From positions 124,001 through 188,000 of the forward strand of contig NZ_JAGQAZ010000003.1 of assembly GCF_024345375.1 (NCBI RefSeq): a stretch of DNA of 64,000 nt. Reading direction: 5' to 3'. The notes beneath the pieces are model-generated. The model was not told the DNA's origin. It did no database searches and saw nothing but the letters and a program-made list of their open reading frames with translations. Every line of letters starts with the position of its first letter. Within the stretch, counting starts at the first letter, position 1. The stretch comes from Cyanobium sp. WAJ14-Wanaka. GTDB lineage: Bacteria > Cyanobacteriota > Cyanobacteriia > PCC-6307 > Cyanobiaceae. The position numbers were made by a program, and so were the translations under genes. This document shows, in pieces, positions 1-64,000 of this stretch.

Positions 1-176
1 ACCCGAGTCGGTTTGGGCCCTTTGGCCTGCCCAGCCGCACGCCCCTGCCGGGCCTATGGCTCTGCGGTGATGCCATCTACCCCGGAGAGGGCACCGCCGG
101 GGTGAGCATGTCGGCCCTAACCGCCTGCCGCCAGCTGCTCCAGACCCGGGGCATCGGCCTGGCGCTGGAGCGTTAG
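1..176 (+). CDS. C-terminal end of a CrtD/CrtH-like carotenoid desaturase or isomerase (partial)
   Basis: The frame is open from base 3 to a TAG at 174-176, so only about the last 57 residues are present. The tail contains CGDAIYPGEG followed by GVSMSALTA. This is the C-terminal FAD-contacting region of the phytoene desaturase/carotene isomerase flavoprotein family, which desaturates or isomerises carotenoids at the membrane. From memory of picocyanobacterial gene order, a crtD-like gene often sits beside tyrA, which would favour a CrtD-type enzyme, but the fragment is too short to separate CrtD from CrtH. Its stop codon overlaps the stop of convergent tyrA (TTAG, 173-176). Confidence 0.7.
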   Translation, partial: PSRFGPFGLPSRTPLPGLWLCGDAIYPGEGTAGVSMSALTACRQLLQTRGIGLALER

Positions 177-195
177 TCGGGCGCTGGAGCGTTAG
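162..195. repeat. 15-bp direct repeat at the crtD-like/tyrA convergent junction
   Basis: The 15 bases gcgctggagcgttag occur at 162-176 and again at 181-195, a 19-bp period. The first copy carries the stop codon of the crtD-like gene. The second copy lies inside the last codons of tyrA on the other strand. It looks like a small tandem duplication that shifted where one gene ends relative to the other. Confidence 0.8.
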
Positions 196-1081
196 GGCTG
201 GCAGCCACAAATTGCGGCCGCAGGGCCTGGGCCTGGGCGAGGGTCGCCTGCAGATCCTGCCAATGGCCCTCCTGCAGTTGCTGCTCCAGGGCCTCGATCC
301 CCTCGCGATAACGGCCCAAGGCGGTGAGCAGGGCCGCCCGGTTGGTGCGCGCCATCAGGCTGCCCAGCTCAGGGTTGCCCCCACCCACCCGGGTCGTGTC
401 GGCAAAGCCCGTGGAGGCAAGCGCTCGCACCAAAGCAGGCAATTCAATGCCGCCCTCCTGGGCTGCCCCATCGGCCACCTGCAACAGGGCCGCACCGGCC
501 AAAACGGGCAGATGGGAGATGAGGGCCACAGCTTGGTCGTGCAGGCGGGGATCGCAGGTAAGCCACTGGGCCCCGAGGGCCAATGCCAAATCACGCACGG
601 CAGCGAGGGCCTCCGGGTCCGTGGAGAAATTGGGGGTGGCCACCCAAGGTCGACCGGCAAACAACCCGGGCAACCCCGCTTCCACCCCCGCCTCGGCGGT
701 ACCCGCCATCGGATGGCTGGCCACAAAGCGATCCACCAGCCTTTGCCAACGCTCCAAAACGGAGCCCTTCACCGAACCCACATCCGTAACCACGGCGGCC
801 TGGGGAATGGCCGCCAACCATTCGGGCGCCGGATCCAGCAAACGGTCTAAAGGCACGGCCAAAATCACCAGGCCGCAGCCCTCCAAGACCGCCGGATCGG
901 TGCTGACCGTGCCGGCCAAGCCCCTGGCCAAAGCCCTTTGGGCAGTGACTGGGCGATGCACCAGGGCCCGCACCTCTGCGCCGAGGCGACCCAGATCAAG
1001 CCCAATGGAACCGCCGATCAGGCCCATGCCGACGATGCCAACGGGCTGGCTACGCCATAGGGGGGAGGGGGCGTCTGTCAT
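173..1081 (-). CDS. tyrA: Prephenate/arogenate dehydrogenase TyrA
   Basis: A 302-residue cytoplasmic dehydrogenase of tyrosine biosynthesis. It should oxidatively decarboxylate prephenate or arogenate. The N-terminal Rossmann nucleotide-binding loop GIVGMGLIGGSIG is at residues 15-27. The family motifs VTDVGSVK (about 98-105) and SHPMAG (about 122-127, with the catalytic-type His) are intact. Cyanobacterial TyrA enzymes usually prefer arogenate and NADP; the basic HR pair after the second strand (about 42-43) fits NADP, but substrate choice is inferred. The ATG at 1079-1081 leaves 59 bp to the divergent helicase-like gene. Its last four bases overlap the stop of the crtD-like gene. No ACT domain is visible, so feedback through such a domain is not expected. 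Confidence 0.93.
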   Translation of the reverse strand: MTDAPSPLWRSQPVGIVGMGLIGGSIGLDLGRLGAEVRALVHRPVTAQRALARGLAGTVSTDPAVLEGCGLVILAVPLDRLLDPAPEWLAAIPQAAVVTDVGSVKGSVLERWQRLVDRFVASHPMAGTAEAGVEAGLPGLFAGRPWVATPNFSTDPEALAAVRDLALALGAQWLTCDPRLHDQAVALISHLPVLAGAALLQVADGAAQEGGIELPALVRALASTGFADTTRVGGGNPELGSLMARTNRAALLTALGRYREGIEALEQQLQEGHWQDLQATLAQAQALRPQFVAASPNAPAPD

Positions 1082-1140
1082 CCCTGCTGCAGTGCGATGA
1101 CGCCAGCTTCCTACGCTTTTGGTCCGATGGCCGATCGCGG

Positions 1141-2589
1141 ATGCTCGAAGCCCGCGCCCACCACCAACTCAAGGCCCTGCTGCAAAGGGAGGGAGCCCAT
1201 GGCTGGCCCCACCACCTGAGCATGGGCCGGCTGGTAGCCCGTAGCCTGCGAAGGCAGGACCACACCCTGCTGCGCCTGGCCCCTGGCAGCGAAGAGAACT
1301 GGTGGATCAGCCTGCTGGTGCCCCTGGCCCTGGCCGAAGAACGGCTGGCCTTGGTGCTCAGTGAGTCAGCCCGCCAGCGTCTCCAACAGGTGGAGTTGCC
1401 CCGGCTGGCGGCAGCCGACGCCTGCCTCGCCCTGCCCTGGTTTGAAGGGCCCACAGCACCTAGGGAGGCGCGGGTTTGGGTACTTAGCCACCGCCAACTG
1501 GTTGAGGCCTGGCAAGCCGGACTCCTGGACAACCGCCAACTGGTGATCCCCGAAGCAGAAAAACTGGACAACCAGCTGCGCCAAGCCCTTGCGGTGGTTA
1601 TCCAGCCGGGGCACTGGGACCAACTGCGGCGCGCCCAGCCCAGGGCGGAAGCGGGCGTACTGGCCCTCCATGAACGGCTCAGCCGCCAACTGCTCGCCCA
1701 GCCGCGCAATCCCCAAAAGCAGGTAGCCATAGCCCCCGAAGACGAAGCCCCACTGCGCCACCTGCTCCAGGTGCTTGGCCCCTTGCCCCAGCCATGGCCG
1801 GCCTGGCTAGCTGCCGCGGGCCAGGGCTGGACCAGCTGGGCCCAGGTGGATCCCAACCAGCTGCAATGGGAGCTACATCGCCAGCCCCTGGAGCCGGAAA
1901 ATGCCTTGCCAGGGATCCTGGAGGCACGGGGCTGCATCCTGCTCGGCCAGGGCCTGGGCCCAGAACAAGGGGGCGCCCAACAGCTGGGCCTGGAGCCAAA
2001 TGTGGTGGTCGACCTTGGAGATCCGCCGCTGGCGGACCCACTGCCCCTGTTTGCGCCCCTGCGCCAACCCCTGCCAAACAGCCCTCACTACGGCGAACAC
2101 CTTCTCGACCAATGCCGGCGGCTAGTGCTGGGCCAAAAGCAATTGAGCGTGGTGCTGCTCGACGACCAGGCCCTCAGACTCCAGCTCACCAGCGGCCTGG
2201 CCGCGGAATTTGGCAGTCGGGTTAGCCACCAGAGCACGGCCCCCGATAGCAATGGGGTGATCTGCGCCAGCTGGGGTTGGTGGATCGAACACCAGGCGCG
2301 CCTGCCCCTGCCCGGCCAGCTGGTCGCCGCCCTGCTGCCCCTGGCCAGCCTGGAAGATCCCCTCACCGCCGCCAGGGTTGGGGCGCTGCGCCAGGAGGGC
2401 CGCGACTGGTTCCGCGAACGGCTCCTTCCCGACGCCCTAATCCAAATCCAATTGGCCAGCGCCGGTGTAAGGCGCAACGGCGGCCGCCTGGCCGTGCTCG
2501 ACGGGCGCCTACGGGGCCGCAGTTGGGGACAAAACGTTTTTAGGTGCCTGGAGCCCTGGGTGGCCTTAAGCCGGTTGCTGCCTCATTAG
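1141..2589 (+). CDS. DinG-family helicase-like protein lacking ATPase motifs
   Basis: A 482-residue protein that matches the family informally called DinG or helicase_C_2 near recA in picocyanobacteria. The C-terminal end (QLASAGVRRNGGRLAVLDGR, about residues 435-455) parallels the DinG motif-VI segment (QxxGRxxR...VxxLDxR). The expected Walker A (GxxxxGKT) near the N-terminus is absent: the place is taken by LAPGSEENWW. The DEAH box is represented only by IPEAEKLD (about 136-143). It is therefore probably unable to hydrolyse ATP, unless the alignment is misleading. The frame stays open upstream of 1141, so a longer non-ATG start inside the tyrA gap is possible. Function is unknown; DNA binding is only an inference from the family. 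Confidence 0.65.
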   Translation: MLEARAHHQLKALLQREGAHGWPHHLSMGRLVARSLRRQDHTLLRLAPGSEENWWISLLVPLALAEERLALVLSESARQRLQQVELPRLAAADACLALPWFEGPTAPREARVWVLSHRQLVEAWQAGLLDNRQLVIPEAEKLDNQLRQALAVVIQPGHWDQLRRAQPRAEAGVLALHERLSRQLLAQPRNPQKQVAIAPEDEAPLRHLLQVLGPLPQPWPAWLAAAGQGWTSWAQVDPNQLQWELHRQPLEPENALPGILEARGCILLGQGLGPEQGGAQQLGLEPNVVVDLGDPPLADPLPLFAPLRQPLPNSPHYGEHLLDQCRRLVLGQKQLSVVLLDDQALRLQLTSGLAAEFGSRVSHQSTAPDSNGVICASWGWWIEHQARLPLPGQLVAALLPLASLEDPLTAARVGALRQEGRDWFRERLLPDALIQIQLASAGVRRNGGRLAVLDGRLRGRSWGQNVFRCLEPWVALSRLLPH

Positions 2590-2624
2590 CCTGGACCTAT
2601 CAGTAAGTCCCTAACCCAGTTCCG

Positions 2625-2864
2625 ATGGGGGAAGCCAAGCGTCGCAGCAGCCAGGGGCTGCCACCGAAATCGCCCAAACGCAACCAGCCGGACACCTCGC
2701 CGCGCCTGGTGGAGTGGTTTCCCCTGACCCGTAACCAGGCGGATCAATTCGTGAAGGTGAGCACCAAGGGTGCCTGGGTTGGCATAGCGGCCCTGGTGTT
2801 GTTTTGGGTGATCGTGCGCTTCATCGGGCCGGCAGCTGGCTGGTGGTCGCTAGCCGACGGCTAA
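2625..2864 (+). CDS. Conserved small membrane protein (DUF2839 type)
   Basis: A 79-residue protein starting MGEAKRRSSQG. A basic N-terminal third and a conserved central part (FPLTRNQADQFVKVSTKGAW, about residues 34-53) precede one predicted transmembrane helix (GIAALVLFWVIVRFIGPAAG, about 54-73). It resembles the cyanobacterial DUF2839 family, which has no assigned function that I know. It lies 35 bp after the DinG-like gene on the same strand and may be co-transcribed. The positive N-terminus suggests a cytoplasmic tail. Confidence 0.75.
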   Translation: MGEAKRRSSQGLPPKSPKRNQPDTSPRLVEWFPLTRNQADQFVKVSTKGAWVGIAALVLFWVIVRFIGPAAGWWSLADG

Positions 2865-2959
2865 GGGCCACACCATCAAGGGGAAAATGGTTAGTCGCAT
2901 CGACGACAACCGCAAATCTGAAGAAAACCCTAAAATCAATCCATCTGAGCGGATGGCCC

Positions 2960-3310
2960 ATGTTCCCCCGGCTGGCTGAGCAATACCGATCTGTGGTTCA
3001 AGACCTGGTGATGAGCCTCCAGGCCCTGGCGATCAGCCTGCAGGATCGGGAAATCGCCGCCAGCTGCTACATCTGCGGCGATGGCCTTGACGGCAAAGGA
3101 GCCTCCTTTGTGGCCAACCTCGGCGAAAATCACATGGTGCGCTTTTTGGTTTCCGATTTCGGCATTAGCTGGGTCGAATCCCGCAATGGCCTCGAGCTGG
3201 TGAAGCTAGAAGGGGCAGAGGCCATCCAGGAACTGCAGCGGATAGCCCAGGCACTGCAACACCCAGCCAAGACCAGCAAGACACAAAAAGGCGCCGTCAC
3301 CGGCGCCTAA
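2960..3310 (+). CDS. Conserved cyanobacterial protein (DUF1815 type)
   Basis: The ATG at 2960 gives 116 residues beginning MFPRLAEQYRSVVQDLV; upstream in-frame codons look like non-coding spacer, so the shorter start is preferred. The core contains ASCYICGDG, NHMVRFLVSDFGISWVE and VKLEGAEAIQEL, which match the DUF1815 family of cyanobacteria. The function is unknown. Soluble, with no membrane segment or signal. The last residues (KGAVTGA) are encoded by the hairpin that serves as the terminator of the convergent recA gene, and only 10 bp separate the two stop codons. Confidence 0.8.
   Translation: MFPRLAEQYRSVVQDLVMSLQALAISLQDREIAASCYICGDGLDGKGASFVANLGENHMVRFLVSDFGISWVESRNGLELVKLEGAEAIQELQRIAQALQHPAKTSKTQKGAVTGA
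3284..3308 (-). terminator. recA intrinsic terminator, embedded in the end of the DUF1815 gene
   Basis: Arms aggcgccg (3289-3296) and cggcgcct (3301-3308) form a perfect 8-bp GC stem with a 4-base loop. Read on the minus strand, the stem is followed by TTTTT, the pattern of an intrinsic terminator just past the recA stop. On the plus strand no T run follows, so it should not stop the DUF1815 transcript in the same way. Confidence 0.8.
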
Positions 3311-3320
3311 TCGTTCAGAT

Positions 3321-4502
3321 TCAGCCCGCCACTGGCAGCTCCTCTAGGGCCTCCATGGGTGTTGCGGCGGCAGCCTTAGCGGCAGCAGCTAAGGGCTTCA
3401 TTGAATTGGCACTGACCTCGGAGCCCTCGGTGAGCTTCTTCCGGGTCAGCTGCTCAATCACCTCCTTTTGCCCAGGGTTTTGCTCCAACCAGGTGATGGT
3501 GTTGTCGCGGCCCTGACCAATGTTGTCGCCGTCGTAGCTGTACCAGGCGCCCTTGCGGGTCACCACGCCGGTCTCCTCAGCCAAGTCGAGGAGGCAACCC
3601 AGGATGCTGATGCCGCGGCCAAACAGGATGTCGAACTCGGCAATGCGGAATGGGGGCGCCACCTTGTTTTTGGCCACCTTGACCTTGGCGCGGATGCCGT
3701 ATTCCTCGGTGCCACGCTTGAGGGTCTGAATGCGCCGAATATCCAGACGTACAGACGCATAGAACTTCAGGGCGTTACCGCCGGTGGTGGTCTCGGGGTT
3801 GCCGTAGGTAACTCCGATCTTTTGACGCAACTGGTTCAGGAAGATCACGGTGCAACCCGATTTGCCGATGTTGCCGGTGATCTTGCGCATGGCCTGGCTC
3901 ATGAGCCGGGCCTGGGCCCCCACGGCCAAATCCCCCATCTCACCCTCAATCTCAGCCCGGGGGGTGAGGGCCGCCACGGAGTCGACCACCACGATGTCTA
4001 CGGCCGCAGAACGCACCAGCTGGTCGACGATCTCTAGGGCCATCTCACCGGTATCCGGCTGGGAAACCAACAGGTTTTCAATGTCCACACCGAGGGCGGC
4101 GGCATAGACCGGATCCAGGGCATGTTCCGCGTCCACAAAGGCCGCCACCCCGCCACGCTTTTGCACTTCGGCAATGGCGTGCAGGGTGAGGGTTGTTTTG
4201 CCAGAGCTCTCGGGCCCATAGACCTCCACCACCCGGCCCTTCGGATAGCCGCCACCGAGGGCCAGATCCAGGGTCAGGGCACCAGTGGAGAAGGTCTCCA
4301 CCCGCATGCGGGAGGCATCCCCGAGGCGCATGATCGAGCCCTTGCCGAAGTTGCGCTCGATGTGGTTCAGCACAAGGCCTAGGGCCTTGTCCCGCTCTGC
4401 CGCAGCGCGGGAATCTGCTGCTGCAGAACGGGAATCTGCTGCGCTGGAAGCTCCCCCAGATGCGGGCGAAGCGCCTTGGGCGGCCTTGGAATCAACGGGC
4501 AT
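3321..4502 (-). CDS. recA: Recombinase RecA
   Basis: The 393-residue strand-exchange and LexA-coprotease protein of homologous recombination and the SOS response. The ATG at 4500-4502 gives [10 protein letters not shown]; a longer frame exists but its translation is unlike RecA. Residues 11-38 form an Ala/Ser-rich N-terminal extension with [12 protein letters not shown] repeats before the family's conserved start ([18 protein letters not shown]). Walker [10 protein letters not shown] is at about 96-104 and the core ends with the usual TRKKL region. No intein is present. It lies downstream of the HAD gene on the same strand, with a candidate SOS box in the gap and a terminator overlapping the neighbouring gene. 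Confidence 0.98.
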
Positions 4503-4634
4503 GGCAATCAAACAGAAAGATGGAACAGGCCGCAGGTATCGCGCAGTAGCCGTGCAAGACCAGCCCGAGGGGGCCATCCTGCGACCTCTAAGCAGCAAGT
4601 GCCACCTGAGGGGGCCGGCGTATCAATTGCGCAT

Positions 4635-4648
4635 AGTACGCACGTACT
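4635..4648 (-). promoter_or_regulatory. Candidate LexA (SOS) box upstream of recA
   Basis: AGTAC-GCAC-GTACT is a perfect 5-bp inverted repeat with a 4-base spacer. This is the general form of cyanobacterial LexA sites (RGTAC, four bases, GTWC), although the base before the second half is C, which is not favoured in that consensus. It is 132 bp upstream of the recA start, in the 154-bp gap after the HAD gene. The promoter position is not known, so action as an operator is inferred. Confidence 0.5.
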
Positions 4649-4656
4649 CTAACTGA

Positions 4657-5415
4657 TTAGGGCCATTGCGCCAGGGGGGCTGCAAAAATCTCCGGCTCCA
4701 ACCAATGGATCCCGTCGGGCAATTGCTGGTGATCCCCGGGAGCTAGATAACCCCAACTGACCAAAAAACAACGCACGGCCGCAAGCTCGGCCTGGGAGCG
4801 CACCAGCTCGAGGGTCGGTCGGCGGTCTTCGACAAACCAAATCGGCCGGTATTCGCTGGCCAGCAACTGGGCCAACACCTCACACTTACTGCCCTGTTCG
4901 TGGCCAAATAGGGCCCACGGCTCAAGCCCGGCAGCCTGCAGGATTTGGCGGGCAAACTCGCCGCCCTTGGTGGTGAGCACAGCCCAGGGCGAGCCTGCGC
5001 AAGCCAATTGCTGGAGCCGCTCCAGCACACCCGGATAGAAGTGATGTAGGCGCAGCCAGCCAGGTAAATCCTTGCCAATTGCCTCCGAGCGCACCCGCTC
5101 GAGGGCCCCCTGGAGCTGGTCGGGGCTGAGGCCCCAGCGGAGCAAAGCCTGCTCCAGCTGAGCTTGATAGGAGGCCACCAGGGCCGCCAACTCCAGATCG
5201 GGGCGGCCCAATTCCGCCGCCATCAGCACCATCTCCCACCCCTTGTGGATCTGGGGTCGCAGCTTGGCAAAACCTGCCGGTGCCTGCTCCGGTAGGGAAA
5301 GGTCCGGCACTAGGGCCATGGCAGCCCTACGGGCCGACCACCAGTACTCGGCCATGCCATCCACCAGCACGCCGTCGAAATCAAAGACCAGCAGGGGAAC
5401 CGATTGCTCAGTCAT
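4657..5415 (-). CDS. HAD-superfamily hydrolase (phosphatase-like)
   Basis: The ATG at 5413-5415 gives 252 residues beginning MTEQSVPLLVFDFDG; a GTG at 5466 would add 17 residues rich in repeated SVPEQS/TEQS codons. The HAD motif I DFDGVLVDG is at 12-20 with both aspartates. The later segment AVLTTKGGEFARQIL carries the motif II Thr and motif III-type Lys, and WFVEDRRPTLELV supplies the motif IV acidic pair. It should be a cytoplasmic phosphatase or related hydrolase; the substrate cannot be read. It precedes recA on the same strand by 154 bp, and tRNA-Gln lies upstream. Confidence 0.8.
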   Translation of the reverse strand: MTEQSVPLLVFDFDGVLVDGMAEYWWSARRAAMALVPDLSLPEQAPAGFAKLRPQIHKGWEMVLMAAELGRPDLELAALVASYQAQLEQALLRWGLSPDQLQGALERVRSEAIGKDLPGWLRLHHFYPGVLERLQQLACAGSPWAVLTTKGGEFARQILQAAGLEPWALFGHEQGSKCEVLAQLLASEYRPIWFVEDRRPTLELVRSQAELAAVRCFLVSWGYLAPGDHQQLPDGIHWLEPEIFAAPLAQWP

Positions 5416-5484
5416 TGATTGCTCAGGCACTGATGAGTCAGGCACCGATGGAGGCTCCTGAAACACTTAAAAGGCCCGTAAAAA

Positions 5485-5556
5485 CTGGGTCGCTAGGATT
5501 CGAACCTAGGAATGTCGGGACCAAAACCCGATGCCTTACCGCTTGGCGACGACCCA
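5485..5556 (-). tRNA. tRNA-Gln (anticodon TTG)
   Basis: A 72-base cloverleaf read on the minus strand. The acceptor TGGGTCG pairs with CGACCCA, with G as discriminator. The anticodon arm holds TTG in its loop, and the T-arm contains GGTTCGAATCC. The CCA end is not encoded. It is a single copy between the HAD gene and ycf45. Confidence 0.95.
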
Positions 5557-5651
5557 AAGCCCCGGCAACTACCGGTGCCTAGATAGTTACCCATAGCGCC
5601 CGGTCGTTCGTCAACCGAGACCCGCCACGACGGACCCCAATGCCCGCCACT

Positions 5652-7286
5652 TCAGGCTGGAAATACCCGCAGTCGCTGGGCCTGGCCCCGGCCAAGCACG
5701 GCCGTGCGCAGCTGGTAGTGGCCGGCAAATTCGGCCTGCAACTGGCGCACCCTGGCGCTGCGGGGCAATAGGTCCACCGGCTGGCCCTGGGGCAAAACCA
5801 CCTCCTCAACCGCCAGGCGACATTCCTCCAGCCCCCCCAGGTCGTCGTCGAAATCGGGTCCTAGGGAATCGGCAAGGGCCTCGGAGGCCGGAATTGCCTG
5901 GTTGGCCAGCAGCCGCTCCAAGCCCCGCTGAATTTGGGGCAGGGCAGAACTTTTGATAACCAAAATCGGAATTCCCAACTCCTGGGCCTGGCGACGTACG
6001 TGGGGATCTCGACCCAGCTGCTGGCGCACGCTCAACACCACGTCCGCCAGCTCCACGCTGCCTGCGGGCTCAACCGGCATTTGCCGTCCACGCACCACCT
6101 GCTCCAGCTCACGCCTACTGATCCCAGCCCCGTAGACCCGCAACAGCGGCCGAACTGGCGGGATAAGCCGCAATGGGGAAACTGGCCGCAGGGTTGGGCC
6201 TGGCCGCAGGGTTGGGCCTGGCCGCAAGTTTGGACCTGGCCTAAGCGCTAGGGGGGCCGGCAAAACAGGCTCCTGCACTTGCATTTGGCCATCGGCGCCC
6301 AGCTCCCGCACCTGGGGCCTGGCCAGCTGCCCCCGCAACAGCAGGTCAACGGTGCCGGCTACCTCCTGGTGAACCAACCAGCGCTGGCGGCTGTGCATCT
6401 CCACCGCCAAGGGGAAGGTGGGGTCGGCCGCCCTCTCCAAGACTGTCTTCTGGCTACGGCGCCGGCGGGCTTCCTCATCGCCCAAGGTGACCGTCTGGAT
6501 ACCGCCGATCAAGTCCGCAAGGGTCGGATTTTTAATCAGGTTTGCCAACTCGTTGCCATGGGCGGTGGCCACCAACATCACCCCCCGCTCCGCAATCGTG
6601 CGAGCTGCCTGGGCCTCCAACTCGGTGCCGATTTCATCGATAACGATGACCTCAGGCATGTGGTTTTCCACGGCCTCAATCATCACCTGGTGCTGCAGCT
6701 CAGGCCTGGCCACCTGCATGCGGCGGGCCCGACCAATGCCGGGGTGGGGGATGTCGCCATCGCCGGCGATTTCATTACTGGTGTCAATCACCACCACTCG
6801 GCGGCCAAAGTCGTCCGCCAAAACCCGGGCGATTTCCCTAAGGGCCGTGGTTTTGCCCACCCCGGGCCGCCCCATCAACAGCAGGGATTGGCCCGAATCG
6901 AGCAGATCACGCACCATCGCCACGGTGCCAAACACAGCACGACCCACCCGGCAGGTGAGTCCCACGACGGTTCCGCTGCGGTTGCGAATGGCGCTGATGC
7001 GGTGCAGGGTGCGCTCAATGCCAGAGCGGTTATCTCCGCCAAAGCTGCCGAGTTGATCAACCACCAACGCCAGATCAGCCCGGCTCACCGCTTCCGTGCC
7101 TAGGTCCCGCACCCGATCTGGATAGCGGGCCTCCGGCACCCGACCCAAATCCATCACCACCTCAATCAGTTGATCGCGGGCCTGGGCAGACGCCAGGGCC
7201 CTCCTGATCGCTAGGGGCAACACCGTGAGCAGGCGATCGAGATCGTCCGTAATCTGCTGGTGGGTGATCGGTTGGGAGCTCAGCAC
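5652..7286 (-). CDS. ycf45: Ycf45 / SpoIIIAA-like AAA ATPase with R3H-type C-terminal region
   Basis: From the GTG at 7284-7286 this is 544 residues. A P-loop ATPase core resembles the stage III sporulation protein AA/Ycf45 family: Walker A GRPGVGKTT at about 139-147 and a Walker B region VIVIDEIG at about 213-220, followed by a sensor-like ATAHGNEL. The C-terminal quarter is a basic single-strand nucleic acid-binding R3H-like region in this family. Between them lies a Pro/Arg linker made of LRPGPT repeats. An ATG at 7361 would extend it 25 residues into ldpA; the GTG start overlaps the ldpA stop by 7 bp, which suggests translational coupling. The cellular role of Ycf45 is not established. 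Confidence 0.85.
   Translation of the reverse strand: MLSSQPITHQQITDDLDRLLTVLPLAIRRALASAQARDQLIEVVMDLGRVPEARYPDRVRDLGTEAVSRADLALVVDQLGSFGGDNRSGIERTLHRISAIRNRSGTVVGLTCRVGRAVFGTVAMVRDLLDSGQSLLLMGRPGVGKTTALREIARVLADDFGRRVVVIDTSNEIAGDGDIPHPGIGRARRMQVARPELQHQVMIEAVENHMPEVIVIDEIGTELEAQAARTIAERGVMLVATAHGNELANLIKNPTLADLIGGIQTVTLGDEEARRRRSQKTVLERAADPTFPLAVEMHSRQRWLVHQEVAGTVDLLLRGQLARPQVRELGADGQMQVQEPVLPAPLALRPGPNLRPGPTLRPGPTLRPVSPLRLIPPVRPLLRVYGAGISRRELEQVVRGRQMPVEPAGSVELADVVLSVRQQLGRDPHVRRQAQELGIPILVIKSSALPQIQRGLERLLANQAIPASEALADSLGPDFDDDLGGLEECRLAVEEVVLPQGQPVDLLPRSARVRQLQAEFAGHYQLRTAVLGRGQAQRLRVFPA
6176..6241 (-). repeat. 18-bp tandem repeat encoding LRPGPT units in ycf45
   Basis: The unit gccgcagggttgggcctg and close variants recur about three and a half times head to tail. 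On the minus strand they encode LRPGPN-LRPGPT-LRPGPT-LRPVSP, a proline-rich linker at about residues 349-370 of Ycf45. Period 18 keeps the frame, so unit number can change without breaking the gene. Confidence 0.85.
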
Positions 7287-8299
7287 CGCTGGCCTGGGAA
7301 TGGCTGCCGTTCTAGCCAAGGCTGCACCAAAGACCGGGCCTCCCCCAGGGCCTGGGGCCACAGCTCGGCATCGGCGAGCAGGCCCTGGCCCCGCTCCTGG
7401 GCGGCCAGTAGCCAGGGTTGGAGCAGGCGGCGCGCCACCCCGCCAAAGGCCACTCCAGCCACAAAGGGGGCGAGTTTTGGCCTTAGCTGGAGCTGCACCA
7501 GGGTTTGGCCATTGGTACCGCCCGCCAGTTGCAGGGGGCCCGGCGGGGCCAGGGGTAGGCGTGCGGCCAGCAACTTCACTGCGGCATGGGCCATGCCACC
7601 CCCCACATCACCGCTCATCGGCCGGCCATCCAACTGCCAAAGCGGCGCCAAGCCGAGATCGCGCAGCAGGCGATAACGCTGCCAAAGCTCCGCAGGCTGC
7701 ACATCGATGGCCGCACTCACCGCCAGACGCCCCAAGCTGATGCCACTGGCAACCACCTGGCCAAGGCGCTCGGCAAAAGCATCTAGCCGGCCCGGCTGGG
7801 TATGGATCTCAACCGCATCGGGCCGGATCGAGGCCAGCAGGGGGGGCACGGCAGCCGGTGCCAGCACCTGGGAGTGCTCCCCAATCAGGCCATGGGGGCA
7901 GGCCGGCAGGCAGCGGCCACAGCCATAGCAACGCTCGGCCAGCACGCCCATTGAGCCGGTAGCCGCCTGGCCAATCGCCAGGGCCGGGCAGACCCTTTCA
8001 CAGGGCCTGGGGCAGCCGGTTGGGCAGCGCCCGGGATCAAACCAGGCCTTGCGGAAGTGGGGATCAGCCCCATCACTGAGGCTCACCATCAGCCAGGGCC
8101 TGGTTGCACCGCGCGCCTGTGCCCAGGCGATTCCCCTTTCGATCGCCGCCGCCACGGCCAGATCAGCCGCGCCGTCGATGCAATGCACGCCTGCAAGTGC
8201 ATAGATGCCGCAGAGATCCTCAATCGCGGCCAAATCCTGGTTGCTCGCCCCACAGATCAACTTGACCCAACGCCCCTGGGCCAGGGCCTGCTCAGCCAC
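7280..8299 (-). CDS. ldpA: LdpA, iron-sulfur protein of circadian light input
   Basis: The GTG at 8297-8299 (or the TTG at 8300-8302) gives about 339 residues, close to the family length of about 350. There is no nearby ATG that fits. The N-terminal GRWVKLICGASNQDL and CIDGAADLAVAAA match LdpA. Two cysteine clusters are present: CPTGCPRPCERVCP and CYGCGRCLPACP, the latter a classical 4Fe-4S ferredoxin motif. In Synechococcus elongatus, LdpA tunes clock period to light and senses cellular redox state linked to the plastoquinone pool. It starts 8 bp after the ndhN stop and its own stop overlaps the ycf45 start. Confidence 0.88.
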   Translation of the reverse strand: MAEQALAQGRWVKLICGASNQDLAAIEDLCGIYALAGVHCIDGAADLAVAAAIERGIAWAQARGATRPWLMVSLSDGADPHFRKAWFDPGRCPTGCPRPCERVCPALAIGQAATGSMGVLAERCYGCGRCLPACPHGLIGEHSQVLAPAAVPPLLASIRPDAVEIHTQPGRLDAFAERLGQVVASGISLGRLAVSAAIDVQPAELWQRYRLLRDLGLAPLWQLDGRPMSGDVGGGMAHAAVKLLAARLPLAPPGPLQLAGGTNGQTLVQLQLRPKLAPFVAGVAFGGVARRLLQPWLLAAQERGQGLLADAELWPQALGEARSLVQPWLERQPFPGQRC

Positions 8300-8307
8300 C
8301 AAATCCC

Positions 8308-8766
8308 TCAGACCAGAAGTTGCTCGAGGGGCTGCCAACGCAGGGAACGGGAGCCGCCCATTTCCACCACGAGCTTCAGGCGGGGCTCCCGGCGACACAG
8401 CGCCACCAGCGAACCCAACTCCGCCGTTGAGAGCACCTGGCCCTCCAAAAGCCAAAGCAGGATGGGCTGGCTGCCCTCCAGCAGGGCCCCCAACTGGGGC
8501 ATCACCATCTGCACCTCTCCGACCGCTGCTCCCCGGCCCACGCTTTGGTGACCGAGGTGAGGGGGGCGCACGCCATGGAGACCGAGGAGATAGGCCTCCG
8601 GGTCACCGAGGCCCCGGGCCGAGGCCATCTGGGCCCGGTAGCCGGCCGCCCGCAGGCGACGCATCAAGCGGGTTTCGGCACCCCCTTCAAGGGGGGCGTA
8701 CAAAGCCAGGGCGCCGGACCGCTCAAGGTCCTGGCGAAAACCGCGTCCTGAAAGCAGGAGAGGCAT
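8308..8766 (-). CDS. ndhN: NAD(P)H-quinone oxidoreductase subunit N
   Basis: A 152-residue peripheral subunit of the thylakoid NDH-1 complex, which passes electrons from ferredoxin to plastoquinone in cyclic flow and respiration. The family signatures [40 protein letters not shown] and [13 protein letters not shown] are all recognisable, as is the end segment ([19 protein letters not shown]). The length is near normal. ATG at 8764-8766. It is the first gene of a minus-strand set with ldpA and ycf45. The divergent neighbour is rplC, 477 bp away. Confidence 0.92.
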
Positions 8767-9243
8767 TACAAGCAGTCGCGGAGCTGGGCGCCATTCTGAC
8801 AGCCAACTTCTCCAGTGCAGGGCAGACCGTGGGGTATGTTGGCCAACTGTGCTACTAATTTGTGCCCGTCCGCTAGCCGGGCCTCCAAATCACTGCACAA
8901 GGTCACCAGTGGTGGTGACCTACCTAGGCCAGTACGGAAAAAGCCGTTTGCTGTGTAAACAGCATTTCTGCAAAACCGTCGGGAAACTGCCAGAACGCAC
9001 CCAATCCACTGCGATTGGGCCCGGTTCAGACAAGTCCCAGCCCGCTGATCAGAGCCCTGATCTGTCTCGCTAGCCCCTTGGTTATCGCCCCAGTTGTTGC
9101 CCGAGGCTCCGCCTTGGCCAATTGAGGCGTCCCCTTCGAGCTCTAGCCCCACAGTTCAAACGGCCCGATTCAGCTTTCATCGGCCCCACCTTTGCCTCTT
9201 GGCATGGATGGTCGATGGTCCAGCTGGCGTTGTACCTCTTCCT
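8767..9243. other. Divergent regulatory region between ndhN and the ribosomal cluster
   Basis: No credible gene is seen in these 477 bases; short open frames here have no family resemblance. The region must hold the promoter of ndhN-ldpA-ycf45 on one strand and of the rplC-led cluster on the other. It contains one strong inverted repeat (8900-8921). Base composition is lower in GC around 8930-8990 than in the flanking genes. Confidence 0.6.
8900..8921. repeat. 22-bp inverted repeat in the ndhN/rplC divergent region
   Basis: aggtcacca-gtgg-tggtgacct has perfect 9-base arms and a 4-base centre. There is no T run on either side, so it is not a typical terminator. Its place between divergent genes suits an operator or an RNA hairpin in a 5' leader; which of these is not determined. 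Confidence 0.6.
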
Positions 9244-9891
9244 ATGTCTATCGGCATTCTTGGGAAGAAATTGGGCATGTCCCAATTCTTCGACGACGAG
9301 GGCAGATCCATCCCGGTCACATTGATCGAGGCCGGTCCCTGCCGCATCACCCAACTCAAATCCACCAGCACCGACGGCTACGCCGCCGTGCAACTTGGTT
9401 TTGGCGACGTTCGCGAAAAGCTCGTGAACAAGCCCGCCAAGGGGCACCTGGCCAAGTCAGGCTCTGAAGTGCTGCGTCACCTGAAGGAATATCGGGTCGA
9501 CAACGTGGATGGCCTGGAGCTGGGTGCCTCCATCACCGTGTCTGCCTTTGAGGCTGGCCAGAAGGTCGACGTGAGTGGCGACACCATGGGTCGCGGCTTC
9601 GCCGGTCTGCAAAAGCGCCACGGCTTCAGCCGCGGCCCCATGACCCACGGTTCCAAAAACCACCGCGAACCCGGATCGATCGGCGCAGGCACCACCCCTG
9701 GCCGCGTCTATCCCGGCAAGCGCATGGCTGGTCGCTACGGCGGCAAGCAAATCACCACCCGGGGCCTCGTGATCCTGAAAGTGGACACCGTGCACAATCT
9801 GCTGGTGGTTAAAGGTTCAGTGCCCGGCAAGCCCGGCGCCCTGCTGAACATCCGCCCGGCGAACCGGGTGGGCGCCAAAGCTGGGAACTGA
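9244..9891 (+). CDS. rplC: 50S ribosomal protein L3
   Basis: 215 residues from ATG 9244 ([20 protein letters not shown]), binding 23S rRNA near the peptidyl transferase centre and starting subunit assembly. The hallmark loop [18 protein letters not shown] is present. A longer frame back to 9094 exists, but its translation is not L3-like. It leads the cluster here because rpsJ, which precedes it in many bacteria, lies at 53416 after tuf. rplD follows after 11 bp. Confidence 0.98.
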
Positions 9892-9902
9892 GGAAAACAC
9901 CT

Positions 9903-10538
9903 ATGGCTAACTGTGTAATCCGCGACTGGCAGGGCAAAGAAGCCGGCAAGGCTGCCCTCGACCTCAAGGTCGCCAAAGAAACGTCTGCCCACGACCTGGT
10001 GCACCGCGCCGTCGTGCGTCAGCTGGCCCACGCCCGCCAGGGCACGGCCAGCACCCTGACCCGTGCCGAAGTGGCCGGTGGTGGCCGCAAGCCCTACAAA
10101 CAGAAGGGCACCGGTCGGGCTCGCCAGGGCTCGATCCGCACCCCGCTCCGCCCAGGCGGTGGCGTGGTGTTCGGGCCCAAACCCCGCAGCTACAACCTGG
10201 CGATGAACCGCAAGGAACGTCGTTCGGCCCTGCGCACCGCCCTGATGAGCCGCATCGGCGACATCACCGTGGTCAAGGGCTTTGGAGCTGGGATTGAAAC
10301 CCCCAAAACCAAGGAAATCACCGCCGCCCTCCAGCGTTTAGGCATTGATGCCGGCGCCAAGGTGCTGGTGGTGCTCGATGGCGCCTCCGATGCGATTCGT
10401 CGCTCGGTCCGCAACCTCGAAAAGGTCAAGTTGATCGCCGCCGATCAACTCAACGTGTTCGACCTTCTCAACGCCAACAAGTTGGTGCTGAGCGAAGAAG
10501 CACTCACGAAGATCCAGGAGGTCTACGGAGATGACTGA
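9903..10538 (+). CDS. rplD: 50S ribosomal protein L4
   Basis: 211 residues, lining the nascent-chain exit tunnel. The basic tunnel loop [15 protein letters not shown] and the following [13 protein letters not shown] are intact. Its end overlaps the start of rplW by 8 bp, implying coupled translation. In Escherichia coli L4 represses its own operon; whether that operates here cannot be seen from the sequence. Confidence 0.98.
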
Positions 10539-10833
10539 ACGTTTTGCAGGTCGGCTCGCGGATGTGATCCGCCGGCCGCTGATCACCGAGAAGGCCACCC
10601 GCGCCCTCGAGCTCAACCAGTACACCTTTGAGGTGGATCACCGGGCTGCCAAGCCCGACATCAAGGCCGCCGTTGAACAGCTGTTCGACGTCCGCGTGGT
10701 GGGTGTGAGCACCATGAACCCCCCGCGCCGTTCGCGCCGCGTGGGCCGCTTCGCCGGCAAACGCGCCCAGGTGAAGAAAGCAGTGGTGCGCCTGGCCGAG
10801 GGCAACGCCATCCAGCTATTCCCTGAGTCCTGA
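10531..10833 (+). CDS. rplW: 50S ribosomal protein L23
   Basis: 100 residues at the tunnel exit, docking site for trigger factor and [16 protein letters not shown] near the start and the [18 protein letters not shown] end match the family. ATG 10531 lies inside the end of rplD. A 15-bp spacer leads to rplB. Confidence 0.97.
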
Positions 10834-10848
10834 GGCGTCTGAAAAACC

Positions 10849-11712
10849 ATGGCAATCCGTAACTACCGCCCCATCACCCCCGGCACACGCACCCGCGTCG
10901 CCAGTGACTTCTCTGAGGTCACCGGCCGCGGTCGCGAGCGGGGCCTGGTGGTGGCCAAACACCGCAGCAAGGGCCGCAACAACCGCGGCGTGATCACCTG
11001 CCGCCACCGCGGCGGTGGCCACAAGCGCCTGTATCGCATCGTCGACTTCCGTCGCGACAAAGTCGGCGTGGTGGCCAAGGTGGCCGCCATCCACTACGAC
11101 CCCCATCGCAACGCCCGCCTGGCCCTGCTCTTCTACACCGATGGTGAGAAGCGCTACATCCTGGCTCCGGCAGGCATTGAGATCGGTCAACAGTTGGTGT
11201 CGGGCCCCGATTCCCCGATCGAAACCGGCAACGCCCTGCCCCTTTCGGCCATCCCCCTCGGCTCGAGCGTTCACAACGTGGAGCTCTACGCCGGCAGGGG
11301 TGGCCAAATGGTGCGCACCGCTGGTGCCAGCGCCCAGGTGATGGCAAAAGAGGGCGATTACGTCGCCCTCAAGCTGCCCTCCACCGAGGTGCGTCTGGTC
11401 CGCCGTGAGTGCTACGCCACCATCGGCGAAGTGGGCAACGCCGAGGTGCGCAACACCAGCCTCGGCAAAGCTGGCCGCAAGCGCTGGCTGGGTCGCCGTC
11501 CGGAAGTCCGCGGCAGCGTCATGAACCCTTGCGATCACCCCCACGGTGGTGGCGAAGGTCGCGCTCCGATCGGCCGGTCCGGCCCTGTGACACCCTGGGG
11601 CAAACCGGCCCTAGGCCTCAAAACCCGTAAGCGGAACAAACCCAGCAATCGGTTTGTGCTCCGGAAACGTCGCCGCACCTCCAAGCGGAGCCGTGGCGGA
11701 CGCGATTCCTGA
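10849..11712 (+). CDS. rplB: 50S ribosomal protein L2
   Basis: 287 residues, a major 23S rRNA binder needed for subunit association and peptidyl transfer. The catalytic-region signature [15 protein letters not shown] with its conserved His is present, followed by the basic C-terminal tail. It is slightly longer than the E. coli protein, as usual in cyanobacteria. It is followed by a 35-bp spacer before rpsS. Confidence 0.98.
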
Positions 11713-11747
11713 TGAACCACACCGCTTTGCTTTCTGCTTAAACCGCC

Positions 11748-12023
11748 ATGGGACGTTCACTCAAAAAAGGTCCGTTTGTTGCCGACAGCCTGCTTCGCAA
11801 GCTGGAGAGACAAAACGCCGCCGACGACAAGTCCGTGATCAAAACCTGGTCACGTGCTTCCACCATCCTGCCGATGATGATTGGCCACACGATTGCCGTG
11901 CACAACGGCAAATCCCATGTGCCGGTCTACGTGACAGAACAAATGGTGGGCCACAAGCTCGGGGAATTCGCCCCCACCCGCACCTTCCGGGGCCACATCA
12001 AGGACAAGAAAGGAGGTCGCTGA
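11748..12023 (+). CDS. rpsS: 30S ribosomal protein S19
   Basis: 91 residues, in the 30S head with S13. [15 protein letters not shown] at the start and [17 protein letters not shown] in the middle identify it. Its last codons contain aaaggaggtc, a strong Shine-Dalgarno sequence for rplV, whose ATG follows 4 bp after the stop. Such strong sites are not obvious before most genes of this cluster. Confidence 0.97.
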
Positions 12024-12027
12024 CGCT

Positions 12028-12381
12028 ATGGCAAACACATCAACCAACCAAGCCCTCGCCCACGGCCGCTTCATCCGCGGTTCCGTGTCCAAAGTGCGGA
12101 GGGTTCTCGACCAGATCCGCGGCCGCACCTATCGCGAGGCGCTGATCATGCTCGAGTTCATGCCTTACCGCTCCACCGGCCCCATCACCAAGGTGTTGCG
12201 GTCGGCCGTGGCTAACGCAGAACACAACATGGGCCTTGACCCATCAACCCTGGTCATCAGCCAGGCGATCGCCGACATGGGTCCGTCCCTGAAGCGTTTT
12301 CGCCCCCGCGCCCAGGGTCGCGCCTACGCGATCAAGAAACAGACCTGCCACATCAGCATTGCTGTGGCTCCTTCCGCCTGA
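12028..12381 (+). CDS. rplV: 50S ribosomal protein L22
   Basis: 117 residues; its extended beta-hairpin lines the exit tunnel. [17 protein letters not shown] and the C-terminal [19 protein letters not shown] are conserved. Translation is probably coupled to rpsS through the Shine-Dalgarno sequence within rpsS. 19 bp precede rpsC. Confidence 0.97.
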
Positions 12382-12400
12382 CCCCCGAGGACACCGACTG

Positions 12401-13129
12401 ATGGGACACAAGATCCATCCAACCGGCCTGCGCCTGGGGATCACCCAGGAACACCGCTCGCGTTGGTACGCCCCCAGCAAGACCTATCCGACCCTCCTCC
12501 AGGAGGACGACCGGATTCGTAAGTTCGTACACAAGAAGTACGGCGCCGCAGGCATCAGCGATGTGCTGATTGCCCGCAAGGCCGACCAATTGGAAGTCGA
12601 ACTCAAAACCGCTCGCCCCGGCGTGCTCGTTGGCCGTCAGGGCAGCGGCATTGAGGAGCTGCGCACCGGCATCCAAAAAACCCTCGGTGATGCGACCCGC
12701 CAGGTGCGCATCAACGTGGTGGAAGTGGAGCGGGTAGATGCCGACGCCTTCCTGCTGGCCGAATACATCGCCCAGCAACTGGAAAAGCGCGTGGCATTCC
12801 GTCGCGTGATGCGGATGACCGTGCAGCGGGCCCAACGGGCCGGCGTGCTCGGCCTAAAGATCCAGGTGAGCGGCCGCCTTAACGGCGCCGAAATCGCCCG
12901 GACCGAATGGACTCGCGAAGGTCGTGTGCCCCTGCACACCCTCCGCGCCGACATCGACTACGCCACCAAGCTGGCCAGCACCACCTATGGGGTGTTGGGC
13001 ATCAAGGTGTGGGTGTTCAAAGGCGAGGTTCTTCCTGGCCAAAAAGAGCAGCTGCCCGTGGGTGCAGCTCCCCGTCGGCGGACCAGCCGGCAGCCCCAAC
13101 AGTTCGAAGACCGCTCCAATAAGGAGTGA
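12401..13129 (+). CDS. rpsC: 30S ribosomal protein S3
   Basis: 242 residues from ATG 12401 ([15 protein letters not shown]); the frame is open upstream into rplV but those codons belong to rplV in another frame. The KH RNA-binding loop [14 protein letters not shown] is present. S3 lines the mRNA entry channel. The tail ([17 protein letters not shown]) is basic and longer than the minimal family end. Confidence 0.97.
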
Positions 13130-13144
13130 TCAGGAAGCCGAATC

Positions 13145-13612
13145 ATGCTGAGTCCTAGACGCGTCAAATTCCGCAAGCAACAGCGAGGCCGCATGCGCGG
13201 TGTCGCTACTCGCGGAAACACCATTGCCTTCGGGGAATTTGCCCTGCAGGCCCAAGAGTGCGGGTGGATCACCTCCCGCCAAATCGAAGCGAGCCGGCGG
13301 GCCATGACCCGCTACGTCAAGCGGGGGGGGCAAATCTGGATACGGATTTTCCCCGACAAGCCCGTCACGATGCGCCCCGCCGAAACCCGCATGGGTTCCG
13401 GCAAGGGCAACCCAGAGTTCTGGGTGGCCGTGATCAAGCCAGGTCGCATCCTGTTCGAGATAGGGGGTCCCGACATCACCCCCGAAATCGCCAAGGAAGC
13501 CATGCGCCTGGCCCAATACAAGCTGCCTTTAAAGACCAAGTTCCTCACCCTGGCTGACCAGGAAGCGGAAGCTCTGGCCACCTCTGGCAAACCCGCCGCA
13601 GTGGAGTCCTGA
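13145..13612 (+). CDS. rplP: 50S ribosomal protein L16
   Basis: 155 residues, contacting tRNA elbows near the A site. [17 protein letters not shown] and [15 protein letters not shown] match the family. The C-terminal 15 or so residues ([17 protein letters not shown]) are a low-complexity extension. A run of eight G bases at 13323-13330 encodes RGG without changing frame. rpmC starts 2 bp after the stop. Confidence 0.97.
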
Positions 13613-13614
13613 CC

Positions 13615-13839
13615 ATGGCCCGACCCAACATCACCGAGGTTCGCAAGCTCTCGGGCGAAGAGATCAACGAACAGATCAATGCCACCCGGCGTGAACTGTT
13701 CACTCTGCGCTTCGAGCAAGCCACCCGCAGGCTCGAAAAGCCCCACCGTTTCAAGGAAGCTCGCATCAAGCTGGCCCATCTGATGACGGTTCAGCAGGAG
13801 CAGAAACGCTCCGCCGCCACTGCTGACTCCCCCTCCTGA
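13615..13839 (+). CDS. rpmC: 50S ribosomal protein L29
   Basis: 74 residues, a small helical protein beside L23 at the tunnel exit. [18 protein letters not shown] and [16 protein letters not shown] are typical. It follows rplP by 2 bp and is probably translated by coupling. The last residues ([12 protein letters not shown]) are variable tail. Confidence 0.95.
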
Positions 13840-13857
13840 TTCCCCCCCCTAATTCCC

Positions 13858-14109
13858 ATGGCAACCAAGGAAAGGGTCGGCACCGTCGTCAGCGACAAGA
13901 TGGACAAAACGGTGGTGGTGGCGGTCGAAAACCGCTTCCCCCACCCCATCTATCAAAAGACGGTCAGCCGGACCACCCGTTACAAAGCCCACGACGAGGC
14001 AAACAACTGCCGCGTCGGCGACCGGGTTCGCATCACTGAGACCCGACCGCTCAGCCGCACTAAGCGCTGGACTGTGGCCGAGGTTCTCAACAGCACCAAC
14101 GCCGGTTGA
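13858..14109 (+). CDS. rpsQ: 30S ribosomal protein S17
   Basis: 83 residues, an OB-fold primary 16S rRNA binder. [15 protein letters not shown] and the later [13 protein letters not shown] motif identify it. 18 bp after rpmC and 13 bp before rplN. Confidence 0.97.
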
Positions 14110-14122
14110 GGAGAGCACCCCA

Positions 14123-14488
14123 ATGATTCAACAAGAGACCTACCTGAACGTCGCTGACAACAGTGGCGCCAAGCGCATCCAGTGCATCCGGGTGCTCGGT
14201 ACCAATCGGCGCTACGCCCACGTGGGCGACGTAATCGTGGCTGCCGTCAAGGACGCCATGCCCAACATGGGCGTCAAGAAATCGGATGTGGTCAAAGCCG
14301 TGGTGGTCCGCACCAAGGCGACCCTGCGCCGGGAAACCGGCAACTCGATTCGCTTCGACGACAACGCTGCCGTGATCCTTGGTGGCGACAACAACCCCAA
14401 GGGCACCAGGGTTTTCGGCCCTGTGGCCCGGGAACTGCGCGAACGCAATTTCACCAAGATTGTGTCGCTCGCCCCGGAGGTGATCTGA
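14123..14488 (+). CDS. rplN: 50S ribosomal protein L14
   Basis: 121 residues, at the subunit interface with L19. [14 protein letters not shown] and the C-terminal [18 protein letters not shown] are highly conserved. A Shine-Dalgarno-like gaggagag precedes the ATG. Only one base separates it from rplX. Confidence 0.98.
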
Positions 14489-14489
14489 A

Positions 14490-14846
14490 ATGGCCACCGC
14501 AACCCCCAAGGCCAAGCCCCAGGTGCGCATCAAGATGCGCATCAAAAAAGGTGACACCGTCCAGGTGATTGCCGGCAAAGACAAGGGCAAAACCGGTGAA
14601 GTGATCCGCACTCTGCCGATCGAAAACCGGGTGGTTGTGCAGGGAATCAACCTGCGCACCCGCCACGTCAAGCCCACCCAGGAAGGCGAAACCGGCCGCA
14701 TCGTGACCGAGGAAGCATCCGTGCATGCCTCCAACGTGATGCTCTATTCCACGACCAAAAACGTGGCCAGCCGCGTTGAGATCACGGTCGACAAGGACGG
14801 CACCAAAAAGCGCCGCCTTAAAAAGACTGGAGAAATCCTGGATTGA
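14490..14846 (+). CDS. rplX: 50S ribosomal protein L24
   Basis: 118 residues with a KOW motif ([19 protein letters not shown]) and the following [19 protein letters not shown]24 starts assembly of the 5' domain of 23S rRNA. A 95-bp spacer, long for this cluster, separates it from rplE and holds a small GGCCC-TTT-GGGCC hairpin at 14854-14866. Confidence 0.97.
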
Positions 14847-14941
14847 GTTGCCAGGCCCTTTGGGCCCAACTCCCACCCCACTCCTTTCCCGCCCCATCCA
14901 CTCCTTCTGACCCAGACCAGAAGCGCTTTCCCCTCCCCGTC

Positions 14942-15481
14942 ATGTCACTCAAAAAGAACTATCGGGAGAAGATCCAGCCCAAGTTGCTGAAAGATCTCAA
15001 TCTCTCCAATATTCACGAAGTCCCCAAGGTGGTGAAAATCACCGTCAACAGGGGCCTCGGTGAAGCCGCCCAAAATGCCAAGGCCCTTGAGGCCTCGATC
15101 GTGGAGCTGGCCAACATCACCGGTCAAAAGGTGATGGTGACCCGCGCCAAGAAGGCTATTGCCGCCTTCAAGATCCGCCAGGGCATGCCGATTGGCGTGG
15201 CTGTGACACTGCGCGGTGAGCGGATGTATGCGTTCCTGGAGCGCCTGATTCACCTGGCTCTGCCCCGCATCCGTGATTTTCGCGGTGTGAGCCCCAAGAG
15301 CTTTGATGGCCGCGGGAATTACACCCTGGGGATCCGCGAACAGATCATTTTCCCCGAGATCGCCTTCGACAAGATCGATGCGATCCGGGGGATGGACGTC
15401 ACCATCGTGACCAGCGCCCGTAGCGACGAAGAGGGCCGGGCCCTCCTCCGCGAGATGGGAATGCCGTTCCGCAGCAATTAG
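14942..15481 (+). CDS. rplE: 50S ribosomal protein L5
   Basis: 179 residues from ATG 14942 ([16 protein letters not shown]), binding 5S rRNA in the central protuberance. [16 protein letters not shown] and [16 protein letters not shown] match the family. The frame is open back to 14843, but that stretch lacks L5 similarity and lies in the spacer after rplX. rpsH follows after 19 bp; rpsN (S14) is absent from this position, as is common in cyanobacteria. Confidence 0.97.
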
Positions 15482-15500
15482 CCCTCTTCGGACCCGACCT

Positions 15501-15902
15501 ATGGCCAATCACGACCCCATTTCTGACATGCTCACCCGCATTCGCAATGCGAGTGAGAAGCGTCACGAGACCACAAAGATTCCAGCTTCACGGCAGGTGC
15601 GCAACGTTGCCAACGTGCTGCAGCAGGAGGGCTTCATTGCCGCCATCACCGAAGAAGGTGAAGGCGTCCTGAGGCACCTGGTGCTAGAGCTGAAATACAG
15701 CGGCAAACACCGCCAGCCCACCATCCGCTCAGTGCAAAGGGTTAGCAAGCCTGGCCTGCGCGTTTACAAGAACAATCGTCAGCTGCCCAAGGTTTTGGGC
15801 GGCCTCGGTGTGGCCATCATCTCCACCTCTAAAGGAGTGATGAGCGACCGCGACGCCCGCAAGCAGGGCGTCGGTGGCGAAGTGCTCTGCTACGTCTACT
15901 GA
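15501..15902 (+). CDS. rpsH: 30S ribosomal protein S8
   Basis: 133 residues, binding the central domain of 16S r[20 protein letters not shown] at the start and [16 protein letters not shown] near the end are typical. In E. coli S8 represses the spc operon by binding near the rplE start; no matching element was identified here. Confidence 0.97.
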
Positions 15903-15919
15903 TCCTGGGAATTTGATCC

Positions 15920-16459
15920 ATGTCTCGTATTGGTAAAGCACCGATTCCCCTCCCCGAAAAGGTGAGTGTCAGCCTCAATGGCCTGGCAGTCACCGTGAAG
16001 GGCCCCAAGGGTGAACTTTCTCGCACCCTCCCCGATGGGGTGCAAATCTCCCAGGACGGCAACACTCTGGTGGTGAGCCCCAGCACGGAAACCCGACGCT
16101 CCCGCGAGCGCCATGGCCTGTGCCGGACCCTCGTCGCCAACATGGTGGAAGGCGTCAGCCAGGGCTACACCAAAAAGCTCGAAATCGTTGGCGTGGGCTA
16201 CCGCGCCGCCGTGCAGGGCAAAAAACTGGTGGTGAGCGCCGGCTACAGCCACCAGGTGGAAATGCTGCCCCCCGATGGAGTCACCTTCACCGTGGAAGGC
16301 AACACCACCGTTTTTGTCTCTGGTGCCAACAAGGAACTTGTGGGCAATGAGGCCGCCAAGGTCCGCGCCATTCGTCCGCCGGAGCCCTACAAGGGCAAGG
16401 GCATCAAATACGAGGGTGAGCGCATCCTGCGCAAGGCCGGTAAGACCGGTAAGAAATGA
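15920..16459 (+). CDS. rplF: 50S ribosomal protein L6
   Basis: 179 residues, two related domains near the factor-binding site. [14 protein letters not shown] and the C-terminal [17 protein letters not shown] are conserved. 17 bp after rpsH, 32 bp before rplR. Confidence 0.98.
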
Positions 16460-16491
16460 GGTCTGCCTGAGAGCCGTTACCCTGTATCCCT

Positions 16492-16857
16492 ATGTCTTCC
16501 ATTTCCCGCAAACAGCAGACCCAGAAGCGTCACCGCCGCCTGCGTCGCCTTCTCTCCGGCACTGCCCAACGTCCGCGTTTGGCCGTGTTCCGTTCCAACA
16601 ATCACATCTACGCCCAGGTCATCGACGACGCCTCCCAGAACACCCTCTGTGCAGCGTCGACCCTCGACAAAGATCTGCGCACCAGTCTTGAAACCAGTGC
16701 CACCTGCGATGCCTCCGTGGCCGTTGGTGCCTTGGTCGCCAAGCGTGCCCTGGCTAAGGGCATCCAGCAGGTGGTCTTCGATCGCGGCGGCAACCTGTAC
16801 CACGGCCGGGTGAAAGCCCTGGCTGACGCCGCCCGGGAAGCGGGCCTTCAGTTCTGA
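16492..16857 (+). CDS. rplR: 50S ribosomal protein L18
   Basis: 121 residues, binding 5S rRNA with L5. [16 protein letters not shown] and the C-terminal [20 protein letters not shown] are conserved. The N-terminus is basic. rpsE follows after 14 bp. Confidence 0.97.
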
Positions 16858-16871
16858 TCCCTGCTCTCACC

Positions 16872-17543
16872 ATGACCGAATCCAACGACCAGATCCAAAC
16901 CAACGCCATTCCTGGAGCGGCGGATGTTCCTGCAGCGGCCGATGGCCAGCAGGAGCGCCGCGGTGGCCGCGGTGAAGGCCGTGGCGGCGGCGGCGGCGGC
17001 GGCGACCGCCGTGGCGGCGGCGGCGGCCGGGGCCGCGACAACCGCAGGGGCCAGGAGCGCGACTCCGAATGGCAGGAGCGCGTGGTGCAAATCCGCCGTG
17101 TCTCCAAAACCGTCAAGGGCGGCAAGAAGATGAGCTTCAGGGCCATCATTGTTGTCGGCAACGAACGGGGCCAGGTCGGCGTTGGCGTCGGCAAGGCCGG
17201 TGATGTGATCGGCGCCGTCCGCAAGGGCGTGGCCGATGGCAAGAAGCACCTGGTGAAGGTGCCCCTCACCCGCCACAGCTCCATCCCAACCCTCAGCAAT
17301 GGCCGCGATGGCGCCGCCAGTGTCTTGATTCGGCCGGCCGCCCCAGGTACCGGTGTTATCGCGGGTGGTTCGATCCGCACGGTGCTGGAACTCGCCGGCA
17401 TCAAAAACGTGCTCGCCAAGCGCCTGGGTTCAAAAACCCCCCTCAACAACGCCCGCGCTGCCATCGAAGCCCTGGCTGGCCTCCGCACCCACAAGGAGAC
17501 CGCCAAGGAGCGGGGCATCTCCCTCGAGCAGATTTACTCCTGA
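16872..17543 (+). CDS. rpsE: 30S ribosomal protein S5 with glycine/arginine-rich N-terminal extension
   Basis: 223 residues, longer than the roughly 170 of many bacteria. Residues 1-29 are acidic and alanine-rich. Residues about 30-60 are almost only Gly and Arg ([20 protein letters not shown]), resembling an RGG box. The normal S5 fold starts at about residue 66 ([19 protein letters not shown]) and includes the RNA-binding loop and [11 protein letters not shown]5 acts in decoding fidelity and mRNA unwinding at the entry channel. As I recall, related picocyanobacteria also carry an Arg/Gly-rich S5 tail, so it is probably lineage-specific rather than an error. Confidence 0.97.
16966..17046 (+). 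repeat. GGC-rich low-complexity tract in rpsE
   Basis: A tract of ggc and cgc codons, including six consecutive ggc triplets, encodes the Gly/Arg tail of S5. Its triplet structure allows length change by slippage without frameshift. Confidence 0.8.
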
Positions 17544-17551
17544 GATTCCCC

Positions 17552-18001
17552 ATGTCTTTCACTCTTCAAACCCTTAAGTCCAATCCCGGTGCAAGGCGCC
17601 GCAAACTGCGCAAGGGCCGTGGCATCGCCGCCGGCCAAGGTGCCAGCTGCGGTTTCGGCATGCGTGGTCAAAAGTCCCGCTCGGGTAGCCCCACCCGGCC
17701 TGGCTTTGAAGGTGGCCAAATGCCCCTTTACCGTCGCATCCCCAAGCTCAAGCACTTTGAACTGGTGAACCGCAAGGAATTCACCGTGATCAACGTGGCC
17801 AAGCTTGCCGAGATCAAGGCCGGCAGCACGGTGAGCCTCGATTCCCTCGTCAAAGATGGAATTGTCACTAGCCCCAAGCATCCCCTCAAGATCCTCGGGA
17901 ATGGTGAGTTGGCCGTCAAACTCACCGTCCAGGCAACCGCCTTTACGGCCAGCGCCCGCACCAAAATCGAAGCAGCTGGCGGCAGCTGCGAACTGGTCTG
18001 A
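17552..18001 (+). CDS. rplO: 50S ribosomal protein L15
   Basis: 149 residues, a late-assembly 23S rRNA binder. [15 protein letters not shown] and [15 protein letters not shown] are conserved. rpmD (L30), which lies between rpsE and rplO in many bacteria, is absent, as is usual in cyanobacteria. The 172-bp gap to secY contains a terminator-like hairpin. Confidence 0.97.
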
Positions 18002-18058
18002 TCACCTCCTTTCTCTGGTCGCCCAATGGCCTACGGGGTTGGGCGGTCTAAGGTCTGA

Positions 18059-18099
18059 GCCGTCTGCTTGAGCCCCTGGCCAGCAGGCGGCTTTTGTTT
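18059..18099 (+). terminator. Terminator-like hairpin between rplO and secY
   Basis: gccgtctgc (18059-18067) pairs with gcaggcggc (18083-18091) with one G-T wobble. The 15-base loop is followed by ttttgttt. This is the form of an intrinsic terminator inside a cluster usually read as one unit. It may stop or attenuate the upstream ribosomal transcript before secY. Confidence 0.6.
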
Positions 18100-18173
18100 G
18101 GCTAGTCACCGCCCAGGGCCCACCCCAGGCATGCTGCCAGCTGGATCCCATCCCTCTCCCGCCCAGATTCACC

Positions 18174-19493
18174 ATGCTGCTTAGCCGGGGCCGAAACCCC
18201 AGTGCCGGGGAAATCCTCAGCCAGTTGATCCAATCCAAGGGCCTGCGCGACCGGGTGCTCACCACCCTGGCCCTGCTGCTTGTGGTGCGGCTGGGGATCT
18301 ACATCCCCATGCCGGGCATTGATCGGGTGGCCTTTGCCGACTTCCTTTCAAAAGGCGGGCAGCTGATTGGCTTCCTCGACATCTTCACCGGCGGCGGACT
18401 CTCCACCCTGGGGGTATTTGCCCTGGGGATCCTGCCCTTCATTAACGCCTCGATCATCATCCAGTTGCTCACGGCAGCCCTTCCCCAGCTGGAGGATCTC
18501 CAAAAAAACGAAGGGGAGGCTGGTCGGCGCAAAATCGCCCAAATCACCCGCTATGTGGCCCTGGGTTGGGGGATCCTGCAAAGCACGGTCTTTGCCCTGA
18601 TCCTGAGGCAATACGCCACGGAGGGCCTCTCGGAGCCGGTGTTTGTGATCCAAACGGCCCTGGCGCTGGTCACAGGCTCGATGGTGGTGATGTGGATATC
18701 TGAGGTGATCACTGAAAGGGGAATTGGCCAAGGCGCATCCCTGGTGATCTTCGTAAACATCGTGGCCACCCTGCCCAAGGCCCTGGGCTCCACCGTCGAG
18801 TTGGCCCAAAGCGGCGACCGCAGCACCGTGGGGGGAATTGTGGTGCTGGTGGTTGTTTTCCTACTCACCATCGTGGGCATCATCTTTGTGCAGGAGGGCA
18901 ACCGCCGTATCCCCATCGTCAGCGCCAAACGCCAGGTGGGCGGAGCCAGTCTGCTGGCCGCACGCCAGAGCTACCTGCCGCTCAAGCTCAATGCCGGAGG
19001 CGTGATGCCGATCATTTTTGCCTCGGCAGTTGTGTTCCTGCCCCTAACCATCGCCAACCTGACCCGCAACCCATTGCTGATCCAGGTGGCGGGATACCTC
19101 AATCCCAACAGCAATACGCCCTGGGTTTACGCCCTGGTGTTCTTCGGCCTGATCTGCGGCTTTGGCTTTTTCTATGCCTCGCTCACGGTCAATCCGGTCG
19201 ACATCGCCACCAACCTCAAGCGGGGCGGCGTAGCGATCCCAGGCATCCGGCCAGGCTCCGCAACCGCCACCTACTTGAGCGGAGTGCAAAACCGTCTCAC
19301 CCTTCTAGGCGGCGTGTTCCTCGGGGCGGTGGCGATCATCCCCTCCGCTGTTGAAGGCGCCACCCAGGTGCGGACCTTTCAAGGCCTGGGGGCCACCTCC
19401 CTGCTGATCCTGGTGGGCGTCGCCATCGACACCGCCAAGCAGGTCCAGACCTACGTGATCTCCCAGCGCTACGAAGGGATGGTACGCCAATAG
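18174..19493 (+). CDS. secY: Protein translocase subunit SecY
   Basis: 439 residues with ten predicted transmembrane helices, the channel of the Sec translocon in plasma and thylakoid membranes. The plug region MPGIDRVAF and the second-helix GVFALGILPFINASIIIQLL are characteristic, as is the cytoplasmic loop ending NLKRGGVAIPGIRPG. Normal length. ATG 18174 is preceded by 172 bp with a possible terminator, so it may have its own promoter. adk follows after 70 bp. Confidence 0.97.
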   Translation: MLLSRGRNPSAGEILSQLIQSKGLRDRVLTTLALLLVVRLGIYIPMPGIDRVAFADFLSKGGQLIGFLDIFTGGGLSTLGVFALGILPFINASIIIQLLTAALPQLEDLQKNEGEAGRRKIAQITRYVALGWGILQSTVFALILRQYATEGLSEPVFVIQTALALVTGSMVVMWISEVITERGIGQGASLVIFVNIVATLPKALGSTVELAQSGDRSTVGGIVVLVVVFLLTIVGIIFVQEGNRRIPIVSAKRQVGGASLLAARQSYLPLKLNAGGVMPIIFASAVVFLPLTIANLTRNPLLIQVAGYLNPNSNTPWVYALVFFGLICGFGFFYASLTVNPVDIATNLKRGGVAIPGIRPGSATATYLSGVQNRLTLLGGVFLGAVAIIPSAVEGATQVRTFQGLGATSLLILVGVAIDTAKQVQTYVISQRYEGMVRQ

Positions 19494-19563
19494 GCCCGAG
19501 GGCGGCCAGGGCAAATTCCTGCCAAACCCGCCAGCTGTTTTCCGTTTATTTGCATTGCAAGCC

Positions 19564-20112
19564 ATGAAACAACGCCTTCTTTTCCTCGGTCCCCCCGGGG
19601 CCGGCAAGGGCACCCAGGCCCAACAACTGGCCGTGGCCAAGGGCCTGTTGCACCTCTCTACCGGCGACCTGCTGCGGGCAGAGGTCCAGGCCGGCAGTGC
19701 CTTGGGGCAAGAGGCCGAGGCCGTCATGGCCAGGGGCGAGCTCGTGAGCGATGCCCTGGTGCTGGCGATCGTGCGGGGCCGACTAGAGAGCCATCAGGGC
19801 GGCTGGCTGCTCGATGGCTTTCCCCGCAACCTGGCCCAGGCCGAAGCCCTGGGCCAGCTCCTTGATGACCTGGGCCAACAGATCGAATTGGTTGTGCTGA
19901 TGGAGCTCGACGACGACCTCCTGATCCAACGCCTGCTGAGCCGGGGCCGCACCGATGACAACGAAGCAGTGATTCGCCACCGCCTCGAGGTCTACCGCGA
20001 ACAGACCGCACCGCTGATCAGCCACTACCGCAGCAGGGGCCTGCTGGAGGCGGTCGAGGCCGCTGGCAGCGTCGAAACGATTGCCGATCGCATCACAGAC
20101 CTTCTGGCCTGA
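19564..20112 (+). CDS. adk: Adenylate kinase
   Basis: 182 residues from ATG 19564; a TTG at 19555 would add three. It interconverts ATP, ADP and AMP in the cytoplasm. The P-loop GPPGAGKGT is at 9-17, LSTGDLLRAEV and LLDGFPRNLAQAEAL are the AMP-binding motifs. The LID is of the short type (no zinc-finger insertion), typical of cyanobacterial enzymes. The secY-adk order is a common one. Confidence 0.97.
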   Translation: MKQRLLFLGPPGAGKGTQAQQLAVAKGLLHLSTGDLLRAEVQAGSALGQEAEAVMARGELVSDALVLAIVRGRLESHQGGWLLDGFPRNLAQAEALGQLLDDLGQQIELVVLMELDDDLLIQRLLSRGRTDDNEAVIRHRLEVYREQTAPLISHYRSRGLLEAVEAAGSVETIADRITDLLA

Positions 20113-20169
20113 GGCCAGTTGACCTGTGTGATAGGTTGCTCGTTTGCAATTTCGGAGAGCACTACTCCC

Positions 20170-20283
20170 ATGAAGGTGCGTGCCTCAGTGAAAAAAATGT
20201 GTGAGAAGTGCCGGGTGATTCGTCGCCACGGCAGGGTAATGGTCATCTGCACCAACCCCAAGCACAAGCAGCGCCAGGGCTGA
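20170..20283 (+). CDS. rpmJ: 50S ribosomal protein L36
   Basis: 37 residues: it starts [15 protein letters not shown] and ends NPKHKQRQG. The zinc-binding set CxxC...C...H is complete (CEKC, ICTNPKH), so this is the zinc form. ATG at 20170-20172, TGA at 20281-20283. It lies 57 bp after adk and 99 bp before rpsM. Confidence 0.97.
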
Positions 20284-20382
20284 CCAGCCCCATGGCCGCC
20301 CTCCGGGGCAGCTGCTCCAGCCCGTTTACGCCAATTTGGCCCGGGCTGAGCTCCATTTGTTCCAACTGAATCGTTTTCCCAC

Positions 20383-20748
20383 GTGGCTCGGATTGCCGGC
20401 GTTGATATCCCTCGCGACAAGCGAGTCGAGATCTCTCTCACCTATGTGTATGGCATTGGCTTGACCCGTGCCCACAAGATCCTGGCCAAAACCGGGGTCA
20501 ACCCTGACACCCGGGTGAAGGATCTCAGCGACGCCGACGTGCAAAAGCTGCGCGGCGCTGCTGAGGGCTTCACCCTCGAAGGGGACCTGCGGCGCCAGGA
20601 GGGCATGGCCCTCAAGCGTTTGCAGGACATCGGCTGCGTCCGCGGCCGTCGCCACCGCATGGGCCTGCCCGTGCGCGGTCAACGCACCCGGACCAATGCC
20701 CGTACCCGCCGTGGTGCGCGCAAAACCGTGGCCGGCAAGAAGAAATAG
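20383..20748 (+). CDS. rpsM: 30S ribosomal protein S13
   Basis: 121 residues with a GTG start at 20383 ([18 protein letters not shown]). It sits in the 30S head touching the P-site tRNA. The C-terminal [17 protein letters not shown] is the tRNA-contacting tail. The following spacer to rpsK is 183 bp, with only a small gcctga-tttt-tcaggc hairpin at 20836-20851. Confidence 0.97.
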
Positions 20749-20931
20749 GCCCCAGCGGCCCCTTCTTCACCCCAGCCCGACTCCCTGTCTTAAGGCTCCA
20801 TTCCCCAAGCAGCCCTGCCGCCAACCTCCCCGTAAGCCTGATTTTTCAGGCCTGCCCAAGGGTCACCGGCGTCACCAGGGCGCTCCCCAGACGTTTCCTG
20901 ATCACCTCCTGCTCCTGCAGGCCTACCAACC

Positions 20932-21324
20932 ATGGCAAAGCCAGCCAAAAAATCGGGCCCCAAAAAGGCCAAACGCAATGTGCCCAACGGCGTTGCGCAC
21001 ATCCAAAGCACCTTCAACAACACGATCGTGTCGATTACCGACACAGCCGGTGAGGTGATTTCCTGGAGCTCCGCCGGAGCCAGTGGCTTCAAGGGCGCCC
21101 GCAAAGGCACCCCCTTTGCCGCCCAAACCGCTGCTGAAGCAGCCGGTCGCCGGGCCATGGAACAGGGCATGCGCCAAATCGAAGTGCTGGTGAGGGGCCC
21201 CGGTTCCGGTCGGGAAACCGCCATTCGCGCCCTTCAGGTTGCTGGTCTGGAAATCACCCTGATCCGCGATGTCACACCCCTGCCCCACAACGGCTGCCGT
21301 CGCTCCAAGCGTCGTCGCGTCTGA
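20932..21324 (+). CDS. rpsK: 30S ribosomal protein S11
   Basis: 130 residues in the 30S platform near the Shine-Dalgarno duplex. [18 protein letters not shown] and the C-terminal [17 protein letters not shown] are conserved. ATG 20932. 57 bp before rpoA. Confidence 0.98.
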
Positions 21325-21381
21325 TTTGTCGTTGACCTAGCCCCTCGGGCGCAACTTTCCAACCTTTCGACCCTTCAGACC

Positions 21382-22320
21382 GTGTTGCATTACCAAATTG
21401 ACCGGATTGAGCACCAGATCTCTGAAGATCGCTCCCAAATGGGCGTCTTCCTGATCGGCCCCCTCGATCGCGGCCAAGCCACCACCCTGGGGAACGCCCT
21501 GCGCCGGGTCCTGATTGGCAGCCTCGAGGGCAGTGCCATCACCGCCGTCCGCATCTCCGGCGTTAACCACGAGTACGCCACGGTCCCCGGGGTGCGCGAA
21601 GACGTGCTCGACATCCTGCTCAACTGCAAACAGATCTCGGTCAACAGCCGCAACCGGGAGCTCGAGATCGGCCGCCTGACGGTCAACGGTCCCGCCACCG
21701 TGACCGCCTCAGATCTGCAGTTTTCTTCCCAGGTGCAGGTAATCGACGGCAACCGCCTAATCGCCACCGTGGCCGAAGGCCACAACCTGGAGTTGGAAGT
21801 GCATGTGGAGCGCGGCGTTGGCTACAGGCCTGTCAATCGCCACAGCGAAGACACCAGCGCCATCGACCTGCTCCAAATTGATGCGGTCTTCAAACCCGTC
21901 AAACGGGTCAACTACACAGTCGATGAAACCGCCGTGGGTGAAGGTGGTTCGGCCCGAGAGCGCCTGCGCCTGGAAATTGAAACCAACGGCAGCGTCACCC
22001 CCGACGACGCCATGGCCCAAGCCGCCAACCAGTTGATCGCCCTGTTCCAGCCCCTGGCAAGCCTTTCTCTGGTGGAGGAGCCAGGCCTGGAGCCCGAGCC
22101 CTCGGCCGAGGCCCAAATCCCCCTCGAGGAGCTCAACCTCTCGGTGCGGGCTTACAACTGCCTGAAGCGGGCCCAGGTCAACTCCGTATCCGACCTGATG
22201 GGCTTCAGCTACGAAGACCTGCTCGAGATCAAAAACTTCGGCTCCAAGTCGGCCGATGAAGTTATCGAAGCGCTAGAGCGCATCGGTATCATCCTCCCCC
22301 AAAGCCGCACCAGCGCCTGA
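21382..22320 (+). CDS. rpoA: RNA polymerase alpha subunit
   Basis: 312 residues with GTG start at 21382 (translated [12 protein letters not shown]). The N-terminal assembly domain (to about 225) includes [20 protein letters not shown]. The C-terminal domain (about 240-312) has [19 protein letters not shown] and the helix-hairpin-helix that binds DNA and activators. Length and domains are normal. It sits in the alpha operon order rpsM-rpsK-rpoA-rplQ; rpsD is not in this cluster. Confidence 0.98.
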
Positions 22321-22352
22321 TCGGCGGCCCCGCCCCCTACCTAACCAGACCC

Positions 22353-22703
22353 ATGAGACACCAGTGCCGAGTCCCCATGTTGGGACGCCCCGCCGACCAA
22401 CGCAAAGCGATGCTGCGGGGTCTTACCACCCAGCTAATCCGCGAGGGCCGGGTGACCACCACCAAGGCGCGGGCCAAGGCCCTGCGCGATGAAGCCGAGC
22501 GAATGATCAGCCTGGCCAAGGACGGCAGCCTGCCTGCCCGCAGGCGGGCGATTGGCTACATCTATGACAAACAGCTGGTTCACGCCCTGTTTGACAAGGC
22601 CCAGGACCGCTACGGCGATCGCAATGGCGGCTACACCCGCATCATTCGCACCGTGCCCCGTCGGGGTGACAACGCCGAAATGGCAATCATCGAGCTGGTT
22701 TGA
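22353..22703 (+). CDS. rplQ: 50S ribosomal protein L17
   Basis: 116 residues near the tunnel exit. [13 protein letters not shown] and the end [20 protein letters not shown] are conserved. 32 bp after rpoA. truA follows after 55 bp, a common cyanobacterial order. Confidence 0.97.
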
Positions 22704-22758
22704 ACCGGAACCGATCTAATCCAGGCCGCGGCGAGCCCAGGTTCACCGCGGTTTTTTA

Positions 22759-23628
22759 ATGGCTTCACTTACCCCCAATTTCTGCGAAAACCCCCAGGGC
22801 CAGCTCCAAAGGATTGCCCTCTGCCTTCAATACGACGGCTCTTCCTACTGCGGCTGGCAAAAGCAGCGCAACGCCCCCAGCGTTCAAGAACGGCTGGAGA
22901 AGGCGATTGCCGAGCTAGATCCCCACAGGCCGGTCCATAGCGTGGCGGCGGGACGCACCGACACCGGTGTGCATGCGGCAGGCCAAGTGGTGCACTTTGA
23001 TGCGGCCGGGCCCATACCTCCAGAACGCTGGGCCAAGGCCCTCAATGGCCGCCTACCGGCCACGATCCGGGTGCGCTCCGCAACGGTGGTGAAAAGCGAT
23101 TGGCACGCCTGCTTCGCTGCCAACTACCGGCGTTATCGCTACACCATTTACAACGGCCGCACCCCCAACCTATTTCTGGCGCCCTGGTCCTGGCACCGCT
23201 ACCGGCGGCGACTGGATGAAAGGGCCATGGCCGAGGTTCTTGAAGAAATGCTCGGGGAGCACGATTTCTCCGCCTTTCAGCGGGCCGGAAGCCGCCGGGC
23301 CAACGCCCGCACCACCCTGCAAGAGGTGCTAGTCGAGCGCCAGGGCGATCTGGTAACTACGGAACTGCAGGCCAGCGGCTTCCTCTACGGCATGGTCAGG
23401 CTGGTGATGGGCCAATTGGTGGCCGTCGGCGAGGGCAGCCTGGGGACGGCGGCCTTCAGGGAACGCTGGCGCAATCTGCGCCGCAGTGAAATCAGGGATT
23501 CCGCTCCCCCGCAAGGGCTTTGCCTGCTACGGGTGGGCTATCCCCAGGAGATATTCCAAAAAGCTGCCTGGTATGATTCACAACCGCGGTATTCGTTGGA
23601 ATGCCCCGATTCGCCTCCGTTGTGCTAG
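22759..23628 (+). CDS. truA: tRNA pseudouridine(38-40) synthase TruA
   Basis: 289 residues, converting uridines 38-40 in the tRNA anticodon arm to pseudouridine. The catalytic aspartate is in GRTDTGVHA (Asp about 68). [14 protein letters not shown] near the start and [13 protein letters not shown] late in the protein match the family. The last 15 or so residues ([13 protein letters not shown]) are variable. A 159-bp spacer precedes rplM, with no gene in it. Confidence 0.95.
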
Positions 23629-23787
23629 CCCCGTCTCCCCACCAAGGGCGACGACAGGCCAAGCGGTAAGGTCATTGAATCAGGTTGAAACCCTGTCTCG
23701 GCAGTTCAACCCATCTCCCAACGCACCCATTCCCAGCATTTGCGTTGGGGCCCTCCTATCCGGCTCGCCGGTGTTTGATCAGGCGAC

Positions 23788-24243
23788 ATGAACAAGACCC
23801 CTCTTCCTTCCATTGATTCCCTAGAGCGCCAGTGGTATCTGGTGGATGCTGAGAATCAAACCCTCGGTCGCCTGGCGAGCGAAGTGGCCCAGGTTCTGCG
23901 CGGCAAGAACAAGCCCTGCTACACCCCCCACCTGGACACTGGTGATTTTGTGGTGATCATCAACGCCGACAAGGTGAGGGTGAGCGGTAACAAGGCCAAC
24001 CAAAAGATCTACCGCCGCCATTCCGGCCGTCCCGGCGGCATGAAGACCGAAACCTTTGAGCACCTGCAAGCTCGCCTGCCCGAGCGGATCGTCGAGAAGG
24101 CGATCAAGGGCATGCTTCCCCACAACGCCCTGGGCCGTCAGCTGTTCCGCAAACTGAAGGTTTATAAGGGTGCCGAGCACCCCCACGGCGCCCAGCAGCC
24201 CCAAGCCCTCGCCCTCGATCCCGCCACCGCCGCCAACCAATGA
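23788..24243 (+). CDS. rplM: 50S ribosomal protein L13
   Basis: 151 residues, an early-assembly 23S rRNA binder. [19 protein letters not shown] and [16 protein letters not shown] are typical. The C-terminus has an Ala/Pro-rich tail ([18 protein letters not shown]). The stop overlaps the rpsI start by 4 bp (ATGA), so the two are translationally coupled. Confidence 0.97.
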
Positions 24244-24644
24244 GCACCTCCAACAAAGTCGTCTATTGGGGTACAGGTCGTCGCAAGACCGCGGTGGCCC
24301 GTGTGCGCGTAGTTCCCGGCAGTGGCACCGTGACCATCAACGGCCGCCCCGGTGACAACTACCTGAACTACAACCCGGTTTACCTGGCGGCAGTCCAAGC
24401 TCCCCTCAAAACCCTGGGCCTGGCCAAGGAGTACGACATCCTTGTCAATGTGCGTGGCGGCGGCCTGACCGGCCAAGCCGATGCCATTAAGCAAGGTGCG
24501 GCCCGCGCCCTTTGCGAGCTTTCCCCCGACAACCGCAAGCCGCTGAAAACCGAAGGTCACCTCAGCCGCGACCCCCGCGCCAAGGAGCGCCGCAAGTACG
24601 GCCTGAAGAAAGCCCGTAAGGCTCCTCAGTTCTCCAAGCGCTGA
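24240..24644 (+). CDS. rpsI: 30S ribosomal protein S9
   Basis: 134 residues, whose C-terminal tail reaches the P-site t[17 protein letters not shown] and the end [18 protein letters not shown] are conserved. Coupled to rplM by a 4-bp overlap. rpmE follows after 38 bp. Confidence 0.98.
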
Positions 24645-24682
24645 TTTTCTTTTTTCCCTTTCAGCAGCATTCTTTCCCAGCC

Positions 24683-25006
24683 ATGGCCAAGGCAGACATC
24701 CATCCCACCTGGTACCCCGATGCCAAGGTGATTTGCAACGGAGAAGTGGTTATGACCACTGGCTCCACCTCACCTGAGATCAACGTTGATGTGTGGAGTG
24801 GCAACCACCCCTTCTACACAGGCACCCAAAAAATCCTCGATACCGAGGGAAGGGTGGACCGCTTCATGCGCAAGTACGGCATGGGTGGTGGTGAAGCCGC
24901 TGCCCCCGCCGACAAGAAGGCTGCGCCAGCCGAAGCAGCTCCAGCCCAGCCAGCGGCGAGCGCGATGGAACCACCCGCTGAAGCACCCGCTGAAGCAGAC
25001 GCCTGA
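24683..25006 (+). CDS. rpmE: 50S ribosomal protein L31 with Ala/Pro-rich tail
   Basis: 107 residues. The L31 body is at about 1-74 (DIHPTWYPDAKVICNGEVV, TEGRVDRFMRKYGMGG). Only one of the zinc cysteines of the C+ form remains, so this is effectively the zinc-free type. Residues about 75-107 are a low-complexity tail of Ala, Pro and Glu (KKAAPAEAAPAQPAAS). L31 bridges the subunits at the central protuberance. The tail has no evident fold. Confidence 0.95.
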   Translation: MAKADIHPTWYPDAKVICNGEVVMTTGSTSPEINVDVWSGNHPFYTGTQKILDTEGRVDRFMRKYGMGGGEAAAPADKKAAPAEAAPAQPAASAMEPPAEAPAEADA

Positions 25007-25043
25007 TTGGGCCAGGGCGGTTTGACGCCCAAACCCCATCGCC

Positions 25044-26141
25044 ATGGACCTAAACCTGCTCCACGGGCGTCTGGAAACGGCCCGTCGCACCTTTGAAACC
25101 CTGGAACGGCAGCTGGCCGATCCAGCTGTGGCCTCCAACCCCACCCAACTGCAGGCCATAGCCCGGGAGCGTTCCCGGCTAGAACCCCTGGTGCTCGACC
25201 ACCAGCAGCTGCAAAAGCTGGAGCAGGAAGAAAGTGATGCCAGGGCCCTGCTCAAGGAACACCGGGGCGACCCGGCGATGGAGCAACTTGCCAACGAAGA
25301 GCTGGCCTGCCTTGCAGAAGCCATGGCCGGCCTGCGCCAGAAGCTCACCCTTGCCCTGCTGCCCAGGGATCCCCGCGACGAACGCAGCGTGATGCTGGAA
25401 ATCAGGGCCGGTGCCGGTGGCGACGAGGCGGCCATCTGGGCAGGGGATCTGGCCCGAATGTATGAGCGCTATGCCCAAACCATCGGCTGGAAGGTCGATC
25501 CGGTCAGTGCCTCAGAAGCCGAACTTGGCGGCTATAAGGAGTTGATCCTGGCCATCAAGGGGGAAGGGGTTTTTAGCCAGCTCAAATTTGAGGCGGGGGT
25601 CCATCGGGTACAAAGGGTGCCGGCCACCGAATCCCAGGGGCGGGTGCACACCTCAACGGCCACCGTGGCGGTAATGCCCGAGGCAGACCCCGTGGAGGTG
25701 CAAATTGACCCCACCGAAATTGAACTGAGCACGGCCCGTTCCGGTGGCGCTGGCGGTCAAAACGTCAACAAGGTGGAAACGGCCGTCGACCTGCTGCACA
25801 AACCGACAGGCATCAGGGTCTTCTGCACCCAAGAGCGCTCCCAGCTACAGAACAGGGAACGGGCCATGGAGATCCTGCGGGCCAAGCTCTACGAGCGCAA
25901 GCTGGCTGAGGCAAATGCCGAGGAGCGCTCCATTCGGCTAGCCCAGGTCGGCAGCGGCGACCGCAGTGAAAAAATCCGCACCTACAACTACAAGGACAGC
26001 CGCACCACCGACCACCGCCTAGGCCGCAACTTCAGCCTGGAGCCGGTGCTTAATGGGCAGCTGCAGGACCTAATTGGGGCGTGCATTGCCGCCGATCAAA
26101 GCCGCCAACTGGAGGAACTGGCCGCCGAAGTGGCCGGCTAG
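25044..26141 (+). CDS. prfA: Peptide chain release factor 1
   Basis: 365 residues, releasing peptides at UAA and UAG. The GGQ catalytic motif ([15 protein letters not shown], Gln about 239) and the stop-recognition motif PAT at about 193-195 ([13 protein letters not shown]) are intact. PAT/PxT identifies RF1 rather than RF2. It closes the ribosomal cluster, 37 bp after rpmE. Its TAG overlaps the stop of the convergent HNH gene in a shared CTAG. Confidence 0.97.
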
Positions 26142-26656
26142 GCAGCCCTTTCATCGCAGCTGCCAATCACGTACTTGGCCCACTCCAGGTGCTGGCCAGC
26201 ATGGATTTGGCGGCGGGCCTCAAAACTGAGACTGCCCATGGGCCGATGGGGGCTGCGGGCCAGGGGCATGCCCGCCTCCTTCGGGGTGCGGTTGCCCTTG
26301 CGCACATTGCAGGGCAAACAGGCCGTGGTCACGTTCTCCCAGGTGTCGCCGCCGCCCCGGCTGCGGGGGAAAACATGGTCTACGGAGAGACGCTCTCCGC
26401 TGCAGCCGCAGTATTGGCAGCGGTGGCCATCGCGCTGAAAAAGATTGCGTCGAGTCAGGGGCAACTGCCTGTAGGGCACCCGCACAAATTGCCGCAGGCG
26501 AATCACGGTAGGCAGGAGATAATCCTCCCTAATCACGTGGGCTTGATCATGCTCAAGCCCCACTGCCTTGCCCTTGAGCAACATCACCATGGCCCGCCGC
26601 CACGTGGTGATATTCAAAGGTTCGTAGGACGCGTTCAGAACGAGAACGTGGCCCAT
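26138..26656 (-). CDS. HNH endonuclease family protein
   Basis: 172 residues from ATG 26654-26656 ([17 protein letters not shown]); an ATG at 26678-26680 would add MPRNTGAG and is equally plausible. The HNH core is complete: CQYCG, then [20 protein letters not shown] with the metal and catalytic histidine, then [13 protein letters not shown]. The two CxxC pairs should bind a structural zinc. Such stand-alone HNH proteins are widespread in cyanobacteria and their biological role is unclear; no methylase or phage gene is nearby to suggest restriction or mobility. Divergent from alr, convergent with prfA. Confidence 0.85.
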
Positions 26657-26703
26657 GCCAGCACCCGTATTACGCGGCATGCTAGTGCCAATAATCCGCG
26701 ACG

Positions 26704-27897
26704 ATGGTGACCCAGGCCACCAATCCACCTTGGCCCCAGGCCAATTTCCCAAGCGCTGAGGGGCTGGAGCGCCAGCGCGCCTGGGTGGAGGTGGATTGCT
26801 CCGCCATTGCCGCCAATGCCCGAAGCATTCGGCTGCAACTGGCCGAATCCACCCAACTAATGGCAGTGGTCAAGGCCGATGGTTACGGCCATGGCGCTGT
26901 AGCCGTGGCCCAGGCCGCCCTTTCTGGAGGTGCCAGTTCGTTTGGGGTGGCGACCCTGGCTGAAGGCATTGAATTACGCCAGGCCGGCATCCGGGCCCCA
27001 GTACTGGTGCTGGGAAACCTCAACAGCGTTGAGGAGTTGCGCAATTGCCTGCACTGGGAGCTGATGCCCACCATTAGCGGCATGCGCGAAGCCCTGCTCT
27101 GTCAAAACCTGGCCCAAAGCAGTGGCCGGCGCATGGCCCTGCAGCTCAAGCTGGATACGGGCATGGCCCGCCTCGGGGCCGACTGGCAGGAGGGCCCCAG
27201 GATTGTGGCCGCCATCGCCGACCTAGACGCAGTAAACCTGGCGGGGGTCTATTCCCACCTGGCCAGTGCCGATGCCCCGCCCAACTCCGACGATGGCACT
27301 ACGGATGAACAGCAGCGGCGCTTCGAGGCGGTGCTTGGGGCCCTCCAGACGCAAGGCCTGGATTCGGGTTGTCGCCACCTGGCCAATTCGGCGGGCACCC
27401 TGCGCCACCAAAATCTCCACTACGACCTGGTGAGGGTTGGACTGGCCCTCTACGGCCACAGGCCCGCCGCCCATTTAGGCAATGGGATGCCCCTGAAAAG
27501 CGCCATGCGCATCCATGCGCGGGTAAGCCTGATCCGGGAGGTGGCAGCCGCGGTTGGCGTCAGCTATGGCCACCGCTTCCGCACCAGCCGGGCCAGCCGT
27601 CTGGCGGTGGTGGGGATCGGCTACGCCGATGGCGTGCCACGCCAGCTCTCAAACCAAATGGAGGTGCTGTTTGGCCAGCAGCGCCTGCCCCAGGTGGGCG
27701 CCATCACCATGGACCAGCTGGTGGTCGATGCCAGCGACTGCCCAGGCCTGGAGGTGGGTTCGGTACTGACCCTGCTGGGCGAGGAGGGCGGCCAAGAAAT
27801 CACCCCAGCCGACTGGAGTGGGCGCTGCCAAACAATCCCCTGGGAAATCCTCTGTGGCTTCAAGCACCGACTACCCAGGCTTGATGCCAAGGGCTGA
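26704..27897 (+). CDS. alr: Alanine racemase
   Basis: 397 residues; a PLP enzyme making D-alanine for peptidoglycan. The PLP lysine is in VVKADGYGHGAV (Lys57). The catalytic tyrosine region VSYGHRFRTSR and the GIGYADGVPR and GAITMDQLVVD motifs are present. The N-terminal 20 or so residues are extra and variable. Its start is 47 bp from the HNH gene start on the other strand. tRNA-Ser and a beta-lactamase-fold gene follow. Confidence 0.95.
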   Translation: MVTQATNPPWPQANFPSAEGLERQRAWVEVDCSAIAANARSIRLQLAESTQLMAVVKADGYGHGAVAVAQAALSGGASSFGVATLAEGIELRQAGIRAPVLVLGNLNSVEELRNCLHWELMPTISGMREALLCQNLAQSSGRRMALQLKLDTGMARLGADWQEGPRIVAAIADLDAVNLAGVYSHLASADAPPNSDDGTTDEQQRRFEAVLGALQTQGLDSGCRHLANSAGTLRHQNLHYDLVRVGLALYGHRPAAHLGNGMPLKSAMRIHARVSLIREVAAAVGVSYGHRFRTSRASRLAVVGIGYADGVPRQLSNQMEVLFGQQRLPQVGAITMDQLVVDASDCPGLEVGSVLTLLGEEGGQEITPADWSGRCQTIPWEILCGFKHRLPRLDAKG

Positions 27898-27944
27898 CGG
27901 CTCCCAACCAAGCGTCAGTGCACTGATAAGCTCATCGGGCCACT

Positions 27945-28033
27945 GGAGAGGTGGCTGAGTGGTTGAAAGCGGCTCCCTGCTAAGGAGTTATAGGAGGTAA
28001 CTTCTATCGAGGGTTCGAATCCCTCCCTCTCCG
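27945..28033 (+). tRNA. tRNA-Ser (anticodon GCT)
   Basis: An 89-base class II tRNA. The acceptor GGAGAGG pairs with CCTCTCC and G follows as discriminator. The anticodon loop contains GCT (ccctGCTaagg), there is a long variable arm, and the T-arm is GGTTCGAATCC. The CCA end is not encoded. Confidence 0.96.
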
Positions 28034-28047
28034 TTGTCTAAGCCAAT

Positions 28048-28079
28048 CCACCTGCCACGGCTTTAACTGCGGCAGGTGG
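28048..28079. terminator. Hairpin between tRNA-Ser and the convergent hydrolase gene
   Basis: ccacctgcc (28048-28056) and ggcaggtgg (28071-28079) are perfect 9-base arms. The 14-base loop contains the TAA stop of the minus-strand gene. No T run follows on either strand, so it may serve as an RNA 3'-end stabiliser or a weak two-way terminator. Confidence 0.5.
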
Positions 28080-28992
28080 AAGTTAGGCGTGCGGCCAACT
28101 CCGGCAGCAGTTGGACATCGCGGGCACAGCCCTCGCCCTCACTGAAGACCACCAGCAGCATGGGCCTGTGGCCTGGCGCTTCCACGTAGGCGGCGTCATG
28201 GCGTGCCTGGCTCATCCAGCCGGCCTTGCTCCACAGCCGAGCCCCCTGGGGCAGACCAGCCCCTAAAAAACCATCCACCTGGTTTTCCGGATCGGCAGCC
28301 CGCAGCTCCCGATCCAAACTGCGCTCCAGCAGCCCGCGCATGCGGCCGCAGGCGGGCGGCGAGACCAGGGCCGAAGCCATAATCCCTTGGAGCAGGCGGG
28401 CCGTTAGATCGGTGCTGAGGCGGTTACGGTTTTCCAGCTGGGCCCCGTAAAAATCCCGCTCGCGGCCAAAGGGTCCATCCCCCCAGGTTTTCTGGCAGAC
28501 ATTGCAGCCCGACCATTCAGGCCAAGCCAGCTGGCCATACCACCGGTTCACCAGCTGGCGCTGGCCAATCCAGGCTGCCATCGCTTCAGGCGCCAGCTCC
28601 GGGCCACTGGTGGTCCCGCTGAGGCGATCTACCACCAGGGAAGTGGCATCGTTGCTGGAATCTCGGATCATGGCGGCCAGGGCCCGGCGCAATTCGTCCG
28701 ATTCCTGGAGCCAATCGGCCTGGAGCCAGGCCTCAGCTGCCACCAAATAAAAAGCTTTGACCACGCTGGCTGGATAGCGGGGTCGATCTCCTGCCCAGCT
28801 GGCAGCCTGCACGGGCCTGGACCAAAACTCTGCCCCGCCCAGATCAGCTGCCTGCCCCACCAGGGAAGACTCGTAACTCAACCAGGTGATCGAGAGTTGC
28901 TGGGCCAGGCCGGGGCGGCCCTCGAGCTCCAGGGCGCGTACCAAATCGGCCAGGGTCTGGCCCATGGCCGGATCAGGGTTGTAGAACGCCAT
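28063..28992 (-). CDS. Beta-lactamase-fold serine hydrolase (class A/PBP-like)
   Basis: From ATG 28990-28992 (MAFYNPDPAMG) about 309 residues; an in-frame start at 29019 or 29067 would overlap the divergent gene. The three active-site elements of penicillin-recognising enzymes can be read: SxxK in ASVVKAFYL, SxN in DSSNDATS, and a KTG-like SKAG near the end (LWSKAGWMSQARHD). It is probably a serine hydrolase acting on peptidoglycan or a beta-lactam-like ring. No clear signal peptide is seen, which is odd for a cell-wall enzyme and leaves both start and location open. It is divergent from an NlpC/P60 gene. Confidence 0.7.
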   Translation of the reverse strand: MAFYNPDPAMGQTLADLVRALELEGRPGLAQQLSITWLSYESSLVGQAADLGGAEFWSRPVQAASWAGDRPRYPASVVKAFYLVAAEAWLQADWLQESDELRRALAAMIRDSSNDATSLVVDRLSGTTSGPELAPEAMAAWIGQRQLVNRWYGQLAWPEWSGCNVCQKTWGDGPFGRERDFYGAQLENRNRLSTDLTARLLQGIMASALVSPPACGRMRGLLERSLDRELRAADPENQVDGFLGAGLPQGARLWSKAGWMSQARHDAAYVEAPGHRPMLLVVFSEGEGCARDVQLLPELAARLTSTCRS

Positions 28993-29009
28993 CACTGCCG
29001 GCAAGCGCT

Positions 29010-29807
29010 GTGGCGACATTAGGCACCAGGAACCCTGTCGTTTTAAGCCCCGTGCCTTTGGGTTCACCTGCGGCCCCCGAATGGTTACGGGCAGGCACTA
29101 TCTGGCGGCTGCTGGGGCCGATCAACCTCTTCAGCCGTCCGAGGGGTTCCTCCCTGGCAACCCAGGCCTGGGCCGGTCGCCACCTGCTGGTGCTCGAGGG
29201 GCCAGCGCCCCAAGCCATGGCGACGGCGGCTATCTCCCGCAGATTGCCAGTGCGCCTGCTGGATGATGGCTATCCGGGCTGGATTGAAGTAGATGCCCTG
29301 CTGGGCCAGGCCGTTAGCGCCCAACGCCCGAGGAACCAGCTACTGGATCGCAGCGCCATTGCCAAGCGGCTTGATGGGGTTGTGGCGTGGGCCCTTGCCG
29401 CCCAGCAACAGGCCAACAGCTACCTCTGGGGCGGCAGCCTCGGGCCTGATTTCGACTGCTCGGGCCTACTGCAAAGTGCCTATGCCTCCCAGGGCATCTG
29501 GATACCCAGGGACGCCTACCTGCAGGAGCGCTTCTGCCAGCCGGTGGCCGTACGGCCTGGGGTGAGCCAGCTGATGTTGCCTGGAGATCTGATCTTTTTT
29601 GGCACTCCCCAGCGCTGCACCCATGTGGGCCTCCATCTGGGCCAAGGCGCCTACCTGCACAGCTCCGGGTCAAGCAACGGCCACAACGGTCTGGCCATCG
29701 ACAACCTGGCCCCCCAGAACAGCAACCCCGTGGCCTGCCACTACCGGGAAAGCCTTCGGGGCGCCGGCAGGGTAATGCGCTGCCATGACGGCACTGCTCT
29801 GCCATGA
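29010..29807 (+). CDS. NlpC/P60-family cell-wall peptidase
   Basis: 265 residues from GTG 29010; a later GTG at 29052 would avoid crowding the divergent start. The N-terminal half (about 15-110) looks like an SH3-type wall-binding region (SRRLPVRLLDDGYPGWIEV). The C-terminal NlpC/P60 domain has the catalytic Cys in GPDFDCSGLLQSAY and the His in THVGLHLGQG, with GDLIFFG between. It should cut peptide stems of peptidoglycan. No typical signal peptide is visible. The neighbouring alr, beta-lactamase-fold gene and glycosyltransferase suggest an envelope role. Confidence 0.8.
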   Translation: MATLGTRNPVVLSPVPLGSPAAPEWLRAGTIWRLLGPINLFSRPRGSSLATQAWAGRHLLVLEGPAPQAMATAAISRRLPVRLLDDGYPGWIEVDALLGQAVSAQRPRNQLLDRSAIAKRLDGVVAWALAAQQQANSYLWGGSLGPDFDCSGLLQSAYASQGIWIPRDAYLQERFCQPVAVRPGVSQLMLPGDLIFFGTPQRCTHVGLHLGQGAYLHSSGSSNGHNGLAIDNLAPQNSNPVACHYRESLRGAGRVMRCHDGTALP

Positions 29808-29849
29808 AGACCCTGCCCGCCTAGTTTCGAGGCCTGGAGCATCCACCCC

Positions 29850-30809
29850 ATGTCTGCTGTTCAGCTCTCCGTAGTGGTGCCCCTCTACAACGAGCAGGAG
29901 AGCCTCAGGCCCCTGATGGGCCAACTGCTCGGCGCCCTAAGGCCCCTGGGTTTGGGCTTTGAAATAGTGCTGGTGGATGACGGCTCCAAGGATCAAACCG
30001 CTGCCGTACTGGCCGAGCTGGGCGGGGAGGTGCCAGAGCTGGTGGCGGTGCTGTTGCGGCGCAACTACGGCCAAACAGCTGCCATGGCCGCAGGCTTCGA
30101 TGCCAGCAGCGGCGCCGTGATTGTGACCCTCGATGGGGACCTCCAAAACGATCCCGCCGACATTCCCCTGCTCCTCAACCGACTGGAGGAGGGTTACGAC
30201 CTGGTCAGCGGCTGGCGACATCGACGAAAAGACGCAGCCATCAGCCGGTTGCTGCCATCCCTGCTGGCCAATTTGCTGATCGCCCGGGTCACCGGCGTGC
30301 GCCTACACGACTACGGCTGCTCCCTAAAGGCCTACCGCCGGGAGGTGCTGGAAGACCTCAACCTCTACGGCGAACTGCATCGCTTCCTACCCGCATTGGC
30401 CTTCATCGAGGGCGCCAGGATCAGCGAAGTGAAGGTGAACCACCAACCGCGCCGTTTTGGTGAAAGCAAATACGGGATCGATCGCACCTTCCGGGTGCTG
30501 ATGGATCTGCTGACGGTGTGGTTCATGAAGCGCTTTCTGACCCGACCAATGCATGTCTTTGGCCTCTGGGGCCTCGGATCGATCGGGCTGGGAATGGTGC
30601 TCAGCTTCTATCTCCTGGGGGAAAAGGTGTTTGCCCAGGCCGACATCGGCAACCGGCCGCTGCTGATGGTGGCGTTTCTAGCCCTGATTACCGGAGTACA
30701 GCTCTTCTGCTTTGGCCTGCTGGCAGAGGTACAAATGCGCACTTATCACGAAAGTCAAGGCCGACCCATCTACCGGGTCAGGGCGGCATTGCGGGGCAAA
30801 CGCCCCTGA
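29850..30809 (+). CDS. Family 2 glycosyltransferase, polyprenyl-phosphate type
   Basis: 319 residues. The GT-A nucleotide-sugar domain has VVVPLYNEQESL at the start, DDGSKDQT, and the metal-binding LDGDLQNDP. The segment TGVRLHDYGCSLKAYRREV is typical of the dolichol/undecaprenyl-phosphate sugar transferase group (DPM1, GtrB, ArnC). Two transmembrane helices end the protein (about 229-252 and 266-290). It likely charges a lipid carrier with a sugar at the inner membrane face; the sugar is not known. Its last 40 bases overlap the convergent HEAT gene. Confidence 0.82.
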   Translation: MSAVQLSVVVPLYNEQESLRPLMGQLLGALRPLGLGFEIVLVDDGSKDQTAAVLAELGGEVPELVAVLLRRNYGQTAAMAAGFDASSGAVIVTLDGDLQNDPADIPLLLNRLEEGYDLVSGWRHRRKDAAISRLLPSLLANLLIARVTGVRLHDYGCSLKAYRREVLEDLNLYGELHRFLPALAFIEGARISEVKVNHQPRRFGESKYGIDRTFRVLMDLLTVWFMKRFLTRPMHVFGLWGLGSIGLGMVLSFYLLGEKVFAQADIGNRPLLMVAFLALITGVQLFCFGLLAEVQMRTYHESQGRPIYRVRAALRGKRP

Positions 30810-31231
30810 GGCTTGGCGCTGGCCAAGGCCCCTGGACTGCCCCTGAAAAGATCCATGGCCCGAGCCGCCTCATGGGCCACCTGGGGGCTGACATCGCGCA
30901 GGCCACGCTTCAGCAAAGGCAGGGTGCTGCGGTGGCCCCAGGCCCGAGCGGCCTGGATGGCAGCCAAGCGCGAGCCAGTATCTCCCTGGAGTTGATGTTG
31001 CAAAAGGCGAAGCAAGTCAGCTCGCTCGCGGGCCCCTGCAGGGGCAACAAAAGCTGCGGCAGTGCCGCCAGCCACGGCAGCAGCCTCCTGGACCAGCTCA
31101 ATTTGGGTCCTGTTCAACAGGGCAACGGCGGCGGCATCGAGACCGACCAGCGGCGAAGGCCGACGCCGGCTGCTTAACCACAACAGGACGGCCAAAACCG
31201 CTGCAGCTGCACCAAGGGATTGGGGGTTCAT
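30770..31231 (-). CDS. Membrane-anchored HEAT-repeat-like protein
   Basis: 153 residues starting MNPQSLGAAAAVLAVLLWL, a single N-terminal hydrophobic anchor. The rest is helical. GSRLAAIQAARAWGHRSTLPLLKRGLRD and VAHEAARAMDLF (given here in parts) resemble HEAT/PBS-lyase repeats, which usually bind proteins. No enzymatic motif. The last 40 bp overlap the glycosyltransferase gene on the other strand, and psaI starts 90 bp beyond its start. Assignment rests on repeat pattern only. Confidence 0.6.
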   Translation of the reverse strand: MNPQSLGAAAAVLAVLLWLSSRRRPSPLVGLDAAAVALLNRTQIELVQEAAAVAGGTAAAFVAPAGARERADLLRLLQHQLQGDTGSRLAAIQAARAWGHRSTLPLLKRGLRDVSPQVAHEAARAMDLFRGSPGALASAKPQGRLPRNAALTR

Positions 31232-31321
31232 GGATTGAACTTTTATGTCGCCAAATCGGGCCCAGGAAGGTGGCCCCGGGCGAGCTCTTTACAGTACCAA
31301 CGGTTGTTATTGGCCCCTGCC

Positions 31322-31438
31322 ATGACTGGAGAATTTGCTGCAGCCTGGCTGCCCTCGGTGTTCGTGCCCCTAGTAGGGATCCTTGGGCCAGCGGTGGCCA
31401 TGGCCCTGTTGTTCAACGTGATCGAAGCCCGCAACTGA
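31322..31438 (+). CDS. psaI: Photosystem I reaction centre subunit VIII
   Basis: 38 residues, [16 protein letters not shown] with one transmembrane helix ([17 protein letters not shown]) and the end VIEARN. PsaI helps dock PsaL in the photosystem I trimer. ATG 31322-31324. It lies 52 bp before psaL, the usual partner, and is too small for many automatic callers. Confidence 0.93.
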
Positions 31439-31490
31439 GCTGCGCCCTGAGCCCAATGCCCTTCCTTCTGCCGACCTACCTATCGCCACC

Positions 31491-31982
31491 ATGACCGTGA
31501 CCCCCGTGGCCGACCCCTGCGTCGGCAATTTGGCCACCCCCGTTAACAGCAGCTATTTCAGCCGGGCATTTTTGGGTGCTCTGCCGGCCTACCGCCCTTC
31601 CCTGTCCCCGAATCGCCGCGGCTTGGAAGTTGGTATGGCCCATGGCTTCTTTCTCTACGGCCCCTTTGCCATCTGCGGCCCCCTGCGCCTCACCGAGTAC
31701 GCAAGCACCGCAGGCCTCCTGGCCACCATTGGCCTGGTCTCGATCCTGACGGTTTGCCTGTCGATCTATGGCACCGCGGGCAATGGTCCGAACGTCCAGC
31801 CGGCCGATGCCACGATCGACAATCCCCCCTCCGACCTATTCACCAAGGCTGGTTGGGCTGAATTTGCCAGTGGCTTCTGGCTTGGTGGTTGCGGTGGTGC
31901 CGCCTTCGCCTGGTTCCTGGTGGGCACCTCAATCGTTGCCCCCCTGGTCAATATCGCCGGTGGCGTCTGGAGCGTTAACTAA
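31491..31982 (+). CDS. psaL: Photosystem I reaction centre subunit XI
   Basis: 163 residues, needed to form photosystem I trimers. The N-terminal [19 protein letters not shown] and [18 protein letters not shown] match the family. Three hydrophobic segments are visible, with the lumen-side [13 protein letters not shown] loop. It follows psaI on the same strand and ends 20 bp before a terminator. Confidence 0.96.
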
Positions 31983-32001
31983 ACCAGCCCCCAAGCTCAA
32001 C

Positions 32002-32031
32002 AAGCCCTGCCAAATCGGTGGGGCTTTTTTA
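32002..32031 (+). terminator. psaL terminator
   Basis: aagccctgcc pairs with ggtggggctt (two G-T wobbles) around a 5-base loop, followed by TTTTTT. An intrinsic terminator 20 bp past the psaL stop. Confidence 0.85.
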
Positions 32032-32103
32032 ATGGGCAGGCACTAGGCCAATCAACAAGCAGCCGCCCAATCAAGATGGCAGCAGCCAAGTCAGTACAAC
32101 CCC

Positions 32104-32340
32104 ATGACTATCCGCCCCCTGCTGCTGACTGGTTTCAGCCTGGCAGCAGCATTGCTCTTGGCTGGCTGCCAGAACTTTTGCCCCAAGGCCGAGCCAGCTG
32201 CTGCGGGCCATCAGGCCACCATCACCTGTCTGCGCAGCGAGCGCGCCCAGACCGATGGCATTGAGCTGAAGTGCGAAGACTGGAGCTACGTGCAAAAGAA
32301 CTACCCAACTGCCTCTGGCCATAAAAAACCCCCGGGGTGA
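32104..32340 (+). CDS. Small putative lipoprotein
   Basis: 78 residues. A basic start (MTIRP), a hydrophobic stretch and the lipobox LLAGC place the acylated Cys at about residue 22. The mature part is about 57 residues with three further cysteines (CPK, CLR, CED) that could form disulfides. No family recognised. The last codons (KKPPG and stop) lie inside the terminator hairpin of convergent psaB. It is flanked by the psaL and psaB terminators, so it is its own transcription unit. Confidence 0.7.
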   Translation: MTIRPLLLTGFSLAAALLLAGCQNFCPKAEPAAAGHQATITCLRSERAQTDGIELKCEDWSYVQKNYPTASGHKKPPG

Positions 32341-32349
32341 ACCGGGGGT
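32322..32349 (-). terminator. psaAB terminator
   Basis: Perfect arms acccccgg (32328-32335) and ccgggggt (32342-32349) with a 6-base loop. On the minus strand the stem is followed by TTTTTTA. The hairpin lies 35 bp past the psaB stop and overlaps the stop codon of the small lipoprotein gene on the plus strand. Confidence 0.85.
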
Positions 32350-32384
32350 GAGGTCGTCCCTCGAGGTGGAGCAAGTGGCTGAAA

Positions 32385-34598
32385 TCAGCCAAACTTGCCA
32401 GAAGTAGATGCGATCAGGAAGGCTGCGTACGTGAGTATGTAGCCGATCGTGAAGTGGGCAAGACCCACCACACGGGCCTGAACGATCGAGAGAGCCACAG
32501 GCTTATCGCGCCAGCCCACCAAGTTGGCGAGCGGAGTGCGCTGATGGGCCCAGACAATCGTCTCAATCAGTTCCTGCCAATAACCGCGCCAGGAGATCAG
32601 GAACATGAAGCCGGTGGCCCACACCAGGTGACCGAACAGGAACATCCAGGACCAGACGGCCAGGTTGTTACTGCCAAACGGGTTGTAACCGTTGATCAGC
32701 TGGGAGCTGTTGAGCCACAGGTAGTCGCGGAACCAACCCATCAGATAGGTGCTGGATTCGTTGAACTGGGCCACGTTGCCCTGCCAAATAGCAAGGTGCT
32801 TCCAGTGCCAGTAGAAGGTGACCCAACCCACGGTGTTCAGAGCCCAGAAAACCGAAAGATAGAAGGAATCCCAAGCTGAGATGTCACAGGTACCGCCGCG
32901 GCCGGGGCCGTCGCAGGGGAAGGAGTAGCCGAAGTCCTTTTTGTCGGGCATCAGCTTGGAACCCCGGGCATCCAGGGCTCCCTTCACCAGGATCAAGGTG
33001 GTGGTGTGCAGTCCCAACGCGATGGCGTGGTGCACGAGGAAGTCGCCAGGGCCAATCGGCAGGAACAGATCGCTGCTGCCGTTGATGGCATCCATCCAAC
33101 CGGGCATGTAGGCAGCACCGGCGGTGCTGGCGGCGCTGCCGGCGTTGGACAGGAGCACATCCATGCCATACATCGCCTTACCGCTAGCGGCTTGAACGAA
33201 TTGGGCAAAGACAGGCTCCACCAGGATCTGCTTCTCGGGGGTACCGAAGGCAACTACTACGTCGTTGTGGACGTAAAGACCCAGGGTGTGGAAACCGAGG
33301 AACAGGGAAACCCAGCTCAGGTGGCTGATGATTGCTTCCTTGTGCTCAAGCATCCGACCAAGGACGTTGTCCTTGTTCGCTTCCGGGTCGTAGTCGCGGA
33401 TGAAGAAGATCGCACCGTGGGCGAAGGCACCGCACATCAGGAAGATGGCGATGTACTGGTGGTGGGTATAGAGGGCAGCCTGGGTGGTGTAGTCCTTTGC
33501 GATAAACGCATAGGACGGCATCGCATACATGTGCTGCGCCACCAAACTCGTCACCACACCAAGGCTGGCCAGGGCCAAACCAAGTTGGAAGTGGAGAGAA
33601 TTGTTGATGGTGTCGTAAAGACCCTTGTGGCCAGCTCCAAGTGCGCCGCCAAAGGGGGTGCCCTTAGGGGGGTTGTGGGCATCAAGGATCTCCCGGATCG
33701 AATGCCCAATACCGAAGTTGGTCCGGTACATGTGGCCGGCGATCACAAAGAGACAGCCAATCGCCAGGTGGTGATGGGCAATGTCGGTGAGCCAGAGAGC
33801 TTCGGTTTGGGGGTGGAAACCACCAAGGAAGGTGAGGATGGCGGTGCCTGAACCCTCAGTCGTACCAAAGATTTGGTAGGCGGTATCAGGGTTCTGGGCA
33901 TATACACCCCAGTTACCGGTAAAGAACGGCGCCAGGCCGGCGGGGTGGGGCAGAACGGAAAGGAAGTTGTCCCAACCGACGTGCTGACCACGGGCCTCAG
34001 GGATGGCGACGTGCACCAGGTGACCGGCCCAAGCAATCGAGCTGAAGCCGAACAGAACAGCCAGGTGGTGGTTCAGGCGGGATTCAGCGTTCTTGAACCA
34101 GGCCAAGGAAGGCCGGAACTTGGGCTGGAGGTGTAACCAACCGGCGAACAGGGCCCAAGCCGACAGGATCATCATGAAGATGGAACCCTGGTAAAGCTCG
34201 GCGTTGGTGGTCATACCGATCGTGTACCACCAGTGGTACAGACCGGAATAGGCAATGTTCACCGGAGAAGAAGCACCCGCTTGGGTAAAGGCAGCAATTG
34301 CGCCCTCGCCAAAGTGGGGATCCCAGATCGCGTGTGCGATGGGACGGACATGCAGCGGATCGGCGACCCACTGCTCAAAGTTGCCCTGCCAGGCGATATG
34401 GAACAGGTTGCCCGAAACCCAGAGGCCAATGATGGCCAGGTGACCGAAGTGGGTGGAGAACAGCTTTTGGTAAAGCCGCTCCTCGGTCATTCCGTCATGG
34501 CTCTCGAAATCGTGAGCCGTGGCGATGCCGTACCAAATACGGCGGGTTGTCGGGTCCTGTGCCAGACCCTGGCTAAACGAAGGAAATTTCGTTGCCAT
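32385..34598 (-). CDS. psaB: Photosystem I P700 apoprotein A2
   Basis: 737 residues ([20 protein letters not shown]), one half of the photosystem I core binding P700, chlorophyll A0, phylloquinone and shared cluster FX. The FX loop [18 protein letters not shown] supplies two of the four cysteines. Eleven transmembrane helices are expected. It follows psaA by 20 bp, the near-universal cyanobacterial order, and ends at a strong terminator. Confidence 0.99.
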
Positions 34599-34618
34599 GA
34601 GGAAAGGTCAGGAGGAGG

Positions 34619-36922
34619 TCAGCCGACCGCGACAATGCGGGCCAGGAAGAATGCCCAGGTCGTAGCAATACCGCCCAACAGATAGTGGGCGACACCGACG
34701 GCACGGCCTTGGGTGATGGAGAGCGCCCGCGGTTGAATCGCAGGAGCCACCCTCAGCTTGTTGTGAGCCCAGACGATGGACTCAATCAGTTCTTGCCAGT
34801 AGCCGCGGCCACTGAACAGGAACATCAGGCTGAAGGCCCAGATGAAGTGGGCACCTAGGAACATCAGGCCGTAGGCACTGGAGCTCGAGCCGTAGCTGTT
34901 GATCACTTGTGCGGCCTGGGCCCAGAGGAAGTCCCGCAGCCAACCATTAATGGTGATGGCGCTTTGGGCAAAGTTGCCGTTGGTGATGTGCTGGACACTG
35001 CCGTCAGCATTGACGGTGCCCCACACGTCGCTCTGCATCTTCCAGGAGAAGTGGAAAATGACGATCGACAGGGAGTTGTACATCCAGAACAGGCCGAGGA
35101 ACACGTGGTCCCAAGCCGACACCTGACAGGTACCGCCACGGCCAGGGCCGTCGCAGGGGAAGCGGAAGCCCAGGTTTGCCTTGTCGGGCACAAGCCTGGA
35201 GCTGCGCGCATAGAGCACACCCTTCAGCAGGATCAACACGGTGACGTGGATCGTGAAGGCGTGGATGTGGTGCACCATGAAGTCGGCCGTTCCCAGGGGG
35301 ATCGGACCGGCGGCGACCTTGCCACCCACGGCCACAACCGTGCCGTTGAACACTTCGCTAACGCTGGCTAGGGCGTTGGGCGCTGTGCTGCCGGCGGCGG
35401 CGGCGTGGAGGCCTTGGATCCATTGCGCGAAGATGGGCTTCAGGGCAATGGCGGAGTCGCTGAACATGTCCTGGGGACGGCCCAGGGCACGCATGGTGTC
35501 GTTGTGGATATAGAGGCCGAAGCTATGGAAGCCGAGCCAAATGCACACCCAGTTGAGGTGGCTGATGATGGCGTCACGGGCCTTGAGCACCCGGTCGAGC
35601 ACGTTGTCTACGTGCTTAGCGGGGTCGTAATCGCGAATCATCGCGATGGAGGCGTGGGCCCCCGCACCAACGATCAAGAATCCGCCAATCCAGGTGTGAT
35701 GGGTAAAGATCGACAGCTGGGTGGGGTAATCGATCCCGATGTAGGGATAGGGAGGCATCGCATACATGTGCTGGGCCACGATGATGCTCAGGGATCCGAG
35801 CAGCGCGAGGTTCACAGCCAGTTGGGCGTGCCAAGAAGTGGTCATGAACTCAAAGAGTCCGTCATGACCATTGGGGGCAGGGAACAGGAGGGGATCACCC
35901 TTCTGGCCTTCCAGAATCTCCTTAATACTGTGGCCAATGCCCCAGTTGGTCCGGTACATGTGACCGGCCACGATGAACAGCACCGCAATCGCCAAGTGGT
36001 GATGGGCGATGTCAGTCATCCAGAGACTTCCGGTAACGGGATTCAGACCACCCTTAAAGGTGAGGAAATCGCCATAGGCGGCCCAGTTACCCGAGAAAAA
36101 GGCTGAAACACCAGCCCCGAAACCGGGGTAAATCTGGGAAATCAGATCCTGATTCAGGAACTCGTGGGGCAGGGGAATGTCTGCATAGGTGGCGATGGTC
36201 TTGCCGTTGAGCACCAGCGGGTTGCCGGCGTCGATGGCATCCATCAGCGCAGTGGTGGGAAGGGACACATGCAAGAGGTGCCCAGTCCAGGAAAGGGAGC
36301 CCAAGCCGAGGAGGCCAGCCAGATGGTGGTTGAGCATCGACTCAACGTTCTGGAACCACTCGAGCTTTGGAGCTGCCTTGTGATAGTGAAAAACGCCGGC
36401 ATTGAGCATCAAGCCGGCCATCACCAGAGCACCGATGGCCAGGGCCAACAGCTGGGTTTCGTTGGTGATGCCCCAAGCCCTCCACACGTGGAAAAGACCT
36501 GAGGTGATCTGAATGCCGTGGAAGCCGGCACCCACATCGCCATTGAGAATCTCCTGGCCAAAAATTGGCCAGACAACCTGCGCGGAAGGCTTTACGTGCA
36601 GGGGATCTACCAACCAACCGGAGTAGTTGGAGAAGCGGGCTCCATGGAAGAAGGCGCCGCTAAGCCAGATGAAAATGACGGCCAGGTGGCCGAAGTGAGC
36701 CGAAAAAATCTTGCGAGAAACCTCTTCGAGGTCGCTCGTGTGGCTATCGAAATCGTGAGCGTTGGCGTGGAGGTTCCAAACCCAGGTTGTGGTTTTGGGA
36801 CCCTTGGCAAGGCTGCGGTCGAAGTGGCCGGGCTTTTCGAAAAGCTCGAACGACACCGGAACTGGGTTCCGGTCGACCATGTCCTTTGCCTTGTTCCCAC
36901 GCTCTGGTGGGCTGATGGTCAT
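34619..36922 (-). CDS. psaA: Photosystem I P700 apoprotein A1
   Basis: 767 residues from ATG 36920-36922 ([19 protein letters not shown]); the frame is open 66 codons further but those have no PsaA similarity. The FX-binding [18 protein letters not shown] is present, as is [16 protein letters not shown]. It heterodimerises with PsaB. The long upstream region (about 450 bp to the next gene) should hold its light-regulated promoter and leader. Confidence 0.99.
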
Positions 36923-37371
36923 CGAGAGGTTCCTCGAGGGACGGAATCGAGGTGGAAGGTCCACCCCTGGAGGCGGATGCACCGGTAGAGCTGCAAAAAC
37001 AGCAAAACCAACACAAACCACCGTGGGCCCCATGGGGACAACGGTCGAAACCGTCGAGCCAGCCATGGGCTCTAGCCAGAGCAAGCAGGTCCACGGAAAC
37101 CGCGAAACCGCCTGATACAACTAGGGCTTGGGCCCCAGATAGGGGACCGCTGAATGGACTATAGGCTTCAAATCCAGGGCCTTTAGGGGGTCAGTTACAA
37201 AGGTTCAATCCCGGTGCATTCCAGGCCAGCACTGGGCTCTTCTAGAGGCAAAGAATCATGAACTCTGCCCATCTTTGATCGAAATAAATCTACTCAACAA
37301 TCCAAATTTTTTAGATACTCGACGGCTCAATTCATAGTGGTGCCTTGCCGCAGCAGAATGCTGGCAAGTCC
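36923..37371. other. Divergent region between psaA and the acidic lipoprotein gene
   Basis: No supported gene in 449 bases. The stretch 37230-37345 is clearly AT-richer than the genes around it (ccaaattttttagatactc, aaataaatctactc), as expected for promoter DNA. On the minus strand TATAGT (37158-37163) could be a -10 element for psaA, giving a leader of roughly 230 bases, but no good -35 was found at the usual distance. Confidence 0.4.
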
Positions 37372-39084
37372 ATGCCGAAGCCAACAAGCATGAGCGCAGG
37401 CAGCGCCGCCATCCCTCGCCAGGCCAGGCGCCCAGGGGCAAAGCGCCCCTGGACAACTTTTTTGGTGGGTTTTCTGCTGTGCGTTTTGCTGCTGCTGCCC
37501 AGCGGCTGCCAGGCCCAGGCAAAGTCGGGGGGAGGCTCGCCTGAGGCCAGCGCCAATCCCCTGGCCAAGCTCAAGCCCCTAATCAAACCAAGCGTTCCTA
37601 CTGGCCAGCTCCAGGAGGTGGCAGCCCCCCTGGCAGTCCAGCAAATCCAAGCAGCCCTTGCCGATCGCCAACCCAGGATTTCGATTCAATCCCCGAGCGA
37701 CGGTGCAGATCTGCCGAGCGGCAACTGGAACCTGCGCATTCAAGTGAGTGACTGGCCCCTCAGCGAAGCTGGCTCCATGGGGCCCGGCCCCCATGTGGTG
37801 GTGCAGGTCGATGGGCAAACACCAATTCAGATCACCTCAACCAATCTTCCTGGGGCCAAACCAGCAATACAAATCAGCCTGCCCCCCTTGAGCCCAGGCA
37901 GCCATCGCATCACCGCCTATGCGGCGATGCCCTGGGGAGAAGTGGTCCGCAGCCCTGGAGCTGCAAGCCAGATTCGCGTCCAGCGGGTGGCGGCTAATCC
38001 ACTTACTTTGCCTAAAAAAGGCAGCCCCCAACTGCTGCTTGCCAGCCCTCCCGCGGAGATAGGAGCAGAACCCGTATTACTGGATTGGTTACTGCTAGAT
38101 GCCCCCCTCCAAAGGCTGCGCGACAACGATGGAAGTTGGCGGCTAAAAGTAAATCTGAACGGCGACAGTTTTGTCACTGATAAGGACTCACCAATTTGGC
38201 TGAAGGGCTGGAAAACTGGCAGTAACAGCCTCCAATTAGACCTGCTTGATGGCAGGGGCAATCCTCTCAATTCGCCATTTAACAGCCTGGTTTCTGAAGT
38301 AATCCTCAAATCCTCGGGCCCCAAGCCCCGCTGGCAGCAACAGCCCTTGAGCCCCGCCGAGCTCGCTGTCCTAATTGGCCAGGAGCCTGCCCCCAAGCCA
38401 GAGACCATTAAGGCAAAGCCGATCGAAGAAAAAGTCAGCCAACCAGAGGCAGCCGCAAAGGAGGCAAGCCCCGAGGCACCAAAAGAAACGCCATTAAGCG
38501 AGAACTTACCTAGCGAGGACCTACCTAGCGATGACCTACCTAGCGAAGACCCACCTAAAGAGGGCCCATCAAACAAAAACGAAGTTGTCGAAGCCCCTGA
38601 AAGCGAAGAGACGGGCCCACAGGACCCAGAAGTAAATATTGAAGAACCTGAAGAGATCGGCGAGCAACCCGGCGAGCAAGAAGAACAAGCTGCAGAAATA
38701 GATGGCCAGACTGAAGAACCTAATGGCCAATATGAAGAGACTAATATTCAAGCCGAAGATACAAACTCTTTAAGCCAAAATGAGACTGGCGAACTAGAAA
38801 CATCTATCCAAACTCCCGAACCCCAAGAGCCCGCACCAGACGAACCCACACCCATCGAGAGCCAGGCCCTAGAAAGCCCTGAACCAGAAGCCATTGGGGA
38901 GGCTCCCAGCATCGAACAGCCAGCTCCTAAAGAAATTTCAAACCCGGAACGCCTTGCCCCCAGCACAACGTTGGCGGGTTCGGCCCGCCAACAGGTGAGT
39001 GAAGACGGTTCCCTGATCAAGCCCAAGCGATCTGGTCCTTTTGCCGGTCTGCGCGAAAGATTCGGCGCAGGAAATCCCAATTGA
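37372..39084 (+). CDS. Putative lipoprotein with acidic, proline-rich repeat region
   Basis: From ATG 37372 about 570 residues; ATG 37390 and TTG 37345 are alternatives. A basic stretch (RPGAKRP) and hydrophobic helix (TTFLVGFLLCVLLLL) end at PSGC, a weak lipobox. Two beta-sandwich-like segments follow (about 90-200 starting ISIQSPSDGADLPSG, and about 215-310 starting QLLLASPP). Residues about 345-545 are rich in Glu, Pro and Ser with PSED/PSDD repeats. A basic end, KRSGPFAGLRERFG, closes it. The acidic part uses AT-richer codons than its neighbours. I know of no assigned function. The stop overlaps the cobJ start (TTGA). Confidence 0.75.
   Translation: MPKPTSMSAGSAAIPRQARRPGAKRPWTTFLVGFLLCVLLLLPSGCQAQAKSGGGSPEASANPLAKLKPLIKPSVPTGQLQEVAAPLAVQQIQAALADRQPRISIQSPSDGADLPSGNWNLRIQVSDWPLSEAGSMGPGPHVVVQVDGQTPIQITSTNLPGAKPAIQISLPPLSPGSHRITAYAAMPWGEVVRSPGAASQIRVQRVAANPLTLPKKGSPQLLLASPPAEIGAEPVLLDWLLLDAPLQRLRDNDGSWRLKVNLNGDSFVTDKDSPIWLKGWKTGSNSLQLDLLDGRGNPLNSPFNSLVSEVILKSSGPKPRWQQQPLSPAELAVLIGQEPAPKPETIKAKPIEEKVSQPEAAAKEASPEAPKETPLSENLPSEDLPSDDLPSEDPPKEGPSNKNEVVEAPESEETGPQDPEVNIEEPEEIGEQPGEQEEQAAEIDGQTEEPNGQYEETNIQAEDTNSLSQNETGELETSIQTPEPQEPAPDEPTPIESQALESPEPEAIGEAPSIEQPAPKEISNPERLAPSTTLAGSARQQVSEDGSLIKPKRSGPFAGLRERFGAGNPN
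38491..38565 (+). repeat. 15-bp tandem repeat in the acidic lipoprotein
   Basis: Units of 15 bases such as ctacctagcgaagac repeat about five times (38491, 38506, 38521, 38536, 38551) with drift at the ends. They encode LPSED-LPSDD-LPSED-PPKEG. Period 15 preserves frame. Confidence 0.85.
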
Positions 39085-40859
39085 ACCAAGACCCACCCCA
39101 AGCACCCCTGGTTTTGGGGCTGGCTTTTAGCAATGGCGGCACTGGCCTCCTGGAGACCCTGCGCCAGGCCGGGGTGGTGAGCGAATGGGTGGGGCCGGAA
39201 GCTCTGCCCTCCTGCCAGGAAACCCTTTCGAGCCAATGGAGCAGGGCCTCAGGCTTTGTGATCGTTGGGGCCTGCGGACTGGTGACCCGCCTGGTGGCCC
39301 CACTGCTGCACGGGAAAGACACCGATCCCGCCGTGGTGGTGCTGGATGGCCAGGGCAGCTTTGCCATCCCCCTGCTAGGCGGCCATCGGGCCGGGGCTGA
39401 CCAACTCAGCCAGAGGGTGGCCGCAGTGCTGGGCAGCCAGGTGGTGCTCACCGGCAGCAGCGGATCTGGCGGACGGCTTGCCCTCGATTCATTTGGCGAA
39501 GCCTGGGGTTGGCGCCGCGGCCCAGGGGGCGACTGGAAGGCCCTGATGCAAAGGGCGGCGGAGGGGCTCAGGGTGACCCAGGCCAGTGGCAACAAAGGCT
39601 GGCAAGGCTTGGCCGCCGCAGACCATTGCCAGCCAGGAGCAGAGCCCGACCTATGGGTCGGCACCGAGCAGGGGCCTGGATGCCGCTGGCATACCCCCTC
39701 CCTATGGCTAGGGCTGGGCTGCGAAAGGGGTACGAGTCGAAGTTTGATTGAGCGGCTGGTAGATGAATCCCTGGCAAAACTGCAACTTGCCCCGGAAGCC
39801 GTGGCCGGCATGGCCAGCATCGATCGCAAGGCCGATGAAGAGGGCCTCCTGGCCCTGGCCAAGGGGCGGCTTTGGCCGCAGGTGTGGCTAACCGCTGAAA
39901 CCCTGGCGGCCATCGAAGTGCCAAATCCATCCCAGGTGGTGGCCGGCGAGATGGGCACGGCGAGCGTGGCCGAGGCCTCCGCCCTGGGGGCAGCAGGGCC
40001 CGGGGCGCATCTCCTGCTAACCAAAACCATCGGCCGCCCCCTAGATGGGGAGCGAGGTGCAGCCACCCTGGCGATTGCGGCTACCGAAACTCAATGGGCA
40101 CCCCAGCGCGGCCAATTACACCTGGTGGGTAGCGGGCCTGGCCGACTGGACCTACTTACTGCCGATGCCCGTCGGGCCCTGGCGGAGGCCACGGTCTGGG
40201 TGGGCTATGGCCTCTATCTCGATTTACTGGAGCCCCTGCGCCGCCCGGACCAATTGCGCTGCGATGGGAGGCTCACCGAGGAACGGGCCCGCTGCGCCCT
40301 GGCCCTAGATCTAGCCAACCAGGGCCTGAAGGTGGCCCTGGTCTCCTCAGGCGACAGCGGCATCTATGCAATGGCGGGCCTAGCGCTGGAGCTATGGCTG
40401 AACCAAGACAGCCAGCAGCGGCCAAGCTTTGAGGTGCACCCTGGCATTTCCGCTCTGCAACTGGCCGCCGCCCGCGCCGGTGCACCGTTGATGCACGATT
40501 TCTGCACCATCAGCCTCAGCGACCGACTCACCCCATGGCCCGTCATTGAGCAACGACTCAAGGCCGCCGCCAGCGGCGACTTTGTGGTGGCGCTCTACAA
40601 CCCCCGATCCCTGGGCCGGGAATGGCAGTTGGGACGGGCCCAGGAGATTCTCTTAACCGGGCGGCCAGGCCAGACACCGGTGGCCCTGGCACGCCAACTC
40701 GGCAGACCGGAGGAAAAAGTAAGCCTGCACAGCCTTGCCGAACTGCCAATTGAGCAGGTCGACATGCTCACCCTGGTGTTGATCGGCAACAGCAGCAGCT
40801 ATGCCAAGGATGGGCTGATGGTGACCCCCAGGGGCTATCCAGGAGCCGAGATCAGCTAA
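39081..40859 (+). CDS. cobJ: CbiG-CobJ fusion: cobalamin ring-contraction enzyme
   Basis: 592 residues. The N-terminal half (to about 345) is CbiG-like ([36 protein letters not shown]). The C-terminal half is the precorrin-3B C17-methyltransferase CobJ/CbiH, starting [15 protein letters not shown] with the SAM-binding [11 protein letters not shown] and the end [11 protein letters not shown]. It makes corrin-ring intermediates of pseudocobalamin/B12. The start is TTG at 39081, overlapping the upstream stop by 4 bp; an ATG is not available nearby. CbiG-CobJ fusions occur in other cyanobacteria. No cobalamin riboswitch was seen upstream. Confidence 0.9.
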
Positions 40860-40862
40860 CAA

Positions 40863-40936
40863 TCGGGATGACAGGATTCGAACCTGCGGCCCCTTCGTCC
40901 CGAACGAAGTGCGCTACCAAGCTGCGCCACATCCCG
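40863..40936 (-). tRNA. tRNA-Pro (anticodon CGG)
   Basis: 74 bases on the minus strand. The acceptor CGGGATG pairs with CATCCCG with discriminator A. The anticodon stem CTTCG/CGAAG encloses TTCGGGA with CGG as anticodon. The T-arm is AGGTTCGAATCCT. It lies 4 bp from the cobJ stop, convergent. Confidence 0.95.
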
Positions 40937-40983
40937 CTGTAGGCACTTTAGGCGACGGCCAGTTTCTAAAGTCGACAAACGCC

Positions 40984-41883
40984 TTGCCTGGGCCCCTTGA
41001 GCCCGACTGCCCCTTGCCCAAACCCGGTTGGCTGCGAGTAAAGGCCCCCCAACGGGAACGGATCGGTCAGGTGGCCGATCTGCTGCAGGATCTCAAGCTC
41101 AACACGGTTTGCCAGGAGGCCAGTTGCCCCAACATCGGTGAGTGCTTTGCCGGCGGCACAGCCACCTTTTTGATCATGGGCCCCGGCTGCACCAGGGCCT
41201 GCCCCTACTGCGACATCGATTTCGACAAGAGTGTGCGGGAGCTGGACCCAAGCGAACCCGAGCGCCTCGGTGAGGCAGTGGCCCGGATGGGGCTAAGCCA
41301 TGTGGTGATCACCTCGGTGAATCGCGACGATCTGGGCGATGGCGGCGCCAGCCAATTTGTGGCCTGCATTGAGCAGGTAAGGCGGCGCTCCCCCCTGACC
41401 AGCATCGAACTACTGATTCCCGATTTTTGTGGCAACTGGGATGCCCTGGCGGCGGTGATGGCCGGAGCTCCGGAGGTGCTCAACCACAACATCGAAACCG
41501 TGCCCAGGCTCTACAAACAGGTCCGTCCCCAGGGGATCTACAGCCGCTCCTTGGAGTTGCTGCAGCGGGTAAGACAGGGCTGGCCGCGCACCTACACAAA
41601 ATCAGGACTGATGGGCGGCCTGGGCGAAAGCGACGCCGAGGTGTGGTCGGTGATGGCCGATCTGCGCGAGCACTCCGTCGACATCGTGACCATCGGCCAA
41701 TACCTCTCGCCGGGTCCCAAACACCTGGCGGTGGATCGGTTCGTCACCCCGGAGCAATTTGAGGCTTTTCGCCTATACGGCGAACAGGAGCTGGGCTTCC
41801 TCCAGGTGGTGAGTAGCCCGCTGACCCGCAGCAGTTATCACGCCGGCGAGGTGCAGCGGCTGATGAGGGAGCATCCCCGCTGA
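40984..41883 (+). CDS. lipA: Lipoyl synthase
   Basis: About 299 residues from TTG 40984; the only other upstream start, GTG 40909, would place 25 codons inside tRNA-Pro and is rejected. LipA inserts two sulfurs into octanoyl groups on E2/H proteins. Both cluster motifs are complete: the auxiliary set [12 protein letters not shown] and the radical SAM set CTRACPYC. The C-terminal RSSYHAGE is present. Normal family length. It is convergent with glsF, with 12 bp between stops. Confidence 0.93.
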
Positions 41884-41895
41884 GGGGCGTTTGAG

Positions 41896-44800
41896 TTAGG
41901 CCGCAACGGTCTCGAGGGTTGCCAGGCCCACATTGGCCTTCTCGCTGGGGGGCACCAGCACCTTGAAGCGACCCCTCCAGCTGGTCCAATCGGCCAGGAT
42001 TGCCGCTGCTTTGCTACTGCCGGTGCAGGCCAAATGGGTCTCGAGCAGTGGCTTGAGCAGGGCCTCCTGCTGGGGAGTGCTGAGGTAGCAAAGGGCGACG
42101 ATCTCGGGGTTGAGTCGACCGGCCAGACCTCCGTCCTCATCGAGCAGGAAGGCAACCCCACCGGTCATGCCGGCGGCCACATTGCGGCCAGTCGAGCCCA
42201 GCACCACCACTACGCCGCCAGTCATGTACTCGCAGCAATGGTCGCCAGCGCCCTCCACCACGGTGCGCACGCCGCTGTTGCGCACGGCAAAGCGTTCTCC
42301 AGCACGGCCCAGGGCAAACAGCTCCCCACCGGTGGCTCCATAGAGGCAGGTATTGCCAAGGATCACCTGGTTGCCAGGGTCTTGGACGCCGGCGGGAGGC
42401 ACCACGGTGATCCGGCCACCGTTGATGCCCTTGCCCACGTAGTCGTTGGCTTCCCCCACCAGCCGCACATCCATGCCCTGGAGCACAAAGGCACCAAAAC
42501 TTTGACCAGCGGCCCCATTGAAGGTGAGCTGCAACTGGCCCTGGAAGCCCGTATTGCCGTGGCGCGCTGCAATTTCTCCGGACACCCTGGCCCCAACACT
42601 GCGGTCGGTGTTGACAATCTCCAAGCTGCGGGCCACCTGGCCGTGGCCCTCGATTGCCGCCACTAGTTCGCCGTCGGCGAGAAGTTGGTCTTCCAGGATC
42701 GGACCGTTGCCGTGGGCCTGGGCGTCATGGCGAAGCCAGGCCCTATCTGCAGCGGCAGGGATGGGATCGATCAGGCAGGAAAGGTCCAGGGCTTGGGTTT
42801 TAGCTAGGGAAACCTGGCGGGGTTCCAGCAACTCACTGCGACCAATCAGGTCCTCGAGGCGGGCCACCCCCAGGACGCTGAGCAGCTGCCGCACCTCCTC
42901 AGCCACGAACAGGAAGAAATTGACCACGTGCTCGGGCAAGCCGGTAAAACGCTTGCGCAGGGCTTCTTTTTGGGTGGCCACGCCCACCGGACAATTGTTG
43001 GTGTGGCAAACCCTGGCCATGATGCAGCCCTCGGCGATCATCGCCACGGAGCCGAAGCCGTATTCCTCAGCCCCCAGCAAGGCGGCGATCAGCACATCCC
43101 AACCGGTTTTAAGGCCACCATCTGCCCGCAGCAGCACCCGATCGCGCAGACCGTTTTCCAAGAGGGAGCGGTGAACTTCGGTGAGCCCCAACTCCCAGGG
43201 GCTGCCCGCATGCTTAATCGAGCTGAGGGGGGAAGCGCCCGTACCACCGTCGTGGCCAGAGATCTGGATCACATCGGCATTTGCCTTGGCGACGCCCGCG
43301 GCAATCGTGCCAATGCCAATTTCAGCCACCAATTTGACGCTCACCTTGGCGGCCGGGTGCACCTGGTGCAGATCGTGGATTAGCTGGGCCAGATCCTCAA
43401 TCGAATAGATGTCGTGGTGGGGTGGGGGCGAAATCAGGGCCACGCCAGCCTTGCTGTTGCGGAGCCAGGCGATGTAGGGATCAACCTTGGGGCCAGGTAG
43501 CTGGCCGCCCTCTCCAGGCTTGGCCCCCTGGGCCACCTTGATTTCCAGCTGCCTACCGCTGCGCAGGTATTCGGGAGTGACCCCAAAGCGACCCGAGGCG
43601 ATCTGCTTGATGGCGGAGCAGGCGGTGTCGCCGTTGCGCAGACCTTGGATCGTGGGCAGGGTTGGCGAGTGGCCGGCCGCGTCAACGTCTTGGAGCACAT
43701 TGAAGCGGGCGGGATCCTCGCCGCCTTCGCCGCTATTGCTCTTGCCGCCAATGCGGTTCATCGCCACGGCGAGCACCTCATGGGCCTCGCGGGATAGGGC
43801 GCCCAGGCTCATGCCACCGGTGCAGAAGCGTGCACAGATGCTCTCGACACTCTCCACCTGGTCGAGGGGCAGGGGGGCCGGGGCCGGCTTGAGCTGCAGC
43901 AAGTCCCGCAGGGCGGTAACAGGCCTGTGCTCGAGCAGGGTCTGGTAGGTGGCGAAGTGGTCGTAACCAGGCCCTGCCTTGACTGCGGCGTGGAGGGCCT
44001 TAGCCATTTCCGGACTATTGAGGTGATATTCACCCCCGGTGCGGTACTGCACAAAGCCCATGAATTCGAGCTTGGTGCGGTTGAGCTCGGGATAGGCCTT
44101 GGTGTGGAAGGCCATCGTCTCACTGGCTAATTCGGCCAGGCTCAAACCAGCAACCCGACTGGTGGTGCCGGCAAAGGCCAGCTGGATCAGGTCTGCACCG
44201 ATGCCAATCGCCTCGAAAATCTGGGCGCCGTGGTAACTGGCCAGCAGGGAAATGCCGATCTTGGAAAGGATCTTGCGCAGGCCGTCTTCCAGGGCCTTAC
44301 GGACGTTGGCCTGGGCCTGTTCGGGGCTGATCGCCGGCAACTTGCCAGTTTCGATCTGCTTTTGAATTCGGGGATGGGCTAGCCAATGGCGGGTGGTTTC
44401 CCAGGTGAGCCAGGGGCATACCGCACTGGCGCCAAAGCCAATCAGGCAGGCCAAATGGTGGGTGCTCCAGCACTGGGCCGTCTCCACCACCAGAGATGCC
44501 TGGAGCCGCAGGCCCAACTGCAACAGGTGGTGATGGACGGCGCCCACGGCCAAAAGCGGCGGCATGGCCGCGGTGGTGGCATTGATGCCCCCTTTTTGGC
44601 CATCAAGGCCGAGCCGGTCGGATAAAACCAAAATTTGACAGCCATTGCGCACGGCCGCTTCGGCCCCCTGGCGCAGTTTTTGAATGGCAGCCTCCAGGCC
44701 CCCGGGTCCCTCGACCACGCTGAAGAGGGTCGAAACCACTTGGGTGGGCAGGCCCTGGTTGCCAATGGCGGCCAGCTCCGCCTCATTGAGGATGGGGCTG

Positions 44801-46527
44801 TCGAGATGGAGCACCTTCGCTGAAGCAGCAGCTGGCAGGAGCGCGGAGCCCCGCTCGCCCAGATGTATCTCCAAGCTCATCACCAACTTTTCGCGCAGGG
44901 GGTCTATGGGTGGGTTCGTGACCTGGGCAAAGCGCTGCTTGAAGTAGTCGTAGAGCAGGTGGGGTTTGTCGGAGAGCACCGCCAGGGGGATGTCGTCACC
45001 CATGCAGTAGGTGGGCTCCTTAGCCGCACCGGCCATGTCCTCGATCACCAGGTCGAGGTCTTCTGAGCTGAAGCCGAAGGCGGTCTGTTCGCGCAACAGC
45101 TCCAAATCGCCCAGTTGGCACTCCTGCTGCCAGGGCAAGGCCCCGAGCTTGCGCCGATGGGCCTCCAACCACTGGCCATAGGGATGGCGATCGGCAGCCT
45201 CCTGCTTCACCTCCCAGTTGCGCAGCAATCGACCCTTTTCCAGATCAACCGCCAGCATCTGGCCCGGGCCAAGGCGGCCCTTCTCGATGATCCGGCTCTC
45301 CTCCAGCTCCACCACCCCGGTTTCAGAGCCCATCACCACGAAGCCATCGCTGGTGATGCAGTAGCGGGCAGGGCGCAGCCCGTTGCGATCAAGGGTGGCC
45401 CCCACGCTGCGGCCGTCGGCAAATACCAGCAGGGCAGGGCCATCCCAGGGCTCCTGCAGGCAGGCGTTGAATTCATACATCGCCTGGATGGCCGGGCGGG
45501 TTTCCAGCTCGGGCTGCTGACGGAAGGCCTCGGGCACCAGGGTGAGCAAGCTGTCGGTAATAGGCCGGCCGCTGCGCACCAACAATTCCAAGGTGGCATC
45601 GAGGTTGGCCGAATCACTGAAGGCTGGATTGACCACCGGCTTCAGGTCGGCGGCGGCATCACCCCAGACGGCATCGAGATTAGTTTCCGCGGCCCGGGCC
45701 CAGTTGAGGTTGCCCAGCAAGGTGTTGATCTCGCCGTTGTGGCCGAGCAGGCGCATCGGCTGGGCTAGGGGCCAACGGGGCAGGGTATTGGTGCTGAAAC
45801 GGCGGTGATAAACAGCAAAACTGACCGCGAAGCGTTGGTCCCATAGGTCTGCGTAGAAGCGGGCCAAGACCTCCGAACGCACCATGCCCTTGTAAACAAC
45901 GGTGCGGCTGCTCAGGGAGGAGAAGTAGAGGTCGCCAGGTCCGGGGCCCCAGGCCATCCGGGCCCGATCCCCCACCCGGCGCCGCAGCCGAAAAAGCAGG
46001 GCCTCCAGGGCATCTCCCGCCACTGTTGAGCCGCTCCCCGCAGCAGGCCCAGAGGTAAGCAACCACTGGCCCATGTGCGGGGCGCTGGCACGGGCCAAGG
46101 GACCCAGCACCGCGCCATCCACTGGCACCTCGCGCCAGCCCCAGCTCTTCAGCCCAAGCCTGGTCGCTTCCTCTTCACAAAATTGAATCGCCTCCTGCCT
46201 TTTGGCGGCGTCGGCAGGCAAAAACACCATGCCCAGGCCCCGCTCCTGGCCGGAGCTGGCGGCAGCTGCAGGCCACACGGCCTCCAGGAAAGACCAGGGG
46301 ATTCCGCACAGCACTCCCGCGCCATCACCGGAATCGGCGTCACCGCCACAGCCGCCCCGGTGTTCCATGCAATTAAGGCCGCGCAGGGCCTGCTGCAAAA
46401 CCCAATGGCTTGCTTCGCCATACAAATGGGCCAAAAACCCCACGCCACAGGCATCTTTCTCACCCGCCACCGCTGCCGGAGCAGGGCTGTCGCAATGGGG
46501 CCAAGCGGGACGGGGAGCTAGAGGCAT
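41896..46527 (-). CDS. glsF: Ferredoxin-dependent glutamate synthase
   Basis: 1543 residues from ATG 46525-46527; the frame continues 23 codons upstream without family similarity. It turns glutamine and 2-oxoglutarate into two glutamates with reduced ferredoxin. The N-terminal amidotransferase nucleophile is the Cys of [12 protein letters not shown] (about 27), exposed after propeptide removal. The FMN/3Fe-4S part has [20 protein letters not shown]. The C-terminal GXGXG beta-helix ([19 protein letters not shown]) is complete. Size fits the Fd-GOGAT rather than the NADPH form plus small subunit. Also called gltB or gltS in annotations. Confidence 0.96.
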   Translation of the reverse strand: [1543 protein letters not shown]

Positions 46528-46688
46528 AACCCAGATGGTGCGGCAGAAGTCCTGAGGGATCAGTGCTGCAGTAAGCCGCTTGGGCTCCTGCACCAACAGA
46601 GCTTCTAATCCTAGGGATCGGCATCCCAGCTCGAACTACTGGTTAGCCAGGGTTAGCGTTCGGCCAACTGGGCTGCCACCGCTCCCCT

Positions 46689-48500
46689 TTGAGGTCCGTT
46701 CGCCTAAATCAGCCACGACCTGGCCGGCTCAGCAAGCTGGTGGCGCCTTTGCTGTTGGCCTGGGCCCCCCAGGCTGGGGCCATGCCCTGGGGCAGCCCGC
46801 CGCCACCGCCGCCGCCACTTGAAACGCCCGCCCCAGCAAGGGGCACTGCTGAAGGGCGCCGGCTCGTAATTCAGGGTCGCCAGCAGGAGGCCCGCTGGCT
46901 GTGGATTGGCAGCAGCAGCAGCGAACCGGAGGCCCTTTGGATTCCCCTCGAGGTGCTGGAAGGCCAACTGGGGGTGGTGCGCCGCAGAAGTGAAGGCAGT
47001 GTCGAACTGGAGTGGTTCGGCCAAACCCTGCTGGCGGGAGCTGGCGAGCAACGCTCCCTCGACGACGAAGTGGCGGTAGACGCGCTGCCCCTGTTTCGGG
47101 CCGTGGGTTTGGCAACTACCCGCCGGGGCGGTGTATTGGAGTTGCGGCTGCCCCCCAGCCAGCTACTGCAGGTGCGCAGCTCGAAGAGCGGGGTCTGGCG
47201 CAGGGTCGTGCTCGACCTCACCGGCCCAGTCGTGGCTGGCCGCAGTGACGGCACCTGGTTGGTCGATTTGGACAGCAGTGGGCAACAAAGGGACCAGCTG
47301 GGGGCCCTGGGCCTGGTAGCCAGCCAAAACGACAACCAATTGCAACTAAGGCCCGGCCGCGCCGAGGGAGCCCGTTTGTTCAGCCTCGGGGATCCCTACC
47401 GGCTGGTGCTGGAGTTTTCCCAGGCCGGCGATGCAACAGCTGGCGGAACAGCTGGGAGCGCCGGGGGAAGTGCCCCTCGGAGCCTGGATCCCCGGCTGCA
47501 GCGGCTGCTGGGCCAACAAATCAGCTGGGATCGTCTGGAGCGCCGGGGGATCCGCTTGAACGCCGTACGCGTCGATCCCCGCACTGCGCCCATTCAGCTG
47601 CGTCTATTGACCAACCCCTCGGGCATGGAGGGCCTCAGCTCCGTGCAGGCCTTGGCCAACACCCAGCGAGCCATCGTTGCGATCAATGGCGGCTATTTCA
47701 ACCGGGTCAAGCGACTGCCCTTGGGGGCCCTCAAGAGTGATGGCCAATGGCTTTCTGGCCCGATCCTGAACCGGGGGGTGGCTGCCTGGCAAGCCGGCAG
47801 CCTGCCCCGCTTTGGCCGGCTCTCCCTGGAGGAAGCGGTCAGCGGAGCAGATGGCCAACGATTGCCAGTGGCTGCCCTCAACAGCGGCTATGTGCAGCGG
47901 GGGATCAGCCGCTACGGGCCTGAATGGGGGCCCAGCTACCGGGCCCTAAGCGGCGGAGAAAGCGCCCTGGTGCTGAGCAGGGGCGTGGTGGAAAGGCGCT
48001 ACGGCAGCCGCGACCTCGAATTTGGCGTGCCCCTGCGGCGGGGCGAAATCCTGCTGGTGGGCCGTGGCGGCGTCGAACTGCCCTGGCTTGAGGGCACCGC
48101 CATCAAGCTCACCAGTCGGGCCAGCAACGACCTCGGCCAGGCCCCCTTCGTAATGGGGGGAGGCCCACTGCTCCTGCTTGATGGCCGGATCGTGCTCAAT
48201 GGAGGTGCCGAAACCTTCAGCTCCGGCTTCCTCAACCAGGGAGCCCCCCGCACCGTGATCGGCAGCGACGGCAAACAGCTCTGGTTGATCACCCTTGAGG
48301 GCACCCAGGACAGTGGGCCCAGCCTGGGTGAAACGGCCCGGGTGCTGCAGGAGCTTGGCCTGAGGGATGCGCTCAACCTTGATGGGGGCAGCTCCACTGG
48401 CCTGGTGATGGGGGGCACGATGCCAGTGAAGGGTCGGGGCGTGGTCGGGGCTGTGCACAACGGCCTGGGCCTGGTGCCCTCAGCCGGCTCCAGCCAGTAG
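46689..48500 (+). CDS. Secreted phosphodiester glycosidase-family protein (NAGPA/DUF2233)
   Basis: 603 residues from TTG 46689. An N-terminal signal-like segment (LSKLVAPLLLAWAPQAGA) is followed by a proline run. Residues about 55-250 form a beta-rich region with AMIN-like character. The C-terminal half (about 290-595) is the NAGPA-like domain: VAINGGYFNRVKR, FVMGGGPLLLLDGR and ALNLDGGSSTGLVM, the last being the conserved catalytic-type DGG motif. This family removes sugar phosphodiester groups. The substrate in this cell is not known; an envelope polysaccharide is a reasonable inference. Confidence 0.82.
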   Translation: MRSVRLNQPRPGRLSKLVAPLLLAWAPQAGAMPWGSPPPPPPPLETPAPARGTAEGRRLVIQGRQQEARWLWIGSSSSEPEALWIPLEVLEGQLGVVRRRSEGSVELEWFGQTLLAGAGEQRSLDDEVAVDALPLFRAVGLATTRRGGVLELRLPPSQLLQVRSSKSGVWRRVVLDLTGPVVAGRSDGTWLVDLDSSGQQRDQLGALGLVASQNDNQLQLRPGRAEGARLFSLGDPYRLVLEFSQAGDATAGGTAGSAGGSAPRSLDPRLQRLLGQQISWDRLERRGIRLNAVRVDPRTAPIQLRLLTNPSGMEGLSSVQALANTQRAIVAINGGYFNRVKRLPLGALKSDGQWLSGPILNRGVAAWQAGSLPRFGRLSLEEAVSGADGQRLPVAALNSGYVQRGISRYGPEWGPSYRALSGGESALVLSRGVVERRYGSRDLEFGVPLRRGEILLVGRGGVELPWLEGTAIKLTSRASNDLGQAPFVMGGGPLLLLDGRIVLNGGAETFSSGFLNQGAPRTVIGSDGKQLWLITLEGTQDSGPSLGETARVLQELGLRDALNLDGGSSTGLVMGGTMPVKGRGVVGAVHNGLGLVPSAGSSQ

Positions 48501-48552
48501 CTGGCAGAGTGGTGGGACCACCCCCTAGGCCAACCGCAGAGGGCCACCACCG

Positions 48553-48909
48553 ATGCCGAAGGGCCAGAGCCTGAGGGTTAGCGCAGCAGCCGCCGCCGAA
48601 CTGGGCCGCCAGGCCGCGGTGGCCGGCACCCCGGGAATGATGCATCTCGATCTGATGGAGGGCAGTTGCGAGCGCTGGTCCATCCGTCTGCGGCCAGGCC
48701 ACCTGGCGGGGCTGCCCGTGGCCCGCGCCGATGGCATCACGCTTTACGCCCCGGCAGAGCAGAGCGCCCTGCTCGCCGGCCTTAGCCTCGATTACCGGGG
48801 CGACCTCAGTGGTGGCGGCTTTCTGGTACGCCAGGGTGAGGGAGTGCGGTGCTGCGCATGCGGCAGCGCATTTAGCAGGATCGGATCGGGCCGCCAGGCG
48901 ACCCAGTAA
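48553..48909 (+). CDS. IscA/HesB-like iron-sulfur protein
   Basis: 118 residues. LRVSAAAAAELGRQ at the start and the beta-rich middle resemble A-type iron-sulfur carriers. The three cysteines of the family appear as EGSCERW and the C-terminal RCCACGSAF, although the spacing of the first is altered (the usual GCSG is SC-ER). Such genes scaffold or carry clusters. It lies 65 bp upstream of rpsL. Function as an A-type carrier is likely but the altered motif lowers certainty. Confidence 0.7.
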   Translation: MPKGQSLRVSAAAAAELGRQAAVAGTPGMMHLDLMEGSCERWSIRLRPGHLAGLPVARADGITLYAPAEQSALLAGLSLDYRGDLSGGGFLVRQGEGVRCCACGSAFSRIGSGRQATQ

Positions 48910-48974
48910 GGTGACGGATTGTGGAAATTGGTCGGTCGTCCGCCCAATGTTCACCGACCAGATACCGGCCTTCG

Positions 48975-49349
48975 ATGCCCACTATTCAGCAGCTAATCCG
49001 TACAGAGCGCCAGAGTCTTACCCGTAAGACCAAGTCTCCCGCTCTCCGCGCATGCCCGGAGCGGCGTGGCGTGTGCACCCGCGTGTACACCTCCACCCCG
49101 AAAAAGCCCAACTCGGCCCTCCGCAAGGTGGCGCGCGTACGGCTCACCTCTGGCTTTGAGGTCACCGCCTACATCCCTGGCATTGGCCACAACTTGCAGG
49201 AACACTCCGTTGTCCTGATTCGGGGAGGCCGGGTCAAGGATCTGCCCGGCGTGCGATACCACATCATTCGGGGCACCCTCGATACGGCAGGGGTTAAAGA
49301 TCGCCGTCAGTCCCGCTCCAAGTACGGCGCCAAGACGCCCAAAGATTGA
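48975..49349 (+). CDS. rpsL: 30S ribosomal protein S12
   Basis: 124 residues from ATG 48975 ([13 protein letters not shown]), decoding-site protein and first gene of the str operon. [17 protein letters not shown] holds the lysine usually involved in streptomycin resistance, here wild type. [17 protein letters not shown] and the KYGAKTPKD end are conserved. 83 bp before rpsG. Confidence 0.98.
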
Positions 49350-49432
49350 TGGGTAATCGGGCTGACATCAGTAGATGTCTGCCCCGAACCCACCTTCTCC
49401 CCTCCCTTTTGGTCCCATTTCCCTAAACGTCC

Positions 49433-49903
49433 ATGTCACGCCGTAACGCTGCCGAAAAGCGCCCGGTTCTTCCCGATCCCCAATTCAACAGTCGTCTGGC
49501 CTCGATGATCGTGGCCCGGCTGATGAAGCACGGCAAAAAATCAACGGCCCAACGGATCCTTTCGGATGCGTTCTCGCTGATCAATGACCGCACCGGCAAC
49601 GATCCGCTGGAGCTTTTCGAAACTGCCGTGCGCAATGCCACTCCCCTGGTGGAAGTGCGCGCCCGTCGGGTTGGTGGTGCCACCTACCAAGTGCCGATGG
49701 AAGTTCGTCAGGAGAGGGGCACCGCCATGGCCCTGCGCTGGCTGGTTAACTTTTCCCGCTCCCGCAATGGCCGCAGCATGGCTCAAAAGCTGGCTGGCGA
49801 ATTGATGGATGCGGCCAACGAGGCCGGCAGTGCCGTTCGCAAGCGCGAAGAAACTCACAAGATGGCTGAAGCCAACAAGGCTTTCGCCCACTACCGCTAC
49901 TGA
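49433..49903 (+). CDS. rpsG: 30S ribosomal protein S7
   Basis: 156 residues, primary binder of the 3' domain of 16S rRNA, at the E site. [18 protein letters not shown] and [17 protein letters not shown] are conserved. fusA follows after 69 bp. Confidence 0.98.
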
Positions 49904-49972
49904 GTGACTGGCCAGATTCCGATCTGGCCATTGCCAACAACCTTCTTTTAGACCCTTCGGAGACCAAATCCC

Positions 49973-52045
49973 GTGGCCCGCGCCTTTCCCCTGGACCGCG
50001 TCAGAAATATCGGTATCGCAGCCCATATTGACGCAGGCAAAACCACCACCACCGAACGGATCCTGTTCTATTCGGGTGTGGTCCACAAGATGGGCGAGGT
50101 CCACGACGGCGCCGCGGTGACCGACTGGATGGAGCAGGAGCGTGAGCGCGGCATCACCATCACCGCTGCGGCAATTTCCACCAGCTGGAAAGATAACCGC
50201 ATCAACATCATTGATACCCCCGGCCACGTTGACTTCACCATCGAGGTGGAGCGTTCAATGCGCGTCCTCGACGGGGTTGTCGCCGTTTTTTGCGCGGTTG
50301 GAGGCGTCCAGCCCCAGTCCGAAACCGTCTGGCGCCAGGCCGATCGCTATAACGTGCCCCGGATCGTGTTCGTCAACAAGATGGACCGCACTGGAGCCAA
50401 TTTCCTCAAGGTTTACGAACAGATCAAGGATCGCCTCAAGGCCACTGCTGCCCCCATCCAGCTGCCCATTGGTGCCGAAGGCGAGCTAAAAGGAATCATC
50501 GACCTTGTGCGCAACAAGGCGATTGTCTACACAAACGACCTGGGCACCGACATCATCGAGCAGGAAGTGCCCGCGGATATGAAGGCCGAGGCCGATAAAT
50601 GGCGGATGAAGCTGATGGAGTCGGTGGCTGAAACCGATGAAACCCTCCTAGACGACTTCCTGGAAAACGGCGAGCTCACTGAAGAGCAGCTGATGAAGGG
50701 CATTCGCACCGGGGTGGTCAAGCACGGCTTGGTGCCAATGCTTTGCGGCTCCGCCTTCAAAAACAAGGGCGTACAGCTGGTGCTCGACGCCGTCGTCGAC
50801 TACCTGCCTGCCCCCGTGGATGTGCCCCCCATCACCGGCCTGCTGCCCGATGGCACCGAGTCGAACCGTCCCTGCGACGACAGCGCCCCCTTCAGCGCCC
50901 TTGCCTTCAAGGTGATGGCCGATCCCTACGGCAAGCTCACCTTTGTGCGCATGTACTCAGGGGTCCTGCAAAAGGGCAGCTATGTGCTCAATTCCACCAA
51001 GGACAAGAAGGAGCGCATCTCCCGCCTGATCCTGCTCAAGGCAGACGACCGCGAAGAGGTCGACGAACTGCGGGCCGGCGACCTTGGAGCAGTGCTGGGC
51101 CTCAAGGACACCACCACGGGCGACACCCTCTGCGTGGAAAACGACCCGATCATCCTCGAATCGCTCTTCATTCCCGAGCCCGTGATCTCGGTGGCCGTGG
51201 AGCCCAAAACCAAGGGCGACATGGAAAAGCTTTCCAAGGCCCTCCAATCCCTGTCTGAAGAAGACCCCACCTTCCGTGTCAGCACTGACCCGGAAACCAG
51301 CCAAACCGTGATCGCCGGCATGGGCGAACTCCACCTGGAAATCCTGGTGGATCGCATGCTGCGCGAGTTCAAGGTGGAGGCAAACATCGGTGCTCCCCAG
51401 GTCTCCTACCGCGAAACCATTCGCGGCAAGGCCAAGGGCGAGGGCAAATTTGCCCGCCAAACCGGTGGCAAGGGCCAATACGGCCACGTGGTGATCGAAA
51501 TGGAACCCGGCGAACCCGGTACGGGCTTCGAGTTCGTCAACAAAATCGTTGGCGGCATCGTCCCCAAGGAGTACATCGGTCCTGCCGAAAACGGCATGAA
51601 GGAGACCTGCCAATCCGGTGTGATCGCCGGTTTCCCGATGATCGACATCAGGGTCACAATGGTCGACGGCTCTTATCACGACGTCGACTCCTCGGAGATG
51701 GCGTTCAAAATCGCCGGCTCCATGGCCTTCAAAGATGGGGTCAAAAAGTGCAATCCTGTACTTTTAGAACCAATGATGAAGGTGGAGGTCGAGATCCCCG
51801 AGGATTTCCTCGGTTCGGTCATCGGCGACCTCTCCTCCCGTCGCGGTCAGGTCGAGGGGCAGTCCATTGAAAATGGTCAGTCCAAGGTCCAGACCAAAGT
51901 GCCCCTGGCCGAAATGTTCGGCTATGCCACCCAGCTCCGATCCATGACCCAGGGTCGGGGTATTTTCTCGATGGAATTCAGCCACTATGAGGAAGTTCCT
52001 CGCAACGTCGCTGAAGCCATCATTTCTAAGAATCAGGGCAATTAA
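49973..52045 (+). CDS. fusA: Elongation factor G
   Basis: 690 residues with GTG start at 49973 ([14 protein letters not shown]). The GTPase drives translocation. [15 protein letters not shown] (G1), DTPGHVDF (G3) and NKMDRTGAN (G4) are intact. Domains II to V follow at normal length, with the domain IV loop ([19 protein letters not shown]). 46 bp before tuf. Confidence 0.99.
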
Positions 52046-52091
52046 TTCCTGATCTTTCCCCTACCCAACCAAACCCCGATTCTTTTTACTC

Positions 52092-53291
52092 ATGGCACGC
52101 GAGAAGTTCGAGAGGAACAAACCCCACGTCAACATCGGCACCATTGGCCACGTTGACCACGGCAAAACCACCCTGACCGCCGCCATCACGAACGTGCTGG
52201 CCAAGAAGGGTATGGCGAAGGCCCAGGCCTACGACCAAATCGACGGAGCTCCAGAGGAGCGTGAGCGCGGTATCACCATTAACACCGCCCACGTCGAATA
52301 CGAAACCGAAAAGCGTCACTACGCCCACGTCGACTGCCCTGGTCACGCGGACTATGTGAAAAACATGATCACCGGTGCCGCCCAGATGGACGGCGCGATC
52401 CTGGTGGTGGCCGCAACCGACGGGCCCATGGCCCAAACCAAGGAGCACATCCTGCTCGCAAAACAGGTTGGCGTGCCCGCCCTGGTGGTTGCCCTCAACA
52501 AGTGCGACATGGTCGACGACGAGGAAATCCTCGAGCTCGTTGAACTGGAAGTGCGTGAACTGCTCACCAGTTACCAGTTCCCTGGTGACGACATCCCCGT
52601 TATTCAGGTTTCCGGCCTGAAGGCCCTCGAGGGCGACGCCGATTGGGAAGCCAAAATCGACGAGCTGATGGCCGCCGTCGACGAGTCGATCCCCGAGCCC
52701 GAGCGCGAAATCGACAAGCCATTCCTGATGGCGATTGAGGACGTCTTTTCGATCACCGGTCGTGGCACCGTGGCCACTGGCCGTATCGAGCGCGGAAAGG
52801 TGAAAGTGGGCGAAACCGTCCAGATCGTTGGCATCAAGGACGTCCGCGAAACCACCGTCACCGGCGTGGAAATGTTCCGCAAGCAGCTTGAAGAAGGCAT
52901 GGCTGGCGACAACGCAGGTCTCCTGCTCCGCGGCATCCAGAAAGAGGACATCGAGCGCGGCATGGTGCTGGTGAAGCCCAATTCCATCAAGCCCCACACC
53001 AAGTTCGAGGGTGAGGTCTATGTGCTGAAGAAGGAGGAAGGCGGCCGCCACACCCCCTTCTTTGCCGGCTACCGCCCGCAGTTCTACATCCGCACCACGG
53101 ATGTGACCGGCCAAATCACCGCCTTCACCTCCGACGATGGCGCCAACGTTGAAATGGTGATGCCCGGTGACCGCATCAAGATGACCGGGGAGCTGATCTG
53201 CCCGGTTGCCATCGAGCAAGGTATGCGCTTCGCCATTCGCGAAGGCGGCCGCACCATCGGTGCGGGCGTGGTTTCCAAGATCCTCGAGTGA
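52092..53291 (+). CDS. tuf: Elongation factor Tu
   Basis: 399 residues, delivering aminoacyl-t[13 protein letters not shown] (G1), DCPGHADY (G3) and NKCD (G4) are intact, and the three domains are complete. It is the only tuf copy in the window. A long gap of 124 bp with a perfect palindrome separates it from rpsJ. Confidence 0.99.
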
Positions 53292-53322
53292 TCCAGATCG
53301 GGCTCAGGTCTTGATCTATTCT

Positions 53323-53355
53323 GAGGTGATGGAGGATTAAATCCTCCATCACCTC
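53323..53355. repeat. 33-bp perfect palindrome between tuf and rpsJ
   Basis: gaggtgatggaggatt (53323-53338), one central base, then its exact complement to 53355. It begins 32 bp after the tuf stop. No T run follows, so it is not a standard terminator. As RNA it would form a 14- to 15-bp hairpin with a 3- to 5-base loop; as DNA it could be a dimeric protein site. Confidence 0.85.
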
Positions 53356-53415
53356 GCACCTCGACAATCCAACTGACCTCGGCCAGGTTTTGCCGAACTT
53401 TTCATATCAACCCCC

Positions 53416-53736
53416 ATGTCCACAGCCATCACCCAGCAGAAAATCCGCATCCGCCTGAAGGCGTTTGATCGCCGGATGCTGGATCTGTCCTGCGACAAAA
53501 TCATTGAAACCGCCGACCACACCGCTGCCACGGCTATCGGCCCGATTCCCCTACCCACCAAGCGCAAGATCTATTGCGTCCTGCGTTCACCCCACGTGGA
53601 CAAGGATTCCCGGGAGCATTTCGAGACCCGTACCCATCGCCGCATCATCGACATCTACAGCCCCTCGGCCAAGACGATTGATGCCTTGATGAAGCTGGAT
53701 CTGCCCAGTGGCGTAGACATCGAAGTCAAGCTGTAA
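53416..53736 (+). CDS. rpsJ: 30S ribosomal protein S10
   Basis: 106 residues in the 30S head, also the partner of NusB in antitermination. [13 protein letters not shown] and [18 protein letters not shown] are conserved. Placed after tuf rather than before rplC, as is common in cyanobacteria. The strong terminator after it closes the str operon. Confidence 0.98.
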
Positions 53737-53768
53737 GGCGAAAAATTTCAGAAAGCGCACTATTCCTA

Positions 53769-53808
53769 AGCCTCCCCACGCTTCAACGGCGATGGCGGGG
53801 CTTTTTTT
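53769..53808 (+). terminator. str operon terminator after rpsJ
   Basis: agcctccccacgc opposite ggcgatggcggggct forms a GC-rich, slightly imperfect stem, followed by a run of seven T. It lies 32 bp past the rpsJ stop and before the LON-domain gene. Confidence 0.85.
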
Positions 53809-53838
53809 CTAGGATTAGAAGGCACTCCCCGAGAAGTC

Positions 53839-54486
53839 ATGGGCGATTTGGCCGTCAGGGAGTTGCCCTTGTTTCCACTGCCAGATGTGGTGCTCTTCCC
53901 CCAGGAAGTGCTGCCCCTACACATTTTTGAGCCGCGCTACCGGATGCTGCTGCAAACCGTGATGGCGGAAGATCGCCGTTTCGGGGTAGTGCGTTGGGAT
54001 CCCCAGGAGCAGGAACTGGCCAAGGTGGGCTGTTGCGCCGAAATCCTGCACTGTCAAACCCAGGACGATGACCGCAGCAACATCGTCACCATGGGCCAAC
54101 AACGTTTTCGGGTGCTGGAAATCGTTCGAGAAGCCCCCTTCAGGGTGGCAATGGTCAGCTGGATCGAAGACGAACCCGACAGCAGCCCCAGCGAACTGGA
54201 AACCCTGGCCAGCGAGGTAAGCCAGGCCCTCAAGGACGTGGTGGAACTGACCGGCAAGTTGGTCGGCAAACCGACTGCCCTCCCCAGCGATTTGCCCGAT
54301 CTACCCAGGGAGCTCTCCTTTTGGATCGGCTCCCACCTGGGCGGCCCCGTAGCTGACCACCAGCAGGCCCTACTGGAAATCACCAACACGGCCCAGCGCC
54401 TGCGCCAGGAATACGAAATGCTTGATCACACCAGAAAGCAACTGGCCGCGCGCACGGTCCTGAAAGACACCTTCCAACCCCAGTAA
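53839..54486 (+). CDS. LON-domain protein (stand-alone N-terminal substrate-binding domain)
   Basis: 215 residues. The signature LPLFPLPDVVLFPQEVLPLH and IFEPRYRMLL at about 8-38 is the start of the LON N-terminal domain. GQQRFRVLEIVREAPFRVA follows. There is no AAA or protease domain, so this is a free substrate-binding module whose partner is unknown. The C-terminal third is helical. Its stop overlaps the next start by one base (TAATG). Confidence 0.88.
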   Translation: MGDLAVRELPLFPLPDVVLFPQEVLPLHIFEPRYRMLLQTVMAEDRRFGVVRWDPQEQELAKVGCCAEILHCQTQDDDRSNIVTMGQQRFRVLEIVREAPFRVAMVSWIEDEPDSSPSELETLASEVSQALKDVVELTGKLVGKPTALPSDLPDLPRELSFWIGSHLGGPVADHQQALLEITNTAQRLRQEYEMLDHTRKQLAARTVLKDTFQPQ

Positions 54487-55403
54487 TGCCCAGGATCAGC
54501 TGGCCCCAAAGGCGCTACACCGATGCCAGCAGCGTGGCCTCCGCCTACGACCGCTGGACCAGCGATCAACTGCTGGAGCGGCTCTGGGGGGAACACATCC
54601 ATCTTGGCTACTACAAAAGCGGCCACTGGTGGAGGGAAGACTTCCGTTTAGCGAAGCAAGCCTTTGTCCATGAGCTGGTCCAGTGGAGTGGCCTTAGCCA
54701 ACTGCCCGCAGGCACCAGGGTGCTCGATGTGGGCTGTGGCATTGGGGGTAGCGCCAGGATCCTGGCCCGCGACTACGGCTTTGAAGTGCTTGGCATCAGC
54801 ATCAGCCCCCTGCAAATCCAAAGGGCCCAGGAGTTAACGCCTGCCTCCTTGAGCTGCCGCTTTGCCGTGATGGACGCCCTTGCCCTTGCCCTAGAACCTG
54901 CCAGTTTTGATGCCGTGTGGAGCGTGGAAGCTTGCCCTCACATGCCTGATAAACAGCTTTACGCCGATGAATTACTGCGGGTACTAAAGCCTGGTGGTCT
55001 GGTGGCTATTGCCGATTGGAACCGCCGCGATCCCAGCGACGGCCCGATGGACCGCCGCGAGCGCTGGGTGATGCGCCAACTGCTCGAACAGTGGGCCCAT
55101 CCGGAATTCGCCAGCATTGCGGGCCTCAAAGCCAACCTCGAGGGAAGCAAGTGGGGCGGCGGCAGTGGAACCCCAGGGCTCACGGTGCAAAGCGACGACT
55201 GGAGTAAGGCCACCCTGCCCTCCTGGATCGATTCGATTGTGGAAGGAGCACGCCGGCCCATGGCAATTCTGGGGCTCGGCCCCAAAGCCCTGCTCCAGGG
55301 TCTCAGGGAAACCCCCACGATCCTGCTAATGCACTGGGCCTTTGCCACCGGCCTGATGCAATTTGGGGTATTCAGAGGCGTCAAGCCATCCGAATCTCCC
55401 TAG
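54486..55403 (+). CDS. SAM methyltransferase, tocopherol/plastoquinone type
   Basis: 305 residues. SAM motif I VLDVGCGIGGSARIL is at about 80-94, and ERLWGEHIHLGYY at about 29-41 is the hallmark shared by gamma-tocopherol and MPBQ/MSBQ methyltransferases. Motifs FDAVWSVEACPHM and LKPGGLVAIADW follow. It is likely to methylate a prenylquinone ring at the membrane; which one cannot be decided from the motifs. The C-terminal 50 residues include a hydrophobic helix. Overlaps the LON gene by one base and shares a CTAG stop with convergent pheA. Confidence 0.8.
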   Translation: MPRISWPQRRYTDASSVASAYDRWTSDQLLERLWGEHIHLGYYKSGHWWREDFRLAKQAFVHELVQWSGLSQLPAGTRVLDVGCGIGGSARILARDYGFEVLGISISPLQIQRAQELTPASLSCRFAVMDALALALEPASFDAVWSVEACPHMPDKQLYADELLRVLKPGGLVAIADWNRRDPSDGPMDRRERWVMRQLLEQWAHPEFASIAGLKANLEGSKWGGGSGTPGLTVQSDDWSKATLPSWIDSIVEGARRPMAILGLGPKALLQGLRETPTILLMHWAFATGLMQFGVFRGVKPSESP

Positions 55404-56239
55404 CTCTGGCTTACCGCCAGGTTGGTGAGGGGGTAGGCCCCAAACATCGCCAGGTGTTCGCACAGGGGTTGCAATTCGATCAAAACCTCAGCCAAAGGCC
55501 CTGGGCCCTCGGGCAATTCGAGGTCCACAAAGAAGATGTATTCCCCCATTTCCCGCTTCGAAGGCCTCGATTCGATCCGGCTCATGTTGAGGGCGCGATG
55601 GGCAAAGCAGCCCAGGGCTTCCAGCAGCGCACCGGGCTGGTTGGAATGGAGGGAAAAGGCCAGGCTGGCAACCGGACCTTCACAGGAGCGCTCGCCGCGC
55701 CGCAAAAGCAAAAAACGGGTGCAGTTACCGGCCACATCATTGATGGGGAATGCCAATTCCTCCAAGCCATGCTCGAGCCCGGCCTGTTGCGAAGCAATCG
55801 CGGCCCGAAAACGACTGCCCGCCACCATGCGGGCCGCATCTGCAGTTGAGCTGGTGGGCAACTGCAAAGCCTGGGGCAAGTGGTCAGCCAGCCACTGACT
55901 GCATTGCGCCAGGGCCTGGGGATGGGAGAGCACCTCACTAATCCCCTCCAGCGGACCACTGCCGAGCAGGGCATGGCGAATCGGCAGCACCAGGGCCCGG
56001 GCAATGGCCAGATCCGAGTGTTCCCAAAGGGCATCAAGACAGGCGGTTACGCCCCCTTCCACGGAGTTCTCCACCGGGACCACCGCCGCATCAGTTCGGC
56101 CGGAGGCCAGGGCCTCTACCACGGCCCTAATGCCAATTTGGGGTAGCAAGATTGGTTCAGCCAGGTCCTCAAGCTGGGCCAACTGCCGCGCCGCCTGTTC
56201 GCCATAGGTGCCCACCGGGCCGAGATAGGCAATGCGCAT
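55400..56239 (-). CDS. pheA: Prephenate dehydratase
   Basis: 279 residues from ATG 56237-56239 (MRIAYLGPVGTYGEQAA); an ATG at 56285-56287 would add 16 unlike residues. It makes phenylpyruvate in phenylalanine synthesis. The catalytic NCTRFLLL motif is present. A C-terminal ACT domain (LHSNQPGALLEALGCFA with the ESRPSK loop) binds phenylalanine, so feedback inhibition is expected. The dehydratase stands alone, without chorismate mutase, as is usual outside the enteric bacteria. tyrA in the same window covers the sister branch. Confidence 0.95.
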   Translation of the reverse strand: MRIAYLGPVGTYGEQAARQLAQLEDLAEPILLPQIGIRAVVEALASGRTDAAVVPVENSVEGGVTACLDALWEHSDLAIARALVLPIRHALLGSGPLEGISEVLSHPQALAQCSQWLADHLPQALQLPTSSTADAARMVAGSRFRAAIASQQAGLEHGLEELAFPINDVAGNCTRFLLLRRGERSCEGPVASLAFSLHSNQPGALLEALGCFAHRALNMSRIESRPSKREMGEYIFFVDLELPEGPGPLAEVLIELQPLCEHLAMFGAYPLTNLAVSQS

Positions 56240-56307
56240 GGAAGACCAGGGCGGAATATCGCGCTGGAGGAAGGCCGATAGGATCATGCCGCGTCAGCCA
56301 GCTAGGC

Positions 56308-56832
56308 ATGCCCCTGGCCTTCAGCGCCAGTCAGCAACTGCAACTTGGCGTGAGCCATGGGGCCGAGCTCCTATCTGGCTATTTGACCCAGGAAGAGCGG
56401 GTGGTTAAGGCCCTACTCGATCCGTCCCAATTGGAGCGGCTGGCCCCGGGGCGCTACCGCTATTGCGTGACCCATCTGCAGCTTTTTCACCTACAGATCC
56501 ACCCCGTGGTGGAACTGCGCACCACCAGCAGCCCAGGTGAGCTGGAACTAGAGGCCCTTGATTGCGAACTGGAGGGGCTGGGGCTCGTGGACGACTTCAA
56601 GCTCACCCTGCACTCCTCTTTGCGGGCGGGGGAACTGGGCCTGGAGGGCGAAGCCACCCTGGCGGTCCAAGTGAGCCAGCCAGCCCTACTGAAATTAATT
56701 CCGGCCAAAGTGCTCGAAGCCACGGGCCAGTCGCTGCTGGGAGGCATTCTTCTGGGCATCAAAAACCGGGTGGGCCAGCAGCTTCTGGCCGATTTTCGCC
56801 AGTGGTGCCAGGAGCAGGGACCAGCCGGCTAG
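56308..56832 (+). CDS. Conserved cyanobacterial protein (DUF1997 type)
   Basis: 174 residues from ATG 56308 ([13 protein letters not shown]); upstream in-frame codons overlap the pheA start and look non-coding. The beta-rich [33 protein letters not shown] and [18 protein letters not shown] segments match the DUF1997 family found in cyanobacteria and plastids. Function unknown to me. Divergent from pheA; its stop shares a CTAG with rnhB. Confidence 0.8.
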
Positions 56833-57446
56833 GGGCTCAGCCAATTGCGCAGGAAACTGCGCCTATGCAGTGGTGTCGGCCCCAGATCAGCGATGGCGCT
56901 GCGGTGCTGGGCTGTGCCATAGCCAACATGCCGACCCAACCCATAGCCCGGGTAGCTCTCATCCAGCTCCATTAACAGGGCATCGCGGGCCTGCTTGGCC
57001 AGCACGCTGGCTGCCGCTATGGCCAAACACAACCGATCACCAGACACCAGGGTGTTCTGCCGTCCCAACCAACCCCGCAGGGGCAGCACCCCATCGACCA
57101 GCAACAGCTGGGGCGGGCCCGGCAGTTTTTGCAGGGCCCGGTGCATGGCCCGCTCCGTTGCCAGGCGGATACCGACCCGATCGATCTCAGCCGCTGAGGC
57201 CTGGCCCAGGGCCCAAGCCAAGGCCCTGCCCTGGATCTGGGGCACTAGGGCGGCCCGTTTACGGGCAGAAAGTTTCTTGCTGTCGGTCAGGCCAGCGGCC
57301 TGGAGGGGCCCCAGGGCTGCCCGAGGCAAGACCACCGCTCCAGCAAACACAGGGCCAAACACACAACCTCGACCCACCTCATCAACCCCCGCGCAAAGGG
57401 CGGGATCAAGGCCCTGCCAAGGATCAGCCAGAGACTTGGGGGCCAT
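56829..57446 (-). CDS. rnhB: Ribonuclease HII
   Basis: 205 residues, removing ribonucleotides and RNA-DNA hybrids. [20 protein letters not shown] carries the DExGRG catalytic aspartate-glutamate pair, and LLVDGVLPL and [12 protein letters not shown] the others. ATG 57444-57446. It follows rne by 22 bp on the same strand, so the two RNA enzymes are probably co-transcribed. Convergent with the DUF1997 gene. Confidence 0.95.
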
Positions 57447-57468
57447 GGGGCTGGCTCTCAGCCACCAG

Positions 57469-59514
57469 CTAGGTGGCGGCTGAGGAGCGGCGGCGGCGGC
57501 GGCGGGGTTCGCCGGCTTCGTCTAGGTCAGGGTCCTGGGCGGGGGCTGCCTCAGTTGTTGGGGCGGTTTCTGTTTTTGCGGATGCCTCAGTAGTTGCGGA
57601 ACTGCGGGTGCGGGATCGGCTCCGGCTTGCGGCGGTGGGCACCGAGACGGTGATCACGGTTTCAGGCTCCGTTTGGACAGGTAGGGGCGTGATCTCGACC
57701 GGCACCGCCACAAACTGCTCAGCCATGGCCGAATCATCGGAGCCATAGGCCACATCGCCAGCGTTATCGCCTGGCTGGTCGCCGGCTGATTCTCCGGAAG
57801 ATTCACCTGGCGTGCCGCGATTGCCGCGGCCGCGGCGCCTACGGCCACCGGATGAGGCCAATTGTTGAAGGGCCTCCTCAAGCACCGCCTCCGCATCCTC
57901 CCCGGGTCGCACCACCCGCACCATCAGATTTTCGCTGGGGGGCTGAGCGTCTAGCAGCAATGCCGGACTCAACCCCATCCAGCCATAGACCAGTTCTTGC
58001 TCCGCATCCATGGTCACGGCCACCAAATCCGGGTCATGGCGGCGGGTGGTGGTCGGCTCACTGGCGGCACTCAGGGAGCCAGTCAGTTCAGCGCTGGTAC
58101 CAAAGCTGGAAGCCTCAGGGGCATAACCGCCAAAGCTTTCGGAGCCATCGCTGGCACCACGGCCACCGCGGCCACCACGGCGACGGCGGCCAGAGGCACT
58201 TCCATCGCTGGCGACGGGTGAAAGCACTTCGGAGCGGGCGGAGGCCACCGAACGCACCAAGCCGGTCAGGGTGGCCAGGGGCTGGAGGGTGTCCTTGCCC
58301 GGCAGAACGGCCACATGGCCCAGGCCACCGCAGCTGGGGCAAGCCCTAGCAAACAGCTCATAGATGTTTTGGCCCTGGCGCTTGCGGGTGAGCTCAACCA
58401 AACCCAGCTCGGTGAGTTGGGCGATCTGGGGCCTGGAGCCATCGTTGCGTACTGCCTGGGTGAAATGTTCCAGCAACTGGAGCTGGTCGCGCCGCGATTC
58501 CATGTCGATGAAATCGACAATCACCACACCACCGATGTTGCGCAGCTTGAGCTGGCGGGCAATTTCGACGGCCGCTTCACAGTTGGTCCAAAGCACGGTC
58601 TCCCGGGCATTGGCGGAACGGGTAAAGGAGCCCGAGTTGACGTCAATGACCGTGAGCGCCTCGGTGGGCTCAATGATCACGTAGCCGCCGGATGGCAGAT
58701 CAACCCGGGGCTTGAGGGCATCGCGGATCGCCGCATCAACCCGGAAATGCTCGAGGATTTCGTTGGATTCACTGTGATGGACGACCTGCACGTCGGCTTG
58801 GTCGGGGCCCAGGAAGGCCTGAACGCGGGCCACCGCATCGGCGCTATCGACCACAACCCTCACCACCTCGGGGCTGGAGTGGTCCCGAAGTACCCGATGG
58901 ATGAAGTCTTCGTCGCGGTTAAGCAAGACGGGAGGGGAAGCCGTTTCAGCTGCTGCCTGGATCCCTTCCCACTGGCGCAGCAGATTTTCCAGGTCGTCGA
59001 TTAACAGCTCTTCACTGATGCCTTCGGCCTCGGTGCGGATCAACAAACCGGCCCCTGGGGGCTTGATCAATACACCCAGGGCCCGCAGACGGTTGCGCTC
59101 ATTTTCGCCATTAATACGGCGGGAAATATTGACACCCTGGCAATGGGGCTGGAGCACCAAAAAACGCCCGGGAAGGGAAAGGTTGCCGGTGAGACGGGGA
59201 CCCTTTGTGCCCGTGGGCTCCTTCATTACCTGGACCAGCACCTTCTGGCGAGGCTCCAGCAATTCGGTAATACCTGCCGCTCCTTTCCTGAGCCTAAGGG
59301 GACCCAAATCTGTGACATGGATAAAGCCATTTTTTTCACTTTCGCCAATATTGACGAAGGCAGCATCAATACCTGGCAGCACGTTTTCGATAGTGCCAAG
59401 GTAAACATCACCAATTTGATAGAGGCCTTGGGCGACTATCAATTCATCCACACGCTCATCGTTAAAAACAGCGGCAATACGCAGTTGCTCGGCGATGACG
59501 ATCTGCTGAGGCAT
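57469..59514 (-). CDS. rne: Ribonuclease E/G, cyanobacterial type
   Basis: 681 residues from ATG 59512-59514 ([19 protein letters not shown]); a start at 59547 would add 11. The catalytic half (to about 410) has the S1 domain ([19 protein letters not shown]) and the DNase I-like active site ([22 protein letters not shown]). The zinc-link is CPSCGG. The rest is low complexity with RGG-like ([11 protein letters not shown]) and Ser/Glu-rich parts. It ends with [12 protein letters not shown], the arginine-rich C-terminal peptide that in other cyanobacteria binds polynucleotide phosphorylase. It governs mRNA decay and rRNA processing. Confidence 0.96.
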
Positions 59515-59843
59515 AGGGAAAGGGTGGGCCCAAGGGGGCTCAGCCAAAAATTTGGAGGTTATTAGAAATGGTCAAAAACTTAAAAAGCCCTAATCCAGAA
59601 GGGGCTTTAAGACTAAAAAAATCAACGCTGGTGAGTATCCGCCTGGGGCCGACTTCGCTTTTTGGGGCGAACAGATATAACTAAAACTCAACAACCATTG
59701 GGGCGAATCCTTGGGGATCGAACCTGAGTAGTTCCAGATTGAACCCCGCTGTGTACCTACCAGCAAACCTGGAGGCGAATCAGCGGATTGGGGAAAGCTT
59801 TGGGCATGGCATTGAATGCCACGGAAAACTAGAAGGCAATGGC
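59515..59843. other. U-rich leader and spacer upstream of rne
   Basis: 329 bases without a gene. On the minus strand the part before rne (59550-59700) is T-rich (taagtttttgacc, ccaaatttttggc), like the self-cleaved AU-rich rne leaders known in other cyanobacteria. It contains the hairpin described below. The rne promoter is expected here, but no clear boxes were found. Confidence 0.5.
59570..59609 (-). terminator. Hairpin with T tract between the radical SAM gene and rne
   Basis: aaagccc (59585-59591) and gggcttt (59603-59609) form a 7-bp stem. Read on the minus strand it is followed by TTTAAGTTTTT. It could end the radical SAM transcript, 235 bp after that gene, or be a structure in the rne leader. 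Confidence 0.5.
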
Positions 59844-62510
59844 CTACTCGCCTTCCCGTGAAGTTAGCACGGGCTTTAGAAGCAATTCTTGGCGCCGCAT
59901 CCTGGCCAGTTGCAGCGGCTGGCCCAGCTCCTGGGCTAGCCAAAACTGCAGCTGCTCGGGCCTCAGGCTCCGGCCAGATGGATCAATGGCCGCCTGGAAC
60001 TCCAGGGTTGCCGCAGCGCCAGCGACCAGCCCGAGGGAAACCAGGGCAGGGCGGCAATCCCGTTGCCGGGGACGACCCTTCTTATCGGTGTCGCTCCAGG
60101 GCAGGGATTCGGCGGCCAACAATGCGGCGATTGCCTGCTGCCAGGCCTGCTGATCGGGGAGTTCCATGCCTGGTGCCGGCTTAAAAGCCATTTGCCAGCG
60201 GGCCGCTTCAAGCTCCTGGGAAAGGCTTGGGCCAAATACGGGCACGGCCCAAGCCGATAGCAACTGAAATTCCAGGGGCAGTTCGCCCTGGAGCTGGCTG
60301 CGCACCTGGGCCGGATCAACCGGCTCCACAAACTCCAGGTCGAGCCACTCACCGGTGCCCTCCACACCGAGGGGCAGGGCCAAGGCCAACTGCAGGCGGG
60401 GCAAGGGATGGAAGCCGCCACTGAAACTGACCGGAAGTGCGCTGCGGCGCAGGGCCCGCTCCAGCAGCCGCAGGGTGTCGAGATGGCTAATCAGGGCCAG
60501 CGATCCCGTTTTGCTGAAGCCCATCCGCAGGCGGCTAATCCGCCCACTGGCGGGGGCGCGCTGGGGCAGCTGGGCCGGCACCGGCGGCGGCGGGATCACC
60601 ACGTTGTGTCCGAGCTCCGGTCCACAGACCCCACAGCTGCTGCAGCCTTCAAAGGAGCAGTCGGGCACCACCGCTTCAGCCAGGGCCCTCTTGAGATCTT
60701 CCGCCAGCCAGCGCTTATCGACTCCCGAATCGATGTGATCCCAGGGCAGGCTCTGCCGGCAAAAGGTATCGAGATCGTCGCTGCCCAGGGCCTCGGCCGC
60801 ACTCCAAGCACCCATTTCCATGGACCGGTAACGGCCCTCCAGGCCCGCCTCCGTAATCGCCGCGGTCCAGGCTCCGTAGCTGCGATCCGCCGATTCAAAC
60901 CAGGCATCCAGGCCGGCCCCTGCTCGCCAGGCCGCCTCTATCACCGGCGCCAGGCGGCGGTCGCCGCGGCCCACAAAGTCTTCCACCGCCGAAAGGCGCA
61001 CATCGGTGAAATTGGTTTTCAACCCCCTCAACTGGCGCAGGGCCTGGCGCAACAACTCCTGGCGACGCCGAAATTCCACCGTACTGACGCTGTGCCACTG
61101 GAAAGGGGTATGGGGCTTGGGCGTGAAATTGCTAATCGTGAGATTCAGTTCCAGTCGGCCCAAATCAAGACACTGCCGCTGCAACTCCCTGCAGGTGTGG
61201 GCAATACCGAGCACATCGGCATCGCTTTCACCCGGCAGGCCAACCATGAAATAGAGCTTCAGTTTGCGGTAACCGTTTTCCATGGCGGTGCGAACACCGC
61301 GCAAGAGCTCCGCATCCGTAAGCCCCTTGTTGACAATGTCGCGCAGGCGCTGGGTGCCGGCCTCAGGGGCAAAGGTGAGTCCGGCCTTGCGGGTACCCCC
61401 AAGGATGTGGGCAATGTTTTGGTCAAAACGATCCACCCGCTGGCTAGGCAGGGTGAGGCTCACATTTTTGTCGGCAAGACGGTTGCGCAGCTCTACCCCC
61501 ACCGCCGGCAGGGCCAAATAATCCGAACAGCTCAAGGAGAGCAGGGAGAAATCTGAGTAGCCGGTTTGGCGCATGCCCTCCTCCACCGCCTCGATCACCG
61601 CCTCCGGCTCCACATCGCGGGCGGGGCGGGTGAGCATGCCGGGCTGGCAAAAGCGACACCCCCTGGTGCACCCCCGGCGAATCTCGATGGTCAGCCGGTC
61701 GTGCACCGTTTCGATGTGGGGCACCAGGCCCATGGCGTAGTGGGGCATCGGCGTGGCCGTTCGCCGCAAAACCCGCCTGGGCGGACTTGGCACAAGCCCC
61801 GCCAGGGGCTCGATGCCAATCCCATCGGCGCCAGGGCCGTAGAGGGAGGGCACATAGACCCCTGGCACCTGGGCCAAATCCCGCAACAGGGCGCTGCGGC
61901 TTAGCCCAGTCGCCTTGCCCTCGGCCACCACCAGCCCAATTTCCGGCAACAGCTCTTCGCCATCGCCCAGGGCGATGAAATCAAAAAAGGCGGCAAAGGG
62001 CTCGGGGTTACTGGTGGCGGTGGGCCCCCCGGCGAAGATCAACGGTGGCGATTCAGGATCGTTGAGGGGCAGGTCACCGCGATCGACGGCCCGAATCGGT
62101 ACCTGGGCCAAATCCAACATTTCCAAAATGTTGGTGCCGCCAAGTTCGTAGCTGAGGCTGAAACCAAGGATGTCGAAGGCGGTTAGGGGTCTGCGACTTT
62201 CCACACCAAATAGGGCTTGGCCCCTTTCCCGCAGCCGCGCCGACAGATCCGCCGCCGGCAAATAGGCCCGATCGCACAACTGGCCTGGCACGGCGTTGAG
62301 GATCGAATAGAGGATCACATGGCCCAGGTTGCTGGCCCCCACCTCGTAGACCTCGGGGTAGGTGAGGGCCCAGCGCACCCCGTCCGCCGCCCAGGCGGCC
62401 TGCCAGTCGCGGGGTTTGACCCCCAACTCATTGCCCAAATAGCGGGCCGGCTTACTGATGCCCAGATCAATCAGGGCCTCGAAATCAATCGGAGCTTCAG
62501 CGAGATTCAC
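59844..62510 (-). CDS. Radical SAM protein with C-terminal DUF2344 domain
   Basis: 888 residues from GTG 62508-62510. The N-terminal 250 or so look like a B12-binding-type domain without an obvious cobalamin His motif. The radical SAM cluster is [11 protein letters not shown] at about 285-295, in the form CxxxCxxC. The C-terminal third (from about 660) is a DUF2344-type domain ([19 protein letters not shown]). A cysteine group [12 protein letters not shown] precedes it. The TIGR03960-like family lies beside rne in many bacteria, where a link to RNA or translation is suspected but unproven. Substrate unknown. Confidence 0.85.
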
Positions 62511-62614
62511 GGCAGCTGCTGCTCAGGCCTGTTCCTGATCGTATGGAGGGGTTGGGATCGCGCCATAGGAAAATGCCTCCAACAGTTTTGGTCGCTGCCT
62601 TCGGCGGCGTTGAC

Positions 62615-63841
62615 ATGGTTCAAGTAAACGGCAATTACCTCAAGCTCAAGGCGGGCTACCTATTCCCTGAAATCGCCAGGCGGGTAAAGGGCTTCAGCGA
62701 AGCCAACCCCGACGCCCCAATCATTCGCCTGGGCATTGGCGATGTCACCGAACCCCTCCCCGAGGCCTGCCGCGAAGCGATGAAAGCGGCCATCGACGAA
62801 ATGGGTACCCGCGAGGGCTTCCACGGCTACGGCCCAGAACAGGGCTACCTATGGCTAAGGGAGGCGATTGCCAAAAACGATTTCCAAGCCCGAGGCTGCC
62901 AGGTGAATCCGGAGGAAATCTTCGTTTCCGATGGCTCCAAGTGCGACAGCAGCAACATCCTCGACATCCTGGGAGAAGGCAATCGAATCGCTGTCACTGA
63001 TCCGGTTTATCCGGTTTATGTTGATAGCAACGTGATGGCAGGGCGCACCGGTGATGCCGACGAGGCCGGCCAATACGGCGGCCTCACCTACCTGCCCATT
63101 ACCGCCACCAACGGCTTCTGCGCCCCCCTGCCCGAGGGCAAGGTGGACTTGATCTACCTCTGCTTCCCCAACAACCCCACCGGGGCCGTCGCCACCAGGG
63201 AGCAGCTAAAGCAATGGGTCGACTACGCCCTGGCCAACAACGCCCTGATCCTGTTCGACGCCGCCTACGAGGCCTTCATCCAGGACCCCTCGCTGCCCCA
63301 CTCGATCTACGAGATCGAGGGCGCCCGCGATTGCGCGATCGAATTCCGCTCGTTTTCCAAGAACGCGGGCTTCACGGGCACCCGCTGTGCCCTCACGGTG
63401 GTGCCCCGGGGCCTGATGGGCACGGCCGCCAATGGCGAGAAGGTGGAGCTATGGAGCCTGTGGAACCGGCGTCAGTGCACCAAGTTCAACGGCGTGAGCT
63501 ACATCGTGCAGCGCGGCGCCGAGGCGGTCTATGCCCCGGCAGGGCGGGCCCAGGTGCAGGCTCTGATCGCTTTTTACATGGAAAACGCCACAATTATTCG
63601 CCGCGAACTATCGGCGGCGGGACTGGAGGTCCATGGCGGTCAGCAGGCCCCCTACGTGTGGCTGAAAACGCCTACGGGGATCGACTCCTGGGGCTTCTTT
63701 GACCACCTCCTGGGCAAGGCCCACGTGGTCGGCACCCCGGGCAGTGGCTTTGGGGCGGCCGGCGAGGGCTACTTCCGTCTGTCAGCCTTTAACAGCCTCG
63801 CCAATGTGGAAGAGGCAATGCGCCGCATCCGTTCGCTGTAA
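62615..63841 (+). CDS. dapL: LL-diaminopimelate aminotransferase
   Basis: 408 residues from ATG 62615 ([19 protein letters not shown]); the frame is open 24 codons upstream without similarity. It makes LL-diaminopimelate directly from tetrahydrodipicolinate, the lysine and peptidoglycan route used by cyanobacteria and plants. The PLP lysine is in [25 protein letters not shown] and [11 protein letters not shown] are typical. ATG 62615 is preceded by 104 bp to the divergent radical SAM gene. The stop overlaps the clpS start by one base (TAATG). Confidence 0.95.
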
Positions 63842-64000
63842 TGGGCCTTATGACCTGGGCAACCCAAAGCAATCCTGGCGGCGCAGCCGTAATGGAGAAG
63901 GCCCCTGAGCGAGTGCGCAAGCCTTCCCCCCGCTACAAGGTGCTGCTCCACAACGATCCCGTGAATTCCATGGAATACGTGGTGGGAACCCTGCGGCAGG
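63841..64000 (+). CDS. clpS: ATP-dependent Clp protease adaptor ClpS (partial)
   Basis: The frame starts at ATG 63841 ([11 protein letters not shown]) or ATG 63850 and runs off the window end. After a variable 30-residue start it reads RYKVLLHNDPVNSMEYVV, the characteristic ClpS core with the conserved HNDPVN. ClpS delivers N-degron substrates to ClpAP/ClpCP. It overlaps dapL by one base and is probably co-translated with it. Confidence 0.9.
   Translation, partial: MGLMTWATQSNPGGAAVMEKAPERVRKPSPRYKVLLHNDPVNSMEYVVGTLRQ

Follow-up and report, generated by a model that had tools for sequence, protein, structure and literature searches.

The window, a 64,000-nucleotide stretch of a contig from Cyanobium sp. 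WAJ14-Wanaka, harbors at positions 1141..2589 of the forward strand an ATG-initiated open reading frame of 482 codons without an internal stop, which encodes a pseudo-helicase of the short DinG type (sDinG). As indicated by Pfam, the gene is flanked by the divergent tyrA gene for prephenate/arogenate dehydrogenase (173..1081, reverse strand) and, directly downstream on its own strand, by the gene for a DUF2839 protein (PF10999; 2625..2864), followed on the same strand by the gene for a DUF1815 protein (PF08844; 2960..3310) and by the convergent recA gene (3321..4502, reverse strand), the start of which was placed at the Met of MPVDS in a frame open to position 4598. In the same region, ORF 5652-7361 (reverse strand) fuses a SpoIIIAA-like AAA ATPase to a PF25516 'phosphotyrosine protein phosphatase' segment. 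Comparison of gene 1141..2589 with seven close homologues yielded dN/dS values of 0.15-0.32 at dS values of 0.79-1.12, which are near saturation. The ORF is a real gene under purifying selection and, given these ratios, does not have the look of decay, in line with an earlier note on this DNA that had described a protein of 482 residues without frameshift. A phage origin was rejected, as tblastn (1e-5) matched 0 phage records.

A Pfam scan of the 482-residue protein returned only a chance hit and assigned no family, and phmmer against PDB sequences likewise gave a chance hit only. Five DinG-family models of NCBIfam matched residues 398-472 and nearby, all far under their cut-offs, the best being YoaA with an E-value of 4.8e-8 for the C-terminal end alone (residues 398-472). 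For profile comparison, an alignment of 35 homologues of the window protein (A1, hereafter the dead set) was compared by hhalign with an alignment of 15 active DinG proteins (A3), comprising 11 from the same phylum outside the class, two from genomes of the class, and E. coli DinG and YoaA. The two profiles matched with a probability of 100 and an E-value of 1.5e-44 over 465 columns, spanning the N-terminal helix to the C-terminus. Moreover, AlphaFold2, supplied with 59 sequences (the window protein and 58 of 80 named loci), produced a model with a pLDDT of 88.4 and a pTM of 0.86. The top Foldseek matches of this model were the E. coli DinG chains 6fws_B (E 2.0e-17) and 6fwr_A (E 3.3e-17), and VIA-align superimposed 467 residues on S. 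aureus DinG (8zef_A; Z 25.1, rmsd 3.5), while the first row other than DinG or XPD, which belongs to a DEAD-box protein, came only at rank 34 (Z 16.9). Taken together, these results show that the kinship with DinG covers the whole protein, beyond the C-terminal end from which it had originally been deduced. Judged by the predicted structure and the profile comparison, the protein contains the two RecA-like domains of the DinG fold, and it is a member of the DinG/XPD family (SF2, XPD-like) along its full length.

The ATP site of this fold is degenerate throughout. The pattern [AG]xxxxGK[ST] does not occur in the 482-residue protein, and at Walker A, where most active DinG proteins read EAGTGxGKS, the aligned segment is RLAPGSEENWWIS (residues 45-56; 1273..1308, forward strand, as for all features of the gene). 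The DEAH column of active DinG coincides exactly with IPEAEKLD (residues 136-143; 1546..1569), just as the earlier note had stated, and motif III, SAT in active DinG, is degenerate as well (residues 267-272; 1939..1956). Walker A and SAT are lost in 35/35 aligned homologues, and in 0/35 does the DEAH box keep its D together with its E: the picocyanobacterial IPEAE retains the E, IDGADD, the commonest form elsewhere, retains the D, some homologues have neither, and the dead copy of genome G048 retains D and H (DGAH). Of motif V, SFWEG, the 14 dead sequences listed (out of 35) retain FW or WW, with one TW exception, and have lost EG. Motif VI (residues 437-444; 2449..2472) is destroyed with respect to its consensus QxxGRxxR; the Arg of GR is gone in all 35 dead homologues and the Gly in 34, while Arg444 is fixed among the dead sequences but not among the active ones. 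What remains is the strand that follows, ILDxRLxxKxYG in active DinG and VLDGRLRGRSWG in the window protein; the stretch VRRNGGRLAVLDGR, previously read as motif-VI-like, is therefore not motif VI. The position of the helicase Q motif is taken by the N-terminal helix WPHHLSMGRLVARSLRR (residues 22-38; 1204..1254), in which the Q-motif Arg of 22/22 active sequences (a set that excludes Thermus) is replaced by Trp22 in 33/33 dead ones. By alignment, the ATP-binding residues are thus absent from the window protein.

The same alignments place a deletion at residues ~100-112 (1438..1476), the site of the missing Fe-S cluster domain. The region from motif Ia to the TNH strand comprises 13-40 residues in the 35 dead proteins versus 95-118 in the 15 active ones, and the arch, from DEAH to the WVELD strand, 75-122 versus 125-164 residues. 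Read from this spacing, the dead proteins have lost the Fe-S domain and possess a shortened arch. With a destroyed ATP site and no Fe-S domain, the protein would be expected neither to hydrolyze ATP nor to unwind DNA.

Homologues were present in 56 of 60 related genomes; no match was obtained in G058 and in three picocyanobacterial genomes of the window's own family (G022, G034 and G036; 71, 65 and 90% complete, respectively). The Walker A pattern was found in none of the copies of 54 loci, among them L018 and L019, which end before the site. In a sample of 291 genomes of the phylum, 148 matched the A1 profile, namely 136 of the window's class and 12 others. Within the class, 136 of 138 genomes match along most of the profile, a denominator for which all remaining misses were taken as other classes, 123 of them by listing order; no stop was reported inside the listed matches. 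The copy of G179 matches in two pieces; at this locus (L162, G179:C1:479723-481426) ~235 bases lie between profile positions 214 and 217 within an open frame of 590 residues. The class misses listed, G058 and G323, belong to the Pseudanabaenaceae, a family assigned through plasmids 100% identical to Synechococcus sp. PCC 7502 and Pseudanabaena sp. PCC 7367 (two genomes), and the A1 profile, positive in the phylum sample, matched 0/38 genomes of this family. The 12 matches outside the class cover the C-terminal half, and all 11 that were fetched have intact Walker A and DEAH motifs. One picocyanobacterial sDinG match of 63% identity (L138, CALPNT020000014.1) carries the title of a Bifidobacterium breve MAG and looks mislabelled or contaminated.

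Dead copies without Walker A were also observed in seven genomes of families f13 and f55 (G048, G338, G345, G362, G372, G381 and G389). We take G048 to be Gloeobacter violaceus, so that f13 would be the Gloeobacter family and f54/f55 its relatives. The loss of Walker A is accordingly common to the homologues, and the case in which it was lost only here, named in the earlier note as refuting its reading, is excluded by the alignment of 35 and by these Gloeobacter-type copies. In trees of 56 sequences, rooted by choice on Thermus and calculated with 7 of the 35 dead sequences and the Gloeobacter-type L175 excluded, the dead sequences form one clade with support of 90 (all columns) and 97 (HD2, the second RecA-like domain). 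At 1.44 and 1.18 substitutions per site, its stem is long in both trees, and the later branches are much shorter. The clade stands beside, not within, an active clade that unites DinG from same-phylum and Gloeobacter-type genomes, from G055 and from one actinobacterium, with support of 87 (all columns) and 81 (HD2). The dead clade may be orthologous to active DinG or stem from an older duplication, the long stem leaving its exact place unsure. The single clade, together with the dead copies in f13 and f55, indicates that the ATP site was most likely lost in one event, before the Gloeobacter-type lines diverged.

Active-type DinG is rare in the class, being present in 9/291 class genomes, six of which belong to family f13. 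The active profile matches 254/291 class genomes, mostly far more weakly than true DinG and over the part common with the dead protein; among the 20 listed of its 37 misses are 19 Pseudanabaenaceae and G343 (87% complete). Scores of 648-765 bits were reached only in G048, G338, G345, G362, G372, G055, G354 and G381, and G397 contains a piece of 164 residues. The active copies of G048, G055, G354, G372 and G381 have Walker A in 5/5 cases and DEAH in all except G055. The latter copy (L059, G055:C27:242813-244795; family f20) reads DEMH and clusters in the trees with active copies from Gloeobacter-type genomes at supports of 98 and 89. In L058, L059, L169, L170 and L171, the last three read by eye, the first Fe-S cysteine position is Ser (VSKRR/LSKRR), and the Fe-S cluster of these proteins may be altered. 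Most of the class genomes sampled thus contain the dead protein and no active-type DinG. As judged from this distribution, the active gene was most likely lost later in most cyanobacteria, and it may have been gained independently in a few lines.

The earlier note had linked the gene to recombination through its position near recA. Among 113 picocyanobacterial loci, which include duplicate genomes, DUF2839 was found at 112, tyrA at 111, recA at 108 and DUF1815 at 97; among 22 other cyanobacterial loci, which extend only ~2.5-4 kb per side, the numbers were 10 for DUF2839, 7 for DUF1815, 5 for tyrA and 0 for recA. These counts are lower bounds, as the loci are short, the queries were derived from the window and only the four named genes were counted. 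Within the reach of these loci, the adjacency to recA is confined to picocyanobacteria, and a recombination link drawn from it is rejected as a general role. Genome G337, presumably S. elongatus PCC 6301, has the order tyrA, sDinG, DUF2839, DUF1815.

The presence of the dead proteins in 136/138 class genomes, the low dN/dS values and the long stem followed by short branches all argue that sDinG is being kept. Probably, it is retained for another job than ATP-driven unwinding. The lowest-entropy 20-residue blocks comprise residues 21-40 and, in HD2, residues 341-360 and 401-460. The N-terminal helix retains Arg30, Arg34 and Arg37 in 35, 34 and 33 of the 35 dead homologues, respectively. In HD2, the P motif PLASLE (residues 400-405; 2338..2355) contains Pro400 in 35/35, and Phe424 of the segment Asp422-Trp423-Phe424 (2404..2412), which aligns with E. 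coli DinG Phe638, is Phe in 35/35 dead and 15/15 active proteins. Pro400, Pro407, Trp423, Phe424, Leu429, Pro430, Asp454, Arg456 and Gly463 are among the residues common to dead and active DinG, and these may have a structural role only. In the E. coli DinG-DNA complex, HD1 contacts three bases and HD2 seven, Phe638 stacks on a deoxyribose of the bound ssDNA and the P motif lies in the base path (PMC6300356).

These data lead to a model to which we give an even chance, namely that sDinG is an ATP-independent binding module. HD2, with the P motif and Phe424 retained, would grip ssDNA or a protein on ssDNA, and the strongly conserved N-terminal basic helix would meet a partner, so that sDinG could be a scaffold within a complex for genome maintenance, comparable to the structural role of XPD in TFIIH. 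The proposed grip by HD2 is suggested by the invariance of Pro400 and Phe424, by the low-entropy blocks of HD2, and by a published model of the Nostoc sDinG with DNA on the second motor domain, MD2, only (PMC11981726). Several observations speak against such a scaffold. The E. coli DNA contact R211, which lies on the Fe-S side and is present in 14/15 active proteins, is without equivalent in the dead set, and the position of E. coli Phe615 is Ile or Leu in 29/35 of them; of a further E. coli residue, R117, only 1/15 of the active set retains the Arg. The net charge of HD2 is uninformative, as its median is +1 for both dead and active proteins and its value in the window protein is -3, and charge counts did not separate the two groups. 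Moreover, sDinG is dispensable in one entire family (0/38) and had no match in the three picocyanobacterial genomes.

A rather unlikely alternative is that the helicase cleft has been reused for a different ligand, for instance a peptide or some nucleotide signal, which would make sDinG a sensor or regulator instead of a DNA scaffold. Seventeen residues are fixed in the dead but not in the active proteins, and those near the former motifs would fit a rebuilt cleft: Trp22 (Q motif), Leu345, Ala354, Gly358 and Val361 (after motif IV), Pro391 (motif V), Arg444 (motif VI) and Arg460. However, they may merely repack the core after the loss of ATP binding. An extended version, which we regard with similar reserve, would place a single loss of the motor and the Fe-S domain from one DinG copy in the stem lineage of cyanobacteria, ahead of the branching of Gloeobacter. 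The cleft of this copy would have been rebuilt as a new binding site on which almost all cyanobacteria still depend, and almost all of them would later have dropped the working DinG, resulting in a cyanobacteria-specific sensor or clamp.

RecC and AddB are structural partner subunits in RecBCD and AddAB, and dead helicase-like subunits occur in active complexes. By this precedent, sDinG could provide the grip as partner subunit of an active enzyme, while another protein hydrolyzes ATP; we hold this to be improbable to about the same degree as the reuse of the cleft. DinG relatives do have partners, as E. coli YoaA binds HolC via its last 18 residues (PMC8378479). Yet HolC (chi, PF04364) was found in 0/25 cyanobacterial genomes, including that of the window, with positive E. 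coli and Caulobacter controls, and a HolC partnership was rejected. The recurrent neighbors of sDinG are tyrA, DUF2839 and DUF1815, with no helicase or nuclease among the four named genes counted, and active-type DinG occurs in too few of the genomes with the dead protein to be a general partner.

A joint function with DUF1815, perhaps also DUF2839, in a cyanobacterial process not necessarily related to DNA is less probable still. Outside picocyanobacteria these are the same-strand neighbors (DUF2839 at 10/22 and DUF1815 at 7/22 loci), and DUF1815, present in 158/194 class genomes, had a match in 0/38 Pseudanabaenaceae, the very genomes without sDinG. In contrast, each of these 38 genomes has DUF2839, so the co-loss of DUF2839 with sDinG is rejected. 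The co-loss of DUF1815 holds in this one family, and a single shared loss is weak evidence; elsewhere DUF1815 was lost alone while sDinG was kept, as in 12 genomes of the window's own family, most of which are small, among the 20 DUF1815 misses listed, and in G342, G374 and G360. The genomes of 1.6-1.8 Mb we take to be Prochlorococcus. Finally, a relic in slow decay, to which the degraded motifs might point, is hardly credible in view of the near-complete retention, the listed matches free of reported stops, the apparently single ancient loss and dN/dS values well under 1. The preferred reading remains that of an ATP-independent binding module.

The window protein is a member of an already described architecture. 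A 2025 review (Cheng 2025) names sDinG (short-type DinG) as a cyanobacterial protein made up of no more than MD1, MD2 and a short arch, without an Fe-S domain and without the ATP-site residues (PMC11981726, section 3.9). The text of the review names it from Nostocales, Chroococcidiopsidales and Pleurocapsales, describes an AlphaFold3 model of Nostoc sDinG in which DNA was placed on MD2 only and ATP could not be modelled in the site, and says that no study had tested the function of sDinG (PMC11981726). A literature word search for sDinG gave no other paper among the matches listed. Like sDinG, the window protein has two RecA-like domains of the DinG fold, and its family has a shortened arch, no Fe-S or pseudo-Fe-S domain and no ATP-binding residues; its residue mapping would be compatible with a DNA path on MD2 only. 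A member of the same family from Nostoc, the copy of Nostoc sp. UHCC 0870 (identified by its plasmid), scores 661 bits against the window-family profile; the protein that the paper names is that of PCC 7120. The reading of the earlier note was upheld as to the DinG kinship and the missing ATPase motifs, but it had made no mention of the Fe-S deletion, and the architecture is already in print (PMC11981726). Beyond the three orders of that text, the family extends to picocyanobacteria and Gloeobacter-type genomes, and where the paper gives the ATP site of the Nostoc protein an additional helix (PMC11981726), the model of the window protein has only a loop (residues 47-53).

With E. coli YoaA and DinG (636 and 716 residues), the window protein shares the fold, the order of motifs and the strand after motif VI. 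However, the E. coli proteins have Walker A, DEAH (DEGH in DinG) and the Fe-S cysteines, and the window protein differs from active DinG/YoaA in lacking Walker A GxGKS/T, DEAH, the cysteine-bearing Fe-S domain and motif VI QxxGRxxR. The same-phylum DinG proteins outside the class (L150-L159 and L163) match the C-terminal half of the A1 profile, mostly with E-values of 1e-35 to 1e-45, but have Walker A and DEAH intact in 11/11 and three Fe-S cysteines at the corresponding alignment positions in 10/11. The genes of the dead proteins could be called DinG helicases from the C-terminal end alone, to which the NCBIfam matches are limited, despite the missing ATP site, and as most class genomes sampled contain the dead protein and no active DinG, claims on DinG functions in cyanobacteria call for care. 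As far as the literature was searched, it is new that the family spans nearly the whole class, that it apparently arose once and early, and that Pseudanabaenaceae lack it; the scarcity of active DinG and the identity of the neighboring genes are new as well. sDinG represents a helicase fold without its motor, apparently fixed once and retained nearly throughout a group of great age, which makes it a good test of the non-unwinding roles of helicase folds.
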